The notes under the pieces were generated by a model that saw only the letters and a list, made by a program, of their open reading frames with translations, ran no database searches and was not told the DNA's origin. Shown piece after piece: positions 1 through 64,000 of a DNA stretch of 64,000 nucleotides (position 1 is the first letter of the stretch; every line of letters starts with the position of its first letter). The DNA is from Jhaorihella thermophila (GTDB taxonomy: Bacteria; Pseudomonadota; Alphaproteobacteria; Rhodobacterales; Rhodobacteraceae), in the NCBI RefSeq assembly GCF_900108275.1, contig NZ_FNVD01000001.1, positions 62,001 to 126,000 on the forward strand, read 5' to 3'. The translations under genes and the position numbers were made by a program.

Positions 1-66
1 ATGGGCCATCGATCACGGGGGCGCATCGACCCGCCCCGCCAACGCAAGCTGAAAGGCCGCACATGA
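1..66 (+). CDS. C-terminal end of an upstream gene (partial)
   Basis: Reading frame 1 is open from the window edge and ends with TGA at 64-66, overlapping the ATG of the next gene in an ATGA arrangement. Only about 21 basic residues are visible, so the product cannot be named. The overlap indicates translational coupling with the corrinoid methyltransferase. In related genomes a MetF-like reductase or a so-called virulence factor gene often sits here, but nothing in this fragment proves that. Confidence 0.45.
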   Translation: MGHRSRGRIDPPRQRKLKGRT

Positions 67-1127
67 CCCGCACCATCGTTGAAAGCAAGACCAAGACCGC
101 GATCATCGGCTTTGATCAGCCGTTCTGCGTGATCGGCGAGCGGATCAATCCGACGGGCCGCAAGAAACTGGCCGCGGAGCTGGAGGCCGGGGATTTCTCG
201 ACCGTGGAAAAGGACGCGCTGGCCCAGGTCGCGGCCGGGGCGACCGTGCTCGATATCAATGCGGGCGTGGTCTACAACTCCAACCCCAACCCAAACGAGA
301 CCGAGCCGCCGCTCATGCGCAAGATCGTCGAGCTGGTTCAGGGGCTGGTGGACGTGCCGCTGTGCATCGACAGCTCGGTGCCCGGCGCGCTCGAGGCGGG
401 GCTCGAGGCGGCCGAGGGCCGACCGCTTCTGAACTCGGTCACGGGCGAGGAAGAGCGGCTGGAACAGATCCTGCCGCTGGTCAAGAAATACAACGTGCCG
501 GTGGTGGCGATCTCGAACGACGACACCGGGATTTCCGAAGACCCCGACGTCCGGTTCGCGGTGGCCAAAAAGATCGTCGAGCGCGCCGCCGATTACGGCA
601 TCCCCGCCCACGACATCGTGGTGGACCCGCTGGTGATGCCGATCGGTGCGATGGCGACGGCGGGCCAGCAGGTGTTTGCCCTGGTCCGCCGCCTGCGCGA
701 GGAACTGGGCGTCAACACCACCTGCGGGGCGTCCAACATCAGCTTTGGCCTGCCCAACCGCCACGGGATCAACAACGCGTTCCTGCCGATGGCGATGGCC
801 GCCGGCATGACCAGCGCGATCATGAACCCGGTGGCGCTGCCGGTGACGCAGAAAAAGATCGCCGAGAAGAAGGCCGAGGTCGCCGCCGCCGGCATCATCG
901 TGCCCGAGGACATGGACGACGAAACCTTCGTCACGATCTTCGGCATGGGCTCGACCAAGCCGCGCGCGGGCAAGGAAATGCAGGCGATCCGCGCCGCCAA
1001 CCTGCTGATGAACCAGGACCCGCACGGGGCCGAGTGGATCAAGTTCAACAAGCCTCCCGCGGCACCGGGCGCCGAGGCCGCCGGCGGTCGCCGCGGCCGG
1101 GCAGGGTCGCGCCGTCGCCGCGCCTGA
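63..1127 (+). CDS. methyltetrahydrofolate:corrinoid methyltransferase (pterin-binding family)
   Basis: A cytosolic enzyme of the dihydropteroate-synthase-like pterin-binding family, expected to move methyl groups between tetrahydrofolate and a corrinoid protein. The N-terminus carries the ERINPTGR motif (about residue 27), then DINAG (about 64) and CIDSS (about 103), which line the pterin-binding TIM barrel. It is about 350 residues, slightly longer than MtgA/AcsE-type enzymes because of a basic, Gly/Arg-rich tail (last 20 residues). No corrinoid protein is adjacent. An MttB homologue lies 24 kb away and could belong to the same methyl-transfer route, which is inference. The start overlaps the previous stop by 4 nt. 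Confidence 0.85.
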   Translation: MTRTIVESKTKTAIIGFDQPFCVIGERINPTGRKKLAAELEAGDFSTVEKDALAQVAAGATVLDINAGVVYNSNPNPNETEPPLMRKIVELVQGLVDVPLCIDSSVPGALEAGLEAAEGRPLLNSVTGEEERLEQILPLVKKYNVPVVAISNDDTGISEDPDVRFAVAKKIVERAADYGIPAHDIVVDPLVMPIGAMATAGQQVFALVRRLREELGVNTTCGASNISFGLPNRHGINNAFLPMAMAAGMTSAIMNPVALPVTQKKIAEKKAEVAAAGIIVPEDMDDETFVTIFGMGSTKPRAGKEMQAIRAANLLMNQDPHGAEWIKFNKPPAAPGAEAAGGRRGRAGSRRRRA

Positions 1128-1148
1128 TCCGCCCCAGGACAGACCCGG

Positions 1149-1173
1149 AAAAGCCGCCGCAGGGCGGCTTTTT
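1149..1173 (+). terminator. intrinsic terminator of the corrinoid methyltransferase gene
   Basis: A perfect 10-bp stem (AAAAGCCGCC at 1149-1158 with GGCGGCTTTT at 1163-1172), a 4-nt loop and a T run. It starts 22 nt after the stop codon. Confidence 0.9.
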
Positions 1174-1489
1174 CATGCGCCGGCCTCGCGCCCGGCCCCG
1201 CGTCCGGCGACGCGTTCGGCATGAGGGTCGGCGTGGGCAGGGCAGGGATGGGCGCCGCCGAAACGAAAAAAGGCCCGGCGGTTGTCCCAAGCCTCTTACC
1301 AGAAGTGTTGCTGATCATTTGCGCGCAGGTGTGACCAACGAAGCCCTATGTCTGGTTCGAGCCCTCCTTTCCCAAGGTCGCAGCTGGCACAAATGTCTGG
1401 TTTCAGGGCTATGCGAGTTCACTATTGTAATGGTCATTCAATTCGGCAAATTTCGTCTAAAGGCGAACTGAACGGAAAACTTTGAGACT
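1174..1489. other. 316-bp gene-free stretch before the LysE gene
   Basis: No credible ORF or RNA gene. From about 1290 the base composition drops below that of the surrounding DNA, and the drop continues into the LysE gene. It presumably holds the promoter of that gene, but no clear -35/-10 pair could be assigned. A TGGTTCGAGCCC string at about 1353 resembles a tRNA T-arm, but no cloverleaf surrounds it. Confidence 0.5.
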
Positions 1490-2125
1490 ATGGACACGCC
1501 ACTTCTCCTGTTTCTGGGGGTATCCGCGATTGTGATCATGACACCAGGTCAGGACACGGCGCTGTCCCTTCGCAACACGATGGCCGGAGGCAGGTCCGCA
1601 GGAATTGCGACCGCAGCGGGCGTGGCGACAGGGCAGCTCATATGGGCAGTTTCAGCTGCCCTGGGCCTTGTTGCCATTCTTGCGGCAGCGGATACGTTGT
1701 TCGCCGCAATCAAATATGCGGGGGCGGCCTATCTGATTTTCCTGGGCATCCAGTCCTTGAAGGCGGCTTTGAGGGGCACCGTTCAAAAAGCCGGCCGTGA
1801 CGATCTGGGCGCAATAGATTGCCTGTCGACGACCAAAGCCTTTACCCAAGGCATCGTGAGCAATCTGGGCAATCCCAAGATGGCCATTTTCTTTGCAAGC
1901 CTGCTGCCGCAGTTTGTTCCCCAAGAGGCACCCGCCTTCGCGGCAATGATGGGTCTTGGTGTAGTATTTTGCGCCATGACCCTGCTCTGGCTGAGTTTCT
2001 ACGCCTTTTGCGTGACTTGGGCCGGACAGTTTCTGCAAAGACCCAAAGTGAGACGATACGTCGACGGAATTACGGGAATGGCTTTAATCGGACTCGGGCT
2101 TCGAGTTTCCCTTTTGGATAAGTAG
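1490..2125 (+). CDS. LysE/RhtB family amino acid exporter
   Basis: A 211-residue inner-membrane protein with the family's N-terminal signature (TPGQDTALSLRN at about 18-29) and about six hydrophobic segments. Members export amino acids or derivatives such as homoserine, threonine and lysine; the substrate here is unknown. The gene stands alone, with terminators upstream and downstream. Its GC content is about 55-58% in sampled lines against 65-70% for its neighbours, and its codon use is more A/T-tolerant, so acquisition by transfer is possible. No regulator is attached. Confidence 0.85.
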   Translation: MDTPLLLFLGVSAIVIMTPGQDTALSLRNTMAGGRSAGIATAAGVATGQLIWAVSAALGLVAILAAADTLFAAIKYAGAAYLIFLGIQSLKAALRGTVQKAGRDDLGAIDCLSTTKAFTQGIVSNLGNPKMAIFFASLLPQFVPQEAPAFAAMMGLGVVFCAMTLLWLSFYAFCVTWAGQFLQRPKVRRYVDGITGMALIGLGLRVSLLDK

Positions 2126-2252
2126 GCGTATTGGTTTTGTAGAAAAAATCCCGCTCTATCTACGGCTTTTGCTTCTATTGTTCTAACCGCAGACGTTGGC
2201 ACGGTGGCACCGAAATGCTACTTGATCCTGCACAACCGCCGTTCCGAATTGC

Positions 2253-2285
2253 AACACCCTCGCAGAAATCTGCGAGGGTGTTTTT
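2253..2285 (+). terminator. strong intrinsic terminator downstream of the LysE gene
   Basis: A perfect 12-bp stem (AACACCCTCGCA at 2253-2264 with TGCGAGGGTGTT at 2271-2282), a 6-nt loop and a T tract on the plus strand. It lies 128 nt after the LysE stop codon. The DNA between holds no ORF; a short transcript ending here (a small RNA) cannot be excluded. Confidence 0.88.
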
Positions 2286-2391
2286 CTGAAAGAGCCTGTC
2301 GCACCGTGCGCTACATTCAACCTGACAACACTTCTGGTAACAGGCTTGCGGTTGCCCGCCGGGCCCTTGCGTTTGCGGGATACGTTCTGGA

Positions 2392-3723
2392 TCACTCGTC
2401 GTCCAGCTCTTCGACCGCCTTCTGAAGGTCGTCCTTGCCGACTTCCTTTTCGGTCACGGTCGCCAGCTCGAAGACATAGTCCACCACCTTGTCCTCGAAG
2501 ATCGGCGCGCGCAGCTGCTGCTGCACCTGCGGGTTCTGCTGGACGAATTCGAAGAAGGCGCGTTCCTGGCCCGGATACTGGCGGGCCTGGTTCATGATCG
2601 CCTGGGTCATCTCGGCATCGGTGACCTCGATTTCGGCCTTCTGGCCCAGTTCCGCCAGCAGCAGGCCCAGACGCACGCGGCGCTCGGCCAGTTTGGTATG
2701 CTCTTCGGTGGGCTCGATCTCGCCGTGGTCGTGGCCCTGCTCCTCGGGGTGTTCGTCATGCCACAGCTGATGCGCGATCTGCTTGGCCTCGGCCTCGACC
2801 AGGCTCGGCGGCAGTTCGAAGCTCACTGTCTCGTCCAGCTTGTCCAGAAGCTGGCGCTTGAGCACCGCGCGCGCGGCCTGCGCATATTCGGCCTCGAGCC
2901 GTTCCCTGATCTGCTCCTTCAGCTGGGCCAGATCCTCGGCGCCGAACTTCTTGGCCAGTTCGTCGTCGATCTCGGCGGCAACGGGTTCCTTCACGTCCTT
3001 GACGGTGCAGGAGAAAACGACCTCCTTGCCGGCCAGGTGCTCGGCGCCGTAATCCTCGGGAAAGGTGACGGTCACGTCCTTCTCGTCGCCGGCCTTCACG
3101 CCGATCAGCTGGTCCTCGAAACCGGGGATGAAGCTGTTGGAGCCCAGCACCAGCGGGTAATCCTCGGCCGAGCCGCCTTCGAACGGTTCACCGTCCAGTT
3201 TGCCGACGAAGTCGATCACCACCTGGTCGCCTTCCTTGGCCTTCGACCCCTTGCGGCGCGACTTGAACTCCTGCGCGGTTTCGGCCAGCGACTTCAGCGC
3301 CTCTTCCACGGCGGCGTCATCGGCCTTGACCACCAGCTTTTCCAGCTCGATCGCCTTCAGGTCCACCTCGGGGATCTCGGGAAGCCTTTCGTAGGACATG
3401 GCGACATGCACGTCGTCGCCCTCTTTCCAGTCCTCGTTGGTCATCCGGACCTCGGGCTGCATCGCCGGGCGGTCGCCGCTTTCCTCGAAATGCTTCGACA
3501 TGGCCGCGTCGATGGTTTCCTGCATCGCCTCGCCCAGCAGACGCTTGCCGAACTGTTTCTTCAGCAGCGGCAGGGGCACCTTGCCCTTGCGAAAGCCCTT
3601 CATCTCGATCTCGGGCTGCGCTTCCTTGAGCTTTTCCAGAACCTTGTCGTCCAGCTCCTGCGCCGTGACGATCAGCTCATACGCGCGTTTCAGACCTTCG
3701 TTCAGAGTCTCGGTGACCTGCAT
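2392..3723 (-). CDS. tig: trigger factor, ribosome-associated chaperone
   Basis: A 443-residue cytosolic chaperone and peptidyl-prolyl isomerase that binds the ribosome exit tunnel. The N-terminal domain carries the ribosome-docking signature GFRKGKVP (about residue 44). It is followed by an FKBP-type PPIase domain (about 155-245) and the long helical C-terminal domain. The start at 3723 ([10 protein letters not shown]) fits the family N-terminus and has a GGGGA purine stretch upstream; an 11-residue upstream extension is possible but lacks support. The end is acidic (EELDDE), as is usual. It is transcribed divergently from the GtrA gene. Confidence 0.97.
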
Positions 3724-3956
3724 CTCGTTTCCCCATGATTTCAGGGGGCGCCGCAACGCGCGCCCAATCGAATTTGCCGCCTTCTATTGGCCCCGGCGGG
3801 CCGGTGCAAGAGGTATTGCGTCCCTTTCCGCGCTTGCGGGGCGATCTTCTCCGCGCGCTTGCCCAGCGTGCGCTCCCGGCGCGGCGGTTTTGCCCCTTGT
3901 CTCGCCGCGCGAGGTCTGGTGGAGTGCTTTGGGTGCAGAGCAAGGGTAATGCAGAC

Positions 3957-4412
3957 ATGGCCGGTTCACCCCATGCGCCATCCGGCGCCGTCCGGGCCGC
4001 CCGGCTGAGCCCCGGGGCGCTGGTGCTGCGCTATGCGCTGTTCGCGGTGATCGCGACGGCGGTGAATCTGGGCGCGCAGCGAGCGGTCTTTGCCATGATG
4101 ACGGGCGACTTTCGGCTTCCAGCCGCGCTGGGCATCGGCACCGCGGCCGGGCTGGTGACGAAATACCTGCTGGACAAGAAATGGATCTTCTTCGATCGCG
4201 CCCGTCCGGTCGTGGACGAGGGCCGGACCTTCACGCTTTATACGCTGACCGGCGTTGGCACCACGGCGATCTTCTGGGGCAGCGAGAGCCTGTTCTGGTG
4301 GGCCGGAGGAACCCGGACGGCACGCGAGTTCGGCGCCGTTCTGGGGCTGACGGTCGGTTACGTGCTCAAGTATCGGCTCGACCGGCGGTTCGTGTTCACC
4401 GGCGCGACCTGA
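3957..4412 (+). CDS. GtrA-like family membrane protein
   Basis: A 151-residue protein with four predicted transmembrane segments and the GtrA-family hallmark of a lysine-rich loop (TKYLLDKKWIF) repeated near the end as LKYRLDRRFVF. Family members are linked to transport or flipping of lipid-linked sugars for surface polysaccharides. I chose the start at 3957 because an AAGGG purine stretch precedes it and the family homology begins soon after. The frame is open upstream, but that extension is Pro/Arg-rich and unlikely to be translated. No partner glycosyltransferase is adjacent. Confidence 0.85.
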   Translation: MAGSPHAPSGAVRAARLSPGALVLRYALFAVIATAVNLGAQRAVFAMMTGDFRLPAALGIGTAAGLVTKYLLDKKWIFFDRARPVVDEGRTFTLYTLTGVGTTAIFWGSESLFWWAGGTRTAREFGAVLGLTVGYVLKYRLDRRFVFTGAT

Positions 4413-4457
4413 CCGCTTCTCCTGTTTCGGCTGGCCGCGTGGCGGGCACTTGCCGTT

Positions 4458-5276
4458 TTAGCGGGGTTGCCAGCGCCGGTCGGGCAGGCGCAGGTTGGCG
4501 ACCTGTTCGGCGATCGGCTCCACTGACAGGGGGTGTGTGGTCCCGTCATGTTCGTGCGGGTCGGTCAGCGGTTGCCATTCCCGGTCGCGATACACTTCGA
4601 GCCCGGCAAAGCGCGCCTTGTAGCCCATCTTGGGGCTGCCCGGCACCCAGTAACCCAGATAGACATAGGGCAGTCCGGCTTCCTGCGCGATGCGGACGTG
4701 ATCGAGGATCATGAAGGTGCCGAGGCTGTTCTGAGGCCGGTCGGGGTCATAAAAGGAATAGACCATGCTGACCCCGTCCGACAGGATATCCGTCAGGCTG
4801 ACCGCCGTCAGATTGCCCCGCGGGTCGGAATATTCGATCACGCGGCTGCGGATCGGGGTTTCCTCGATCATGGCGGCGAATTCGAACATGTCCATGTCCG
4901 CCATGCCGCCGTCGCCGTGGCGGGCGTCGAGATAGCGGCGGAACAGGTCGTATTGTTCCTCGGTCGCCCAAGGGGACGACGCCCGTCGCGACAGATCCCG
5001 GTTGCGCCTGAGCACGCGCCGTTGCGTTCTGGTGGGGCGAAACCGGCTGACGTCGATCCGGGCCGACAGACACGCCGCGCAATCGGCGCAGGACGGGCGG
5101 TAAAGCACGTTCTGCGACCGGCGGAACCCTTGCAGCGACAGGCTGTCGTTCAGCTGCTCGGCGTCCTCGCCCTGAAGCGAGGTGAACAGCTTTCGCTCCA
5201 TCCTGCCGTCCAGATACGGGCAGGGCTGAGGGGCCGTCACATAAAATTGTGGCGCTATGGGCAGCGTGTGGCGCAT
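4458..5276 (-). CDS. bpt: aspartate/glutamate leucyltransferase (arginyltransferase family)
   Basis: A 272-residue cytosolic aminoacyl-tRNA-protein transferase that tags proteins with N-terminal acidic residues for N-end-rule degradation. The N-terminal motif [14 protein letters not shown] and the cysteine cluster [11 protein letters not shown] (about 75-90) mark the N-terminal ATE domain. The C-terminal half ([20 protein letters not shown]) is the acyl-transfer domain. The start at 5276 ([13 protein letters not shown]) matches the family. ClpS/ClpA are not in the window. The RDD gene lies 93 nt further on, on the same strand. Confidence 0.93.
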
Positions 5277-5369
5277 GGGGCAATCCGGGTATCTCAAGTC
5301 GAGGATAGCAACCGGGTTCCCATGCGCCAAGGAAGAAATTCGCCCCCTGTCAGGCGCTTGGCCCTTGCA

Positions 5370-5801
5370 TCAGGCCCGCCGGTTGATCATCGCCGTGCCG
5401 AGGAATGCGTCGGTCAGGCCCTGTTTGCGCGGGCTGGTCAGCATCATCACGATCGAGATCACCTGCAGAATGGGAAGGATGATGCTGACCGTGTAACCGG
5501 CGGTGTGGGCAAGGGCCGTCCCCATGTCCAGCCGCTCGCCCCAGGCGTTGCGCAGCTCGATCCCGGCAAAGCGCATCCCCCAGGTGGCCGAGCCATTGGT
5601 AATGGTTACCACCCGGTAGGCAAAGCCGATCACGGTGTAGAGAAACACCCAGAAGAACGCACCGACAAAGGCCGTCAGCACCACCGCCAGCAGCGAAAGG
5701 GCCAGGATCACGATCGTGTCGATCACCCAGGCGACCAGACGCTTGGTCGGGACATAGGCATAGAATTCCGGCTGGCGGTAGGGATCGGGAAGCAGGGACA
5801 T
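5370..5801 (-). CDS. RDD family membrane protein
   Basis: A 143-residue inner-membrane protein. After a short cytosolic N-terminus come KRLVAWVIDTIVI (the RDD-type first helix with its Arg and Asp), a second hydrophobic segment, the conserved TWGMRFAGI stretch, and a third membrane segment with polar flanks. The function of the family is poorly defined; some members are linked to ion transport. It is on the same strand as bpt and the DUF2852 gene. Confidence 0.85.
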   Translation of the reverse strand: MSLLPDPYRQPEFYAYVPTKRLVAWVIDTIVILALSLLAVVLTAFVGAFFWVFLYTVIGFAYRVVTITNGSATWGMRFAGIELRNAWGERLDMGTALAHTAGYTVSIILPILQVISIVMMLTSPRKQGLTDAFLGTAMINRRA

Positions 5802-5837
5802 CGCGGGCTCTGTCGTTTCGGTTGGCTGGAAAAGGTC

Positions 5838-5869
5838 AAAAGGCCGGGGGCAGAAGCGCCGCCCCGACC
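5838..5869 (-). terminator. possible intrinsic terminator of the DUF2852 gene
   Basis: On the minus strand a GC-rich stem (GGGGC pairing with GCCCC, extended by GGCC pairs) is followed by TTTTG, 40 nt downstream of the DUF2852 stop. The stem is imperfect and the U tract short. Confidence 0.4.
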
Positions 5870-5909
5870 CTTGGGGACGGAGCGGGGACGTTGTACTCGG
5901 CGTCGGGGA

Positions 5910-6365
5910 TCAGGCGCCGTCGCGATCGCCTTCGGCCGGTTCGGTGTCCGCCCGGCGGGCGCGTTCCTCCATGAACTGATCGAACTCGGCTTTGTCCTTG
6001 GCCTCGCGCAGCCGTTCGAGGAAGGCCTCGAAGTCCTGCTGTTCCTGTTCCAGACGGCGCAGCGTGTCGGCCTTGTAGGCGTCAAAGGCGCTGTTTCCGG
6101 TCGGGGTCATGGCGGACAGCCCGTGGCTGTGCCACTGGCGGCGGCTGCGGCGGCAGGATTTCGAAAACATGCGATTGCTCCAGATCATGTAGAAGAGAAC
6201 GGCCAGACCGGCCGGCCAGAAAAACACGAAGCCGAGGACCATCAGGGCGATCCACGCCCCCTTGCCCCTGGCGTCCAGCCAGGCCTCGGCGCGGCGGAAC
6301 CAGCCCGCTGCGGTCGGAACTGGGCCGGCGGTCTCGGTCAGGGTCGGGCTTGTCGGCGCGGTCAT
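5910..6365 (-). CDS. DUF2852 domain protein
   Basis: A 151-residue protein of unknown function. After about 35 residues comes a hydrophobic stretch (about 37-62, rich in Trp/Phe) that forms one or two membrane segments. A charged helical C-terminal half follows (about 90-140, many Glu, Arg and Leu) that looks coiled-coil, and then an acidic tail. The start at 6365 (MTAPTSP) has a GAGAC-type purine stretch upstream. Two palindromic boxes sharing the half-site AATGT(A/G)AA lie in the 108 bp between this start and the next gene, so the gene is probably under a dedicated repressor or activator. The family name is assigned from the sequence pattern. Confidence 0.7.
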   Translation of the reverse strand: MTAPTSPTLTETAGPVPTAAGWFRRAEAWLDARGKGAWIALMVLGFVFFWPAGLAVLFYMIWSNRMFSKSCRRSRRQWHSHGLSAMTPTGNSAFDAYKADTLRRLEQEQQDFEAFLERLREAKDKAEFDQFMEERARRADTEPAEGDRDGA

Positions 6366-6386
6366 GGTCTGTCTCCTTTCGGGTCT

Positions 6387-6407
6387 AATGTAAACGCCTT
6401 TCACATT
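6387..6407. promoter_or_regulatory. palindromic operator 1 upstream of the DUF2852 gene
   Basis: A 21-bp dyad centred at 6397. The left half reads AATGTAAACG; the right half, read on the other strand, is AATGTGAAAG. It lies 22-42 bp upstream of the DUF2852 start codon and shares its half-site with the dyad 59 bp away. Confidence 0.6.
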
Positions 6408-6443
6408 CGAACAGATCGGGGCGCCGGGGCGCGGTTTCAAGGT

Positions 6444-6468
6444 CGAATGTAAAAGATTTTTACATTCG
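6444..6468. promoter_or_regulatory. palindromic operator 2 upstream of the DUF2852 gene
   Basis: A 25-bp dyad centred at 6456 with 11 of 12 positions paired; each half begins CGAATGTAAAA. It ends 5 bp before the stop codon of the neighbouring YbaK-type gene. The binding protein is not known. Confidence 0.65.
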
Positions 6469-6473
6469 GCGGA

Positions 6474-6941
6474 TCACGACGTGAAATCAGCAACTTGTGC
6501 GTTGGCGATTCGGGCAAGGGTTGCGGCGGAGACGGGAAAGACGTGGTTGGGCGTGCCGGCGGCGGCCCAGATTTCGTCGAATTCGGTCAGGCGGGGGTCC
6601 AGAAAGGCGCGGATCGGGTTGAGGTGCCCGATCGGCGCCACGCCGCCGATTGCGAAGCCCGTCTGCCTGCGAACCAATGCGGCGTCCGCCTTGCCCAGCG
6701 GTTCGCCCGCCAGGGCGGCGGCCTTGTCCGCATCCACCCGGTTGCCGCCGGCGGTCAGGAACAGGATCGCCTCGCCCGAGCGTTCGCCGCGAAAGATGAT
6801 CGACTTGGCGATCTGGTCCACCGCGCAGCCCACGGCCCGGGCGGCATCCGCCGCGGTGCGGGCAAGCTCGGTGCGGCGCACGCGCGGTTCGATCCCGGCG
6901 GCGCGCAGGGCCTTCTCGACCCGTTTCAGGCTCTTGCTCAT
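6474..6941 (-). CDS. YbaK/ProX-type aminoacyl-tRNA editing protein
   Basis: A 155-residue cytosolic protein of the YbaK/EbsC fold that hydrolyses mischarged tRNA, typically Cys- or Ala-tRNA(Pro). Visible hallmarks are the conserved lysine in QIAKSIIFRG (Lys46), the central TAGGNRVD strand, and the GGVAPIGH loop (about 99-106). The start at 6941 (MSKSLKRVEKAL) gives the usual length. It is divergent from glnE across about 110 bp. Which subgroup it belongs to (YbaK, ProX or YeaK-like) cannot be fixed by eye. Confidence 0.85.
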   Translation of the reverse strand: MSKSLKRVEKALRAAGIEPRVRRTELARTAADAARAVGCAVDQIAKSIIFRGERSGEAILFLTAGGNRVDADKAAALAGEPLGKADAALVRRQTGFAIGGVAPIGHLNPIRAFLDPRLTEFDEIWAAAGTPNHVFPVSAATLARIANAQVADFTS

Positions 6942-7051
6942 CAGTCGGGTTCCTTCCGTCAGCCGCGCCAGTTTCCCCGTTTGCCGGGAATTGGCAAGAT
7001 GCGCACCCGCCGCCGATTGACCTCGCCGGACGGTCGCAGCATTGTCGCGCC

Positions 7052-9859
7052 ATGACCGACCGCAGCCTTTCCGCCCGTCTTGCGCGCCTGCCGCGCCCCT
7101 TCGACCCCGAGCTTGGAACGGAGGCCCGCGCCGCCGTGCCGGCCCTGTCCGGCGACGTGGCCGCGCTGATCGAGGGGGCGGGGGGCTCCAGCCCCTATCT
7201 GCTGTCGCTGATCCGGCGCGAATCGGACTGGCTGGCAGCGGCGCTGGACGATCCCGAGGCCGCATTCGCGGCAGTGCTGGACGAGGCGCGGGCGCTGCCG
7301 CCGGATCAGCTGAAGCCCGGTCTGCGGCAGGCCAAACGGCGGGTCGCGCTGCTGACGGCTCTGGCCGATCTGGCCGGGGCTTGGGCGCTGGAGCAGGTGA
7401 CCGGCGCGCTGACCGATTTCGCCGATCTGGCCTGCGATCTGGCGCTCAAGGCCGAGATCGCGACCCTGATCCGGCGCCGGAAACTGCCCGGCATGACCGA
7501 GGACGACGTGGCCACCGCCGCCGGCCTGACGGTGCTGGCCATGGGCAAGATGGGCGCGCACGAGCTGAACTATTCCTCGGACATCGACCTGATCTGCCTG
7601 TTCGACGAAACCCGCTATGACCCCGACGATTTCCACGAGGCGCGCAGCGGACTGATCCGGGCCACCCGCAACATGTGCGCCGCGCTCGGCGACAAGACGG
7701 CGGATGGCTATGTGTTCCGCACCGATCTGCGGCTGCGCCCCGACCCGGCGGTGACGCCCGTCTGCATGGCGATGGCCGCGGCGGAAACCTATTACGAAAG
7801 CCTGGGCCGCACCTGGGAACGCGCCGCCTATATCAAGGCGCGCGCTTGTGCGGGCGACATCGAGGCGGGGCAGCGGTTTCTCGACACCCTGCGCCCCTTT
7901 GTCTGGCGCAAGCATCTGGATTTCGCGGCGATCCAGGACGCCCACGACATGCGCTTGCGTATCCGCGAGAACAAGGGCACCGGCGGTCCGATCTCGGTTC
8001 CCGGCCACGATCTGAAGCTGGGCCGGGGCGGGATCCGGGAAATCGAGTTCTTCACCCAGACCCGGCAGTTGATCGCCGGCGGGCGCGACCGGGATCTGCG
8101 CGTGCGCGGCACGGTGGAGGGTCTGCGGGTGCTGGCCGACAAGGACTGGGTGCCTTGGGACGTGGCGCAACGGCTGACCGACCACTACCGCGCCCTGCGC
8201 GAGGCCGAGCACCGCGTGCAGATGGTGCATGATGCCCAGACCCACAAGATCCCGTCCTCGCCCGAAGGGATCGAGCGTATTGCCTGCCTGATGGGGCGGT
8301 CCTCCGACGATCTCGTGGCGGAACTGAAGGACCGGCTGACCGAGGTTCACGAGATGACCGAGGGCTTCTTTGCCCCCGATGCGCGTGGGCGCGCGCCCGA
8401 GGAGGCCGAGCCGGCGGAGATCGAATTTGACGCCTCGGTGCTGGCGCGCTGGCCGACCTATCCCGCACTGCGGTCGCAGCGGGCGGCGCAGCTGTTCGAA
8501 ACCCGGATCAAGCCCGAACTGCTGCGCCGGCTGGCGCGAACTGCCAAGCCCGAAGAGGCGCTGGTGGCGCTGGACGGGTTCCTGTCCGGCCTGCCGGCCG
8601 GGGTGCAGCTGTTTTCGCTGTTCGAGGCCAACCCGCATCTGATCGACCTGCTGGTGGACATCGTCGGCACCTCGCCGGCGCTGGCGGGGTATCTGTCGCG
8701 CAATTCGGGCGTGTTCGACGCGGTGATCGGCGGCGATTTCTTCTCGGACTGGCCGGGGATGGAGGCCCTGCGCGGCGAATTGGCGGCGGCGCTGGAGGCC
8801 GAGAGCGACTATGAGACACAGCTGGACGCGGCGCGGCGCTGGGCCAAGGAATGGCATTTCCGCATCGGCGTGCATCACCTGCGCGGGCTGATCGACGGAC
8901 GGACGGCGGCCGGCCAATATGCGGATCTGGCCGAGGCGGTGATCCGCGCCCTGCTTCCGGTGGTGATCGCCCAGTTCTCCCGCCGTCACGGCCCGCCGCC
9001 GGGGCGCGGTCTGGCAGTGCTGGGCATGGGGTCGCTGGGGGCGGGGCGGTTGACCTCGACCTCGGATCTGGACCTGATCGTGATCTATGATCCGGCGGGG
9101 GCGGAGATGTCCGACGGCAAGCGGCCGCTGCCGGTGCGGCAGTATTACGCGCGGCTGACCCAGGCGCTGATCACGGCGATCACGGCGCCCACGGCGCAGG
9201 GCCGGCTCTACGAGGTGGACATGCGGCTGCGCCCCTCGGGCACGCAGGGGCCGGTGGCGACCAGCCTGGCCAGTTTCATGCATTACCAGCAGAACGAGGC
9301 TTGGGTGTGGGAGCATCTGGCCCTGACCCGCGCGCGCGTCGTGGCCGGGATGGACGATCTGGCCGCCGATATCGAGGCCTTTCGCCGTGATCTGCTGTCG
9401 CGCCCGCAGGACCGGGCAAGGGTGCTTGAGGCCGTGGCCGACATGCGCGGCCGCATCGCCGAGGCCAAGACGCCGTCGGGGGTGTGGGACGCCAAGACCG
9501 GGCCCGGACGGGTGCAGGACATCGAACTGGCCGCCCAGGCGGGGGCGCTTCTGGGCGGGGTGATCGGCCGGGGCGTCGAGGACGGATTGCAGGGCGCCGT
9601 CGCAAGCGGATGGCTGGATGTCGCGGATGCGACGATGCTGGGCGACTGTTATCGTCTATTCTGGGCCGTGCACATGGCGGCGCGGCTGATATCGGGCAAG
9701 GGGCTCGATTCCGCGTCCATTGGCGAAGGCGGCGCGGCGTTTCTGTGCCGGGCAACGGAGCATGAGACCGTGGAGGATCTGAGATCGGCACTCGAGGACG
9801 GATACGCCAGGGCCGCAGGGGTGATCGACGCCGCATTGGCTGGAGGGCGCGTGACATGA
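7052..9859 (+). CDS. glnE: bifunctional glutamine synthetase adenylyltransferase/adenylyl-removing enzyme
   Basis: A 935-residue cytosolic enzyme that adenylylates and deadenylylates glutamine synthetase in answer to PII and glutamine. It has two nucleotidyltransferase domains. The N-terminal adenylyl-removase carries SSDIDLICLFDE (about 175-186) and the C-terminal transferase carries STSDLDLIVIYD (about 669-680), both with the metal-binding DxD pair. Between them lie the linker and regulatory helices. The length is normal for the family, so it is complete. The stop overlaps the next small gene by 4 nt. Confidence 0.96.
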   Translation: MTDRSLSARLARLPRPFDPELGTEARAAVPALSGDVAALIEGAGGSSPYLLSLIRRESDWLAAALDDPEAAFAAVLDEARALPPDQLKPGLRQAKRRVALLTALADLAGAWALEQVTGALTDFADLACDLALKAEIATLIRRRKLPGMTEDDVATAAGLTVLAMGKMGAHELNYSSDIDLICLFDETRYDPDDFHEARSGLIRATRNMCAALGDKTADGYVFRTDLRLRPDPAVTPVCMAMAAAETYYESLGRTWERAAYIKARACAGDIEAGQRFLDTLRPFVWRKHLDFAAIQDAHDMRLRIRENKGTGGPISVPGHDLKLGRGGIREIEFFTQTRQLIAGGRDRDLRVRGTVEGLRVLADKDWVPWDVAQRLTDHYRALREAEHRVQMVHDAQTHKIPSSPEGIERIACLMGRSSDDLVAELKDRLTEVHEMTEGFFAPDARGRAPEEAEPAEIEFDASVLARWPTYPALRSQRAAQLFETRIKPELLRRLARTAKPEEALVALDGFLSGLPAGVQLFSLFEANPHLIDLLVDIVGTSPALAGYLSRNSGVFDAVIGGDFFSDWPGMEALRGELAAALEAESDYETQLDAARRWAKEWHFRIGVHHLRGLIDGRTAAGQYADLAEAVIRALLPVVIAQFSRRHGPPPGRGLAVLGMGSLGAGRLTSTSDLDLIVIYDPAGAEMSDGKRPLPVRQYYARLTQALITAITAPTAQGRLYEVDMRLRPSGTQGPVATSLASFMHYQQNEAWVWEHLALTRARVVAGMDDLAADIEAFRRDLLSRPQDRARVLEAVADMRGRIAEAKTPSGVWDAKTGPGRVQDIELAAQAGALLGGVIGRGVEDGLQGAVASGWLDVADATMLGDCYRLFWAVHMAARLISGKGLDSASIGEGGAAFLCRATEHETVEDLRSALEDGYARAAGVIDAALAGGRVT

Positions 9860-10128
9860 AGGGGGATCCGAGGCTCGATCCCAAGGGGCTGATCCAGGAC
9901 TCCTATCGGATCGAGGGGATCACGGCCGCCGAATGCCGCAGCATCTTTCTGGACTGGGCGCTCAGCCTGCCCGAGGGCACCGGCACGGACGAGGCCCTGC
10001 GCCGGCTGCTGGCGCGCCATGGCGCGGATGCGCCCGACCATCCCATGACCGAGGTGCTGCGCGCGGGTCTGGATCGCGTGGCGCCGCCGCGGCGGCGCGG
10101 CGGCCGACGGGGGCGCTTCGGAAACTGA
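9856..10128 (+). CDS. small conserved protein coupled to glnE
   Basis: A 90-residue protein whose ATG overlaps the glnE stop (ATGA), so it is translationally coupled. The N-terminal 70 residues look folded and acidic (YRIEGITAAECRSIFLDWALSL), with a strongly basic tail (PPRRRGGRRGRF). I do not recognise the family. The DSYRIEGITAAECRSIF segment suggests a small alpha-helical domain. A role in nitrogen control is only suggested by position. Confidence 0.7.
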   Translation: MKGDPRLDPKGLIQDSYRIEGITAAECRSIFLDWALSLPEGTGTDEALRRLLARHGADAPDHPMTEVLRAGLDRVAPPRRRGGRRGRFGN

Positions 10129-10132
10129 GCCG

Positions 10133-11094
10133 TCAGGAGGCCGCGGCGTCTTTGTGGGCGGCGCTGTAGAGCTGGCCCAGCCGGTCAAAGATGCGGGTCC
10201 GCCGCGCGGGCGTCTCCATCAGCACTTCGTGCTCGGCCCCTTCGATCACGTCCAGCTCGCCGCGTGGCCAGGCCGCCATGCGGCGGCGGATCTCGTCCAC
10301 GTCAACGATCCGTTCGTTGCCGCCCACGAAGGTCACGCAGGGCAGATCGGGCGACGGTCGCCGCGCCAGGTTTCGACATTCCGCCAGCGCCTCGCGCAGC
10401 CATTGCAGGCTGGGGCCGCCGATACCCAGCTCGGGATGCGCGGCAAGTTGTTCCTGCATCATGAGGAACATGGCGGGGTCGGTGGTCAGCTGATTGTCCT
10501 CGAAGGGGTTCGCCTCGACATAGTTGCGCCGGGTCGAGCCGGGCGCGAGGCGATGGCCCATGCCGAGCATCGGCGCGAGGTGGGACAGCGTCCAGGCAAA
10601 GGCCCGGATCGGCGGCGACAGGCGGATCCCCCACATCGGGCCGGTAAAGGCGCAGGACTGGACGGGCAGGCCCTCCATCACCGCGCGCAGGCCGATGGCC
10701 CCGCCCATCGAATGGGCCAGCAGGTGAAAGGGGCGCGGCAAGTCCATCTCGCGCGCCGCGCGCAGGGCGGCGGAGACGTCCTTCTGGTAGTCGGCAAACC
10801 GTTCGACATGGCCGATATGCGGATCGTCCAGCAACCGCTGCGCAAGGCCCTGGCCGCGCCAGTCGATCGCCAGAGTCGCGAATCCCCGTCCGGCCATCTC
10901 GCGCGCGGCCTGCCCGTATTTCTCGATATATTCGGTGCGGCCGGGAAACAGCAGCACCGTGCCCCGGGTCGCGCCCCGGGGCTGCCAGATGCCGACGCGG
11001 ATGCGCACCCCGTCGGCGGTGTCTGCCCAGACGGCCGTGCCGCCCGGAGGGCCGCCGGCCACGTCTTCGAAAAGCGGGGCCGGCTGCAACGGCA

Positions 11095-11095
<1 letters not shown>
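10133..11095 (-). CDS. alpha/beta hydrolase, lysophospholipase-like
   Basis: A 320-residue serine hydrolase of the monoglyceride lipase/PldB type. It has an HG-like oxyanion region (LLFPGRTEYIEKYG), the nucleophile elbow AHSMGG (Ser in GxSxG form, about 129), a late acid in FVGGNERIVD, and the catalytic His in EGAEHEVLME. No signal peptide, so it is probably cytosolic. Its start codon overlaps the stop of the SCP2-domain gene by 1 nt, suggesting that the two act together on a lipid. It is convergent with the glnE operon. Confidence 0.88.
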
Positions 11096-11382
<287 letters not shown>

Positions 11383-11469
11383 CTTGGTCCTTCCGTTTCG
11401 CAGATGTGACTTTCCGGCGGCGCGCGCCCTCTGGTATTCGGCGCACACCGCGTTACATTGACCCATGTT

Positions 11470-12039
11470 ATGGGCATTGACCACCTCAATCTCAAACCTG
11501 TCGTTGCGGCATGTGCCGTGATCATCGCGCTGTGCGGCGCCGCCCGGGCGGACGAGGCGCGGGCGCCGGACGAATCCGCGCTACTGTCGGCGCTGTCACG
11601 CGCCACCCCGGCCGAGGCGGCGCGGATCGACCGCGAGCTTCAGGCGCTATGGTCGAAAAGCGGGTCGGACGCGATGGATCTGCTGCTGAAACGGGGGCGC
11701 GAGGCGCTGGAACGCGGCGACCCCCAGGCCGCGATCGAGCATCTGACCGCGCTGACCGATCACGCGCCCGATTTCGCCGAAGCGTGGCACCTGCGGGCCT
11801 CGGCCTGGTTCGAACTGGGCCGATACGGTCTGGCGGCCGAGGATCTCGGCCGGGCGCTGACGCTGAATCCGAACAACTACAATGCCTTGTTCGGGCTGGC
11901 GTCCGTTCTGGAGAGCATCGGAGACGACGAAAAGGCCTATGAGGCCTATTTGCGCGTCAAGGCTATACATCCCAATTTCGAGGAAGTATCGAAGGCGCTG
12001 GAAAGGCTGCGGCCCAGGGTGACGGGCAAGACCCTGTAA
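11470..12039 (+). CDS. exported tetratricopeptide repeat protein
   Basis: A 189-residue protein. The ATG at 11470 gives a signal peptide (hydrophobic VVAACAVIIALCGA followed by ARADE), while a TTG 12 nt upstream is an alternative start. The mature part has two to three TPR units (about 80-170; AWHLRASAWFELGRYGLAAEDL and the following NALFGLASVLESIG), so it is probably a periplasmic scaffold. No partner is obvious. The helicase gene follows 38 nt later on the same strand. Confidence 0.85.
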   Translation: MGIDHLNLKPVVAACAVIIALCGAARADEARAPDESALLSALSRATPAEAARIDRELQALWSKSGSDAMDLLLKRGREALERGDPQAAIEHLTALTDHAPDFAEAWHLRASAWFELGRYGLAAEDLGRALTLNPNNYNALFGLASVLESIGDDEKAYEAYLRVKAIHPNFEEVSKALERLRPRVTGKTL

Positions 12040-12077
12040 CACCCTGTAACGCGCCCGCCCGGGTGAAGGGAGCGAAC

Positions 12078-14978
<2,901 letters not shown>

Positions 14979-14985
14979 GCGCCGC

Positions 14986-15366
14986 ATGACCGAGTCCCCG
15001 GCACGTCTGCGGCTGGACAAGTGGCTGTGGCATGCACGATTCTTCAAGACCCGGACCCTGGCCGCCGCGCAGGTGAGCGGCGGCCATGTGCGTGTCAACG
15101 GCGCCCGTGCGGCGAAACCGGCCCATGCGGTGCGTCCTGGCGACGTGCTGACCTTTGTTCAGGCGCGCCGCGTGCGGGTGGTGCGGATCGTGGCGCTGGG
15201 CGAACGGCGCGGTCCGGCGTCAGAGGCGCAGGCGCTCTATACCGATCTCACGCCGGACGACGATACCCCCGCGCCGCGCAATCCCCGCTATGACGGTGGG
15301 GGGCGGCCCAGCGGCAAGGTCCGGCGCCATATGATGTCTAAAACCTTTCGCGGCGAGATGGATTGA
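14986..15366 (+). CDS. S4-domain RNA-binding protein, Hsp15-like
   Basis: A 126-residue protein with an N-terminal S4 RNA-binding domain (RLDKWLWHARFFKTRTLAA at 9-27; VNGARAAKPAHAVRPGD) and a basic tail (SGKVRRHMMSKTFRGEMD). Hsp15 (HslR) homologues rescue stalled 50S subunits carrying peptidyl-tRNA. Start and spacing (7 nt after the helicase stop) suggest cotranscription, which pairs an RNA helicase with an RNA-binding protein. Confidence 0.9.
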   Translation: MTESPARLRLDKWLWHARFFKTRTLAAAQVSGGHVRVNGARAAKPAHAVRPGDVLTFVQARRVRVVRIVALGERRGPASEAQALYTDLTPDDDTPAPRNPRYDGGGRPSGKVRRHMMSKTFRGEMD

Positions 15367-15431
15367 CGCCTTGAACAGCCCGGCCCACTGGTCTAGCTAG
15401 TCGCGAAAATGGTGAAACGGAAAGCCCGCCC

Positions 15432-15770
15432 ATGACTTATATCGTCACCGACAACTGCATTGCCTGCAAATACACCGACTGCGTCGAGGTCTGCCCTGTG
15501 GACTGTTTCTACGAGGGCGAGAACATGCTGGTGATTCATCCCGACGAGTGCATCGATTGCGGCGTGTGCGAACCGGAATGCCCCGCTGACGCGATCCGTC
15601 CCGATACCGAGCCGAACATGGAATCCTGGGTGGAGCTGAACCGGAAATATGCCGAGCTCTGGCCGGTGATCGTGACCAAGAAGGATCCGCTGCCGGATGC
15701 CGAGAAACACGACGGCGAGCCCGGCAAGCTCGAGAAATACTTCTCGGAAAAGCCCGGCGAAGGCGGCTGA
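15432..15770 (+). CDS. fdxA: seven-iron ferredoxin
   Basis: A 112-residue cytosolic electron carrier with one [3Fe-4S] and one [4Fe-4S] cluster. The first cluster motif is [18 protein letters not shown] (9-26) and the second is [12 protein letters not shown] (40-51). The C-terminal 50 residues are the long helix-loop extension typical of FdxA/FdII proteins. It is intact and of normal length. A 65-nt gap after the S4 gene leaves room for its own promoter. Confidence 0.95.
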
Positions 15771-16029
15771 GGCCGGCGACTCGGCGGAGTCCGGCCGAAA
15801 ATCATTCGAAATAGCGGTGGCTTACATGGCGTCCTCTTCAATTGGGACGTGATTCGTGTTATGTAGTTAACACTGATGATATTGGCGGCTGAAAAAATCT
15901 CCCCATCTGGATGCTCGCGTGGGGGAGCAGACTTTTTGCAAATTCGCGCATTTTCAGGGGTGCTCCCGGCACCGCTGAAAGGCGTGTTGACGCGTGGATT
16001 TCCCGGCCGCAAGGAAAGGACGAAGCTGC
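15771..16029. promoter_or_regulatory. fdxA-carD intergenic region with several dyads
   Basis: 259 bp without a gene. A GGCCGG...CCGGCC hairpin directly after the fdxA stop (15771-15796) could end its transcript, though it lacks a T run. A palindrome GTGTTA-N6-TAACAC lies at 15856-15873. CTCCCCA (15899-15905) and a complementary TGGGGGAG (15920-15927) form a hairpin followed by TTTTT at 15933-15937, which could be a terminator or leader attenuator. The carD Shine-Dalgarno (AAGGAAAGGA) is at 16011-16020. Confidence 0.5.
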
Positions 16030-16536
16030 ATGACCAAATCGAAGAAGCCCGAATTCCGCCCGAACGACTACGTCGTCTATCCGGCGCATGGCGTCGGCAA
16101 GATCGTATCGATCGAAGAGCAGGAAGTCGCGGGGTTCAAGCTCGAGCTGTTCGTGATCTCTTTCGAGAAGGACAAGATGACGCTGCGGGTGCCGACCAAC
16201 AAGGCAACCGAGGTCGGCATGCGGTCGTTGAGCTCGCCGGACGTGATCGAAAAGGCACTCAAGACGCTCAAGGGCAAGGCCCGCGTGAAACGGGCGATGT
16301 GGTCGCGCCGCGCACAGGAATATGAACAGAAGATCAACTCGGGCGATCTGATTTCGATTGCAGAGGTGGTCCGCGACCTGCATCGCAGCGACGACCAGCG
16401 CGAGCAGAGCTATTCCGAGCGCCAGCTCTACGAGGCGGCTCTGGAACGGCTGACGCGCGAGGTGGCCGCCGTCAGCGGCGACGAGGCCGAAGCCGCCCGT
16501 CAGGTGGATGCGGTGCTGACCTCGCGCGCGGCCTGA
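16030..16536 (+). CDS. carD: CarD family RNA polymerase-binding regulator
   Basis: A 168-residue transcription factor that binds the beta subunit lobe and stabilises open promoter complexes. The N-terminal CarD/TRCF Tudor-like domain (FRPNDYVVYPAHGVGKIVSIE, 10-30; LRVPTNKATEVGMR) is followed by the helical DNA-binding part (ALKTLKGKARVKRAMWSRRAQEY and on). The start at 16030 is preceded by a good AAGGAAAGGA site. It is monocistronic, with a strong terminator 29 nt after the stop. Confidence 0.95.
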   Translation: MTKSKKPEFRPNDYVVYPAHGVGKIVSIEEQEVAGFKLELFVISFEKDKMTLRVPTNKATEVGMRSLSSPDVIEKALKTLKGKARVKRAMWSRRAQEYEQKINSGDLISIAEVVRDLHRSDDQREQSYSERQLYEAALERLTREVAAVSGDEAEAARQVDAVLTSRAA

Positions 16537-16564
16537 TCGGCCCGAGGCGCGAACCAGAACGCAT

Positions 16565-16592
16565 GGCCACGCCGCCGGGGCGTGGCCTTTTT
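16565..16592 (+). terminator. intrinsic terminator of carD
   Basis: A perfect 9-bp stem (GGCCACGCC at 16565-16573 with GGCGTGGCC at 16579-16587) followed by TTTTT. Confidence 0.9.
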
Positions 16593-16657
16593 CATTGCGT
16601 TTGAAACCCTTGAAAAAACCTGTCTAACTGTCTCTGCTGCAACGGGGAACGGCAGGC

Positions 16658-17434
16658 ATGGCCCGGACGCTCAGGGAAACGGTCAACGAACTCTATAACG
16701 GACACGAGAAACGCTCCGTCCGGTTCCGCTATGCGCTGATCCTGTTCGACAGCTTCACCATCCTGTTCTTCATCGCGGCGACGCCGTTTCGCAGCAGCGA
16801 CTTCTACCATGTCGCCGGCTATGCCATCGCGGTGCTGATCATCCTGGATTTCGCGGCGCGGTTCTGGATTGCGCCCGACCGGCGCGAAATGCTGCTGAAG
16901 GTCTATACGCTGGCCGACATCATCGTGGTGATCGTTCTGTTTCTCGACCCGTTCCTGTCGCACAACTATGCCTTCCTACGGGTGCTGCGCGGCTTGCGGC
17001 TGATCCATTCCTATCAGCTGCTGGGGGATCTGCGCCGCGACAGCCTGTTCTTTCGCAAGCACGAAGACGCGGTGATCGCTGCGATCAACCTGTTCGTTTT
17101 CATTTTCCTCACGGCTTCGGCGGCTTACGCGATGTTCTTCGACGACAGGCCGGGGGTCGAAGCTTATGTCGATGCGCTCTACTTTACGGTTGCCACGCTG
17201 ACCACGACGGGGTTCGGAGACATCACGCTGTCATCCACCGGGGGCAAGCTGTTTTCGGTTTTCGTGATGGTGGTGGGCGTGTCGCTTTTCGTGCAACTGG
17301 CACGGGCGCTGTTTACCCCGTCCAAGGTGCGCTATACCTGTCCGGTCTGCGGACTGAACCGGCACGACATCGACGCCGTGCATTGCAAGCATTGCGGCGC
17401 GACGCTGCATATCGAGACGCCGGGCGTGGATTGA
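16658..17434 (+). CDS. voltage-gated-type potassium channel with C-terminal zinc ribbon
   Basis: A 258-residue inner-membrane protein. Six hydrophobic segments include an S4-like helix with regularly spaced arginines (RVLRGLRLIHSYQ). The pore helix and selectivity filter are TTTGFGD (about 182-188) between S5 and S6. GFG is a known variant of GYG. After S6 the protein ends in a short cytosolic domain with CPVCG and CKHCG (about 226-250), a four-cysteine zinc ribbon not usual for simple bacterial channels. It is monocistronic and convergent with cobS. Confidence 0.88.
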   Translation: MARTLRETVNELYNGHEKRSVRFRYALILFDSFTILFFIAATPFRSSDFYHVAGYAIAVLIILDFAARFWIAPDRREMLLKVYTLADIIVVIVLFLDPFLSHNYAFLRVLRGLRLIHSYQLLGDLRRDSLFFRKHEDAVIAAINLFVFIFLTASAAYAMFFDDRPGVEAYVDALYFTVATLTTTGFGDITLSSTGGKLFSVFVMVVGVSLFVQLARALFTPSKVRYTCPVCGLNRHDIDAVHCKHCGATLHIETPGVD

Positions 17435-17447
17435 TCGCGAACGGAGC

Positions 17448-18224
17448 CTAGGTCAACGCCGCCTGCAATCCCAGCAGCAGGACGATTTCGGCCACCTGCT
17501 GCGCGGCGCCAAGGATGTCGCCGGTCTGCCCGCCGATGCGGGTCCGGGCGAGATGGGCGACGATCAGCACCGCCAGAAGCGCCCCGAGCGCGGGCAGGAC
17601 CACGGCCGGGCCCGCGGCCACCAGCCCGACTGCGCCGCCGAGGGCCAGGGCCGCAAGGCTGACATCGCGGCCCGGCCTGCCGACCGATCGGGACAGGCCG
17701 CCCGCGCGGGCCGGGGGCAGGGCGGTCATGAGCAGCGGCAGCGGCGCGCGGGACAGGGCGGCGGCGGCCAGCAACGGCGCCCACATGAACCCCGCGCCGA
17801 TCAGGCCGCTCAGCGCCACCCAGCGCAGGCCAAGCCCCAGGACCAGCGCAAGCACGCCGTAGCTGCCGGTGCGGCTGTCCTTCATGATCTCCAGCCGGCG
17901 TTCGGGGTCGTGTCCGCCCCACAGGCCATCGGCGGTGTCGGCCAGACCGTCTTCGTGCATCGCGCCGGTGAGCGCAATCTGCCCGGCCAGAACCAGCCCG
18001 GCCACGGCCGCCGGGGCAAGCCCCAGCCCGAGCGCGAGCAGACCGACCGCGCCGGCGACCAGGCCGACGGCCATACCCGCCAGCGGAAAGGCCCAGGCGG
18101 CGCGGGCCTGGCGTCGGAAGGCGGTATCCGGCAGGCGCGGCAGGGGCAGGCGGGTCAGAAGCACCAGCGCCACGCCGATATCGCCCGGCAGGTCGGGCAG
18201 CGGACCCGTGTCGTTTTTGCGCAT
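17448..18224 (-). CDS. cobS: adenosylcobinamide-GDP ribazoletransferase (cobalamin synthase)
   Basis: A 258-residue polytopic inner-membrane enzyme that joins adenosylcobinamide-GDP and alpha-ribazole at the end of vitamin B12 synthesis. Visible hallmarks are the N-terminal LLTRLPLP and the catalytic acidic motif MHEDGLADTADGLWGG (about 86-101), with about seven hydrophobic segments. The start at 18224 (MRKNDTGPL) has an AAGGGG site upstream. It is divergent from cobT across 80 bp, a usual pairing. That spacer is too short for a cobalamin riboswitch. Confidence 0.94.
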   Translation of the reverse strand: MRKNDTGPLPDLPGDIGVALVLLTRLPLPRLPDTAFRRQARAAWAFPLAGMAVGLVAGAVGLLALGLGLAPAAVAGLVLAGQIALTGAMHEDGLADTADGLWGGHDPERRLEIMKDSRTGSYGVLALVLGLGLRWVALSGLIGAGFMWAPLLAAAALSRAPLPLLMTALPPARAGGLSRSVGRPGRDVSLAALALGGAVGLVAAGPAVVLPALGALLAVLIVAHLARTRIGGQTGDILGAAQQVAEIVLLLGLQAALT

Positions 18225-18304
18225 GGCTTTGCCCCTTGCGGACTTGTGCAGTCTGGCCAGAGGGTTAAACACCGAAACACGACACAGATGCAACGGGGCC
18301 ATCC

Positions 18305-19321
18305 ATGCTTGCCGACCCTCAATCCCTCGAAGATTTCCGCCAACTTCTGAAAGCGGCACCCGGTCCGGACGGTGTGGCGCTGCAGGGCGCGCGGGACCGC
18401 AACGGTCAACTGACCAAGCCGCCGGGGGCGTTGGGGCGGCTGGAGGATCTGGCGATCTGGTACGCCGGGTGGCGCGGGGATCCGCGTCCCCGGATCGAGG
18501 CGCCCCAGGTGATCGTGTTCGCGGGCAATCACGGCGTGACGGCGCAGGGCGTTTCGGCCTTTCCGGCCGAGGTCACGGTGCAAATGGTGGCGAATTTCAA
18601 GGCGGGCGGCGCGGCGATCAACCAGCTGGCGCGCGTGGCCGGTGCGCGGATGGACGTGCATGCGCTGGAGCTCGACCGGCCCGTGGCGGATTTCACGCAA
18701 GGGCCTGCGATGAGCGAAGCGGAAGCCCTGGGCGCGATCAGGGTCGGCTGGCAAGCCGTTGATCCGAAGGCGGATCTGCTGGTCGTGGGGGAGATGGGAA
18801 TCGGCAACACCACCTCGGCGGCGGCGATCGCGCATGCGCTGTATGGTGGAGAGGCGTCCGATTGGGTCGGGCGCGGGACCGGGGTCGATGATGCGGGGCT
18901 TGTCAACAAGACCCGCGTGGTGGCCGAGGGCGTGGCGCGGCATGCGCGGGATGGTGTTGACGGGATCGGGATTCTGGCGCGTCTTGGCGGGCGCGAGATC
19001 GCGGCCATGGCCGGGGCGATCGCGGCGGCGCGGATGCTGCGGATTCCGGTGATCCTGGACGGGTTCATCTGCACTGCGGCCGCGGCCTGTCTGGAGGCGA
19101 CGCATGCCGGCGCGTTGGATCACACCGTGGCGGGGCATCTGAGTGCGGAAGGCGCGCATGTACGGCTGCTGGAGAAACTGGGCAAGGCGCCGCTGTTGTC
19201 GCTGGGGTTGCGTCTGGGCGAGGGGTCGGGCGCGGCACTGGCGATCAATGTCGTGAAGGCGGCGACCGCATGTCACAGCGGAATGGCGACCTTTGCCGAG
19301 GCCGGCGTGGCGGACGGGTAG
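18305..19321 (+). CDS. cobT: nicotinate-nucleotide--dimethylbenzimidazole phosphoribosyltransferase
   Basis: A 338-residue cytosolic enzyme that makes alpha-ribazole phosphate, the lower-ligand precursor used by CobS. Visible motifs are [13 protein letters not shown] near the N-terminus, [14 protein letters not shown] (about 162-175), and the C-terminal [10 protein letters not shown] containing the catalytic Glu. Complete, with normal length. An 87-bp palindromic repeat begins 8 nt after the stop codon. Confidence 0.96.
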
Positions 19322-19328
19322 GGTCGGG

Positions 19329-19415
19329 TTTCGGATTGGCCGCGCCAATCCGACCGGGGCGAGGGGGCGCTGCCCCCTCGCGCTCCCCCGGAGTATTTCA
19401 GGCAAGATGAAGAAA
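19329..19415 (+). repeat. double-hairpin intergenic repeat, copy A
   Basis: An 87-bp element made of hairpin 1 (TCGGATTGG/CCAATCCGA), hairpin 2 (CGAGGGGGC/GCCCCCTCG) and a conserved tail (CTCCCCCGGAGTATTTCAGG, then CAAGATGAAGAAA). It matches copy C at 49850-49936 on the opposite strand with one visible mismatch, in the loop of hairpin 1. It lies between the convergent cobT and an EamA gene. Confidence 0.9.
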
Positions 19416-19488
19416 TTGCGCGTCTGGCCGTTTGGCTTCCGCCTTCGGGTCGTCCGACGGACATTGGCGTCTGACCGGTTCGTGGCTG

Positions 19489-20388
19489 TCACCGCCGGGG
19501 CCACAGCGTGCCGTTGAGGATCAACAGGCCGGCTGCCAGGATACCCAAACCGGCAAAGGCGTTCGGAGCGAGGGATTCGTCTCGGCCCCATGCGCCCAGG
19601 ATGATCGCCACGGGCGGGATCAGCAGGGTAACCAGCATAAGGTTGCCCGAACCCGCCATCGCCAGAACGCGGTAGTAGAGCAGGTAGGCGCCCGCCGTCG
19701 CGGCCAGCGAGAGATAGGCGAGGGCGCCCCAGGTGGTGGGCTGCAGGTCGAAGGTGAGCGGTCCGTCGATCAGCAGTGCAGTTGGCAGCAGCATCAGGGT
19801 GGACGCCGTCAGCATTCCGGCCGCGGCGACCTGCGGCGGCAGGTGGCCCATCCGCTTGCGGGCCCAGGCGCCGGCAAGCGCGTAGGAGAATGTGGCGCCG
19901 AGGATCGCGAGTTGAGCCGTGCTGCGGATATCGAAACGGGCGAACTGATCCAGCCCGATGGCCGTTGCGACTCCGGTGAACCCCAACCCCACGCCCACGA
20001 TCTTGCGCAACGTGAGCCGTTCGTCGGGGAAGGCCGCGGCTGCGACGATCACGCCGAAGATCGCGGTCGTTCCGTTGAGGATTGCGGTCAGGCCGGATTC
20101 GATGTGCAACTGGCCCCAGGACAACAGGCCGAAGGGCACCACGTTGTTGAGCAGTCCCATGACCAGAAACGCCCTCCAGGTTCCCGGGTCGCGCGGCAGG
20201 GGCAGGCGCATCAGCCAGACCACGCCCCACAGGGCGAGCATCGCCCAGAGCGTGCGGTGCAGAACGGTCGTCACGACGGGCAGTTCGTCCAGCGCCGCTC
20301 GGACGGACAGGAACGAACCGCCCCAGATGAGTGCAAGCAGCAAAAGTTCGGTCCAGGCGCGGGGGGATATGGATTTCTGATCGGTCAT
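19489..20388 (-). CDS. EamA/DMT family transporter
   Basis: A 299-residue inner-membrane protein with ten hydrophobic segments arranged as two EamA repeats (about 12-140 and 155-290; PVVTTVLHRTLWA in the first). Drug/metabolite transporters of this type export amino acids, sugars or other metabolites; the substrate is unknown. It ends next to repeat copy A, and a second EamA gene begins 28 nt upstream on the same strand. The two proteins are only distantly similar. Confidence 0.88.
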   Translation of the reverse strand: MTDQKSISPRAWTELLLLALIWGGSFLSVRAALDELPVVTTVLHRTLWAMLALWGVVWLMRLPLPRDPGTWRAFLVMGLLNNVVPFGLLSWGQLHIESGLTAILNGTTAIFGVIVAAAAFPDERLTLRKIVGVGLGFTGVATAIGLDQFARFDIRSTAQLAILGATFSYALAGAWARKRMGHLPPQVAAAGMLTASTLMLLPTALLIDGPLTFDLQPTTWGALAYLSLAATAGAYLLYYRVLAMAGSGNLMLVTLLIPPVAIILGAWGRDESLAPNAFAGLGILAAGLLILNGTLWPRR

Positions 20389-20416
20389 GGCTGCGGCATA
20401 GCGCGCGCCGCGGCGG

Positions 20417-21286
20417 TCAGGCGACCCGAAACTTGCGGGTTTCAGCCAGGATGTTGAGATAATTCCCGCCGAAGATCACCGCCGCACCGACCAGCACCCA
20501 GATGTCCAGCGGCTCGCCATAGAGGATCATGCCGATCACGGCGATGGTGGGCAGACGGACGAAGTCGATCGGAACGACGACGGTGGCGGGCGCGATGGCC
20601 AGCGCATTGGCGATGCAGAAATGCGCCAGCAGCCCCGCCAAGCCCACGAGCGCCAGGTAGGGAAGGCTGTGCAAGGTGGGCCGCGCGATGTCAAAGTCCC
20701 ACCCCGCGCACAGCAGGCCGAGAAGGAACTGCATCAAGGTCAGCCAGAACATGATGCCGCCTATGCCTGAAACGCGGGTGAGCTTCTTGGTGGAAATCGT
20801 TGTCAATGCGAAGAAAATCGCAGACGTGGCGGCAGCGATCACGCCGATGTTGACCTCGGATGCGCCGGGGCGGGCGACGATCAGGATACCGGCAAAGCCG
20901 ATCAGCGCCGACACCACCCGCACCGGAGTCAGCCGCTCGCCCAGCAACAGCGGCGACAGCAGGATCACCCACAGCGGCTGCGTGAATTCCAGCGCAAAGA
21001 CCTGCGCCAGCGGGATCACGGTGACGGCAAGGAACCACAGGTTCTGACCGGCGAAATGCACCGTGTTGCGCGCCCCGTGCAGCCAGAGTTTGCGGGTCGA
21101 GACCTGCGCCCAGTTGCCGGTGAGCGCGAGCACCGCGCAGACCACCAGAAAGCCCACGACACTGCGATACATCATGATTTCGAACGTGTCGTGCACGGCC
21201 GAGAGTTCCCGCCCGGCGACCGCCATCGAGGAGAAGGAGGCAATCGCCCCGGTCATCCACAGCGCCGCCTTGAGCGTCGGGTTCAT
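20417..21286 (-). CDS. EamA/DMT family transporter
   Basis: A 289-residue ten-helix exporter of the EamA type (EIMMYRSVVGF in repeat 1; the SALIGFAGILIVARPG segment ends repeat 1; LGLLCAGWDF in repeat 2). The start at 21286 (MNPTLKAALW) overlaps the stop of the monooxygenase-fold gene by 4 nt (ATGA), which decides the start against an upstream in-frame codon. Substrate unknown; probably cotranscribed with the adjacent exporter. Confidence 0.88.
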   Translation of the reverse strand: MNPTLKAALWMTGAIASFSSMAVAGRELSAVHDTFEIMMYRSVVGFLVVCAVLALTGNWAQVSTRKLWLHGARNTVHFAGQNLWFLAVTVIPLAQVFALEFTQPLWVILLSPLLLGERLTPVRVVSALIGFAGILIVARPGASEVNIGVIAAATSAIFFALTTISTKKLTRVSGIGGIMFWLTLMQFLLGLLCAGWDFDIARPTLHSLPYLALVGLAGLLAHFCIANALAIAPATVVVPIDFVRLPTIAVIGMILYGEPLDIWVLVGAAVIFGGNYLNILAETRKFRVA

Positions 21287-21561
21287 CCGGGCAACTCCGT
21301 GATTTCGTAGACGCGCGGAATGCCCGCCGTGATCCGGCCCCAATCCGACGCGCGCGTCCGGTTCTGATGCGCGTCGAAATCGGCGCGGGTGGCGAATGTT
21401 TCTCTCACGTTGAGCCTTCCGTCAACCTCCGTGTCGGGCGTGACGTCAAAGCTCAGGCAGCCCGGTTCGGCGCGGGTCAGGCGGATATGGTCGAGCAGGG
21501 CGGCGATGACGGCGGCCCGCCGGTCGGGCGGCACGTCGATATGACCGGTCAGAAGGATCAC
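21283..21561 (-). CDS. antibiotic biosynthesis monooxygenase (ABM) domain protein
   Basis: A 92-residue ferredoxin-like dimeric-fold protein: N-terminal strand [14 protein letters not shown], a helix with LLDHIRLTRAEPGCLSFDV, and FATRADFDAHQNRTRASDW. ABM domains occur in quinol monooxygenases, haem-degrading enzymes and small isomerases, so the reaction is open. The start is GTG at 21561, overlapping the upstream stop by 4 nt (GTGA). It is coupled on both sides, to the exported protein upstream and to the EamA transporter downstream. Confidence 0.8.
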   Translation of the reverse strand: MILLTGHIDVPPDRRAAVIAALLDHIRLTRAEPGCLSFDVTPDTEVDGRLNVRETFATRADFDAHQNRTRASDWGRITAGIPRVYEITELPG

Positions 21562-21935
21562 CGCGCCGGCTGGCAACAGCCGGCGAGCAGCACCGCGCGG
21601 TTGCCGATCTGGGTCAGAAGGCTTCCGCGCATGGGCCAGGTTTCGCCGCCGGCCGTGCATTCCGCCGTATCGAGCAGGATGATCGCGGTGTCATGATCGT
21701 CCTCCGGCCCCGCCAGCAGCGCGGCGGCGCGGGGGAAGTCGCGGCCCTCGGCGCGGGTGGCCACATCGACCGTCATCGCCATGTCGCGGCCGTCGAAGGC
21801 CAGGCGGGCCTTTTCCCCGCCAAGGCTCAGCGTCCAGTCGGGCAGGGCGCCCTGGCACCGGAAATGGCCCGCGTCCCCCGCCCACGCCGGCAGTGCCGTC
21901 ACCAACAGCGTCAATACGGCGCGGATCACTCCCAC
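21558..21935 (-). CDS. small exported protein with C-terminal GCC motif
   Basis: A 125-residue protein with a signal peptide ([20 protein letters not shown]). The mature part resembles the COG3650-type domain: a beta-rich body and a closing motif with a cysteine ([14 protein letters not shown]) paired with a late LLAGCCQPA. The function is not known. Its start lies inside the last codons of guaA (10-nt overlap), so it is probably read from the guaA transcript. Confidence 0.65.
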
Positions 21936-23488
21936 TCGATCGTTCCCGGCGGTTTGGAGGTGACGTCATAGGTGACGCGGTTGATGCCCTGAACCTCGTT
22001 GATGATGCGGGTGGCGGTTTCGCTCAGGAATTCGTGGGTGAACGGGTAATAGTCCGCCGTCATTCCATCGACCGAGGTCACCGCCCGCAGCGCGCAGGCG
22101 TAATCATAGGTGCGCCCGTCGCCCATCACGCCCACCGTGCGCACCGGCAGGATTGCGACGAAAGCCTGCCAGATTTCGTCGTAAAGCCCGTGCTTGCGGA
22201 TCTGGTCGATATAGACCGCATCCGCCTTGCGCAGGATTTCCAGCTTTTCGCGGGTGATCTCGCCGGGGCAGCGGATGGCGAGGCCCGGTCCGGGGAAGGG
22301 GTGGCGGCCGATGAAGCTGGCCGGAAGGCCCAGCTCGTGACCCAGCGCGCGGACCTCGTCCTTGAACAGCTCACGCAGGGGTTCGACCAGTTTCAGCCCC
22401 ATCTTTTCGGGCAGGCCGCCCACGTTGTGATGGCTCTTGATGGTCACTGACGGGCCGCCCGAGAAGGACACGCTTTCGATCACGTCCGGGTAGAGCGTGC
22501 CCTGGGCCAGAAACTCGGCGCCCTCGATTTCATTGGCGTATTTCTGGAACACGTCGATGAACAGCTTGCCGATGGTCTTGCGCTTGACCTCGGGGTCGCT
22601 GACGCCTTCGAGCGCGGTCAGGAACAGCTCGGATTCGTCGGCATGGATCAGCGGGATGTTGTAGTGGTCGCGAAACATGGCCACCACTTCCTCGGCCTCG
22701 TTCTGCCGCAGCAGGCCGTGATCGACGAAGACGCAGGTCAGCTGGTCGCCGATCGCCTCGTGGATCAGCACGGCGGCGACCGAACTGTCCACCCCGCCCG
22801 AGAGGCCGCAAATTACCCGCTTGTCGCCCACCTGTTCGCGGATCTTGCGGATGGCTTCCTCCTTGTAGGCGCCCATGGTCCAGTCGCCGGTGAAGCCTGC
22901 CAGCCGCACGAAGTTCTCCAGCAGAGTCTTGCCGTTCGGGGTGTGGTGCACCTCGGGGTGGAACTGCACGGCGTAGAAGTTGCGCGACAGGTCGGCGGTG
23001 ATCGCATAGGGCGCATTGGGCGAGGTGCCGTAGACCTTGAACCCCGGCGCGAGCTGCGAGACGTGGTCGCCGTGGCTCATCCAGACCTGTTCGCGGCCGT
23101 CCAGGAACCAGCCATAGAGCAGTTCGATCCGCTCGTCGGTGGGGGTGACATAGGCGCGGCCGAATTCGGCGGTGCCGTGGCCGCGTTCCACCTTGCCGCC
23201 CAGATCCTGCATCATCACCTGCTGGCCATAGCAGATGCCAAGGATCGGCACGCCCAGATCATAGACCGATCGCGGGGGGCGAGGGGAGCCGGGATCGATC
23301 ACCGAGGCCGGCCCGCCCGAGAAGATCACCGCCTTGGGCGCAAAGTCGCGCAGAAAAGCGTCGGTGACATTCTGGTAGGGATGGATTTCGCAATAGACGT
23401 TGAGTTCGCGCAGGCGGCGGGCGATCAGCTGCGTCACCTGGCTGCCGAAGTCGATGATGAGAAGGCGGTCGTGAGAAGCTTGTGTCAT
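21926..23488 (-). CDS. guaA: GMP synthase (glutamine-hydrolysing)
   Basis: A 520-residue cytosolic enzyme converting XMP to GMP. The N-terminal class I glutamine amidotransferase (1-200) has the nucleophile in GICYGQQ (about 82-88) and the His/Glu pair in FHPEVHHT. The PP-loop ATP pyrophosphatase domain carries [10 protein letters not shown] (about 229). The C-terminal dimerisation domain ends in [13 protein letters not shown], the normal end of the family. Complete. It heads a coupled minus-strand run of five genes down to 19489. Confidence 0.97.
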
Positions 23489-23620
23489 GGGCGCGGAATA
23501 GGGCCAACGGCACGGTCGCGCAAGGGCTCATGCCGGGGCATGGCGCGCGATCGGCGGTGCCGCGCAAGGAAAAGACGCGGCCACTGGGCGCAGGTCGCGT
23601 CTCGGTCCGGAGGCCGAATG

Positions 23621-24893
23621 TCACCACTTGTAGGACAGGCCCACCGACAGTTCGTTCTGATACATCCGCAGCGAAACCGGCTGGCCGAAGCCGGGCGTCA
23701 GGTTGCTGCCGCTGACTTTGTGCTCGAAGATATGGGTATAGGCGCCGGTCAGTTCCATGTTGTCGCGGATCTTGTAGCTGGCGCCGATGGAGACATGCCA
23801 TTTCGGCGTGGCCGGGGCGAGCACATTGAACAGAACCTCGTTGGTGCTCTTCAGAAAGTCCGTGGCATAGGAGACGCCGCCGCGCAGCGTCAGCTTTTCG
23901 TTGGCCCGATAGATCGCGGCCACCCGGACCGCGTCAATGTCGGTCCAGCCAAAGCCGGGACCATTGTTCGCCCCCAGCGGCGCGCCGCCCAGAAGGGCCC
24001 CGCTGTTGGCAATGGACTTCACGTCGCCGTAAAAGATGCGCTGATATTCCGCCGTCAGCGTCAGAGCGCGATTGGTCGCGGGGGTGAAGGCCGCGCCCAG
24101 TGTCGCCGTGGCCGGGATGTCGAATCCGCCCTGTTCGGCGTAAAGCCCCGCGTATTTGTCGAACTTGCCCATGTTCATCTTGGTCCGATAGGACGCCCCG
24201 ATGGCCCATCCTCGGTTGGGCGCCAGAGCATACCCTCGCTGACGCCCCAGCCGTTCGACCAGTCATGGCCTCGGTTGGTGACATTGGCGGGATCGGACGA
24301 CATGCCCGCAAAGGCCTCCAGCCCTTCGGCCTTGAACCGCTGCACGGCAAAGATCGGGGCGATGCCGACCGAAAAACTGTCGCTCAGGTCATGGGCATAG
24401 CTGGCGGCGATGAAGAGCTGTTCGAGGTTCACGCCCAGCGGTGTCGAGCCCGCGCCAAGGCCGGCGAAGGGATTGGCGGAATATTCCGTATTCATGCCGC
24501 CATTGCCATAAAGCAATATGCCGAACGAACTGCGGTCGTTCAGCATCCAGTTGGCGCCCGCGCAGGGAACCAGGAACAGGTCATTCCTGCTCTTGTAGGT
24601 TCCGGCCGTCAAGGGCCCGCCCGCGCCGATGGTAAAGCCCCGGTCTGGTGCAAAGAATGTCAGGCAGGCATCGGCGCGGTTGCCGACCGTGGTACCCATG
24701 GCCGGGTTCTGGGTCATTCCATCGTGCCGTTGTCCACGGCGACGCCGGCGCCGGCCATCGCCTTGGATTCGTTGCCGTAACCGTTGGTGAAATAGCCATT
24801 CGTGGCATGCGCCGGCGTGCCCGCCATGAACGCCGCCTGTGCAACCGCCAGAATCCCGGCGGCCGCGACCCCCTTGATCGGGTTCCCTGTCAT
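23621..24893 (-). pseudogene. OmpP1/FadL family outer membrane protein gene with two frameshifts
   Basis: The reading frame breaks twice. The N-terminal part (24893 to about 24716) has a signal peptide and the FadL start THATNGYFTNGYG-like segment (ATNGYFTNGYG) plus KAMAGAGVA. The middle (about 24720 to 24235) and the C-terminal part (about 24232 to 23621, ending VGLSYKW with the terminal aromatic residue) lie in two further frames. One added base near 24716-24722 and another near 24233-24235 (a CCC run) would restore one protein of about 425 residues. FadL proteins admit long-chain fatty acids or other hydrophobic compounds. Either a real decaying gene or two sequencing errors at short homopolymers. 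Confidence 0.85.
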
Positions 24894-25252
24894 CCGTGTC
24901 TCCTCCCGCGAACCGAATGCCTTTCCTTTCCGAAGGTCGGTTCGCCCGTGTTTGCGCTCCCTGTTTTGCCCAGCGACGCAAGATTGTTTCGTGCATCCTC
25001 GCCATATGGTCATTATTGAATACATGAACGGATGCATATTGTCGCCAATATACAGAGATATGCGAATTTGATGTGGTTGCGAGTCATCTTTTGCGCCTGC
25101 CGACCGTTTGGTTCGTGGGCCGATGTCATCCGCGAATGGCGCGTCGGTCATGTCGCTTTTCCCCCTCAATGGCCGGTTTGCGATAATGGTCGCGCGGCGG
25201 CATGGCGTATGTATCCGGCCAACGCGAACCCATCCGAAAGGGGATCAGAACA
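24894..25252. promoter_or_regulatory. 359-bp divergent promoter region between the fadL-like gene and mttB
   Basis: No gene is visible. The fadL-like gene has a GGGAGGAG Shine-Dalgarno at its end of the region. An A/T-rich core at about 25005-25075 (with ATGCATAT and CAATATACA strings) stands out from the surroundings and is the likely place for divergent promoters. AAAGGGG at about 25237 is the ribosome site for mttB. Confidence 0.5.
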
Positions 25253-26797
25253 ATGTCGGAAGCAAGGACACGGCGCCGGACGCGCGGCGGTGGCGGGGCG
25301 GCCCGGCGGGCCGAGCGCTCGGCGGTTCGGATCGAGACGGCCAAATACATCGAACGCAACATCCCGAATTTCGAGATCCTGAACGAAGAGGCGCTCGAGA
25401 TCATCGAGGCGAACGCCGAAACCGTTCTGGCCGAGATCGGCGTGAACTTCGTCAACAACCCAGCCGCACTGGAGCGCTGGCGCGAGGCCGGAGCCGAGAT
25501 CGAGGGCGAGCGTGTGCGCATCCCGCGCGGGCTGGCGCGCAAGCTGTGCGAAACCGCGCCCGCCTCCTTTACCCAGCACGCCCGCAACCCCGAGCGCAAC
25601 GTGGTGATCGGCGGGCGCAACCTGGTGCTGGCCCCGGTCTATGGCCCCCCCTTCGTGCGCGATCTGGAAGGCGGACGGCGCTATGCCACGATGGAGGATT
25701 TCCGCAACTTCGTGAAGCTCGGCTACATGTCGAAATGGCTGCACCATTCGGGCGGCACGGTGTGCGAACCGACTGACGTGCCGGTGAACAAGCGTCACCT
25801 CGACATGCTGCACGCGCATATGACGCTGAGCGACAAGCCCTTCATGGGATCGGTCACCGAACCCAGCCGGGCGCAGGATTCGGTCGAGATGTGCGAGATT
25901 CTGTTCGGCAAGGAGTTCGTGCAGCAGAACACGGTGATGACCTCGCTGACCAACATCAACTCGCCGCTGACCTTCGACGACGTGATGATGGGGGCGCTGG
26001 AGGTTTACGCGAAGAACAACCAGGCCTGCATCGTTTCGCCCTTCATCGTCGGCGGCGCGATGGCGCCGGTGTCGGTTGCGGGCACGCTGACGCAGGTGCT
26101 GGCCGAGGTGCTGGCCGGCGTGGCCTATTCCCAGCTGATCCGCCCCGGCGCTCCGGTGATCTTCGGCGCCTTTGTCACCTCGATCGACATGAACAGTGGC
26201 GCGCCGACCTTTGGCACGCCAGAGGCCAGCCAGATCCTTTATGGCGCGGGGCAGCTGGCGCGGCGGCTGGGCCTGCCGTTCCGGTCGGGCGGGGGCCTGT
26301 GCGGCTCCAAGCTGCCCGATGCACAGGCGGCCTACGAGACCGCCAACACGCTGAACGCGGCGCTGCTGGGGGGCGTGAATTTCATCCTGCACGCCTGCGG
26401 CTGGCTCGAAGGCGGGCTGGTGAGCTCCTACGAGAAATTCGTGATGGACGCCGACCAGCTGGGCGTGCTGCACAAGCTCGCGCAGGGCGTGACCGTCGAT
26501 GAAGATGCCCAGGCGATGGGCGCGATTGCCGAGGTCGGCCCCGGCGGCCATTATCTGGGGTGCGCGCACACCCAGGCCAATTTCAAATCGGCCTTCTGGC
26601 GGTCGGATCTGCTGGACTACAAGCCCTTCGAGACCTGGTCCGAAGAAGGCGCGCGCGACACCCAGGCGCTGGCGGCCGAGCGGGTCAAGCACCTGCTGGC
26701 CACCTACGAACAGCCGGCGCTGGATCCGGCCATCGCCGAGGCGCTGGACGACTACGTCGCGCGCAAGAAGGCGTCGATGGAAGACGCCTTCGTCTGA
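25253..26797 (+). CDS. trimethylamine methyltransferase (MttB) family protein, non-pyrrolysine type
   Basis: A 514-residue TIM-barrel methyltransferase of the MttB superfamily, which demethylates quaternary or tertiary methylamines and passes the methyl group to a corrinoid protein. The frame runs without an in-frame amber codon, so it is the pyrrolysine-free class, whose characterised members use glycine betaine, proline betaine or similar compounds. The first 20 residues are basic and Arg/Gly-rich. Conserved-looking stretches include YMSKWLHHSGGTVCEPTDVP and GGGLCGSKLPDAQAAYE. I chose the ATG at 25253, with AAAGGGG upstream, over the 25202 start. No corrinoid protein gene is adjacent. Confidence 0.88.
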   Translation: MSEARTRRRTRGGGGAARRAERSAVRIETAKYIERNIPNFEILNEEALEIIEANAETVLAEIGVNFVNNPAALERWREAGAEIEGERVRIPRGLARKLCETAPASFTQHARNPERNVVIGGRNLVLAPVYGPPFVRDLEGGRRYATMEDFRNFVKLGYMSKWLHHSGGTVCEPTDVPVNKRHLDMLHAHMTLSDKPFMGSVTEPSRAQDSVEMCEILFGKEFVQQNTVMTSLTNINSPLTFDDVMMGALEVYAKNNQACIVSPFIVGGAMAPVSVAGTLTQVLAEVLAGVAYSQLIRPGAPVIFGAFVTSIDMNSGAPTFGTPEASQILYGAGQLARRLGLPFRSGGGLCGSKLPDAQAAYETANTLNAALLGGVNFILHACGWLEGGLVSSYEKFVMDADQLGVLHKLAQGVTVDEDAQAMGAIAEVGPGGHYLGCAHTQANFKSAFWRSDLLDYKPFETWSEEGARDTQALAAERVKHLLATYEQPALDPAIAEALDDYVARKKASMEDAFV

Positions 26798-26801
26798 CGA
26801 T

Positions 26802-27101
26802 TCACGACATTCGCGGGGCGCGGCTGGCCTGGAACAGCTGCGCCTCGCCCATCAGCGCGATCAGGATGTCCAGGTGGCGGGTGAGCGAATAGCCCGCGTC
26901 GCCGCTTCGGCGCTGCTGATCCAGTTCATGTTCCATCTCCATCAGCCGCATCACCGCCGCCGCAGGGCGGGGTAGCGTGCCATAGCCCAGCAGCCGTTGC
27001 AGATCGCGGTCGCGGCGATAGTCCTGCGCGCCGATGCGCGCGGTGCGCACCAGCATCCGCGGACGGCGCAGTGAAGTAAGCATGGACGTCAGATCGAGCA
27101 T
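26802..27101 (-). CDS. DUF6477 family protein
   Basis: A 99-residue all-helical protein known only as a conserved family in Rhodobacterales (RPRMLVRTARIGAQDYRRDRDLQRLL; VMRLMEMEHELDQQRRSGDAGYSLTRHLDILIALM). Function unknown. It has no membrane segment or signal peptide. It is convergent with mttB (4 bp between stops) and divergent from the HTH/DUF6456 gene. Confidence 0.75.
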   Translation of the reverse strand: MLDLTSMLTSLRRPRMLVRTARIGAQDYRRDRDLQRLLGYGTLPRPAAAVMRLMEMEHELDQQRRSGDAGYSLTRHLDILIALMGEAQLFQASRAPRMS

Positions 27102-27327
27102 GGCGAATCCCCCTCGTTGCGGTCTGTTGCAATCACATTGCACAACCTAAGCGGGTGTTGCCTGAGTCGATCATCAGCGTTCGCAGGTGTATGAATTGTT
27201 TATCTTTTCGTGACAATTCTCCGATTTTGCCCGGATTTTAACCAACCGGAAACCAATACAACCTTTGGTAGAGTTGCTTCGGGGGATTGGCCTTTTCCAC
27301 GGCCTGTGTGATCACGAGGAGAGAAAC

Positions 27328-28401
27328 ATGCTGAACGACTGGCCTGCCTGGGTGCCAGAAGACGCGCGCCGGTATATTGCCCATACCGAAGGCGGTCAGG
27401 GCATTCGGGATCTGGCGCGTGAATGCGGCTGCCACGCATCCACGATTTCGCGACAGGTGCGCCGGATCGAAGCCCGCCGGGATGATCCCTTGATCGACGC
27501 GGCGCTGTCGCGTCTGGGGGCCGAGGCAAGGGCCCGGCGCGAGGCAGGCGGCGGTGCCGGGCTGGGCGACGTGCATGGCCGGCAGGCGGCCTTCGAGGCC
27601 GAGGCAATCCGCATCCTGCGGCGGTTGTGTGAAACGGGGGCCGTGCTTGCGGTGGCCGATGGCGTCGAAAAGGCGGTGGTGGCGCGCGATTCGGGCGCGG
27701 GCACGATCACCCGGACGGCGGTTGTCGAGATGGAAATGGCCCAGGCGCTGGCCCTGAACGAATGGATATCCTGCGCAAATCCGGGCCGGGTCAGCCGCTA
27801 TCGCGTCACCGCCGCGGGGCGGGCGGCGCTGGGCCGGATGTTGGCGCGGGCCGAGAACCGCGCCAGCTCTGCGGCCGAGCCCGGCTTTGCCGAGGCGCAG
27901 GCGGCCATCCCGGGCCAACCGGGCGCGGCGACCGCGCAAGGGGGCCGGACGCGCCGGTCGCGTTACGGGCTGGGGGAAAACCCGCTGGTCCTGCTGGCCC
28001 GCCGCCGGGACCGGGACGGCAAACCGTTTCTGTCCGAAGAGCTCGTCGCGGCGGGCGAGCGTCTGCGCGAGGATTTCGAGCTGGCGCAGATGGGCGCGCG
28101 GGTCACGCAGGACTGGGACCGCTTTTTGACCGCCGGCGTGCAGGGCGGGCTTCGCGCGGGGCAGGGCGGCGGCAGAGGGGCCGAGGCGGCGCGCGAACGG
28201 GTGGCGCGCGCGCTGACGGAACTGGGGCCGGGACTCAGCGACGTGGCGCTGCGGTGCTGTTGCTATCTCGAGGGGCTGGAAGAGGCCGAACGGCGCATGG
28301 GCTGGTCGGCGCGGTCGGCCAAGATCGTTCTGCGCATCGCGCTGCAGCGGCTGAAGCGTCACTATGACGGCGAATCCGATACCGACCGGATGATCGGCTA
28401 G
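27328..28401 (+). CDS. helix-turn-helix protein with C-terminal DUF6456 domain
   Basis: A 357-residue putative DNA-binding protein. Residues about 10-50 form an HTH (YIAHTEGGQGIRDLARECGC, then HASTISRQVRRIE). Residues about 90-170 form a winged, MarR-like segment (RILRRLCETGAVLAVADG; YRVTAAGRAALGRML). After an Ala/Gly-rich linker, the C-terminal 140 residues are a DUF6456 domain ending in a second HTH-like segment (AERRMGWSARSAKIVLRIALQRL). The start at 27328 has a GAGGAG site upstream. The target is unknown. A GTGATCAC palindrome lies 12 bp before the start. Confidence 0.78.
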   Translation: MLNDWPAWVPEDARRYIAHTEGGQGIRDLARECGCHASTISRQVRRIEARRDDPLIDAALSRLGAEARARREAGGGAGLGDVHGRQAAFEAEAIRILRRLCETGAVLAVADGVEKAVVARDSGAGTITRTAVVEMEMAQALALNEWISCANPGRVSRYRVTAAGRAALGRMLARAENRASSAAEPGFAEAQAAIPGQPGAATAQGGRTRRSRYGLGENPLVLLARRRDRDGKPFLSEELVAAGERLREDFELAQMGARVTQDWDRFLTAGVQGGLRAGQGGGRGAEAARERVARALTELGPGLSDVALRCCCYLEGLEEAERRMGWSARSAKIVLRIALQRLKRHYDGESDTDRMIG

Positions 28402-28418
28402 GCCCGGCGGCAGGCAGC

Positions 28419-28444
28419 AAAAAGGGCCCGCGTCGCGCGGGCCC
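28419..28444 (-). terminator. intrinsic terminator of the peroxiredoxin gene
   Basis: A perfect 9-bp stem (GGGCCCGCG with CGCGGGCCC) and, on the minus strand, a TTTTT tract at 28423-28419. It lies 26 nt after the peroxiredoxin stop. It may also serve the convergent DUF6456 gene, although the plus-strand side lacks a T run. Confidence 0.82.
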
Positions 28445-28469
28445 CGTCATCACGCATGGCGTCCGGATC

Positions 28470-29018
28470 TCAGGAAGCGGTTTCGACGGAAACCGACTCG
28501 AGATACTTCAGGACGTTTTCGGGCGAGGATTCGCCATAGGGATCTTCGCCGTGGTTGTCCTCGCGGCCGGGTTCCTCGAACCAGGCTTCGATCACGCCGT
28601 CGTTGACGATGGCGGCGTAACGCCACGACCGGTAGCCGAAGCCGAGGTTGTCCTTGGCCACCAGCATGCCCATCAGGCGGGTGAAGGTGCCCGACCCGTC
28701 GGGGATCACCTTGACGTTTTCCAGCTTCTGGTCGCGCGCCCAGGCGTTCATGACGAAGCTGTCGTTCACCGACATGCAATAGATTTCGTCGATGCCCAGT
28801 TCCTTGAAACGGGCATGGTTCTTTTCATAGCCGGGCAGCTGGTAGGTCGAGCAGGTCGGCGTGAATGCGCCGGGCAGCGAGAACAGCACGACGCGCTTGC
28901 CGGCGAAATAGTCCGCCGTGGTCATGTCCTGCCAGCGATAGGGGTTGGGGCCGCCCACGCTTTCATCGCGCACGCGGGTCTTGAAGGTCACGTCGGGAAC
29001 GCGCACACCAGCCTTCAT
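28470..29018 (-). CDS. Prx5-type peroxiredoxin
   Basis: A 182-residue thiol peroxidase of the Prx5/AhpE-like group, reducing hydrogen peroxide and organic peroxides, usually with glutathione/glutaredoxin. The peroxidatic Cys56 lies in SLPGAFTPTCS, with the conserved Thr three residues before it and an Arg later (VNDSFVMNAWAR region). No second obvious resolving cysteine near the C-terminus was seen. I chose the ATG at 29018 because GAGGT precedes it; an upstream ATG at 29045 would add nine residues. A near-perfect Irr-box-like palindrome lies 77 bp upstream. katG is next door. Confidence 0.92.
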   Translation of the reverse strand: MKAGVRVPDVTFKTRVRDESVGGPNPYRWQDMTTADYFAGKRVVLFSLPGAFTPTCSTYQLPGYEKNHARFKELGIDEIYCMSVNDSFVMNAWARDQKLENVKVIPDGSGTFTRLMGMLVAKDNLGFGYRSWRYAAIVNDGVIEAWFEEPGREDNHGEDPYGESSPENVLKYLESVSVETAS

Positions 29019-29086
29019 GATATCTACCTCGTTTCCTTGGGTCATTTCCGGAATCGGATGGCGCCCGATCCCGCTCGCCGTGGCTG

Positions 29087-29103
29087 TTTAGAATGATTCC
29101 AAA
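29087..29103. promoter_or_regulatory. putative iron control element (Irr box) upstream of the peroxiredoxin gene
   Basis: The 17-bp sequence TTTAGAATGATTCCAAA matches the alphaproteobacterial ICE/Irr consensus TTTAGAA-N3-TTCTAAA at all but one of 14 fixed positions. Its centre is 77 bp upstream of the chosen start codon. Confidence 0.55.
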
Positions 29104-29187
29104 CGCGCTGCAACGCGAAAATGAGGGACGTGAAAAAGGGCCGCAGCGCGCGCGGCGCCGCGGCCCCCGGTTGCCCGGTTGTGGGCG

Positions 29188-32433
<3,246 letters not shown>

Positions 32434-32471
32434 TTAGGTGAGGCACGAACCACCGACGGAGTCGACCGCCC

Positions 32472-33434
32472 ATGCGTCCGCGCGATCTGAAGATCCCCGA
32501 ACAGCGTCACCCCGAAAAGGCGCACCGGCCAGACAACGCCCAGCCGAAAAAGCCCGACTGGATCCGCGTCCGCGCGCCGGGCGGCAAGGCTTACGCCGAA
32601 ACCCATCGCATCATGCGCGACAACGGGCTGGTCACCGTCTGCGAAGAGGCCGGCTGTCCCAATGTCGGCGAATGCTGGTCGCAGCGCCACGCCACCATGA
32701 TGATCATGGGCGAGATCTGCACCCGCGGCTGCACATTCTGCAACATCGCCACCGGCAAGCCCGACGCGCTCGATGCGTTCGAACCCGGCCGGGTGGCGCA
32801 GGCCGTGGAAAAGCTGGGGCTGAAACATGTCGTCATCACCAGCGTGGACCGCGACGACCTCGAAGACGGCGGCGCGGAGCACTTCGCCCAGACGATCCGC
32901 GCGGTGCGCCACCGTTCGCCCGGCACCACGATCGAGATCCTGACGCCCGACTTTCTGAAATGCGCGCCGTCGGCGCTGGAAACCGTGGTGGCGGCGAAAC
33001 CGGACGTGTTCAACCACAATCTAGAAACCGTCCCCGGCCTCTATCCCGAGGTGCGCCCCGGCGCGCGCTATTTCCACTCGCTGCGGCTGTTGCAGCGGGT
33101 CAAGGAACTGGACCCGTCGATCTTTACCAAATCGGGCATCATGGTGGGCCTGGGCGAAACCCGCCAGCAGGTGCTTCAGGTGATGGACGACATGCGCGCG
33201 GCGGATGTGGATTTCCTGACCATCGGCCAGTATCTGCAACCCACGCCCAAGCATCACGCCGTGGATCGTTTCGTCACGCCCGAGGAATTCGCGGCCTATG
33301 AAAAGGCGGCCTATGGCAAGGGCTTTCTGATGGTGTCCGCCACGCCGCTGACCCGGTCGTCCTACCATGCCGGCGACGACTTTGCCCGCCTGCGCCAGGC
33401 GCGCATGGAACGGCTCGCCGGCGCGTCGGCGTGA
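32472..33434 (+). CDS. lipA: lipoyl synthase
   Basis: A 320-residue radical SAM enzyme that inserts two sulphurs into octanoylated lipoyl domains. The auxiliary cluster motif [12 protein letters not shown] (about 57-68) precedes the radical SAM motif CTRGCTFC (about 83-90), and the end carries the [10 protein letters not shown] motif whose serine ligates the auxiliary cluster. Complete. Its substrates include the SucB lipoyl domains encoded at about 52-53 kb. Confidence 0.97.
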
Positions 33435-33465
33435 TCCGCCCGTCCGCCCGGTTCCGCGCGGCGGC

Positions 33466-33906
33466 CTAGCGCTGTCCAGTGCGGTCGAGCTTGGTCGCCA
33501 GATGGATGAGGCTTTCGGAGGAGCGCACGCCGCGGGCCTCGCCGATGCGGTCCAGCGTGTCGTCCAGTTCCGTGGTGGTTCCGGCCGATACCTGCACCAG
33601 CAGGTCGAACCGGCCCGAGGTCGTGTGCACCACCTCGACACCGGGCAGGGATTTCAGCCGCGCCAGCACCGCCGGGCCGGATCGGGGTTCGATCGAAACC
33701 AGAACCGTCGCCTGAAGTGGTGCGCGCAGCCGCGTGCCTTCGCGCAGGGTGTAGCCCGCGATCACGCCCCCCTGTTCCAGCCGGTCGATCCGGGCCTGAA
33801 CCGTGGTGCGGGCCAGCCCCAGCCTGCGGGCAAGCTCGGCTACTGGGGCGCGGGCGTTTTCGCGGAGCAGCCCCAGCAGCTGGCGGTCTGTGGCATCGAT
33901 CTGCAT
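33466..33906 (-). CDS. Lrp/AsnC family transcriptional regulator
   Basis: A 146-residue regulator. The N-terminal HTH (TDRQLLGLLRENARAPVAEL; ARRLGLARTTVQARIDRLE) is followed by the RAM ligand-binding domain (about 65-140; VLVSIEPRSGPAVLARLKSL; GRFDLLVQVSAGT). It is divergent from the PLP decarboxylase gene with a 10-bp inverted repeat pair in between, so it probably controls that gene and itself in response to an amino acid. Start at 33906. Confidence 0.92.
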   Translation of the reverse strand: MQIDATDRQLLGLLRENARAPVAELARRLGLARTTVQARIDRLEQGGVIAGYTLREGTRLRAPLQATVLVSIEPRSGPAVLARLKSLPGVEVVHTTSGRFDLLVQVSAGTTTELDDTLDRIGEARGVRSSESLIHLATKLDRTGQR

Positions 33907-33912
33907 GAGTGA

Positions 33913-33984
33913 ATCGGCATTCTGACGAAATTTGACTCTGATTTAGCCGAACTGGTGCGCGAAATCGACACCTGGAATGCCGAT
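33913..33984. promoter_or_regulatory. paired inverted repeat in the Lrp-decarboxylase spacer
   Basis: ATCGGCATTC at 33913-33922 and its exact reverse complement GAATGCCGAT at 33975-33984 are 62 bp apart centre to centre. The first also forms a small palindrome GAATCGGCATTC. The layout suits cooperative binding of an Lrp-type regulator wrapping DNA. Confidence 0.5.
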
Positions 33985-34017
33985 CATGGGGCAACACGCG
34001 AACAGACGAGGTTTCCG

Positions 34018-35160
34018 ATGCAGTATCCCGCCGGTCCCTTTGCCGATCCCGCAGCCTATCTGACGCGCCTGCGCCCCGATCATCCGGTGCTGCTGTTTGC
34101 GCCCCATGTGCTGGAGGCGACGGCGCGGCGGTTCATCCGGGGCTTTCCGGGCCGGGTCACCTATGCGGTCAAGGCCAATGACCGCCCCGAAGTGCTGGAG
34201 AACCTGATCGCGGCGGGGATCACCGCCTTTGACGTGGCCTCGCCGGCCGAGATGCGGTCGGTGCGCGCGGCGAACCCGGCTGCGACGCTGCATTACAACA
34301 ACCCGGTCCGGATGCTCTCGGAGATCGAGACCGGCATCGCGCTGGGCGTGGCCAGCTGGTCGGTGGACGAGGCGGGCGAGCTGGAGAAACTCGCCGCCGT
34401 GCCGCGCAGCTGCGAGGTGGCGGTGCGCTTTGCTCTGCCGGTGGAGGGCGCGGCCTACCATTTCGGCGACAAGTTCGGGGCGGACCCGGAGACGGCTGCC
34501 GCGCTCCTGCGCAAGGTGGCGATGGAGGGCTGGACCCCGGCACTGACGTTCCATCCCGGCACGCAGTGCGAGAACCCGCAAGCCTGGGTCGCCTGTATCG
34601 AAGAGGCCGCCCGGATCGCCGCCCGCGCCGGAGTGCGCATCGCACGGCTGAACGTGGGCGGAGGCTTTGCCGCCGATCGGCACGGGGTGCCGCAGAAGCT
34701 GGAAGAGGTGTTCGACGCGATCGCCCGCGCCACGGCCCGCGCCTTTGGCGGGGACGCGCCGCAGCTGGTGTGCGAGCCGGGCCGCGCCATGGTGGCCGAG
34801 GCTTTCACGCTGGCCGCCCGGATCAAGGCGGTGCGCGACGGCGGGCGTGTGGTGTTCCTCAATGACGGGATCTATGGCGGGCTGGTGGACCTGCGCGACA
34901 TGGGGCTGACGGGTCGGGTGCGGGTTCTGTCGCCTGACGGCGCGCCCCGACGCGGCCGGCCGGTGCCGCGCGTCGTGTTCGGACCGACCTGCGACAGCCT
35001 CGACCGTCTGCCGGACGGGCTGCCGCTGCCCGAGGACGCGCAGCCCGGCGACCATGTCCTGTTCGACGGGATGGGGGCCTATTCGGTGGCCATGTCCACC
35101 CGGTTCAACGGCTACGGGCTGCGTGACGTAGCGACGGTTCTGCGCCTCACTGGACATTGA
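34018..35160 (+). CDS. PLP-dependent ornithine/diamino-acid decarboxylase (alanine racemase fold)
   Basis: A 380-residue group IV decarboxylase. The PLP lysine is Lys52 in TYAVKAND, the glycine-rich phosphate loop is NVGGGFAADR (about 217), and the substrate cysteine motif is GPTCDSLD (about 321). FHPGTQCENPQAW is also family-typical. The likely reaction is ornithine (or lysine/2,4-diaminobutyrate) to the polyamine, but the substrate cannot be fixed by eye. The start at 34018 is preceded by ACGAGG; the GTG at 33955 lies inside the operator region. It is followed after 52 nt by the CoxL-like gene. Confidence 0.85.
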   Translation: MQYPAGPFADPAAYLTRLRPDHPVLLFAPHVLEATARRFIRGFPGRVTYAVKANDRPEVLENLIAAGITAFDVASPAEMRSVRAANPAATLHYNNPVRMLSEIETGIALGVASWSVDEAGELEKLAAVPRSCEVAVRFALPVEGAAYHFGDKFGADPETAAALLRKVAMEGWTPALTFHPGTQCENPQAWVACIEEAARIAARAGVRIARLNVGGGFAADRHGVPQKLEEVFDAIARATARAFGGDAPQLVCEPGRAMVAEAFTLAARIKAVRDGGRVVFLNDGIYGGLVDLRDMGLTGRVRVLSPDGAPRRGRPVPRVVFGPTCDSLDRLPDGLPLPEDAQPGDHVLFDGMGAYSVAMSTRFNGYGLRDVATVLRLTGH

Positions 35161-35212
35161 CCGCCCGCGCGTTACCCTGAGACGCTGAACAGGTTAACGG
35201 GGGAGGCGCGCG

Positions 35213-37510
35213 ATGGAGAAGTTCGGGAAAAGCCAGCCGGTCAAGCGGGTCGAGGATCTCCGGTTCCTGACCGGGCGGGGCCGTTTCGTGGACGACATCG
35301 CGCCGCGCGGGGCGCTGTGCGCGTATTTCCTGCGCAGTCCCGTGGCGCACGGGGTTATCACCGCGCTGGACGTGGACACGGCTCGCGCCGCCCCCGGCGT
35401 GCATCTGGTGCTGACGCTGGCGGAACTCGAGGCCGCGGGCATCGACGTCGCCATGACGGCGGTCACCCAGCAGAACCGGGACGGCACCCCCGGTGCCGCG
35501 CCGGAGCGACCGATGCTGGCGCGGGATCGCGTGCGGTTCGTCGGCGAGGCCATCGCCGCCATCATCGCCGAGACCCCCGAACAGGCCCGCGATGCGGCCG
35601 AACTGGTGGCGCTGGAGATCGACGATCTGCCGGTCAAGCTGGACCTTGCCCCTGGAGGGCCGGCCATTCACCCCGAGGCCCCGGACAACCGCGCCTTTGA
35701 CTGGGGCCTGGGCGACGAAGCGGCCACGCAGGCCGCCTTTGACGCGGCGGAGCGGGTGGTGAGCCTTGACGTGGTGGACAACCGCGTGATGGTCAGCGCG
35801 CTGGAGCCGCGCGGCTGTTTCGCCGAATGGGACGGGCAGCGGCTGCACCTGTGCTATGGCGGGCAGGGGGTCTGGGGCGTCAAGGCGCAACTGGCCGAGA
35901 AATTCGGCCTGGAGCCGGAACAGGTGCGCGTGACCACGCCGGACGTGGGCGGCGGGTTCGGGATGAAGGCCTTTGCCTACCCGGAATATTTCGTCGTCGC
36001 GCATGCCGCCCGCGCGCTGGGCCGACCGGTGCGCTGGATCGCGGACCGGTCGGAATCGATGCTGGCTGACAATGGCGCGCGCGATCTGGTGACGCGGGCC
36101 GAGCTGGCCTTTGACGGCGACAACCGGATCACCGCCTATCGCGTGCACACGCGCTGCAACCTGGGCGCCTACAACTCGCAATTCGGGCAGATGATCCAGA
36201 CCATGCTGTTTTCCCGCGTGCTGACCGGGGTCTACGACATTCGCACCGTATGGATGCGGGTCGAGGGGATCTATACCAACACCACGCAGGTGGACGCCTA
36301 TCGCGGCGCCGGAAGACCGGAGGCGATCTATGTGCTGGAACGCGTCATGGACCGGGCCGCGCGCGAACTGGGCGTGGATCCGCTGGAGCTGCGGCGGCGC
36401 AATTTCATACCCGCCGATGCCTTTCCCTATCAGTCCGCGACGGGTGAAACCTATGACGTGGGCGATTTCAACCGTGTGCTGGACCGCGCGGTGGAACGGG
36501 CCGACCTGGCGGGGTTCCCCGCCCGGCGGGCGGCGGACGCGGCGCGGGGCCTGCTGCGGGGGCTGGGCGCCAGTTACTATATCGAAAGCATCCTGGGCGA
36601 TCCTTCCGAAGGCGCAAAGGTCGAGTTCTGCGAGGATGGCAGCGTTAATCTCTATGTCGGCACGCAGTCGAACGGGCAAGGGCATGAAACGGTTTATGCC
36701 CGGTTCCTGTCCGACCAGACCGGCATCCCCGCCGACCGCATCCGCGTGGTGCAGGGCGACAGCGACCGCATCGCGCAGGGCGGCGGCACCGGGGGGTCGC
36801 GTTCGGTCACCACGCAAAGCAACGCGACGCTGGCCACGGTTGGCAAGATGGTCGAGGCCTTCGTGCCCTACCTGGCCGAGAAGATGGGCGTCGAACCCGA
36901 GGCCGTGACCTTTGACGACGAAACCTTCCGCGCGCCGGGGTCGAACGTGACGCCGACCTTTCTGGAGGCGGCCGAGATGGCCCGCGCCGACGGCCGGGCC
37001 GATCTGCTGGTGCACGAGGCGCGCGCGACGCTGCCTGGGCGCAGCTATCCCAACGGCGCCCATCTGGCCGAGGTGGTGGTGGATCCCGAAACCGGCACGG
37101 TGCGAGTGGACCGCTACACCGTGGCGGACGATTTCGGCAACCTCATCAACCCGATGCTGGCCGAGGGCCAAGTGCATGGCGGCGTGGTGCAGGGGGTCGG
37201 CCAGGCGCTCTGCGAACGGGTCGTGTTCGATGCGGACGGGCAACTCCTGACCGGTTCCTTCATGGACTATGCCTTGCCCCGGGCCGGTGACGTGCCCATG
37301 ATTGGATTCACCCCCGTTCCCGTGCCGTCCACGGCCAACCCGATGGGGATGAAAGGCTGTGGCGAGGCCGGAACGGTCGGGGCACTGGCCGCGGTGGCCA
37401 ACGCCGTTCAGGATGCGCTCTGGCCGCGCGGGGTGCGGCAGGTGGACATGCCGTTCACGCCGCAAAGGGTATGGGACTTGTTGAAGGATGCCACTGCGAC
37501 GGCTGCATAG
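35213..37510 (+). CDS. form II CoxL-type molybdenum hydroxylase large subunit
   Basis: A 765-residue member of the xanthine oxidase/CO dehydrogenase large-subunit family, which binds the molybdopterin cytosine dinucleotide cofactor. The active-site loop reads AYRGAGR (about 362-368), the form II signature; form I CO dehydrogenases have AYRCSFR. The catalytic glutamate lies in MKGCGEAGTVG near the C-terminus. Form II enzymes are generally not proven CO oxidisers and may act on aldehydes, purines or other heterocycles. No gene for the FAD (CoxM) or iron-sulphur (CoxS) subunit is adjacent. GGGGGAGG precedes the start. Its 3' end overlaps the DUF2235 gene by 23 nt. Confidence 0.88.
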   Translation: MEKFGKSQPVKRVEDLRFLTGRGRFVDDIAPRGALCAYFLRSPVAHGVITALDVDTARAAPGVHLVLTLAELEAAGIDVAMTAVTQQNRDGTPGAAPERPMLARDRVRFVGEAIAAIIAETPEQARDAAELVALEIDDLPVKLDLAPGGPAIHPEAPDNRAFDWGLGDEAATQAAFDAAERVVSLDVVDNRVMVSALEPRGCFAEWDGQRLHLCYGGQGVWGVKAQLAEKFGLEPEQVRVTTPDVGGGFGMKAFAYPEYFVVAHAARALGRPVRWIADRSESMLADNGARDLVTRAELAFDGDNRITAYRVHTRCNLGAYNSQFGQMIQTMLFSRVLTGVYDIRTVWMRVEGIYTNTTQVDAYRGAGRPEAIYVLERVMDRAARELGVDPLELRRRNFIPADAFPYQSATGETYDVGDFNRVLDRAVERADLAGFPARRAADAARGLLRGLGASYYIESILGDPSEGAKVEFCEDGSVNLYVGTQSNGQGHETVYARFLSDQTGIPADRIRVVQGDSDRIAQGGGTGGSRSVTTQSNATLATVGKMVEAFVPYLAEKMGVEPEAVTFDDETFRAPGSNVTPTFLEAAEMARADGRADLLVHEARATLPGRSYPNGAHLAEVVVDPETGTVRVDRYTVADDFGNLINPMLAEGQVHGGVVQGVGQALCERVVFDADGQLLTGSFMDYALPRAGDVPMIGFTPVPVPSTANPMGMKGCGEAGTVGALAAVANAVQDALWPRGVRQVDMPFTPQRVWDLLKDATATAA

Positions 37511-38585
37511 GAAACTTCTGGGATGGCTTGGACGACCGCTGAGCGCGGAACATTCGCCCGAGACCCGTCACAGGCGGCCGCAAACCCATGTAATCATTCT
37601 GGATGGCACCATGTCCACGCTGACGCCCGGCTATGAATCCAATGCCGGGATCCTGTTCCGGTTGTGCCGCGAGATGGGTGCGAAAGTGTCGGTCTATTAC
37701 GAGGCCGGCGTGCAGTGGGACGGCCTGGGCGGCACGCTGGACGTGATCATGGGGCGTGGCATAAACCGTCAGATCCGCCGCGCCTACGGCTATCTCGCCT
37801 CCCGCTACAAGCCCGGCGACCGGATCTTTCTGTTCGGCTATTCGCGCGGTGCCTATGCGGTGCGCTCGCTGGCCGGGGTGATCAACGAACTCGGGCTGCT
37901 GCGCCCCGAGCACGCAACAGAACGCAATATTCTCGCGCTTTATCGCCATTACGAGAACGATCCGGCCAGCCCCTCGGCGCGCGTATTTTCCCGTGCCCAT
38001 TGCCACGAGGACGTGCCGATCGAGATGATCGGGGTCTGGGACACGGTCAAGGCGCTGGGGCTGCGGCTGCCCATAGTCTGGCGCTGGGCCGAGGAAAAGC
38101 ACGCCTTTCACAATCACCGCCTTGGGCGTCACATTCGCAACGGCTATCACGCGCTGGCGCTGGACGAGACGCGCGAGGTGTTCGATCCGATCCTGTGGGA
38201 ATGTCCGCCCGACTGGCAGGGCCGGGTCGAGCAGGTCTGGTTCCGCGGCGCGCATGGCGATGTGGGCGGCATGCTGGACGGGTTCGAGGCCGCGCGCCCC
38301 CTGGCCAACATTCCGCTGGTGTGGATGCTGGAGCGGGCCGAAGCGCACGACCTGCCGCTGCCCGGCAATTGGCGGGCGCGGTTCTACACCGACCCCGACG
38401 CGCCGTCGGTCGGGACCTGGCGCGGCTGGGGCAAGATCTTTCTGCTGCGCAAGCGGCGCGTGGTCGGTCGCGACCGGTCGGAGCGATTCCACGAAACCGT
38501 GCCGGTCAACACGCGCCGGCGCTACCAAAAGGAGCGCGCTGGCGCGCGCACGCCTTCTGCCACTTCGTGGACGGCATCGCGCTGA
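37488..38585 (+). CDS. DUF2235 (Tle1-like) alpha/beta hydrolase domain protein
   Basis: A 365-residue protein with a DUF2235 domain over most of its length. The strand HVIILDGTMSTL opens the domain, the nucleophile elbow is LFGYSRGAYAVR (GxSxG-like, about 114-125), and acidic/His candidates lie in VWDTVKALG and FRGAHGDVGG. The family includes type VI phospholipase effectors and uncharacterised cytosolic hydrolases; nothing from a secretion system is nearby. The start overlaps the CoxL-like stop by 23 nt. The last 20 residues look low-complexity. Confidence 0.82.
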   Translation: MPLRRLHRKLLGWLGRPLSAEHSPETRHRRPQTHVIILDGTMSTLTPGYESNAGILFRLCREMGAKVSVYYEAGVQWDGLGGTLDVIMGRGINRQIRRAYGYLASRYKPGDRIFLFGYSRGAYAVRSLAGVINELGLLRPEHATERNILALYRHYENDPASPSARVFSRAHCHEDVPIEMIGVWDTVKALGLRLPIVWRWAEEKHAFHNHRLGRHIRNGYHALALDETREVFDPILWECPPDWQGRVEQVWFRGAHGDVGGMLDGFEAARPLANIPLVWMLERAEAHDLPLPGNWRARFYTDPDAPSVGTWRGWGKIFLLRKRRVVGRDRSERFHETVPVNTRRRYQKERAGARTPSATSWTASR

Positions 38586-38620
38586 CGCGCGATGGGTGTG
38601 GACACCAACGGGAGGGAGAC

Positions 38621-39364
38621 ATGACGAAACTTGCGGGCAAACGGGCCTGGATCACCGGCGGCGGCACTGGCATCGGCGCGGCGGCCGCCAAGGCGCTGGC
38701 CGATGCGGGGGCCGAGGTGATCCTGTCTGGCCGGCGCTCCGAGCCGCTCGAGACCGTGGCCGACGAGATTTCGCGGGCGGGCGGCCGGGTGCGCGCCGTG
38801 CCGGTGGACGTGTCGGACGCGGCCGCCGTGGCAACGGCGGTGCGCGAGATCGGGATCGTGGACATCCTCGTTGCCAGCGCGGGGCTGAACGTGCCCGACA
38901 GGTCGCTCGACCGCGTCACGCCCGAAGGCTGGGACAAGGTCGTGGGCGTCAATCTGAACGGCATCTTCTATCCCGTGCGCGAGGTGCTGCAGGGCATGCG
39001 GGTGCGCGGTGGCGGCCAGGTGATCCTGATCTCCAGCTGGGCCGGCCGCTACGCCAGCCGCCTGACCGGTGCGGCCTACAACGCCACCAAGCGCGCGGTC
39101 ATCGCGCTGGGCGAGACGATCAACGATGAAGAGGGCGGCCACGGCATCCGCGCGACCGTAATCATGCCCGGCGAGGTGGCGACCGACATCCTGAAGTCGC
39201 GCCCCAATCCTCCGTCCCCAGCCGAACAGGCCCGCATGCTTCAGGCCGAGGATCTGGGTAACTGCGTCCGCTTCGTCGCCGAACTGCCGCCAAGGGTCTG
39301 CATCAACGAGATCCTCGTCTCTCCTAGCTGGAACCGGTTTTATCGTGGGATGAAGGAGGTCTGA
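38621..39364 (+). CDS. short-chain dehydrogenase/reductase
   Basis: A 247-residue NAD(P)-dependent oxidoreductase. The cofactor motif is TGGGTGIG (12-19), followed by ASAGLN and the catalytic Ser-Tyr-Lys set with S138/S139 and YNATK (153-157). GGGAGGGAGAC precedes the start. It is probably cotranscribed with the CoxL-like and DUF2235 genes (36 nt gap). A sugar or sugar-acid substrate would suit the neighbouring locus but is not shown. Confidence 0.9.
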   Translation: MTKLAGKRAWITGGGTGIGAAAAKALADAGAEVILSGRRSEPLETVADEISRAGGRVRAVPVDVSDAAAVATAVREIGIVDILVASAGLNVPDRSLDRVTPEGWDKVVGVNLNGIFYPVREVLQGMRVRGGGQVILISSWAGRYASRLTGAAYNATKRAVIALGETINDEEGGHGIRATVIMPGEVATDILKSRPNPPSPAEQARMLQAEDLGNCVRFVAELPPRVCINEILVSPSWNRFYRGMKEV

Positions 39365-39460
39365 AAGCGCCGTCGCGCGCAGATCCATGACGGCAGTGTT
39401 GCGGTGCGAAAGCCGTCCCGCTTTGCCCGCGATACCTGTTTGTTTCCTCGGGGATCCTGC

Positions 39461-39543
39461 TTCTTTCTGGTCCGAAATACCCCGGGGGAGCGCGAGGGGG
39501 CGGCGCCCCCTCGCACCGGTCGGATCGCGCAAGCGATCCGAAA
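39461..39543 (-). repeat. double-hairpin intergenic repeat, copy B
   Basis: A diverged copy on the minus strand: tail version CTTCTTTCTGGTCCGAAATA with CCCCGGGGGAG, hairpin GCGAGGGGGC/GCCCCCTCGC, and hairpin TCGGATCGC/GCGATCCGA. It lies between the convergent SDR and denD genes and shares its tail type with copy D. Confidence 0.88.
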
Positions 39544-39571
39544 TCTCATCGCCCGGTTTGGCCGCCAGGCG

Positions 39572-40564
39572 TCAAGCGTTCACCGGGATCTCTCCGCCCA
39601 GCTCGTCCTCGATATGCGCGCGAATGATCTCGTCGAAACTGCGCTCGGCCCGGAAACCCAGATCGAGCGCCCGGCGCGGGTGGAAATCGCGCGGCCAGCC
39701 GGCGACGATCTCGATGATCGCGGGGTCCGGCTCGCGGGTGATCAGCGCCACCGCCTTTTCTCCGGCCACCCGGCGCAAAGCCTCGATCTCTTCTGTGACC
39801 GTGGCCGAAAGTCCCGGCATGTTGATCGCCCGGCGCGGGCCGAGGCGCGTCAGGTCCATCTCCACCGCGTGATGGATGAACCCTACCGCCGCGCGGGGCG
39901 AGGCGAACCAGTGCCGGACGTCCTCGGCCACCGGCAGGTTGGCGGGCCGACCCGCCAGAGGCTCGCGCAGGATGTTGGAAAAGAACCCCGACGCCGCAAG
40001 GTTCGGCTTGCCGGGGCGGATGCAGATCGTGGGCAGCCGGATCGCGATCCCGTCGAGAAAACCCCGCCGGGTGTAGTCGCAGACCAACATCTCACCCATC
40101 ACCTTCTGCGCGCCATAGCTGGTCAGCGGCGCGCAGATGAACTCGTCCCCGATCCGGTCGGGAAACGGCGCCCCGAACACCGCGATGGTGGAGGAAAAGA
40201 CCACCTTGGGGCAGTATGGCTCGGCCAGCCCTTCGGCCCGGATCGCCTCCAGCAGGAAACGCGTGCCGTCGAAATTGACCGCATAGCCTTTCTCGAAGAA
40301 CTCCTCGGCGCCGCCCGAGGGGATCGCGGCGAGGTGCACGATCACGTCCGGCCGCCGTCCGATCAGTCGCGCGGCGGTGTCGGGGGCCGAGATGTCGGCG
40401 GCCTCGCGCAGCCCCTCCGGCGCGCCTTCGGGCGGCGTGGGCGCGACCACGTCCGTCAGGTCCAACGCGGTCACCTCGCGCCCGCCCAGATGCCCCTGTC
40501 GGACGATGGATTCGGTGAGTTTGCGACCGATCATGCCGGCCGCCCCCGTGATCAGGACGCGCAT
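39572..40564 (-). CDS. denD: D-erythronate dehydrogenase-like NAD-dependent epimerase/dehydratase family enzyme
   Basis: A 330-residue extended SDR. The cofactor motif is GAAGMIGRKL near the N-terminus, the active-site motif SYGAQK (about 148-153), and HLAAIPSGGAEEFFEKG is typical of the DenD group. Known DenD enzymes oxidise D-erythronate to 2-oxo-tetronate in a pathway with OtnI, OtnK and OtnC. otnK- and otnC-type genes are present in the divergent operon 3-5 kb away, which supports the call. It is probably cotranscribed with the lactonase-like gene upstream (12 nt gap). Confidence 0.85.
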   Translation of the reverse strand: MRVLITGAAGMIGRKLTESIVRQGHLGGREVTALDLTDVVAPTPPEGAPEGLREAADISAPDTAARLIGRRPDVIVHLAAIPSGGAEEFFEKGYAVNFDGTRFLLEAIRAEGLAEPYCPKVVFSSTIAVFGAPFPDRIGDEFICAPLTSYGAQKVMGEMLVCDYTRRGFLDGIAIRLPTICIRPGKPNLAASGFFSNILREPLAGRPANLPVAEDVRHWFASPRAAVGFIHHAVEMDLTRLGPRRAINMPGLSATVTEEIEALRRVAGEKAVALITREPDPAIIEIVAGWPRDFHPRRALDLGFRAERSFDEIIRAHIEDELGGEIPVNA

Positions 40565-40576
40565 TGTCTTCCCCCT

Positions 40577-41380
40577 TCAACGTGGAATGTCCACGACCGG
40601 ACCTTGATCCAGCCGCCAGGCAAAGTCCACCTGGTCGGCCTGCGGAAAATACTGCCGCACCAGCGGGTCATGGCCGGGGATCACGCGGTGGTGCCCGCCG
40701 CCCAGCCCGATCAGCGTCGAAAACCCCTCCAGCATGTCCGGCAGGTCCGCCACGATGGGAAAAGGTTTGCCGCGCAGGAAATTCTCGTAGTAATGCGTCG
40801 CGTCCGAGGCGAGGCACAGCGGCCCGTGCGCGGTGTCCACCTCGACCACCTGCAGCCCCCGCGAATGTCCGCCGATCCGGTGCACCCGCACCCCCGGCGT
40901 CACCTGACCCGACCCGTCGTGAAACACCACGCGGCCCGAATAGACGCAGCGCACCATCTCGCAGACGTGATCGGCGGTAAAGGGCATCTGCAGGGTGGGG
41001 TGGCACATGCAGGGGCCGGTGGCATAGGCCATTTCCGCCGCCTGCAGGTGGAAGGTCGCGTTGGGATAGCGGTCCAGCCCCCCGGCGTGGTCATAGTGCA
41101 GATGGGTGATGATCACGGTGTCGATCGCCTCGGCGGTCACGCCCAGCGGCTCGATCGCGCGGGCCGGATCGCGCAGGATCGGCCGCTCACGCCGCGCACC
41201 CTCGACCGCGTCATAGCCGGTGTCCACCAGAATATGCCGTGCCCCGTCCGACAGCAGCCACACGAAATAGTCCATCCCGTGCGGCTCGGCGGGGTGGTCG
41301 TCGAAGATGAAACTGTCGCCGCGCACCCGCGTGTTGCGTTCGGCATATTTCACGGCGTGAACGGTCCAATGATGGGTCAT
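40577..41380 (-). CDS. metallo-beta-lactamase-fold lactonase (AHL-lactonase-like)
   Basis: A 267-residue zinc hydrolase with HLHYDHAGG (His93, His95, Asp97, His98), a later metal His in IGGHSRG, an Asp in LASDATHYY, and a final His in VIPGHDP. This is the AiiA-like lactonase group, which opens homoserine lactones, but members in sugar-acid loci may hydrolyse aldonolactones. Its position with denD makes a tetronolactone or similar lactone plausible; that is inference. The start at 41380 (MTHHWTVHAVKY) is preceded by GGAGAAG. It is divergent from the GntR regulator. Confidence 0.85.
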   Translation of the reverse strand: MTHHWTVHAVKYAERNTRVRGDSFIFDDHPAEPHGMDYFVWLLSDGARHILVDTGYDAVEGARRERPILRDPARAIEPLGVTAEAIDTVIITHLHYDHAGGLDRYPNATFHLQAAEMAYATGPCMCHPTLQMPFTADHVCEMVRCVYSGRVVFHDGSGQVTPGVRVHRIGGHSRGLQVVEVDTAHGPLCLASDATHYYENFLRGKPFPIVADLPDMLEGFSTLIGLGGGHHRVIPGHDPLVRQYFPQADQVDFAWRLDQGPVVDIPR

Positions 41381-41400
41381 GCGGCTTCTCCCCGATGGGC

Positions 41401-41453
41401 GCGCATTTTTGTGGTTGCAAAGGCACGAATGCGCGATTAATGGATGCATTAAT
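41401..41453. promoter_or_regulatory. operator region between the lactonase and GntR genes
   Basis: Two dyads in a locally A/T-rich spacer: GCGCATT (41401-41407) with AATGCGC (41428-41434), and ATTAATG-GATG-CATTAAT (41436-41453), a perfect 7-bp palindrome with 4-bp centre. A partial third copy (CATTAATGTATTCATTA) overlaps its right side. These are the probable binding sites of the adjacent GntR regulator for both divergent units. Confidence 0.6.
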
Positions 41454-41496
41454 GTATTCATTATCGACAGGGCAGCACCTTGGCAATGCCCGGCGA

Positions 41497-42186
41497 ATGG
41501 TGGAGAGGGCCTTGGCCGCTACGGAAACAAGGGAAACCCGCGTGGGCGATGCGTACCGGCGGCTCAAGGCCGAAATCCGGGCCAACCGGCTGCCCCCCGG
41601 TTTCCAGGCGACCGAACCGGAAATCGCCGCCCGGATGGGCATGAGCCGCACTCCGGTGCGCGAGGCGCTGATCCAGCTGCAGGCCGAGGGACTGGTGGAG
41701 CTGATCCCCCGCCGGGGCGCGCGGGTGCTGCCGGTTTCGGTGGACGACATGCGCGAGATCTACGAGATCCTGACCGCGCTGGAGCCGGACGCCGCGGCGG
41801 GCGTGGCCGAACGCGGCGCCACGCGGGCGGAATTGGCGCCGCTGGTCAGGGCGACCGACGACATGGAGGCCGCGCTGGCCGCCGACGACCTGGAGGCCTG
41901 GGCCGAGGCGGACGACCGGTTTCACACCGCGCTGCTGGACCTGCACGGCAACCGGCGGATGCGGGACTTTGCCGCGCAGCTCTACGATCAGGCGCACCGG
42001 GCGCGGATGGTGACGTTGCGGCTGCGCGAACGGCCGGTGCGCTCGACCCGCGAACATCGCGAAATGCTGGAACGGCTGCGCGCGGGCGATGCCAAGGGCG
42101 CGCGGCGAGTGTTCCGCGCCCATCGCAAGCGGGCGGCGCGCGAGTTGCTGGAGATCCTGCGGAGCATGGGCCAGCCGCAGCTGTGA
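41497..42186 (+). CDS. GntR-family (FadR/FCD subfamily) transcriptional regulator
   Basis: A 229-residue regulator: winged HTH at about 15-80 (FQATEPEIAARMGMSRTPVR, then EALIQLQAEGLVEL) and a C-terminal helical FCD effector domain (about 90-220; FHTALLDLHGNRRM; STREHREMLERLRAGD). FCD regulators bind small carboxylic acids, fitting control of sugar-acid catabolism. I chose the ATG at 41497; a TTG 15 nt downstream, with GGAGAGG before it, is an alternative. It is the first gene of a closely spaced eight-gene run on the plus strand. Confidence 0.9.
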   Translation: MVERALAATETRETRVGDAYRRLKAEIRANRLPPGFQATEPEIAARMGMSRTPVREALIQLQAEGLVELIPRRGARVLPVSVDDMREIYEILTALEPDAAAGVAERGATRAELAPLVRATDDMEAALAADDLEAWAEADDRFHTALLDLHGNRRMRDFAAQLYDQAHRARMVTLRLRERPVRSTREHREMLERLRAGDAKGARRVFRAHRKRAARELLEILRSMGQPQL

Positions 42187-42208
42187 CGCTGGCCGGAAAG
42201 GGGAGGAA

Positions 42209-43309
42209 ATGGCGGAAACCGCAAGGATCGCGCTGATCCGGGGAGACGGGATCGGGGTGGACGTGGCCGGTGCGGCGGTGGCCGTGGCCGAGGCGGCAGT
42301 GGCGGCCGAAGGCGGCTGCGTCTTGCGCTGGGAAGAGATCCACGCCGGCGCCGGGTATTTCCGCGACACCGGACACGACATCGAACCGCGCGGCGAAGAG
42401 CGCGCCGGCGCGGCGGATGCGATCTTTCTGGGCGCGATCGGCCTGCCGGCGGTAAGGCACGCGGACGGCACCGAGATCTCGCCGCATCTGCGCCTGCGTG
42501 ACCGGTTCGGGCTCTATGCCGGGGTGCGCCCGGTGCGGGCCTGGCCCAACGCGCCGCAACGGCTTGCCGATCCGCGCGCGGCCGGTATCGACCTGGTGAT
42601 CCTGCGCGAATCCACCGAAGGACTGTTCTATTCCGCCGCCGTGCATGGGCGCAGCCGGATCATCGGCGACGAAGAGGTGCGCGAAACCCTGCGCATCACC
42701 CGCGCGACCACCGAAAAGCTGCATGATTTCGGCTTTCGCCTCGCCCGCAAGCGGCGCGACCGCGGCCGACCGGGGCGGTTGACCTGCGTGGACAAGGCCA
42801 ACGTGTTCCCGTCCATGGCCTTCTTCCGAAAGATCTTCGACGAGATCGCCGCGCGCTATCCGGATGTGGAGGCCGGATACAACTATGTGGACGCGATGGC
42901 GCTGGATCTCGTGCGGCGCCCTTGGGACTTTGACGTGATGGTGACCGAAAACATGTTCGGCGACATCCTCAGCGATCTGGCCGGCGGGCTGGTGGGCGGC
43001 ATGGGGCTTGCCGCCTGCGCCGAGATCGGGGACGAAACCGGCCTGTTTCAGCCCGCCCATGGCAGCGCGCCGGACATCATGGGGCAGGACAGGGCCAACC
43101 CGCTGGCGGCGATCCTCAGCGGCGCGATGATGCTGGACTATCTGGCCGACAAGTCCGGCAACGACCGTTTTGCCCGCGCCGCCGCGCGGGTCGAGCGCGC
43201 GGTCGAGGACGGCTTTGCCGCGAATGCGATCCGCCCGATGGAGTTTGGTGGCGACATGGGCACCCGGGCGGTGACGGCCGAGGTAATCGCACGGCTCGAG
43301 GGGGGCTGA
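42209..43309 (+). CDS. isocitrate/isopropylmalate dehydrogenase family protein (tartrate dehydrogenase-like)
   Basis: A 366-residue NAD-dependent beta-hydroxyacid oxidative decarboxylase family enzyme. Seen are LIRGDGIGVDV at the N-terminus, the substrate arginines in LRLRDRFGLYAGVRPVR, the TENMFGDILSDL metal-site stretch, and the NAD loop PAHGSAPDIMGQDRANP. The substrate is not isopropylmalate by context; a malate-, tartrate- or tetronate-like acid is expected in this operon. GGGAGGAA lies just before the start. The otnK gene begins 2 nt after the stop. Confidence 0.88.
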   Translation: MAETARIALIRGDGIGVDVAGAAVAVAEAAVAAEGGCVLRWEEIHAGAGYFRDTGHDIEPRGEERAGAADAIFLGAIGLPAVRHADGTEISPHLRLRDRFGLYAGVRPVRAWPNAPQRLADPRAAGIDLVILRESTEGLFYSAAVHGRSRIIGDEEVRETLRITRATTEKLHDFGFRLARKRRDRGRPGRLTCVDKANVFPSMAFFRKIFDEIAARYPDVEAGYNYVDAMALDLVRRPWDFDVMVTENMFGDILSDLAGGLVGGMGLAACAEIGDETGLFQPAHGSAPDIMGQDRANPLAAILSGAMMLDYLADKSGNDRFARAAARVERAVEDGFAANAIRPMEFGGDMGTRAVTAEVIARLEGG

Positions 43310-43310
43310 G

Positions 43311-44576
43311 ATGGCGGTTCTTCTGGGGGCCATCGCGGACGATTTCACCGGCGCGACGGATCTCGCCAACACGCTGGTCAATCAGGGCATGCGCGCGGTG
43401 CAGGTGATCGGCGTGCCCGATGCCGGAACGGATGTGGGCGATGCGCAGGCGGTGGTGGTGGCGCTCAAGTCCCGCACCGCACCGGTGGCGCAGGCGGTGG
43501 AGCAGTCGCTTGCGGCGCTGCGCTGGCTGCGCGGGCAGGGGGCGCGGCAGATCGTTCAGAAATACTGTTCGACCTTCGATTCCCGCGCAACCGGTAATAT
43601 CGGCCCTGTCGCGGATGCCCTTGCAGAGGCGCTGGGGGCGGATTTCGCCATCGTCTGCCCGGCCTTCCCGGCGAATGGGCGCACGGTCTATCAGGGTCAT
43701 CTGTTCGTGGGGGCCGACCTGCTGTCCGACAGCCCGATGAAGGACCATCCGCTGACGCCGATGCGCGATGCCAGCCTGATCCGGCTGCTGCAGGCGCAGA
43801 CGCCGCACAAGGTGGGGCTGATCCCGTGGCAGGTGGTGCGGCAGGGGGCGGGGGCGATCCGTGCCCGCGTCGATGCGCTACGGGCCGAGGGCGTGCGATA
43901 TGGCGTCGCGGACGCGCTGGACGAGGACGATCTGCGCCGCATCGGTCGGGCGGCGGCGGATCACGCGCTGGTCACCGGCGGGTCGGGGGTAGCGATGGGG
44001 CTGCCCGACAATTTCCGCAGCAAGGGCCTGTTGGGCGCGACCGGATCTCCGGCGATGCCGCGCGTGGCGGGCCGTGCCGTGGTGCTGGCGGGCAGCTGCT
44101 CGGCCGCAACCCGCGCGCAGATCGCCGCGGCGCCTGCCGGCTGGCCTCGCCGTCGGATCGACGTGAACCTCATCGCCGAGGATCGCGACGTCGCGGGCGA
44201 CCTCGCCGATTGGGCCGCGGCGCAACCGACGGACCGCCCGGTGCTGATCCATGCCTCGGCCGCCCCGGACGAGGTGGCGGAGACGCAGGCGAAATACGGC
44301 GTCGATCGTGCCGGCGCGATGGTGGAGGGCGTGATGGGCGCATTGGCGGTTCGGCTGCGCGATGCGGGGTTTGCCCGGATGGTCGTCGCGGGCGGGGAAA
44401 CCTCGGGCGCTGTGGTGTCGGCGCTGGGCGTCCGCGCCATGCGCATCGGTCCCGAGATCGCCCCCGGCGTGCCCTGGACCGAAAGCTTGGGGCGCCCGCC
44501 GCTGGCGCTGGCGCTGAAATCGGGGAATTTCGGGGGCAGGGATTTTCTTGCCAAGGCCTTCGAGGTGCTGGGATGA
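43311..44576 (+). CDS. otnK: four-carbon acid sugar kinase (3-oxo-tetronate kinase, DUF1537 family)
   Basis: A 421-residue kinase. The N-terminal substrate domain begins LGAIADDFTGATDLANTL, and the middle has QKYCSTFDSRATGNIGPVADAL. The C-terminal nucleotide-binding domain carries VVAGGETSGAVVSALGV and ends ALALKSGNFGGRDFL. In the established pathway it phosphorylates 3-oxo-tetronate at O4. Its stop overlaps the start of the otnC-like gene (ATGA), matching the functional pair. Confidence 0.93.
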   Translation: MAVLLGAIADDFTGATDLANTLVNQGMRAVQVIGVPDAGTDVGDAQAVVVALKSRTAPVAQAVEQSLAALRWLRGQGARQIVQKYCSTFDSRATGNIGPVADALAEALGADFAIVCPAFPANGRTVYQGHLFVGADLLSDSPMKDHPLTPMRDASLIRLLQAQTPHKVGLIPWQVVRQGAGAIRARVDALRAEGVRYGVADALDEDDLRRIGRAAADHALVTGGSGVAMGLPDNFRSKGLLGATGSPAMPRVAGRAVVLAGSCSAATRAQIAAAPAGWPRRRIDVNLIAEDRDVAGDLADWAAAQPTDRPVLIHASAAPDEVAETQAKYGVDRAGAMVEGVMGALAVRLRDAGFARMVVAGGETSGAVVSALGVRAMRIGPEIAPGVPWTESLGRPPLALALKSGNFGGRDFLAKAFEVLG

Positions 44577-45211
44577 GCGAAGCAAAGCTGAGAGAAGACA
44601 TCGTGCGCCTGGCCTGGTCGATCTATGACCGCGGACTGACCTTCGGCGCGTCGGGAAACATCTCGGTGCGGCTGGACGACGGCTGGCTGATGACGCCGAC
44701 GGGCACGACGATGGGGGATCTCGACCCCGCACGCCTGTCGCGGCTGGACGCGGACGGGGTCCATGTCGAAGGCGACCCGCTCACAAAGGAGGCGGTCCTG
44801 CATCTGGCCATGTATGACCGGCGCCCCCGCGCGGGCGCCGTGGTGCACCTGCATTCGACCCATTCGGTCGCGGTCAGCTGCCTGCACGACATCGACCCGT
44901 CGGACGTGCTGCCGCCTCTGACCGCCTGTTACGTCATGCGGGTGGGGTGGTTGCCGCTGGTGCCCTATTTCCCGCCCGGCGATGTCAACCTTGCCCGCGC
45001 CGTGGCCGAGATGGACGGCGACCACCATGCCGTTCTGCTGGCCAATCACGGCCCCGTGGTGGCGGGCAGGACTCTGCGCGATGCGGTGAATGCGACCGAG
45101 GAACTGGAGGAAACCGACCGGCTGTTCCTTGCGCTTCAGGGCATGAGGACGCGGCCGCTGTCGTCCGATCAGGCGGCCGAGATCCGCCGCCGCTTTCCCA
45201 CGGAGGTCTGA
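44573..45211 (+). CDS. otnC: 3-oxo-tetronate 4-phosphate decarboxylase (class II aldolase family)
   Basis: A 212-residue zinc enzyme of the fuculose-1-phosphate aldolase/AraD family. The motifs are SGNISVRL (27-34), the catalytic glutamate in TKEAVLHL (Glu73), the zinc ligands in HLHSTH (His92, His94) and ANHGPVV (His159). OtnC decarboxylates 3-oxo-tetronate 4-phosphate to dihydroxyacetone phosphate, feeding glycolysis. The 4-nt overlap with otnK supports the assignment. The MocA-family gene starts 2 nt after the stop. Confidence 0.9.
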   Translation: MSEAKLREDIVRLAWSIYDRGLTFGASGNISVRLDDGWLMTPTGTTMGDLDPARLSRLDADGVHVEGDPLTKEAVLHLAMYDRRPRAGAVVHLHSTHSVAVSCLHDIDPSDVLPPLTACYVMRVGWLPLVPYFPPGDVNLARAVAEMDGDHHAVLLANHGPVVAGRTLRDAVNATEELEETDRLFLALQGMRTRPLSSDQAAEIRRRFPTEV

Positions 45212-45212
45212 G

Positions 45213-46238
45213 GTGAAACCGCTGAAGGTCGCCGTAATCGGGCTGGGCTATTTCAGCCGTTTTCATCTGCAGGCATGGGCAGGGTTGGACGGGGTGGAGA
45301 TCATCGGCGTGACCGATCTGGACCCGTCGCGCATCCGCTGGGCGCGCGACACCTTTGGCGTGGCCGGGTTCGCGGATGCGGCGGACCTGCTGGCGCGGGC
45401 GCCCGACATCGTGGACATCGTGGCCCCGCCGCCCGCCCATGCGGAACTGGTTCGGATGGCCGTGAAACGGGGGCGCATCGTTATCTGCCAGAAACCCTTT
45501 TGCCGCGATCTGGCCGAGGCCGAGGCCGTCACTGCCGCCGCCGAGACCGCCGGCGCCGATCTGGTGATCCACGAAAACTTCCGCTTTCAGCCCTGGTATC
45601 GCACCTTGAAGGCGTTTCTGGACGCGGGCAGTCTGGGGCGTGTCTGGCAATGCCGGTTCGCGCTGCGCCCCGGCGACGGGCGGGGGCCGCGCGCCTATCT
45701 CGACCGCCAGCCCGCCTTTCGGACCATGCCGCGGCTCTTGATCCACGAAACCGGGGTGCATTTCATCGACCTGTTCCGCTGGCTCTTCGGCGAGATCGAG
45801 ACCGTCTATGCCGACCTGACCCGCCTGAACCCGGTAATCGCGGGCGAGGATGCGGGCGTGATGCTGCTGACCCATGCCGGCGGAGTGCGGTCGGAATTCG
45901 ACGGCAACCGGCTGGCCGACCACCCCACCGACAACCCGCGCCGGACCATGGGCGAGATGGTGGTCGAAGGCGAAGGCGGCGCCGTTCGGCTCGACGGGGC
46001 GGGGCGGCTGTGGCTCCGGCGGTTCGGGGAACGGCTCGAGAGCGAATTGCCGCTGATCGCGCCGGTGGACGATTCCAGTTTCGGCGGCGGCTGCGTCGCG
46101 GCGCTGATCGCCCATGTCGCGGCGGCGGTGCGCGGGCAGGGGGCGCTGGAAAACCGCGCCCGCGACTATCTGCCGGTGATCCGGGCAACGCATGCCGCCT
46201 ATCGGTCGGCCGAAACCGGCGCGCGGGTGGAACTGTAG
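45213..46238 (+). CDS. Gfo/Idh/MocA family oxidoreductase
   Basis: A 341-residue NAD(P)-dependent oxidoreductase. The Rossmann motif is VAVIGLGYFSRFH (5-17), the nucleotide-proximal loop CQKPF (about 91-95, with the conserved Lys-Pro), and the catalytic region is HETGVHFIDLFRWLFG (about 178). Substrates in this family are sugars, inositols and sugar acids. It starts with GTG at 45213, preceded by GGAGG. It lies inside the tetronate operon, so it may feed a second sugar or sugar acid into the route. Confidence 0.9.
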   Translation: MKPLKVAVIGLGYFSRFHLQAWAGLDGVEIIGVTDLDPSRIRWARDTFGVAGFADAADLLARAPDIVDIVAPPPAHAELVRMAVKRGRIVICQKPFCRDLAEAEAVTAAAETAGADLVIHENFRFQPWYRTLKAFLDAGSLGRVWQCRFALRPGDGRGPRAYLDRQPAFRTMPRLLIHETGVHFIDLFRWLFGEIETVYADLTRLNPVIAGEDAGVMLLTHAGGVRSEFDGNRLADHPTDNPRRTMGEMVVEGEGGAVRLDGAGRLWLRRFGERLESELPLIAPVDDSSFGGGCVAALIAHVAAAVRGQGALENRARDYLPVIRATHAAYRSAETGARVEL

Positions 46239-46250
46239 GGGGGGTAAACC

Positions 46251-46538
46251 ATGTATGCCGTCTGCGTCACCTTCCGCATCGCGCCGGGCCGGATGCACGA
46301 ATTCCTGCCGTTGATGCGCGAGCAGGCCCGTGCCTCGCTGGAGCGGGAATCCGGTTGCCATCAGTTCGACATCTGCGCCGATCCCGCCGACGGCGAGGCG
46401 GTGTTCCTGTATGAAATCTACGAAAACGAGGCGGCATTCCGCTTGCATCTGGACAGCGCTCATTTCAAGACTTTCGACGCGGCCGTGGCGGGCATGGTGA
46501 CGGAAAAGGAGGTCCGCACCTGGTACCGGCTCGACTGA
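46251..46538 (+). CDS. ABM-domain protein (quinol monooxygenase/LsrG-like)
   Basis: A 95-residue ferredoxin-like fold protein: YAVCVTFRIAPGRMHEFLPL, ESGCHQFDICADP, FLYEIYENEAAFRLHLDSAHF. ABM proteins of this size include quinol monooxygenases and LsrG, an isomerase acting on a phosphorylated pentanedione. An isomerase role would suit the apparent lack of OtnI in this operon, but that is speculation. It lies 12 nt after the MocA gene and 33 nt before the E1 gene. Confidence 0.85.
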   Translation: MYAVCVTFRIAPGRMHEFLPLMREQARASLERESGCHQFDICADPADGEAVFLYEIYENEAAFRLHLDSAHFKTFDAAVAGMVTEKEVRTWYRLD

Positions 46539-46571
46539 CGGGCGCGAACACATAGAAGCCGGGGGCAGGGG

Positions 46572-48764
46572 ATGGACCGCGCCGACATCGTTCACGACAA
46601 TTTCCTGCGCCGGGTGGCGGCGCGCGACCTGCCGCGTGGCAAGCCGCCCGCGCCGGGGCTGACGCCGACAGAGGCGGTGTCGCTATACCGCGCGCAGTGC
46701 CTCAGTCGCGCACTCGACCGCACCAGCCGGGCGATGCAGAAGGCGGGGACCGGGTTCTACACGATCGGCTCCAGCGGCCACGAAGGCATGGCCGCCGTTG
46801 CGCACGCGCTGCGGCCCGACGACATCGCCTTTCTGCATTACCGCGACGCGGCGTTCCAGATCGCGCGCGCCGGACAGGTGCCGGGGCAGACGATCGCGTG
46901 GGACATGCTGCTGTCCTTTGCCTGTTCGTCCGAAGACCCCACCAGTGGCGGACGGCACAAGGTGCTGGGGTCAAAGGCGCTGATGATCCCGCCCCAGACC
47001 TCGACCATCGCCAGCCACCTGCCCAAGGCGGTGGGCGCGGCGTATTCCATCGGCGCGGCACGGCGGCACCCGCCGGAACACCGCGCGCTGGCACAGGACG
47101 CGATCGCCGTCTGCACCTTCGGCGATGCCTCGCTGAACCATTCCACCGCGCAGGGGGCGATCAACACCGCTGGCTGGACCGCCTATCAGTCGATCCCGCT
47201 GCCCCTGCTGTTCGTGTGCGAGGACAACGGCATCGGCATCTCGGTGCCCACGCCGAAGGGCTGGGTTGCGGCGTCGATGCAACACCGGCCTGGGATCAAG
47301 TATTTCTCGGCCGACGGGCTCGACCTTTATGAAACTTATGCGGTTGCATGTGAGGCCGCCGACTGGGTCCGCCGCCGGCGCAAGCCTGCCTTTCTGCACC
47401 TGCGCATGGTGCGGCTCTATGGTCACGCGGGCGCGGACGTCCCCACCACCTACATGAGCCGCGCGCAGGTCGAGGCCGACGAGGCCAACGATCCGCTGTT
47501 GCATTCGGTGCGGCTGCTGGATCAGGCCGGGGCGCTGCCGCCCGACGAGGCGCTGGCGATCTATCGCGAGACCTGCGCCCGCACCGACCGCATCGCCGCC
47601 GAGGCGGTGACGCGCCCGCATCTGAAGACGACCGAGGAAGTGGTGGCAAGCCTGATCCCGCCCAAGCGCCCTTGCCGCCCCACCAACGGCCCCGAGCCAG
47701 AGGCCCGCGCCGCCTGTTTCGGCGCCGACCTCAAGGCGCAGGGGGAGCCTCAACCAATGTCGCGGCTCATCAACTGGGCGCTGACCGACCTGATGCTGGA
47801 GCATGGTGAAATCGTCTGCATGGGCGAGGATGTGGGCCGCAAGGGCGGGGTCTATGGCGTCACGCAGAAGCTGCAGGCGCGCTTCGGCCCCGACCGGGTG
47901 ATCGACACGCTGCTGGACGAACAATCCATCCTCGGCCTGGCCATCGGCTTGGCCCATAACGGGTTCATCCCCGTCCCCGAAATCCAGTTCCTGGCCTACC
48001 TGCACAATGCCGAGGACCAGATCCGGGGAGAGGCCGCGACGCTGCCATTTTTCTCGAACGGCCAGTTCGCCAACCCGATGGTCGTGCGCATCGCGGGGCT
48101 GGGCTATCAGCGTGGCTTTGGCGGGCATTTCCACAACGACAACTCGCTGGCGGTGCTGCGCGATATTCCGGGGATCATCATCGCCTGCCCCTCGACCGGG
48201 GCGGATGCGGCGCGGATGCTGCGCGAATGCGTGCGGCTGGCGCGCGAGGAGAACCGGGTCGTGGTTTTCCTGGAACCCATCGCGCTCTACCCCATGCGCG
48301 ACCTGCACGGGGCGGGCGACAACGGCTGGATGACCACCTATCCCGCGCCCGGCGAGAGGATCGCGCTGGGCGAGATCGGAGTGCATGGGGCGGGCCGCGA
48401 TCTGGCCATCGTGACTTACGGCAACGGGCATTACTTGTCGCGGCAGGCGCAGAAGGTGCTGGCCGACGGGCACGGCGTGGACGCCCGCGTGATCGATCTG
48501 CGCTGGCTGGCGCCGTTGCCCGAGGATGCGCTGCTGGAGGCCACCAAGGACTGCGGCGCGGTGCTGATCGTGGACGAATGCCGCCGCACCGGCAGCCAGT
48601 CCGAGGCGCTGATGACGCTGTTTGCCGAACGATCGGACCTGCCGGCGGCGCGGGTCGCGGCCGAGGACTGCTTCATCGCAACCGGCCCGGCCTATGCCGC
48701 GCCGCTGCCCTCGCGCGATCGCATCGTGGCGGCGGCGCTGGCGCTTGCGGAGGGCGGGAAATGA
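46572..48764 (+). CDS. fused alpha-beta E1 subunit of a branched-chain-type 2-oxoacid dehydrogenase
   Basis: A 730-residue thiamine diphosphate enzyme. The N-terminal half (about 30-360) is E1-alpha, with the ThDP/Mg motif as TFGDASLN ... CEDNGIGIS (GDA and DN in place of GDG and NN). The C-terminal half (about 395-725) is E1-beta (MGEDVGRKGGVYGVTQKL; TLLDEQSILGLAIGLAHNG; HFHNDNSLAVLRDIPGI; VDECRRTGSQSEA). It should decarboxylate a 2-oxo acid and pass the acyl group on. No E2 gene accompanies it; lpd (E3) is convergent 1.2 kb downstream, with the TCA cluster. The stop overlaps the acyltransferase start by 4 nt. Confidence 0.9.
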   Translation: MDRADIVHDNFLRRVAARDLPRGKPPAPGLTPTEAVSLYRAQCLSRALDRTSRAMQKAGTGFYTIGSSGHEGMAAVAHALRPDDIAFLHYRDAAFQIARAGQVPGQTIAWDMLLSFACSSEDPTSGGRHKVLGSKALMIPPQTSTIASHLPKAVGAAYSIGAARRHPPEHRALAQDAIAVCTFGDASLNHSTAQGAINTAGWTAYQSIPLPLLFVCEDNGIGISVPTPKGWVAASMQHRPGIKYFSADGLDLYETYAVACEAADWVRRRRKPAFLHLRMVRLYGHAGADVPTTYMSRAQVEADEANDPLLHSVRLLDQAGALPPDEALAIYRETCARTDRIAAEAVTRPHLKTTEEVVASLIPPKRPCRPTNGPEPEARAACFGADLKAQGEPQPMSRLINWALTDLMLEHGEIVCMGEDVGRKGGVYGVTQKLQARFGPDRVIDTLLDEQSILGLAIGLAHNGFIPVPEIQFLAYLHNAEDQIRGEAATLPFFSNGQFANPMVVRIAGLGYQRGFGGHFHNDNSLAVLRDIPGIIIACPSTGADAARMLRECVRLAREENRVVVFLEPIALYPMRDLHGAGDNGWMTTYPAPGERIALGEIGVHGAGRDLAIVTYGNGHYLSRQAQKVLADGHGVDARVIDLRWLAPLPEDALLEATKDCGAVLIVDECRRTGSQSEALMTLFAERSDLPAARVAAEDCFIATGPAYAAPLPSRDRIVAAALALAEGGK

Positions 48765-49795
48765 CCCGGACGGCGGTGCTGATCTGCCCCGGCCGGGGCA
48801 CCTACAACAAGGCCGAGCTGGGCTATCTCGCCCGCCACCATGCCGACAAGGCGGCGCTGCTGGCCGAGTTTGACGCGATCCGGGTGCAGGCCGGGCAGGA
48901 ACCCGTGACCGCGCTCGACGCCGCGCCGCGCTTCGACGGGCGCAAATACACGCGCGGCGACGTGGCCTCGGCTCTGATCTATGCCTGCACGCTGGCGGAC
49001 GCGCTGTCGCTGGCGGACGACATCGAGGTGGTCGCCGTCACCGGCAACTCGATGGGCTGGTATTCCGCGCTGGCCGTGGGCGGGGCGCTGAGCGCGTCCG
49101 ACGGCTTCCGCCTGTCGAACACCATGGGCACGCTGATGCAGGCGCACATGATCGGCGGGCAACTGGTTTATCCCTTCGTGGACGAGGACTGGCGCGCCGA
49201 TCCCGACCGCAAGGCCGAACTGCTGGCGCAGGTCTCGGAGATCGACGCGCGTGAGGGCCACGCTTTGGCGTTGTCGATCGACCTTGGGGGCATGCTGGTG
49301 CTGGCCGGCAACGAAGCGGGGCTGGCGGCGTTCGAATCCGCCGTCCCCGTGGCGCAGGGCCGTTTCCCCATGCGCCTGCCCAATCACGCCGCCTTTCACA
49401 CCGCGCTACAAGACCCGGTCGCGCAGGAGGGCCGCGCCCGCCTGCGCGAATTCCTCTTCGGCCAGCCAGCAAAGCCCCTGATCGACGGGCGCGGGGCGAT
49501 CTGGTGGCCGCATGCCACCGACACGCGCGCGCTGTGGGACTACACGCTGGGCCATCAGGTGGTGGAATCTTACGATTTCACCCGCGCCGTGCAGGTGGCT
49601 GCGCGGGAATTCGCCCCGGATCTGTTCATAGTCACCGGCCCCGGCGACACGCTGGGCGGCGCGGTGGCGCAGGCGCTCGTGCTGGATGGCTGGAAGGGAA
49701 TGCGAAGCAAGGCCGACTTCCTTCGCGTTCAGGACGAGACGCCCTTGCTCGTTGCGATGGGCCGCAAGGACCAGCGGGCGCAGATCAGCGGCTGA
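48761..49795 (+). CDS. FabD-like acyltransferase lacking the malonyl-binding arginine
   Basis: A 344-residue acyltransferase-fold protein. The nucleophile elbow is TGNSMGWYSAL (Ser97), and the catalytic histidine is in NHAAFHTALQ (His213), as in FabD Ser92 and His201. A gapless alignment from Ser97 puts Met122 where FabD has Arg117, which binds the malonyl carboxylate. The N-terminal PGQG becomes PGRG. A malonyl substrate is therefore unlikely. It is translationally coupled to the E1 fusion (ATGA), suggesting that it handles the acyl product. It is the last gene of the operon, followed by repeat copy C. Confidence 0.82.
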   Translation: MTRTAVLICPGRGTYNKAELGYLARHHADKAALLAEFDAIRVQAGQEPVTALDAAPRFDGRKYTRGDVASALIYACTLADALSLADDIEVVAVTGNSMGWYSALAVGGALSASDGFRLSNTMGTLMQAHMIGGQLVYPFVDEDWRADPDRKAELLAQVSEIDAREGHALALSIDLGGMLVLAGNEAGLAAFESAVPVAQGRFPMRLPNHAAFHTALQDPVAQEGRARLREFLFGQPAKPLIDGRGAIWWPHATDTRALWDYTLGHQVVESYDFTRAVQVAAREFAPDLFIVTGPGDTLGGAVAQALVLDGWKGMRSKADFLRVQDETPLLVAMGRKDQRAQISG

Positions 49796-49849
49796 GCGAG
49801 ACAGAACTCCGCCACATGCCCCGCCCACGCCCGCGGCATCGGTCCCGCG

Positions 49850-49936
49850 TTTCTTCATCTTGCCTGAAATACTCCGGGGGAGCGCGAGGGGGCAGCGCCC
49901 CCTCGCCCCGGTCGGATTGGCGCAGCCAATCCGAAA
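49850..49936 (-). repeat. double-hairpin intergenic repeat, copy C
   Basis: An 87-bp element on the minus strand, matching copy A base for base except one position in the first hairpin loop. It lies between the convergent acyltransferase and lpd genes and ends 13 bp from the lpd stop codon. Confidence 0.9.
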
Positions 49937-49948
49937 CGCCTCTGGCGA

Positions 49949-51337
49949 TCAGCTGTGGATAGGGCCGTCACCGCAGGCCAGCGCGGCCTCGCGCACGGCC
50001 TCGGAATAGGTCGGATGGGCGTGGCAGGTCAAAGCCACGTCCTCCGCCGCCGCCCCGAATTCCATCGCCACGCACAGCTCGTGGATCATCTCTCCCGCCG
50101 CCGGGCCGATGATTTGGGCGCCCAGGATCCGGTCGGTTTCCTTGTCGGCGAGGATTTTCACGAAACCCTCAGCCGCGAAATTCGCCCGCGCCCGGCCGTT
50201 GCCCATGAACATGAACTTGCCCACCTTGTAGGCGCGGCCCTGTTCCTTGAGGCTCTGCTCGGTTTCGCCCACGGCGGCAACCTCGGGGGTGGTGTAAATC
50301 ACGCCTGGGATGATGCCATAGTTGACGTGGCCGTGCCGGCCGGCGATCTGTTCGGCCACCGCCATGCCTTCGTCCTCGGCCTTGTGGGCCAGCATCGGGC
50401 CTTCGATGACATCGCCGATGGCGTAGATGCCGGGCACGCTGGTCTGCCAGCCCTTGCCCACCTTGACCTGACCACGCGGGGTCTTCTCGACCCCAATCGC
50501 CTCGAGCTCCAGCCCCTCGGTAAAGGGCCTGCGCCCGGTCGCCACCAGCACGCAGTCAGCCTCGATCTCGTGTTCGCTGTCATCCTTGCGCAGGGTGTAG
50601 GTGACCTTGGCCCGGGTTCTGGTCACGTCCGCCTTCTGCACGGCGGCGCCAAGGACGAATTTCAACCCCTGTTTCTTGAGGATGCGCTGCAGGGTCTTCT
50701 GCACTTCTCCGTCCATGCCGGGCGTGATGTGGTCGAGGAATTCGATCACCGTGACCTCGGTGCCCAGCCGGTTGTAGACGCTGCCCAGTTCCAGCCCGAT
50801 CACGCCCGCGCCGATCACCACCATCTTCTTGGGGATCTTTCCCAGCTCCAGCGCGCCGGTCGAGGTGACGATGATCTTTTCGTCCACCTCGACGCCGGGC
50901 AGCGTGGCCGATTCCGAGCCGGTGGCGATCACGATGTTCCGGGCCTCGTGGATGTCGTCGCCGACCTTGACCTTGCCCGGTTCGGGGATCGAGCCCCAGC
51001 CCCGGATCCAGTCGATCTTGTTCTTCTTGAACAGGAATTCCACGCCCTTGGTGTTCTGGGCGATAACGTCGTCCTTGTAGGCCAGCATCTGTTTCCAGTC
51101 GACGCTGGGCGCCTTGCCCTTGAGCCCCATGGCGGCGAAGTTGTGCTGGGCCTCGTGCAGGGAATGCGAGGCATGCAACAGCGCCTTGGAGGGGATGCAG
51201 CCGACGTTCAGGCAGGTGCCGCCAAGGGAGTCGCGGCCTTCGACCACGGCGGTCTTGAGGCCCAGCTGGGCGCAGCGGATGGCGCAGACATAGCCGCCGG
51301 GGCCGCCGCCGATGATGATCACGTCATAGCTTGCCAT
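49949..51337 (-). CDS. lpd: dihydrolipoyl dehydrogenase (E3)
   Basis: A 462-residue flavoprotein disulphide reductase that reoxidises dihydrolipoyl groups of 2-oxoacid dehydrogenase complexes. The FAD motif is [10 protein letters not shown] (8-17), the redox disulphide [13 protein letters not shown] (about 40-52), the NAD motif [14 protein letters not shown] (about 177), and the catalytic His-Glu pair is in [13 protein letters not shown] near the end. Complete. It is the last gene of the minus-strand sucAB-associated run and can serve other complexes too. Confidence 0.97.
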
Positions 51338-51410
51338 TGGGAACTCCTGTGGGTGGCAGAGATTGGTGTATCGAGGGACGCGGGGCCGTGGCGGCGGCGC
51401 CGCGCGATGT

Positions 51411-51484
51411 CCGGCCGGGGCGGGGGGCGCTGCCCCCGTCGCGCTGCGCGCGACTCCCCCGGGGTATTTCGGACCAGAAAGAAG
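51411..51484 (+). repeat. double-hairpin intergenic repeat, copy D
   Basis: A shorter, diverged copy: GGGGGCGCTGCCCCC hairpin, an extra TCGCGCTGCGCGCGA palindrome, then CTCCCCCGGGGTATTTCGGA with CCAGAAAGAAG. The first hairpin of the other copies is missing. It lies between the minus-strand MAPEG and lpd genes, downstream of MAPEG. Confidence 0.82.
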
Positions 51485-51494
51485 CGGGTTCGTT

Positions 51495-51881
51495 TCAGAA
51501 TGCCGCGAAGAGCAGGTAGATGGTTGCCAGGAAGCCGATCAGCCAGACGAGAGTACGGACCCACGCGATGCCGAGCCAGTAGAGTGGCAGGTAGACCACC
51601 TGCGCGGTCAGAAAGATTTGAGCGGCCTGAAGCGTCGTGGCCGTGAAGGCGTCGCGCGCGGCGAGGATCAGGATCGCCGGGGCGAAGAGCGCCATGGCCA
51701 CGACCGAATTGTCCAGCGACCGCTTGCAGCGGCCGGCAAGGCCGGTGAGCGGGGGCAGGTCGTCGCGGGGGCCGGCCAGCGGCGCCAGTCCCGCCTGAGG
51801 AACCGCCGCCAGCACCTGAACGAAGACGGTCAATGCGACCAGAAGCCCGTAGAGGGCCAGAATCGAAAGTTCGCTGGACAT
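51495..51881 (-). CDS. MAPEG family membrane protein
   Basis: A 128-residue inner-membrane protein with four hydrophobic helices. The MAPEG pattern is seen in the polar loop with [21 protein letters not shown]. Family members are glutathione-dependent or eicosanoid-type enzymes in eukaryotes; bacterial roles are unclear. It lies between sucB and lpd on the same strand, separated from lpd by repeat copy D, so it may be cotranscribed with the dehydrogenase genes. Confidence 0.85.
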
Positions 51882-51994
51882 GGGTGTCCTCCATTGCGCG
51901 TGTTCCGTTCCGGCAGGGTATCATGAAGCGGCCCGTATCGCGGCATGTTTCCGGCCCGGCCCGCGCGGGGGCGATCCGGGCCGAAAGTCTGGGG

Positions 51995-53512
51995 TCAGAG
52001 ATCCATCAGCAGGCGGCGGGGATCCTCGAGCGCCTCCTTGACGCGGACGAGGAAGGTTACGGCGCCCTTACCGTCCACGATCCGGTGATCGTAGCTGAGC
52101 GCGAGATACATCATCGGGCGGATCACGATCTCGCCGCCGACCACCACCGGGCGGTCCTGGATCTTGTGCATGCCCAGGATCCCCGATTGCGGCGGGTTCA
52201 GGATCGGCGAGGACATCAGCGAGCCGTAAACCCCGCCGTTGGAGATGGTGAAGGTGCCGCCCTGCATTTCGGCCATGGTCAGTTTGCCATCGCGGGCGCG
52301 GCGGCCCTTTTCGGCGATCTCCTTTTCGAGCTCGGCAAAGGACTTGGTGTCAGCGTCGCGGATCACCGGCACCACAAGACCCTGGGGCGTGCCCGTGGCG
52401 ATGCCCATGTGCACGAAGTTCTTGTAAACGATGTCGGTGCCGTCGATCTCGGCGTTGACCTCGGGGATTTCCTTCAGCGCATGGCAGCAGGCCTTGGTAA
52501 AGAAGGACATGAAGCCCAAGCGCACGCCGTGCTTCTTCTCGAACAGGTCCTTGTATTCGCGGCGGATTTCCATGACGGCGGACATGTCCACCTCGTTGTA
52601 GGTGGTCAGGATCGCGGCGGTGTTCTGCGCGTCTTTGAGCCTGCGGGCGATGGTCTGGCGCAGGCGCGTCATGCGGACGCGCTCCTCGCGCGCGGCATCC
52701 TCGGCCGGGACCGGGGCGCGCGGCGTGGGCGCGGCGGCGGGCTGCGGAGCCGGCGCGGCCGCGGGGGCCGACGCGGCGGCGACGGCGCGGGCCACGTCTT
52801 CCTTCATGATGCGCCCGTCGCGGCCGGTGCCCGTGACCTGATCAGGCGACAGGCCGGCTTCGGCCATGGCCTTTTGCGCTGAAGGTGCATGCGCGATGTC
52901 CTTGCCCGTGGCGGCCGGAGCGGTTTGCCCAGCTTCGGCGGCGGGAGCCGGGGCCGGAGCCGCGGCGGCGCCTGCGCCCGAGATCACGGCGAGCTTGCCG
53001 CCCGCCTGCACGGTCGTGCCTTCGGGGGCCAGCACTTCGGCCAGCACGCCCGAGGCGGGGGCGGGCACCTCGACCGACACCTTGTCGGTTTCCAGCTCGC
53101 ACAGCATCTCGTCCTGCTGGACGGAGTCGCCGGGCTTCTTGAACCAGGTGCTGACGGTGGCCTCGGTCACGGATTCGCCCAAGGTGGGCACCATCACGTC
53201 CACGGTGCCGGCGGTTTCGAGCGCGGCGGGCGCCGCCTCGGCGGCCCGGGGCGCGGCCGGGGTTTCGGCGCCGGCGCCTTCGTTGATCGTGGCCAGCAGC
53301 GCATCTACGCCGACCGTGGTGCCTTCGGGCGCTACGATCTCGCCCAAGGTGCCGGCGGCGGGGGCAGGGACTTCGACCGTCACCTTGTCGGTCTCCAGCT
53401 CGCACAGCATCTCATCCGCCGCGACCACGTCGCCGGGCTTCTTGAACCAGGTGGCCACCGTGGCCTCGGTCACGGATTCGCCCAGGGTGGGCACTCGAAC
53501 TTCGATGGTCAT
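51995..53512 (-). CDS. sucB: 2-oxoglutarate dehydrogenase E2 (dihydrolipoyl succinyltransferase) with two lipoyl domains
   Basis: A 505-residue core protein of the 2-oxoglutarate dehydrogenase complex. It carries two consecutive lipoyl domains (about 1-78 and 103-180), each with the lipoylated lysine in ELETDKV. An Ala/Pro linker follows, then a peripheral-subunit-binding domain (about 215-255; [20 protein letters not shown]) and the catalytic domain with the HxxxD motif in [13 protein letters not shown] near the end. Most SucB proteins have one lipoyl domain. It starts 1 nt after the sucA stop, so the two are cotranscribed. Confidence 0.96.
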
Positions 53513-53513
53513 C

Positions 53514-56477
53514 TCACTTGTTTCCTTCGATGGTCAGCGCCTCGTCCACGAGCGCCTCCTGTTGCTGTTTGTGCTGCGAGGCCAGGCCCGTGGCGGGCGA
53601 GGCCGAGGTCGGACGGCCGACATAGCGCGGCCGGGTGTATTTGGCGCCGATGCGGTTCAGCACCCATTCGATGTTTGGTTCGATGAAGCTCCAGGCGCCC
53701 TGGTTCTTGGGTTCTTCCTGGCACCAGATCATCTCGGCCCCCTTGAACCGCTCCAGTTCCTTGACAAGGCTGAGCGCCGGGAAGGGGTAGAACTGTTCGA
53801 CCCGCAGCAGATAGATGTCGTCGATGCCGCGGCGGTCGCGTTCCTCGAGCAGATCGTAATAGACCTTGCCCGAACACATCACCACGCGGCGGATCTTGTC
53901 ATCGGGCGCAAGCTGCGTCTCTGAGTTGCCCTTTTGCGCGTCGTCCCACAGCACCCGGTGGAAGCTGGAGCCGGTGGTGAAATCCGCCGCCGTGCTGACC
54001 GCGAGCCGATGCCGCAGCAGCGATTTCGGCGTCATCAGGATCAGCGGTTTGCGGAAGCTGCGGTGCAGCTGGCGGCGCAGGATGTGGAAATAGTTGGCCG
54101 GCGTGGTGCAGTTGGCCACGATCCAGTTGTCCTGGCCGCACATCTGCAGGAACCGCTCCAGCCGGGCCGAGCTGTGTTCGGGCCCCTGGCCTTCGAACCC
54201 GTGCGGCAGAAGGCACACAAGGCCGGACATGCGCAGCCACTTGCTCTCGCCCGAGCTGATGAACTGGTCGAACATGATCTGCGCGCCGTTGGCGAAGTCG
54301 CCGAACTGTGCCTCCCACAGCACCAGCGCGTTCGGTTCGGACAGCGAATAGCCGTATTCGAAGCCCAGCACCGCGTATTCCGACAGCGCCGAGTCGATCA
54401 CCTCGTATTGCGCCTGTCCGGGGCGGATGTTGTTGAGCGGGTAATAGCGTTCCTCTGTCTCCTGGTCGATCAGGGCCGAATGCCGCTGGCTGAACGTGCC
54501 GCGCGTGGAATCCTCGCCCGAGAGCCGAACCGGGTAGCCTTCGAGCAGCAGCGAGCCGAAGGCCAGCGCCTCGCCCGTGGCCCAGTCAAAGCCCTGACCG
54601 GTCTCGAACATCTTGCGTTTGGTCTCCAGCAGCCGGCCCACGGTGCGGTGCAGGTGGAACCCTTCGGGCGCGCGGGTCAGAGCCTTGCCGATTTCCTCCA
54701 AGGTTTCCGGCTGAATCGCGGTCTCGCCGCGGACATATTCGCCGTGGTGCCGGTCGAGATGCGCCCAGCGGCCGTCCAGCCAGTCGGCCTTGTTGGGCTT
54801 GTAGTCGTTTCCGGCCTCGAACTCTTCGTTCAGATGCGCCTGAAAGGCGGTCTTCATGTCCTCGATCTCGCCTTCGGGGATCAGCCCGTCCTTGACCAGA
54901 CGCTCGGTATAAAGCTGCAGCGTGGTCTTGTGGGTCTTGATCTTCTTGTACATGATCGGGTTGGTGAACATCGGTTCATCACCCTCGTTGTGACCGAACC
55001 GGCGATAGCAGAACATGTCGATCACCACGTCCTTCTTGAACTTCTGCCGGAACTCGGTCGCCACCTTGGCGGCGTGAACCACCGCCTCGGGGTCGTCGCC
55101 GTTGACGTGGAAAATCGGCGCCTCGACCACCAGCGCGTTGTCGGTGGGATAGGGCGAGGAGCGCGAGAAATGCGGCGCGGTCGTGAACCCGATCTGGTTG
55201 TTCACCACGATGTGGATGGTGCCGCCGGTGCGATAGCCCTTGAGACCGGAAAGCGCAAAACATTCCGCCACCACGCCCTGGCCGGCAAAGGCGGCGTCGC
55301 CGTGCAGCAGCAGCGGCAGGACGGCGGTGCGTTCGGTGTCGCCGTGCTGGTCCTGCTTGGCGCGGGCCTTGCCGATCACCACCGGGTTCACCGCCTCCAG
55401 ATGGCTGGGGTTGGCGGTCAGGCTCAGGTGCACGCGGTTGCCGTCGAATTCGCGGTCGGAACTGGCGCCCAGGTGATATTTCACGTCGCCCGAACCCTCG
55501 ACATCGTCGGGCTTGAAGCTGCCGCCCCGGAATTCGTTGAATATGGCGCGGTAGGGCTTGCCCATCACGTTGGCCAGAACGCTCAGCCGGCCGCGGTGGG
55601 GCATGCCGATCACGATTTCCTTGACCCCCAGCGCGCCGCCGCGCTTGATGATCTGCTCCATCGCCGGGATCAGCGCCTCGCCCCCGTCAAGGCCAAAGCG
55701 CTTGGTGCCCATGTATTTGACATGCAGGAACTTTTCGAAGCCCTCGGCCTCGACCAGCTTGTTGAGGATCGCGCGCCGGCCCTCGCGGGTGAACTGGATC
55801 TCCTTGCCCAGGCCTTCGATCCGTTCCTTCAGCCAGGCGGATTGTTCGGGGTCGGAGATGTGCATGTATTGCAGCGCGAAGGTGCCGCAATAGGTGCGTT
55901 TGACGATCTCCATGATCTGCCGCAGCGAGGCGATCTGCAGCCCCAGCACGTTGTCGATGAAGATCGGCCGGTCCATGTCGGCCTCGGTAAAGCCGTAGGT
56001 CTTGGGGTCCAGCTCGGGATGCGGGGTCTTGTCGCGCATGCCCAGCGGGTCGATGTCGGCGATCAGGTGGCCCCGGATCCGGTAGGCCCGGATCAGCATC
56101 AGCGCCCGGATCGAATCCAGCACAGCGCGCTGCACCTGCGCGTCGGAGATCTCCACCCCTTTCTCGGCGGCCTTGGCGGCGATTTTCTTGCCGGCGGCCT
56201 TGGCCTCCTGCGGGGCGGGCCATTCGCCGGTCAGCGCGCCGATCACCTCGTCCGCGGGCTGCGGCGGCCAGTCGCGCCGCGCCCAGCTGGGGCCTTCGGC
56301 CTCTTTCTTCACGTCGGTTTCCGCATCGCCAAGCTGGCGGAAGAACTCGGCCCAGGCGGCATCCACCGCGTTGGGATCCCGCGCATATTGCGCATAGAGC
56401 TGTTCGAGATATTCCGCATTCTGCCCCTGCATGAAGGACGAGGCGTGGAACGCGGCGTTGGGGGACTGTTCGGTCAT
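53514..56477 (-). CDS. sucA: 2-oxoglutarate dehydrogenase E1 component
   Basis: A 987-residue ThDP-dependent decarboxylase of the TCA cycle. The N-terminal binding segment is [20 protein letters not shown]; the ThDP region contains [26 protein letters not shown] and [10 protein letters not shown]; the C-terminal part ends in the dehydrogenase fold ([14 protein letters not shown]). Complete. Its start overlaps the stop of the DUF805 gene by 4 nt (ATGA), unusual for sucA, and sucB follows at once. Confidence 0.97.
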
Positions 56478-57016
56478 TGGGCTACCTCATGAGGGTTGGG
56501 ACCGTATCTGTTGGGGCCGGGCTGGCTGGGGCGGGTCAGCCACCACAGCACCAGCAGCGGAGAGACGAAAAGCACCGCCAAAGTCGGGATGACGAGCAGC
56601 AAGGTGGCGCGGGTGAACAGGATGTCCAGCGACCCGCCGGGCTGAAAGACGGAGGCCAGACCGATGCCGAAGATCAGCACCGCGAAGGCCGCCGCCGTCA
56701 AGAGCGTCGGCAGCAGCACGAACCACCCGCTGCGACCCGTGTCGTGCATCCGCCGCCATGCCGCCGAAAGAAGCGGAAGAAACAGGATCAGGCCCACGAC
56801 GGTCTGGGCCGGCTGGCTCGAGACGGCGACGACCGTTGTGTCGCCATCGGTTTCGATCGTTGCCACCCGTGTGAAGAACGCCCAGTCGATCAGCGCCGCC
56901 ACCGCGTTGCAGATCAGGGCGAACAGGACGAAATACCAGTATTCGGCGCGCGAGGCCCGCCCCGAGAAGGTGAGGAACCTGGTCAGGCAGGTGCGGACCG
57001 CTTGCGAAAAGGTCAT
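56474..57016 (-). CDS. DUF805 membrane protein coupled to sucA
   Basis: A 180-residue inner-membrane protein of the DUF805 (YhaH-like) family. The N-terminal signature FLTFSGRASRAEYWYFVLF (13-31) is followed by about four hydrophobic segments, with a conserved ARRMHDTGRSGW-like loop (AWRRMHDTGRSGW). Function unknown. The start at 57016 is an ATG inside GTGATG. The 4-nt overlap with sucA means that ribosomes translating this gene can go on into sucA. Confidence 0.87.
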   Translation of the reverse strand: MTFSQAVRTCLTRFLTFSGRASRAEYWYFVLFALICNAVAALIDWAFFTRVATIETDGDTTVVAVSSQPAQTVVGLILFLPLLSAAWRRMHDTGRSGWFVLLPTLLTAAAFAVLIFGIGLASVFQPGGSLDILFTRATLLLVIPTLAVLFVSPLLVLWWLTRPSQPGPNRYGPNPHEVAQ

Positions 57017-57132
57017 CACGCGCGCCCTCCGATGCGGAGATGCCGCCCCACGCGGCGAGCGCGCACTGGCCACCCCGCCGCCGCCCGCCTATTGTCGAGG
57101 AGAGGCACGCGACAGGGACGGACGGGCAGGCA

Positions 57133-58311
57133 ATGGTTGACAGCGTGATCTTTCTGGCGGCGGAGTTTCCGGCGCATTGGCACACCTACCTTCTGGACGA
57201 AGGCGACATACTGCGCCAACGCGGGATGACGGTGCACTACACCACCACGCGCGCGCCCGCCGCGGACATGCGGTCCGAGATTCTGGCGCGGCGCGCGGGC
57301 CGCATCGACCACCTGTTTCCCGTCAGCCTTGCCGATGCGGCGTGGTTCCTGTGGCATCCCGGCGCGCTGGTCCGCGCGCTGGGCTACGTCGCGGGCACCC
57401 GCGCCGGGGGGCTGCGCGGGCGGCTGAGGCGCGCGGCGCTGCTGCCCTCGGTGGCGCGCGCGATCCGGCTGGCCCGCCGCAGAGGCGCCCCGCACCTGCA
57501 TGTGCATTCCTTCGGCGATGCCGCCCATGTGGCCGCGATGGCGCATCGCGCGGCGGGGCTCAGCTATACGCTGGTGCTGCACGGCACGCTGTCGGTCTGG
57601 GGCGGCGACATCGAACAGAAGGCCCGCGGCGCGGCGCGCATCTTTGCCGTCACCCGCCCGCTGGCGCGCGACCTCTCCGCCCTCTGCCCGGCCGAACGGA
57701 TCGATTTCGTCACTATGGGGATCGATCTCGATCGGTTCACCGTGCGCGACGACCGCGACAGGCAGGCGCCCTTCACGCTCCTGTCGGTGGGGCGGCTGCA
57801 TCTGTCCAAGGGGCACCGCTTCATGGCGCGCGCCTTGGCCCGGCTGGCCGAGAAGGGGCACCGCCCGCGCTGGCTGATCGTCGGCACGGGCCCGCACCGG
57901 GCCGAGATCGAGGCCGAGATCGCGCGGCTGGGCCTGGCCGATCAGGTCAGCCTGCTGGGTGCGCGCACCAGCGACGAGATCGCCGAGCTTCTGCACCGGG
58001 TCGATGCCTTTTCGCTGACCAGCACCGGCCCCGGCGAGGCCGCGCCGGTGTCGGTGATGGAGGCAATGGCCTCGGGCGTGCCGGTGATCTGTTCGCGCAT
58101 CGGCGGCACGGCGGACATGATCGACAGCGGCGTTGACGGGTTCCTCACCGAACAGGAGGACGTGGACGGCATCGCCGCCGCGCTTGAGCGGCTCATCACC
58201 GATCCGGCCCAACGCGACCGCATGGCCCGCGCCGCCCGCGCCCGGGCGGAACGCGACTTTGACGGGCGCGTGCTGTCGGGCCGGATCCACGACGCCCTGC
58301 GCTCGATCTGA
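57133..58311 (+). CDS. family 4 (GT-B) glycosyltransferase
   Basis: A 392-residue enzyme. The N-terminal acceptor domain begins VIFLAAEFPAHWHTYLLDE. The C-terminal nucleotide-sugar domain has LSVGRLHLSKGHRF (about 217), LIVGTGPHRAEIEAEI, and the donor-binding motif GEAAPVSVMEAMASGVPVI (about 299-317, the EX7E pattern). Probably builds a surface polysaccharide or glycolipid. It sits alone on the plus strand between sucD and the DUF805-sucA unit. Start at 57133 (MVDSVIFLAAEF); no strong ribosome site was seen. Confidence 0.88.
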   Translation: MVDSVIFLAAEFPAHWHTYLLDEGDILRQRGMTVHYTTTRAPAADMRSEILARRAGRIDHLFPVSLADAAWFLWHPGALVRALGYVAGTRAGGLRGRLRRAALLPSVARAIRLARRRGAPHLHVHSFGDAAHVAAMAHRAAGLSYTLVLHGTLSVWGGDIEQKARGAARIFAVTRPLARDLSALCPAERIDFVTMGIDLDRFTVRDDRDRQAPFTLLSVGRLHLSKGHRFMARALARLAEKGHRPRWLIVGTGPHRAEIEAEIARLGLADQVSLLGARTSDEIAELLHRVDAFSLTSTGPGEAAPVSVMEAMASGVPVICSRIGGTADMIDSGVDGFLTEQEDVDGIAAALERLITDPAQRDRMARAARARAERDFDGRVLSGRIHDALRSI

Positions 58312-58419
58312 GCTGGCAACGGGACCGGGCAGCGGGCCGCGCGCCACCAACGGCCGGATGGCCGTCGGGGCAGGGCGATCTGCGCGGTCCCATTCCATGG
58401 CGTGACGCTCCGGGCGGCC

Positions 58420-59304
58420 TCAGCGGCCGATGGCTTCCAGCACCGCCTCGCCCAGCTTCGCGGGGCTTTCCGCCACCACGATGCCGGCCGAACGCATGGC
58501 CTCGATCTTGTCCTCGGCGCCGCCCTTGCCGCCGGCGACGATGGCGCCGGCATGGCCCATGCGGCGGCCCGGAGGCGCGGTGCGGCCGGCGATGAAGCCC
58601 GCGACCGGCTTTTTGCGGCCGCGCTTCGCCTCGTCCTTGAGGAATTGCGCGGCCTCTTCTTCGGCCGAACCGCCGATCTCGCCGATCATGATGATCGATT
58701 CGGTTTCGTCATCGGCCAAGAACCATTCCAGCACGTCGATATGCTCGGTCCCCTTGATCGGGTCGCCGCCGATGCCCACGCAGGTGGACTGGCCCAGCCC
58801 CACGTCGGTGGTCTGCTTGACCGCCTCATAGGTCAGGGTGCCCGAGCGCGACACCACGCCGACCGAGCCGCGTTTGTGGATGTGGCCGGGCATGATGCCG
58901 ATCTTGCAGGCGTCCGGCGTGATTACGCCGGGGCAGTTGGGGCCGATCAGGATCGAATCGCTGTCCATCAGCGCCCGCTTGACCTTCATCATGTCCAGCA
59001 CCGGGATGCCCTCGGTGATGCAGACGATCAGCTCCATCTCGGCGTCGATCGCCTCGAGGATCGAATCCGCGGCAAAGGGCGGGGGGACGTAGATCACGGT
59101 GGCGTTGGCTTCCGTCGCGGCCTTGGCCTCGTGCACCGAGTTGAAGACCGGCAGGCCGAGATGGGTCATGCCCCCTTTGCCCGGCGTGACGCCGCCGACC
59201 ATCTTGGTGCCGTAGGCGATGGCCTGTTCGCTGTGAAAAGTGCCTTGGCTTCCAGTGAAACCCTGGCAGATGACCTTGGTGTTTTCGTCGACGAGGACGG
59301 CCAT
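58420..59304 (-). CDS. sucD: succinate--CoA ligase, alpha subunit
   Basis: A 294-residue TCA-cycle subunit with the CoA-binding Rossmann domain ([33 protein letters not shown]) and the phosphohistidine loop [14 protein letters not shown] (about 246-259). Complete. It lies 63 nt downstream of sucC on the same strand and forms the ligase with it, making ATP or GTP from succinyl-CoA. Confidence 0.97.
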
Positions 59305-59367
59305 TTGGCGTTCTCCTTGGAATTCCTTGCGTTCGAAAGGGGCGGGCCGCGCCCGCCCGCGAATGAA

Positions 59368-60561
59368 TCAGCCCTTGACGGCCTTGACGATCTTCTGCGC
59401 GGCGTCGTCCAGATCGTCCGCGGCGATCACGTTCAGGCCGGAAGTGTTGATGATCTCCTTGCCCTTCTCGACATTGGTGCCCTCGAGCCGCACAACCAGC
59501 GGCACGTTCAGGCCGACTTCCTTGACCGCGGCCACCACGCCCTCGGCGATCACGTCGCAGCGCATGATGCCGCCGAAGATGTTGACGAGGATCCCCTTCA
59601 CGTTCGGATCCGAGGTGATGATCTTGAACGCCTCGGTCACCTTTTCCTTGGTGGCGCCGCCACCCACGTCGAGGAAGTTGGCCGGCTCCGCGCCGTAGAG
59701 CTTGATGATGTCCATCGTCGCCATGGCGAGCCCTGCGCCGTTCACCATGCAGCCGATCTCGCCATCCAGTGCGATGTAGTTGAGGTCGTATTTGCTGGCT
59801 TCCAGCTCCTTGGGGTCTTCCTCGGTCACGTCGCGCAGCTCGGCGATGTCGGGATGGCGATAGAGCGCGTTGCCGTCGAACGACACCTTGGAATCCAGCA
59901 CCTTGAGGTTGCCTTCGTCGGTGACGATCAGCGGGTTGATCTCCAGCAGCTCCATGTCCTTTTCGGTGAAGGCGCGGTAGAGCTGGCCCATCAGCTGCAC
60001 GCACTGCTTGACCTGCGGCCCCTCAAGCCCCAGCGAAAACGCGATGCGGCGGCCGTGGAAGGGCTGGTAGCCCGTGGCCGGATCGACGCTGAAGGACAGG
60101 ATCTTCTCGGGCGTCTTGGCGGCGACCTCTTCGATGTCCATGCCGCCTTCGGTCGAGCAGACGAAGGACACGCGCGAGGTCTGGCGGTCCACCAGCAGGG
60201 CGAGGTAGAGTTCGCGCTCGATGCCCGAGCCGGCCTCGATATAGACGCGGTTGACCTGTTTGCCCTCGGGGCCGGTCTGATGCGTGATCAGCGTGCGGCC
60301 CAGCATCCTTTTGGCCTCTTCGGCCGCCTCTTCCACGGATCTGGCCAGCCGGACGCCGCCCTTTTCGCCGGCATCGGGTTCCTTGAAGCGGCCCTTGCCC
60401 CGGCCGCCGGCATGGATCTGCGCCTTGACCACCCAAAGCGGGCCGTCCAGTTCGCCCGCCGCGGTCTTGGCTTCTTCCGCCTTCAGAACGACGCGCCCAT
60501 CCGACACCGGCGCGCCGTAGCTGCGCAGGAGGGCCTTGGCCTGATATTCGTGGATGTTCAT
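59368..60561 (-). CDS. sucC: succinate--CoA ligase, beta subunit
   Basis: A 397-residue subunit with an N-terminal ATP-grasp domain ([49 protein letters not shown]) and a C-terminal CoA-ligase domain ([35 protein letters not shown]). The start at 60561 is the family start; the frame is open upstream through the regulatory region but not coding. Two GTGATCAC palindromes 21 bp apart lie about 108-142 bp upstream. Confidence 0.97.
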
Positions 60562-60668
60562 GAAATCTGTCCCGTCTTGCTGCGATCGTGTGCCGTATAC
60601 GCTTGTATGCGCGCGCGGGTTAATCGTTTTTTGCAACGAGAACAGGTTTTCCGCAGTATTTTCCGCAT

Positions 60669-60701
60669 TTGTGATCACGCGTATGAAAAGCGTGATCACA
60701 A
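60669..60701. promoter_or_regulatory. twin palindromic operator upstream of sucC
   Basis: TTGTGATCACGC at 60669-60680 is repeated as its exact reverse complement at 60690-60701, with a 9-bp spacer. Each arm contains the self-complementary GTGATCAC; the two centres are 21 bp apart, two helical turns. Either a pair of dimer sites or a 12-bp hairpin in the leader. No U tract follows, so a terminator is unlikely. Confidence 0.6.
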
Positions 60702-60752
60702 CGTCGATAAGAGGCGCAATCCGGTGATTCGCCGGAAAGGCCGAAATGGAAA

Positions 60753-60779
60753 GGCCGCGCATCGCGTGGATGCGCGGCC
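60753..60779 (-). terminator. probable intrinsic terminator of mdh
   Basis: An 11-bp perfect stem (GGCCGCGCATC with GATGCGCGGCC, 5-nt loop) 20 nt after the mdh stop on the minus strand. The following minus-strand sequence TTTCCATTT is only partly U-rich. Confidence 0.65.
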
Positions 60780-60799
60780 CGCGTTTCGCGACGCCCGGA

Positions 60800-61798
<999 letters not shown>

Positions 61799-61919
61799 CT
61801 AGTGCGTTACGGGGCGCAGTGCAAGGGTGCCGCGCTGCGGCGCAGCGGCGCGGGCGGGCTGTCCCGGCACGGCCGCTTGCGCTAAAGCGGTGAAAACGGA
61901 ACGGTTTAGGCGGCGCGGG

Positions 61920-62675
61920 ATGCTGGAACTCTCACCGATGTTTTTCCTGGTGGCGGCGCCCGCGGTGACTTTTGCGGGGATATCCAAGGGCGGGTTCGGG
62001 TCGGGGGCGGCGTTCGCTGCGGCCACGATTCTGGCGCTGGTGATCGAACCGGGTCAGGCGCTGGGGGTGATGCTGCCGCTGTTGATGCTGGTCGATGCCG
62101 CCACGCTGCGCCCCTACTGGCGCCGCTGGAGCTGGCCGGAATCCCGCGCGATGATCCTGGGCGGGCTGCCCGGCGTGGCGCTGGGGGTCGCGTTCTACCG
62201 CGCGGTCGATGCGGATACGATGCGGTTGCTGATCGGTGGCATCGCGGTTGCCTTCGTGCTGTGGCAGATCGGCCAGCGCAGCGGTCTGATCCGGCCGTTC
62301 GAGCGCCGCCTGCCGGTCTGGGCCGGGCTGATCGCGGGGGCGGCGGCGGGGTTCACCAGCTTTGTCAGCCATGCAGGCGGGCCGCCGGCGGCGGTGTATC
62401 TTCTGTCGCGGCAGCTGGACAAGACGCGTTATCAGGCCTCGACGGTGCTGATCTTCTGGGCGATCAACATCTTCAAGTTCGTGCCCTACGCCTTTCTCGG
62501 CATGTTCACGCTGCAGACGGCGCTGGCGGACCTTTTGCTCGCGCCCTTCGCGATCCTGGGGGCGTGGCTGGGGGTGCGGGCGCATTGGCTGGTGCCGGAA
62601 CGGCTGTTTTTCGGCCTGACCTATGCGCTGCTTCTGGTCACGGGGGGCAAGCTGATCCTCGACGGGCTGGCATGA
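61920..62675 (+). CDS. TauE/SafE family sulphite/anion permease-like protein
   Basis: A 251-residue inner-membrane protein with seven to eight hydrophobic segments and the family pattern GISKGGFGSG (about 20-29) near the N-terminus and SFVSHAGGPPAAVYLL (about 157-172) in the second half. Family members export sulphite, sulphoacetate or related anions or import others; the substrate here is unknown. Start at 61920 (MLELSPMFFLV). It is divergent from mdh. Confidence 0.88.
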   Translation: MLELSPMFFLVAAPAVTFAGISKGGFGSGAAFAAATILALVIEPGQALGVMLPLLMLVDAATLRPYWRRWSWPESRAMILGGLPGVALGVAFYRAVDADTMRLLIGGIAVAFVLWQIGQRSGLIRPFERRLPVWAGLIAGAAAGFTSFVSHAGGPPAAVYLLSRQLDKTRYQASTVLIFWAINIFKFVPYAFLGMFTLQTALADLLLAPFAILGAWLGVRAHWLVPERLFFGLTYALLLVTGGKLILDGLA

Positions 62676-62698
62676 AAAACCCCGCCGCGGGGGCGGGG
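62675..62698 (-). terminator. intrinsic terminator of the small exported protein gene
   Basis: On the minus strand a 7-bp stem (CCCCGCC with GGCGGGG) is followed by TTTTT. It lies 7 nt after the stop of the 62705-63022 gene and touches the stop codon of the convergent TauE/SafE gene. Confidence 0.8.
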
Positions 62699-62704
62699 TC
62701 GGGC

Positions 62705-63022
62705 TCAGGCATCAAGGCCCGGTATCGGCGCGGGCCGGGCGATCGTGTCGAACGCCTCGCCCGAGGCCACAAGGCAGGTCCGCCCGTCCGCCCGCGTCGC
62801 CGTGATGGTCCAGGTTCCCGTGAGCTCGGAGGCGAACAGTTCCACCACCACCCCCTGCGCGGTCAGCCCGATGCTGTGCGGCACCTCGCCATAGGCCGCC
62901 GCCAGCCGTTCGACCACCTGCGCGCGCGGGGCGCAGTCGCGCATCCCCTCGGCGCGCAACTGGGTCGCGGCCAGCACCATCAGCCCCAGCCCCATCGTCA
63001 TCTTCACGAAAGTTTCCGCCAT
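62705..63022 (-). CDS. small exported protein of unknown function
   Basis: A 105-residue protein with a signal peptide (KMTMGLGLMVLAATQLRA, cleavage near AEG). The mature part (about 82 residues) has two cysteines (RDCAPR and GRTCLVA), probably one disulphide, and a beta-rich pattern (GVVVELFASELTGTWTITATRA). I do not recognise a named family. A downstream in-frame ATG (eighth residue) could be the true start. Divergent from the CitE-like gene. Confidence 0.7.
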   Translation of the reverse strand: MAETFVKMTMGLGLMVLAATQLRAEGMRDCAPRAQVVERLAAAYGEVPHSIGLTAQGVVVELFASELTGTWTITATRADGRTCLVASGEAFDTIARPAPIPGLDA

Positions 63023-63214
63023 CGGCTCCCCCTTTGCCCGTGAACAGGCAAAACCCTGAGAAGCAATCGCGCAAAAATGGTTAACAAACCGTTCGCAGGC
63101 CCGTTGCGCGGGGGGCTTCCTTGCCGATATCGCTGCGTCGCGGCAAATTTCCCTTGAACTTTCCGTTCAGAAATGCCCCTTTCCGCGCAAGAAAATGTCT
63201 CATGGGAGTTTGTC

Positions 63215-64000
63215 ATGGCCGAGAAAATCGACCCCCGCCTGCGCCCGTTCCGGTCGGTGCTGTATATCCCCGGCTGCAAGCCGCGGGCGCTGGACAAGGC
63301 GCGGAGCCTGGCCGTCGATGCGATCATCTTCGACCTCGAGGACGCGGTGTCGGCCGATGAAAAGGACAATGCGCGCGAAACGCTGAAGGAGGCGCTTGCC
63401 CAAGGCGGCTATGATCCGCGGGTCAAGATCGTGCGCATCAACGGGCTGGATACCGATTGGGGCCAGGCCGATGCCGAGGCGGTGATGCAGATGGATGCCG
63501 ACGTGGTGCTGCTGCCCAAGGTGTCGTCGGCCGACGACATCGACGCGCTGGCCGCGATCACGGGGGACAAGCCGATCTGGGCGATGATGGAAACCCCGCG
63601 CGGCATGCTGAACGCCGCCGAGATCGCCGCGCATCCGCTGCTGACGGGCATGGTGATGGGGACCAACGACCTGGCCAAGGAATTGCAGGTCCGCTATCGC
63701 CCCGACCGGATGCCGCTGATGACCGGGCTGGGCCTGTGCCTGCTGGCGGCCAAGGCCGAGGGCGTGGTGATCATCGACGGCGTTTACAACGCCTTCAAGG
63801 ACGAGGAGGGGCTGGCCGCCGAATGTGAGCAGGGCCGCGACATGGGCTTTGACGGCAAGACCCTGATTCACCCCGCGCAAATCGAGATCGCCAACAAGGC
63901 CTTTGCCCCCACGCCCGAGGAAATCGAGCTGGCCCGCCGCCAGATCGAGGCTTTCGAGAAAGTCCAGGCCGAAGGCCAGGGCGTTGCCGTGGTCGATGGC
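63215..64000 (+). CDS. CitE-like CoA ester lyase / malyl-CoA thioesterase family protein (3' end cut)
   Basis: A HpcH/HpaI TIM-barrel enzyme; 262 codons are present and the frame is open at the window end. The visible motifs are RSVLYIPGCKPRALDKA, the metal-site IIFDLEDAVSADEK (about 37-50), VRINGLDTDW, and METPRGMLNAAEI with the second acidic ligand. The group includes malyl-CoA and citramalyl-CoA lyases and the Mcl2-type malyl-CoA thioesterase of Rhodobacter, which this most resembles in length and start; the exact reaction is not decidable. GGGAG precedes the start. Confidence 0.85.
   Translation, partial: MAEKIDPRLRPFRSVLYIPGCKPRALDKARSLAVDAIIFDLEDAVSADEKDNARETLKEALAQGGYDPRVKIVRINGLDTDWGQADAEAVMQMDADVVLLPKVSSADDIDALAAITGDKPIWAMMETPRGMLNAAEIAAHPLLTGMVMGTNDLAKELQVRYRPDRMPLMTGLGLCLLAAKAEGVVIIDGVYNAFKDEEGLAAECEQGRDMGFDGKTLIHPAQIEIANKAFAPTPEEIELARRQIEAFEKVQAEGQGVAVVDG

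Follow-up and report, generated by a model that had tools for sequence, protein, structure and literature searches.

Which signal controls a peroxiredoxin gene that stands next to katG and has a palindrome resembling an Irr box in front of it? We analyzed a stretch of 64,000 nucleotides from Jhaorihella thermophila (the window), for which the original prediction had proposed that the peroxiredoxin is under iron/haem control through Irr while the neighboring katG is under OxyR, so that two peroxide defenses are split by signal. The ICE/Irr-box-like palindrome lies exactly where it had been placed, at 29087-29103 (no strand assigned), and its described setting is also right: the peroxiredoxin gene occupies 28470-29018 and katG about 29188-31371, both on the minus strand.

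Sequence of the palindrome and its frequency in the genome

The window sequence at 29087-29103 is TTTAGAATGATTCCAAA, in which TTTAGAA and TTCCAAA flank a central TGA; read on the minus strand, in the sense of the gene, it is TTTGGAATCATTCTAAA. One mismatch separates it from the ICE consensus TTTAGAANNNTTCTAAA. As had been claimed, a single fixed position differs from TTTAGAA-N3-TTCTAAA; the change is T to C at position 14. The resulting distal half, TTTGGAA, is found in 21 of 68 orthologous boxes (from the best 80 of 408 loci plus the window), and the difference is thus a common variant.

At up to three mismatches to the consensus the window contains this one site, whereas shuffled versions contained 0.09 on average and 9 of 100 shuffles had one. 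Genome-wide scans were run as pattern and family searches. The 3.77 Mb genome holds 16 sites: two with one mismatch, two with two and 12 with three. A reversed-pattern control gave 21 sites in the same genome, more than the real pattern, and the three-mismatch sites are therefore noise. At one mismatch or fewer, about 0.012 sites would be expected from base composition alone, a figure that ignores AT clustering. The two sites observed in this motif scan, which the original prediction had called for, are the one in the peroxiredoxin promoter and one directly before mbfA (NF045676, 575 bits), with the sequence TTTGGAACCATTCTAAA. The two-mismatch sites belong to the isc-suf region, one upstream of iscR and the other within the iscS coding region. 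Each of the four sites at two mismatches or fewer thus either belongs to this gene or corresponds to a known or predicted Irr site.

The ICE inside iscS (G000:C44:443731-443747; L084:1501-1517) matches in position the Irr-bound P3 promoter of R. sphaeroides. A chance origin for it was considered and dropped, since it is the equivalent of the P3 box confirmed by gel shift in the pertinent passages of PMC6956336. No nfuA-type site was recognized among the J. thermophila sites with up to two mismatches. ICE boxes do stand before nfuA-like genes in four relatives (L129, L130, L132 and L133), with Nfu_N and NifU domains shown for L129.

Conservation in orthologous promoters

The orthologue set comprised the best 80 of 408 loci, and with the window it gave 81 promoters of 200 bases each. 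The original prediction had staked itself on the motif recurring in orthologous promoters, and it does recur, in 68 of the 81. At up to one, two and three mismatches the box was present in 10, 37 and 68 promoters; these counts are not independent events, as the 80 loci are related. Dinucleotide shuffles of the same promoters gave means of 0, 0.05 and 0.6 at the three thresholds, with a maximum of 2/81 in 20 shuffles at up to three mismatches. Two further controls share the relatedness of the loci. With the dyad permuted 100 times at constant composition, a mean of 0.94 and a maximum of 10 promoters matched at up to three mismatches. When the gap between half-sites was changed to 0-2 or 4-8 bases, 11 promoters or fewer matched, and conservation was confined to the 3-base gap.

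An alignment was made from the 68 promoters, the 13 of 81 without a box at up to three mismatches being left out. The 14 fixed columns average 1.41 bits, and the columns from -100 to about -12 upstream average 0.09. The distal half is the most conserved part, with G and A at box offsets 4-5 in 68 of 68 promoters; the proximal half has lost the symmetric C in half of the orthologous boxes.

We also scored the site with a position matrix built from 13 boxes before mbfA, iscR, nfuA and di-haem cytochrome c peroxidase genes. It contains no peroxiredoxin box; its training sites were picked with the ICE pattern, which makes it independent of the peroxiredoxin boxes and not of the motif shape. The training genes of L130 and L133 were called nfuA from the first residues of the protein only. 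Among the relatives' ICE loci (n = 16), L131, L138, L140 and L144 have no gene assignment, and L139 was kept out of the matrix. The window box scores 28.8, within the range of the training boxes (24.0-32.2, n = 13), and the next best site in the window scores 6.3. At 14 bits or more the matrix recognized 69 of the 80 peroxiredoxin promoters (best 80 of 408), with three matches elsewhere in 791,812 bases. A recognizable box is missing in about 7 of these 80 relatives. Irr was present in all 14 genomes checked, box-less and box-bearing, in one of them as two partial matches below the cut-off, and box loss there is therefore not explained by loss of Irr.

Other arrangements of the motif were seen along the way. 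The promoters of L101, L102 and L104, from small AT-rich genomes, each hold two ICE-like palindromes before the peroxiredoxin, perhaps cooperative sites. A relative without this peroxiredoxin orthologue at the cut-off used has an ICE box at L139:1501-1517, with a gene for subunit I of cytochrome bd oxidase (PF01654) 52 bases downstream.

Position of the box within the promoter

A -35-like hexamer, TTGCAG, occupies 29108-29113 (minus strand) and places its TTG 10 bases ahead of the box. It is supported by the orthologue alignment: 62 of the 68 promoters (best 80 of 408 plus the window) have a TTG 10 or 11 bases ahead of the box, on its gene-distal side. The putative -10 region, TAAACA at 29085-29090 (minus strand), was placed by spacing and by the orthologues; it leaves a 17-bp spacer and overlaps the gene-proximal half-box. 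In the orthologues that half is often TTATAAA or TTATAGA. Overlap with the -10 would explain why the proximal half drifts to these forms while G and A of the distal half stay fixed. The box thus takes up the spacer of the promoter and extends into the -10 region, which is a repressor position. A promoter scan with strict consensus did not list this -35/-10 pair and gave a weak pair downstream, at 29045-29017.

The likely start codon of the peroxiredoxin is the ATG at 29018, which follows a GAGG ribosome-binding site, rather than the in-frame upstream ATG at 29045; the box accordingly ends 68 bases upstream of it. Between katG and the peroxiredoxin a G+C-rich hairpin with a T-run, a likely terminator, is found at 29131-29168 on the minus strand (-30.2 kcal/mol, z -1.97), so that the peroxiredoxin is most likely transcribed from a promoter of its own. 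No second conserved block was seen in the 100 bases upstream of the box (mean 0.09 bits, 68 promoters). We also looked for an OxyR operator upstream of the peroxiredoxin and rejected it: there is no conserved block in the whole set, and none either in the subset of 18 loci that have both the box and an adjacent oxyR.

The peroxiredoxin and its neighbors

The gene encodes a Prx5-type peroxiredoxin of 182 aa with a Redoxin fold (PF08534) and the peroxidatic cysteine in PGAFTPTC. All 80 orthologues (best 80 of 408) retain Cys56, and 77 of the 80 retain Cys81. The closest solved structure is the peroxiredoxin half of HI0572, the Haemophilus hybrid Prx5-glutaredoxin (1nm3, E 2.7e-49).

The katG catalase-peroxidase gene (29188-31371) has no ICE in its promoter by the matrix scan of the window. 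A LysR-type gene is divergent from it at 31471-32400 on the plus strand; its best structure matches are OxyR and it has the redox pair Cys200 and Cys210. OxyR control of katG is plausible from these features. The LysR-type gene is followed by lipA (32472-33434, plus strand), named by reading the sequence. Gene neighborhoods were compared in the best 80 of 408 loci, of which 66 are longer than 10 kb. The peroxiredoxin has katG close by in 3 of the 80, an oxyR-like gene no more than about 5 kb away in 21 and a lipA relative nearby in 71. Typically lipA precedes the peroxiredoxin in these loci, and a convergent oxyR often lies downstream. The window departs from this order: lipA is split from the peroxiredoxin by katG and oxyR, and the peroxiredoxin has kept its box. 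Given how often lipA is near, the katG-oxyR pair was probably inserted here. We rejected lipA as the gene served by the box, because the -35 is on the lipA side of the box and because, where katG-oxyR splits lipA from the box, the box remains with the peroxiredoxin.

Shimia gijangensis (L062), one of the three loci with katG nearby, has the same katG-terminator-peroxiredoxin order, and its katG is preceded by a perfect box, TTTAGAATGCTTCTAAA, with a TTG ten bases before it. This ICE is at L062:2515-2531 (katG: NF011635, 1227.6 bits) and suggests predicted Irr control of the catalase-peroxidase in that species. The proposed splitting of two peroxide defenses by signal fared less well than the box itself. 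In the window the arrangement may stand as a local state, and at most as that, given the perfect ICE of the Shimia gijangensis katG; a clean split finds no support, with katG near the peroxiredoxin in only 3 of the best 80 of 408 loci. It is weakened further because Bradyrhizobium Irr is degraded by H2O2 as well as by haem, as described in parts of PMC4902296, so that an Irr branch can report peroxide besides iron. We regard the link of the box to the neighboring katG as incidental.

Irr in J. thermophila and across the class

The genome encodes Irr (L097), with matches over the cut-off to both NF045678 (210.9 bits, cut-off 150) and NF045677 (204.3 bits); the ORF divergent from irr is fabA-like, as judged by reading its sequence. 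Searches of the genome turned up three Fur-family genes, those of Irr, a Fur/Mur-like protein (L096) and a Zur-like protein, with no separate PerR among them. The haem-binding motifs of Bradyrhizobium Irr are an N-terminal Cys-Pro and HxH. In J. thermophila Irr the Cys-Pro motif is absent (the only cysteine is Cys69) and the His cluster HDHPHFY is present at residue 91. In R. sphaeroides, gel shifts show Irr binding to mbfA and ccpA; the binding is weak, at about 0.8-0.9 uM (sections of PMC3413700). Gel shifts in the same species found Irr on the iscS-internal P3 site but not on the predicted iscR P2 box (both from portions of PMC6956336), and a good box is therefore no guarantee of Irr binding.

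A class sample of 241 genomes contained a full-length orthologue of the peroxiredoxin in 31, J. thermophila included; G155 and G236, which align partially and from residue 28 on, were left out of this count. Irr (E 1e-30 or better) was found in 26 of the 31 peroxiredoxin-bearing genomes vs. 124 of the 210 others (Fisher p 0.005, ignoring relatedness). In the 30 peroxiredoxin-bearing genomes besides J. thermophila, a box at a level unreached by shuffles was present in 12 of 25 with Irr and in 0 of 5 without; this contrast (p about 0.06) is suggestive and alone not significant. Genome G028 is a 13th box-bearing genome, with irr, the box (score 28.1), a short MIP-like ORF and the peroxiredoxin in a row. 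At this locus (L145, G028:C93:7300-9300) all elements are on one strand, and the MIP/aquaporin-like and peroxiredoxin frames overlap. The box-bearing genomes outside Rhodobacteraceae, G028 counted, fall into nine families as labelled.

Proposed regulation and alternative explanations

The identification of the palindrome as an Irr/ICE box is strongly supported by comparison: Irr is present in the genome, an equal site occurs only before mbfA, and orthologous promoters conserve the box. From the sequence, its conservation, its place in the promoter and the presence of an Irr gene we infer Irr binding, the direction of regulation and the signals. The palindrome is very probably an Irr operator in the spacer of the peroxiredoxin promoter, overlapping the -10, at which Irr would repress and from which haem or H2O2 would release it. 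Bound Irr on this site would block RNA polymerase; since occupation of the site would exclude the polymerase, repression is the expected direction. In iron- or haem-poor cells Irr would persist, occupy the promoter and keep the peroxiredoxin low. With plentiful haem, or when H2O2 destroys Irr as in the Bradyrhizobium work, the peroxiredoxin would be released together with mbfA, and iron export and peroxide removal would rise together after Irr removal. The peroxiredoxin is probably part of the iron programme of the cell.

The conserved block could instead be nothing more than the core promoter, made up of the TTG and an AT-rich -10, with the resemblance to ICE arising as a by-product. A -35-like TTG and a -10-like stretch do stand exactly there, and the proximal half drifts to TATAAA-like forms. 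However, the most conserved part is the distal half (G/A in 68/68), located in the spacer where sigma-70 needs no sequence; other dyads and gaps score nothing, and the site is recognized by the matrix trained on boxes of other genes (mbfA, iscR, nfuA and cytochrome c peroxidase). We consider this explanation highly improbable. Almost as improbable is binding by another Fur-family protein, with Fur/Mur-like or PerR-like activity, in place of Irr. Boxes of Fur-family proteins resemble one another and a Fur/Mur-like protein is encoded; yet the box matches known Irr target sites, irr adjoins box and peroxiredoxin in G028, and a separate PerR is missing from the three Fur-family genes found.

The effect of binding may also differ from the one proposed. 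Irr might activate the peroxiredoxin, or share its control with OxyR, and Irr is said (by Rudolph in 2006) to be able to act positively. Dual control would agree with the oxyR-like gene that 21 of the best 80 of 408 loci have no more than about 5 kb away, and with H. influenzae pgdX, which is OxyR-regulated and adjoins oxyR in the account given in part of PMC3511568. On the other hand, the box sits between -35 and -10 and not upstream, the 100 upstream bases contain no second conserved block (mean 0.09 bits), and the window leaves a mere 20 bases or so between the T-run of the terminator and the -35. Activation or dual control therefore seems unlikely to us.

Significance of the predicted target

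We rate the peroxiredoxin, on sequence evidence, as a new predicted target in the known Irr (ICE) regulon. A search of the literature on Irr and peroxiredoxin, covering titles and abstract openings, did not return this target by name; an earlier prediction is possible, for instance by Rodionov et al. in 2006, who reportedly predicted Irr sites in Alphaproteobacteria. The word peroxiredoxin is absent from PMC3413700, PMC2864753 and PMC10374146, and the peroxiredoxin passages of PMC8007024 make no link to Irr.

If repression by Irr is true, a peroxiredoxin that is widespread in marine Rhodobacterales and in nine or more further families of Alphaproteobacteria would be added to Irr targets such as mbfA and cytochrome c peroxidase. 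Irr would then be a combined iron-and-peroxide switch that frees iron export and peroxide removal together. It could also bear on the R. sphaeroides irr mutant, which is more peroxide-resistant, yet without Irr binding to katE (both in passages of PMC3413700). A wider idea starts from Haemophilus, where a PgdX-type enzyme has been proposed to switch OxyR off. In Alphaproteobacteria this OxyR-associated peroxiredoxin might have moved from OxyR to Irr; its amount would be set by iron/haem, and by peroxide via Irr destruction, so that both gain and duration of the OxyR response would be adjusted to iron status, beyond a mere splitting of two defenses. We put this forward tentatively and hold it to be rather doubtful.

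Comparison with known systems

The nearest parallel is mbfA with its ICE in Alphaproteobacteria, which has the same 17-bp palindrome as a promoter box and the same regulator gene. MbfA is an iron exporter, whereas the J. thermophila target is a non-haem thiol peroxidase with a predicted Irr box. The R. sphaeroides mbfA transcript begins inside its own Irr box, according to the section on it in PMC3413700, and offers a measured parallel to the occluding position proposed here. The ccpA gene of R. sphaeroides is alike in coding for a peroxide-reducing enzyme with an Irr box, and gel shifts showed that Irr binds its fragment; CcpA is a haem enzyme with a start about 40 nt downstream of the box (the same source, in part), whereas the J. 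thermophila peroxiredoxin needs no iron and has its box within the promoter core.

PerR is a Fur-family repressor that controls peroxide-defense genes, peroxiredoxins and catalases among them, via a similar palindrome. Here the sensor would be Irr, which responds to haem, and PerR was not found among the three Fur-family genes. PgdX (HI0572) of H. influenzae is the closest solved relative of the peroxiredoxin domain, and both genes are near oxyR; PgdX carries a glutaredoxin domain and the J. thermophila protein does not. While pgdX is an OxyR target in the passages of PMC3511568 that treat it, the only conserved operator of the J. thermophila peroxiredoxin is the ICE.
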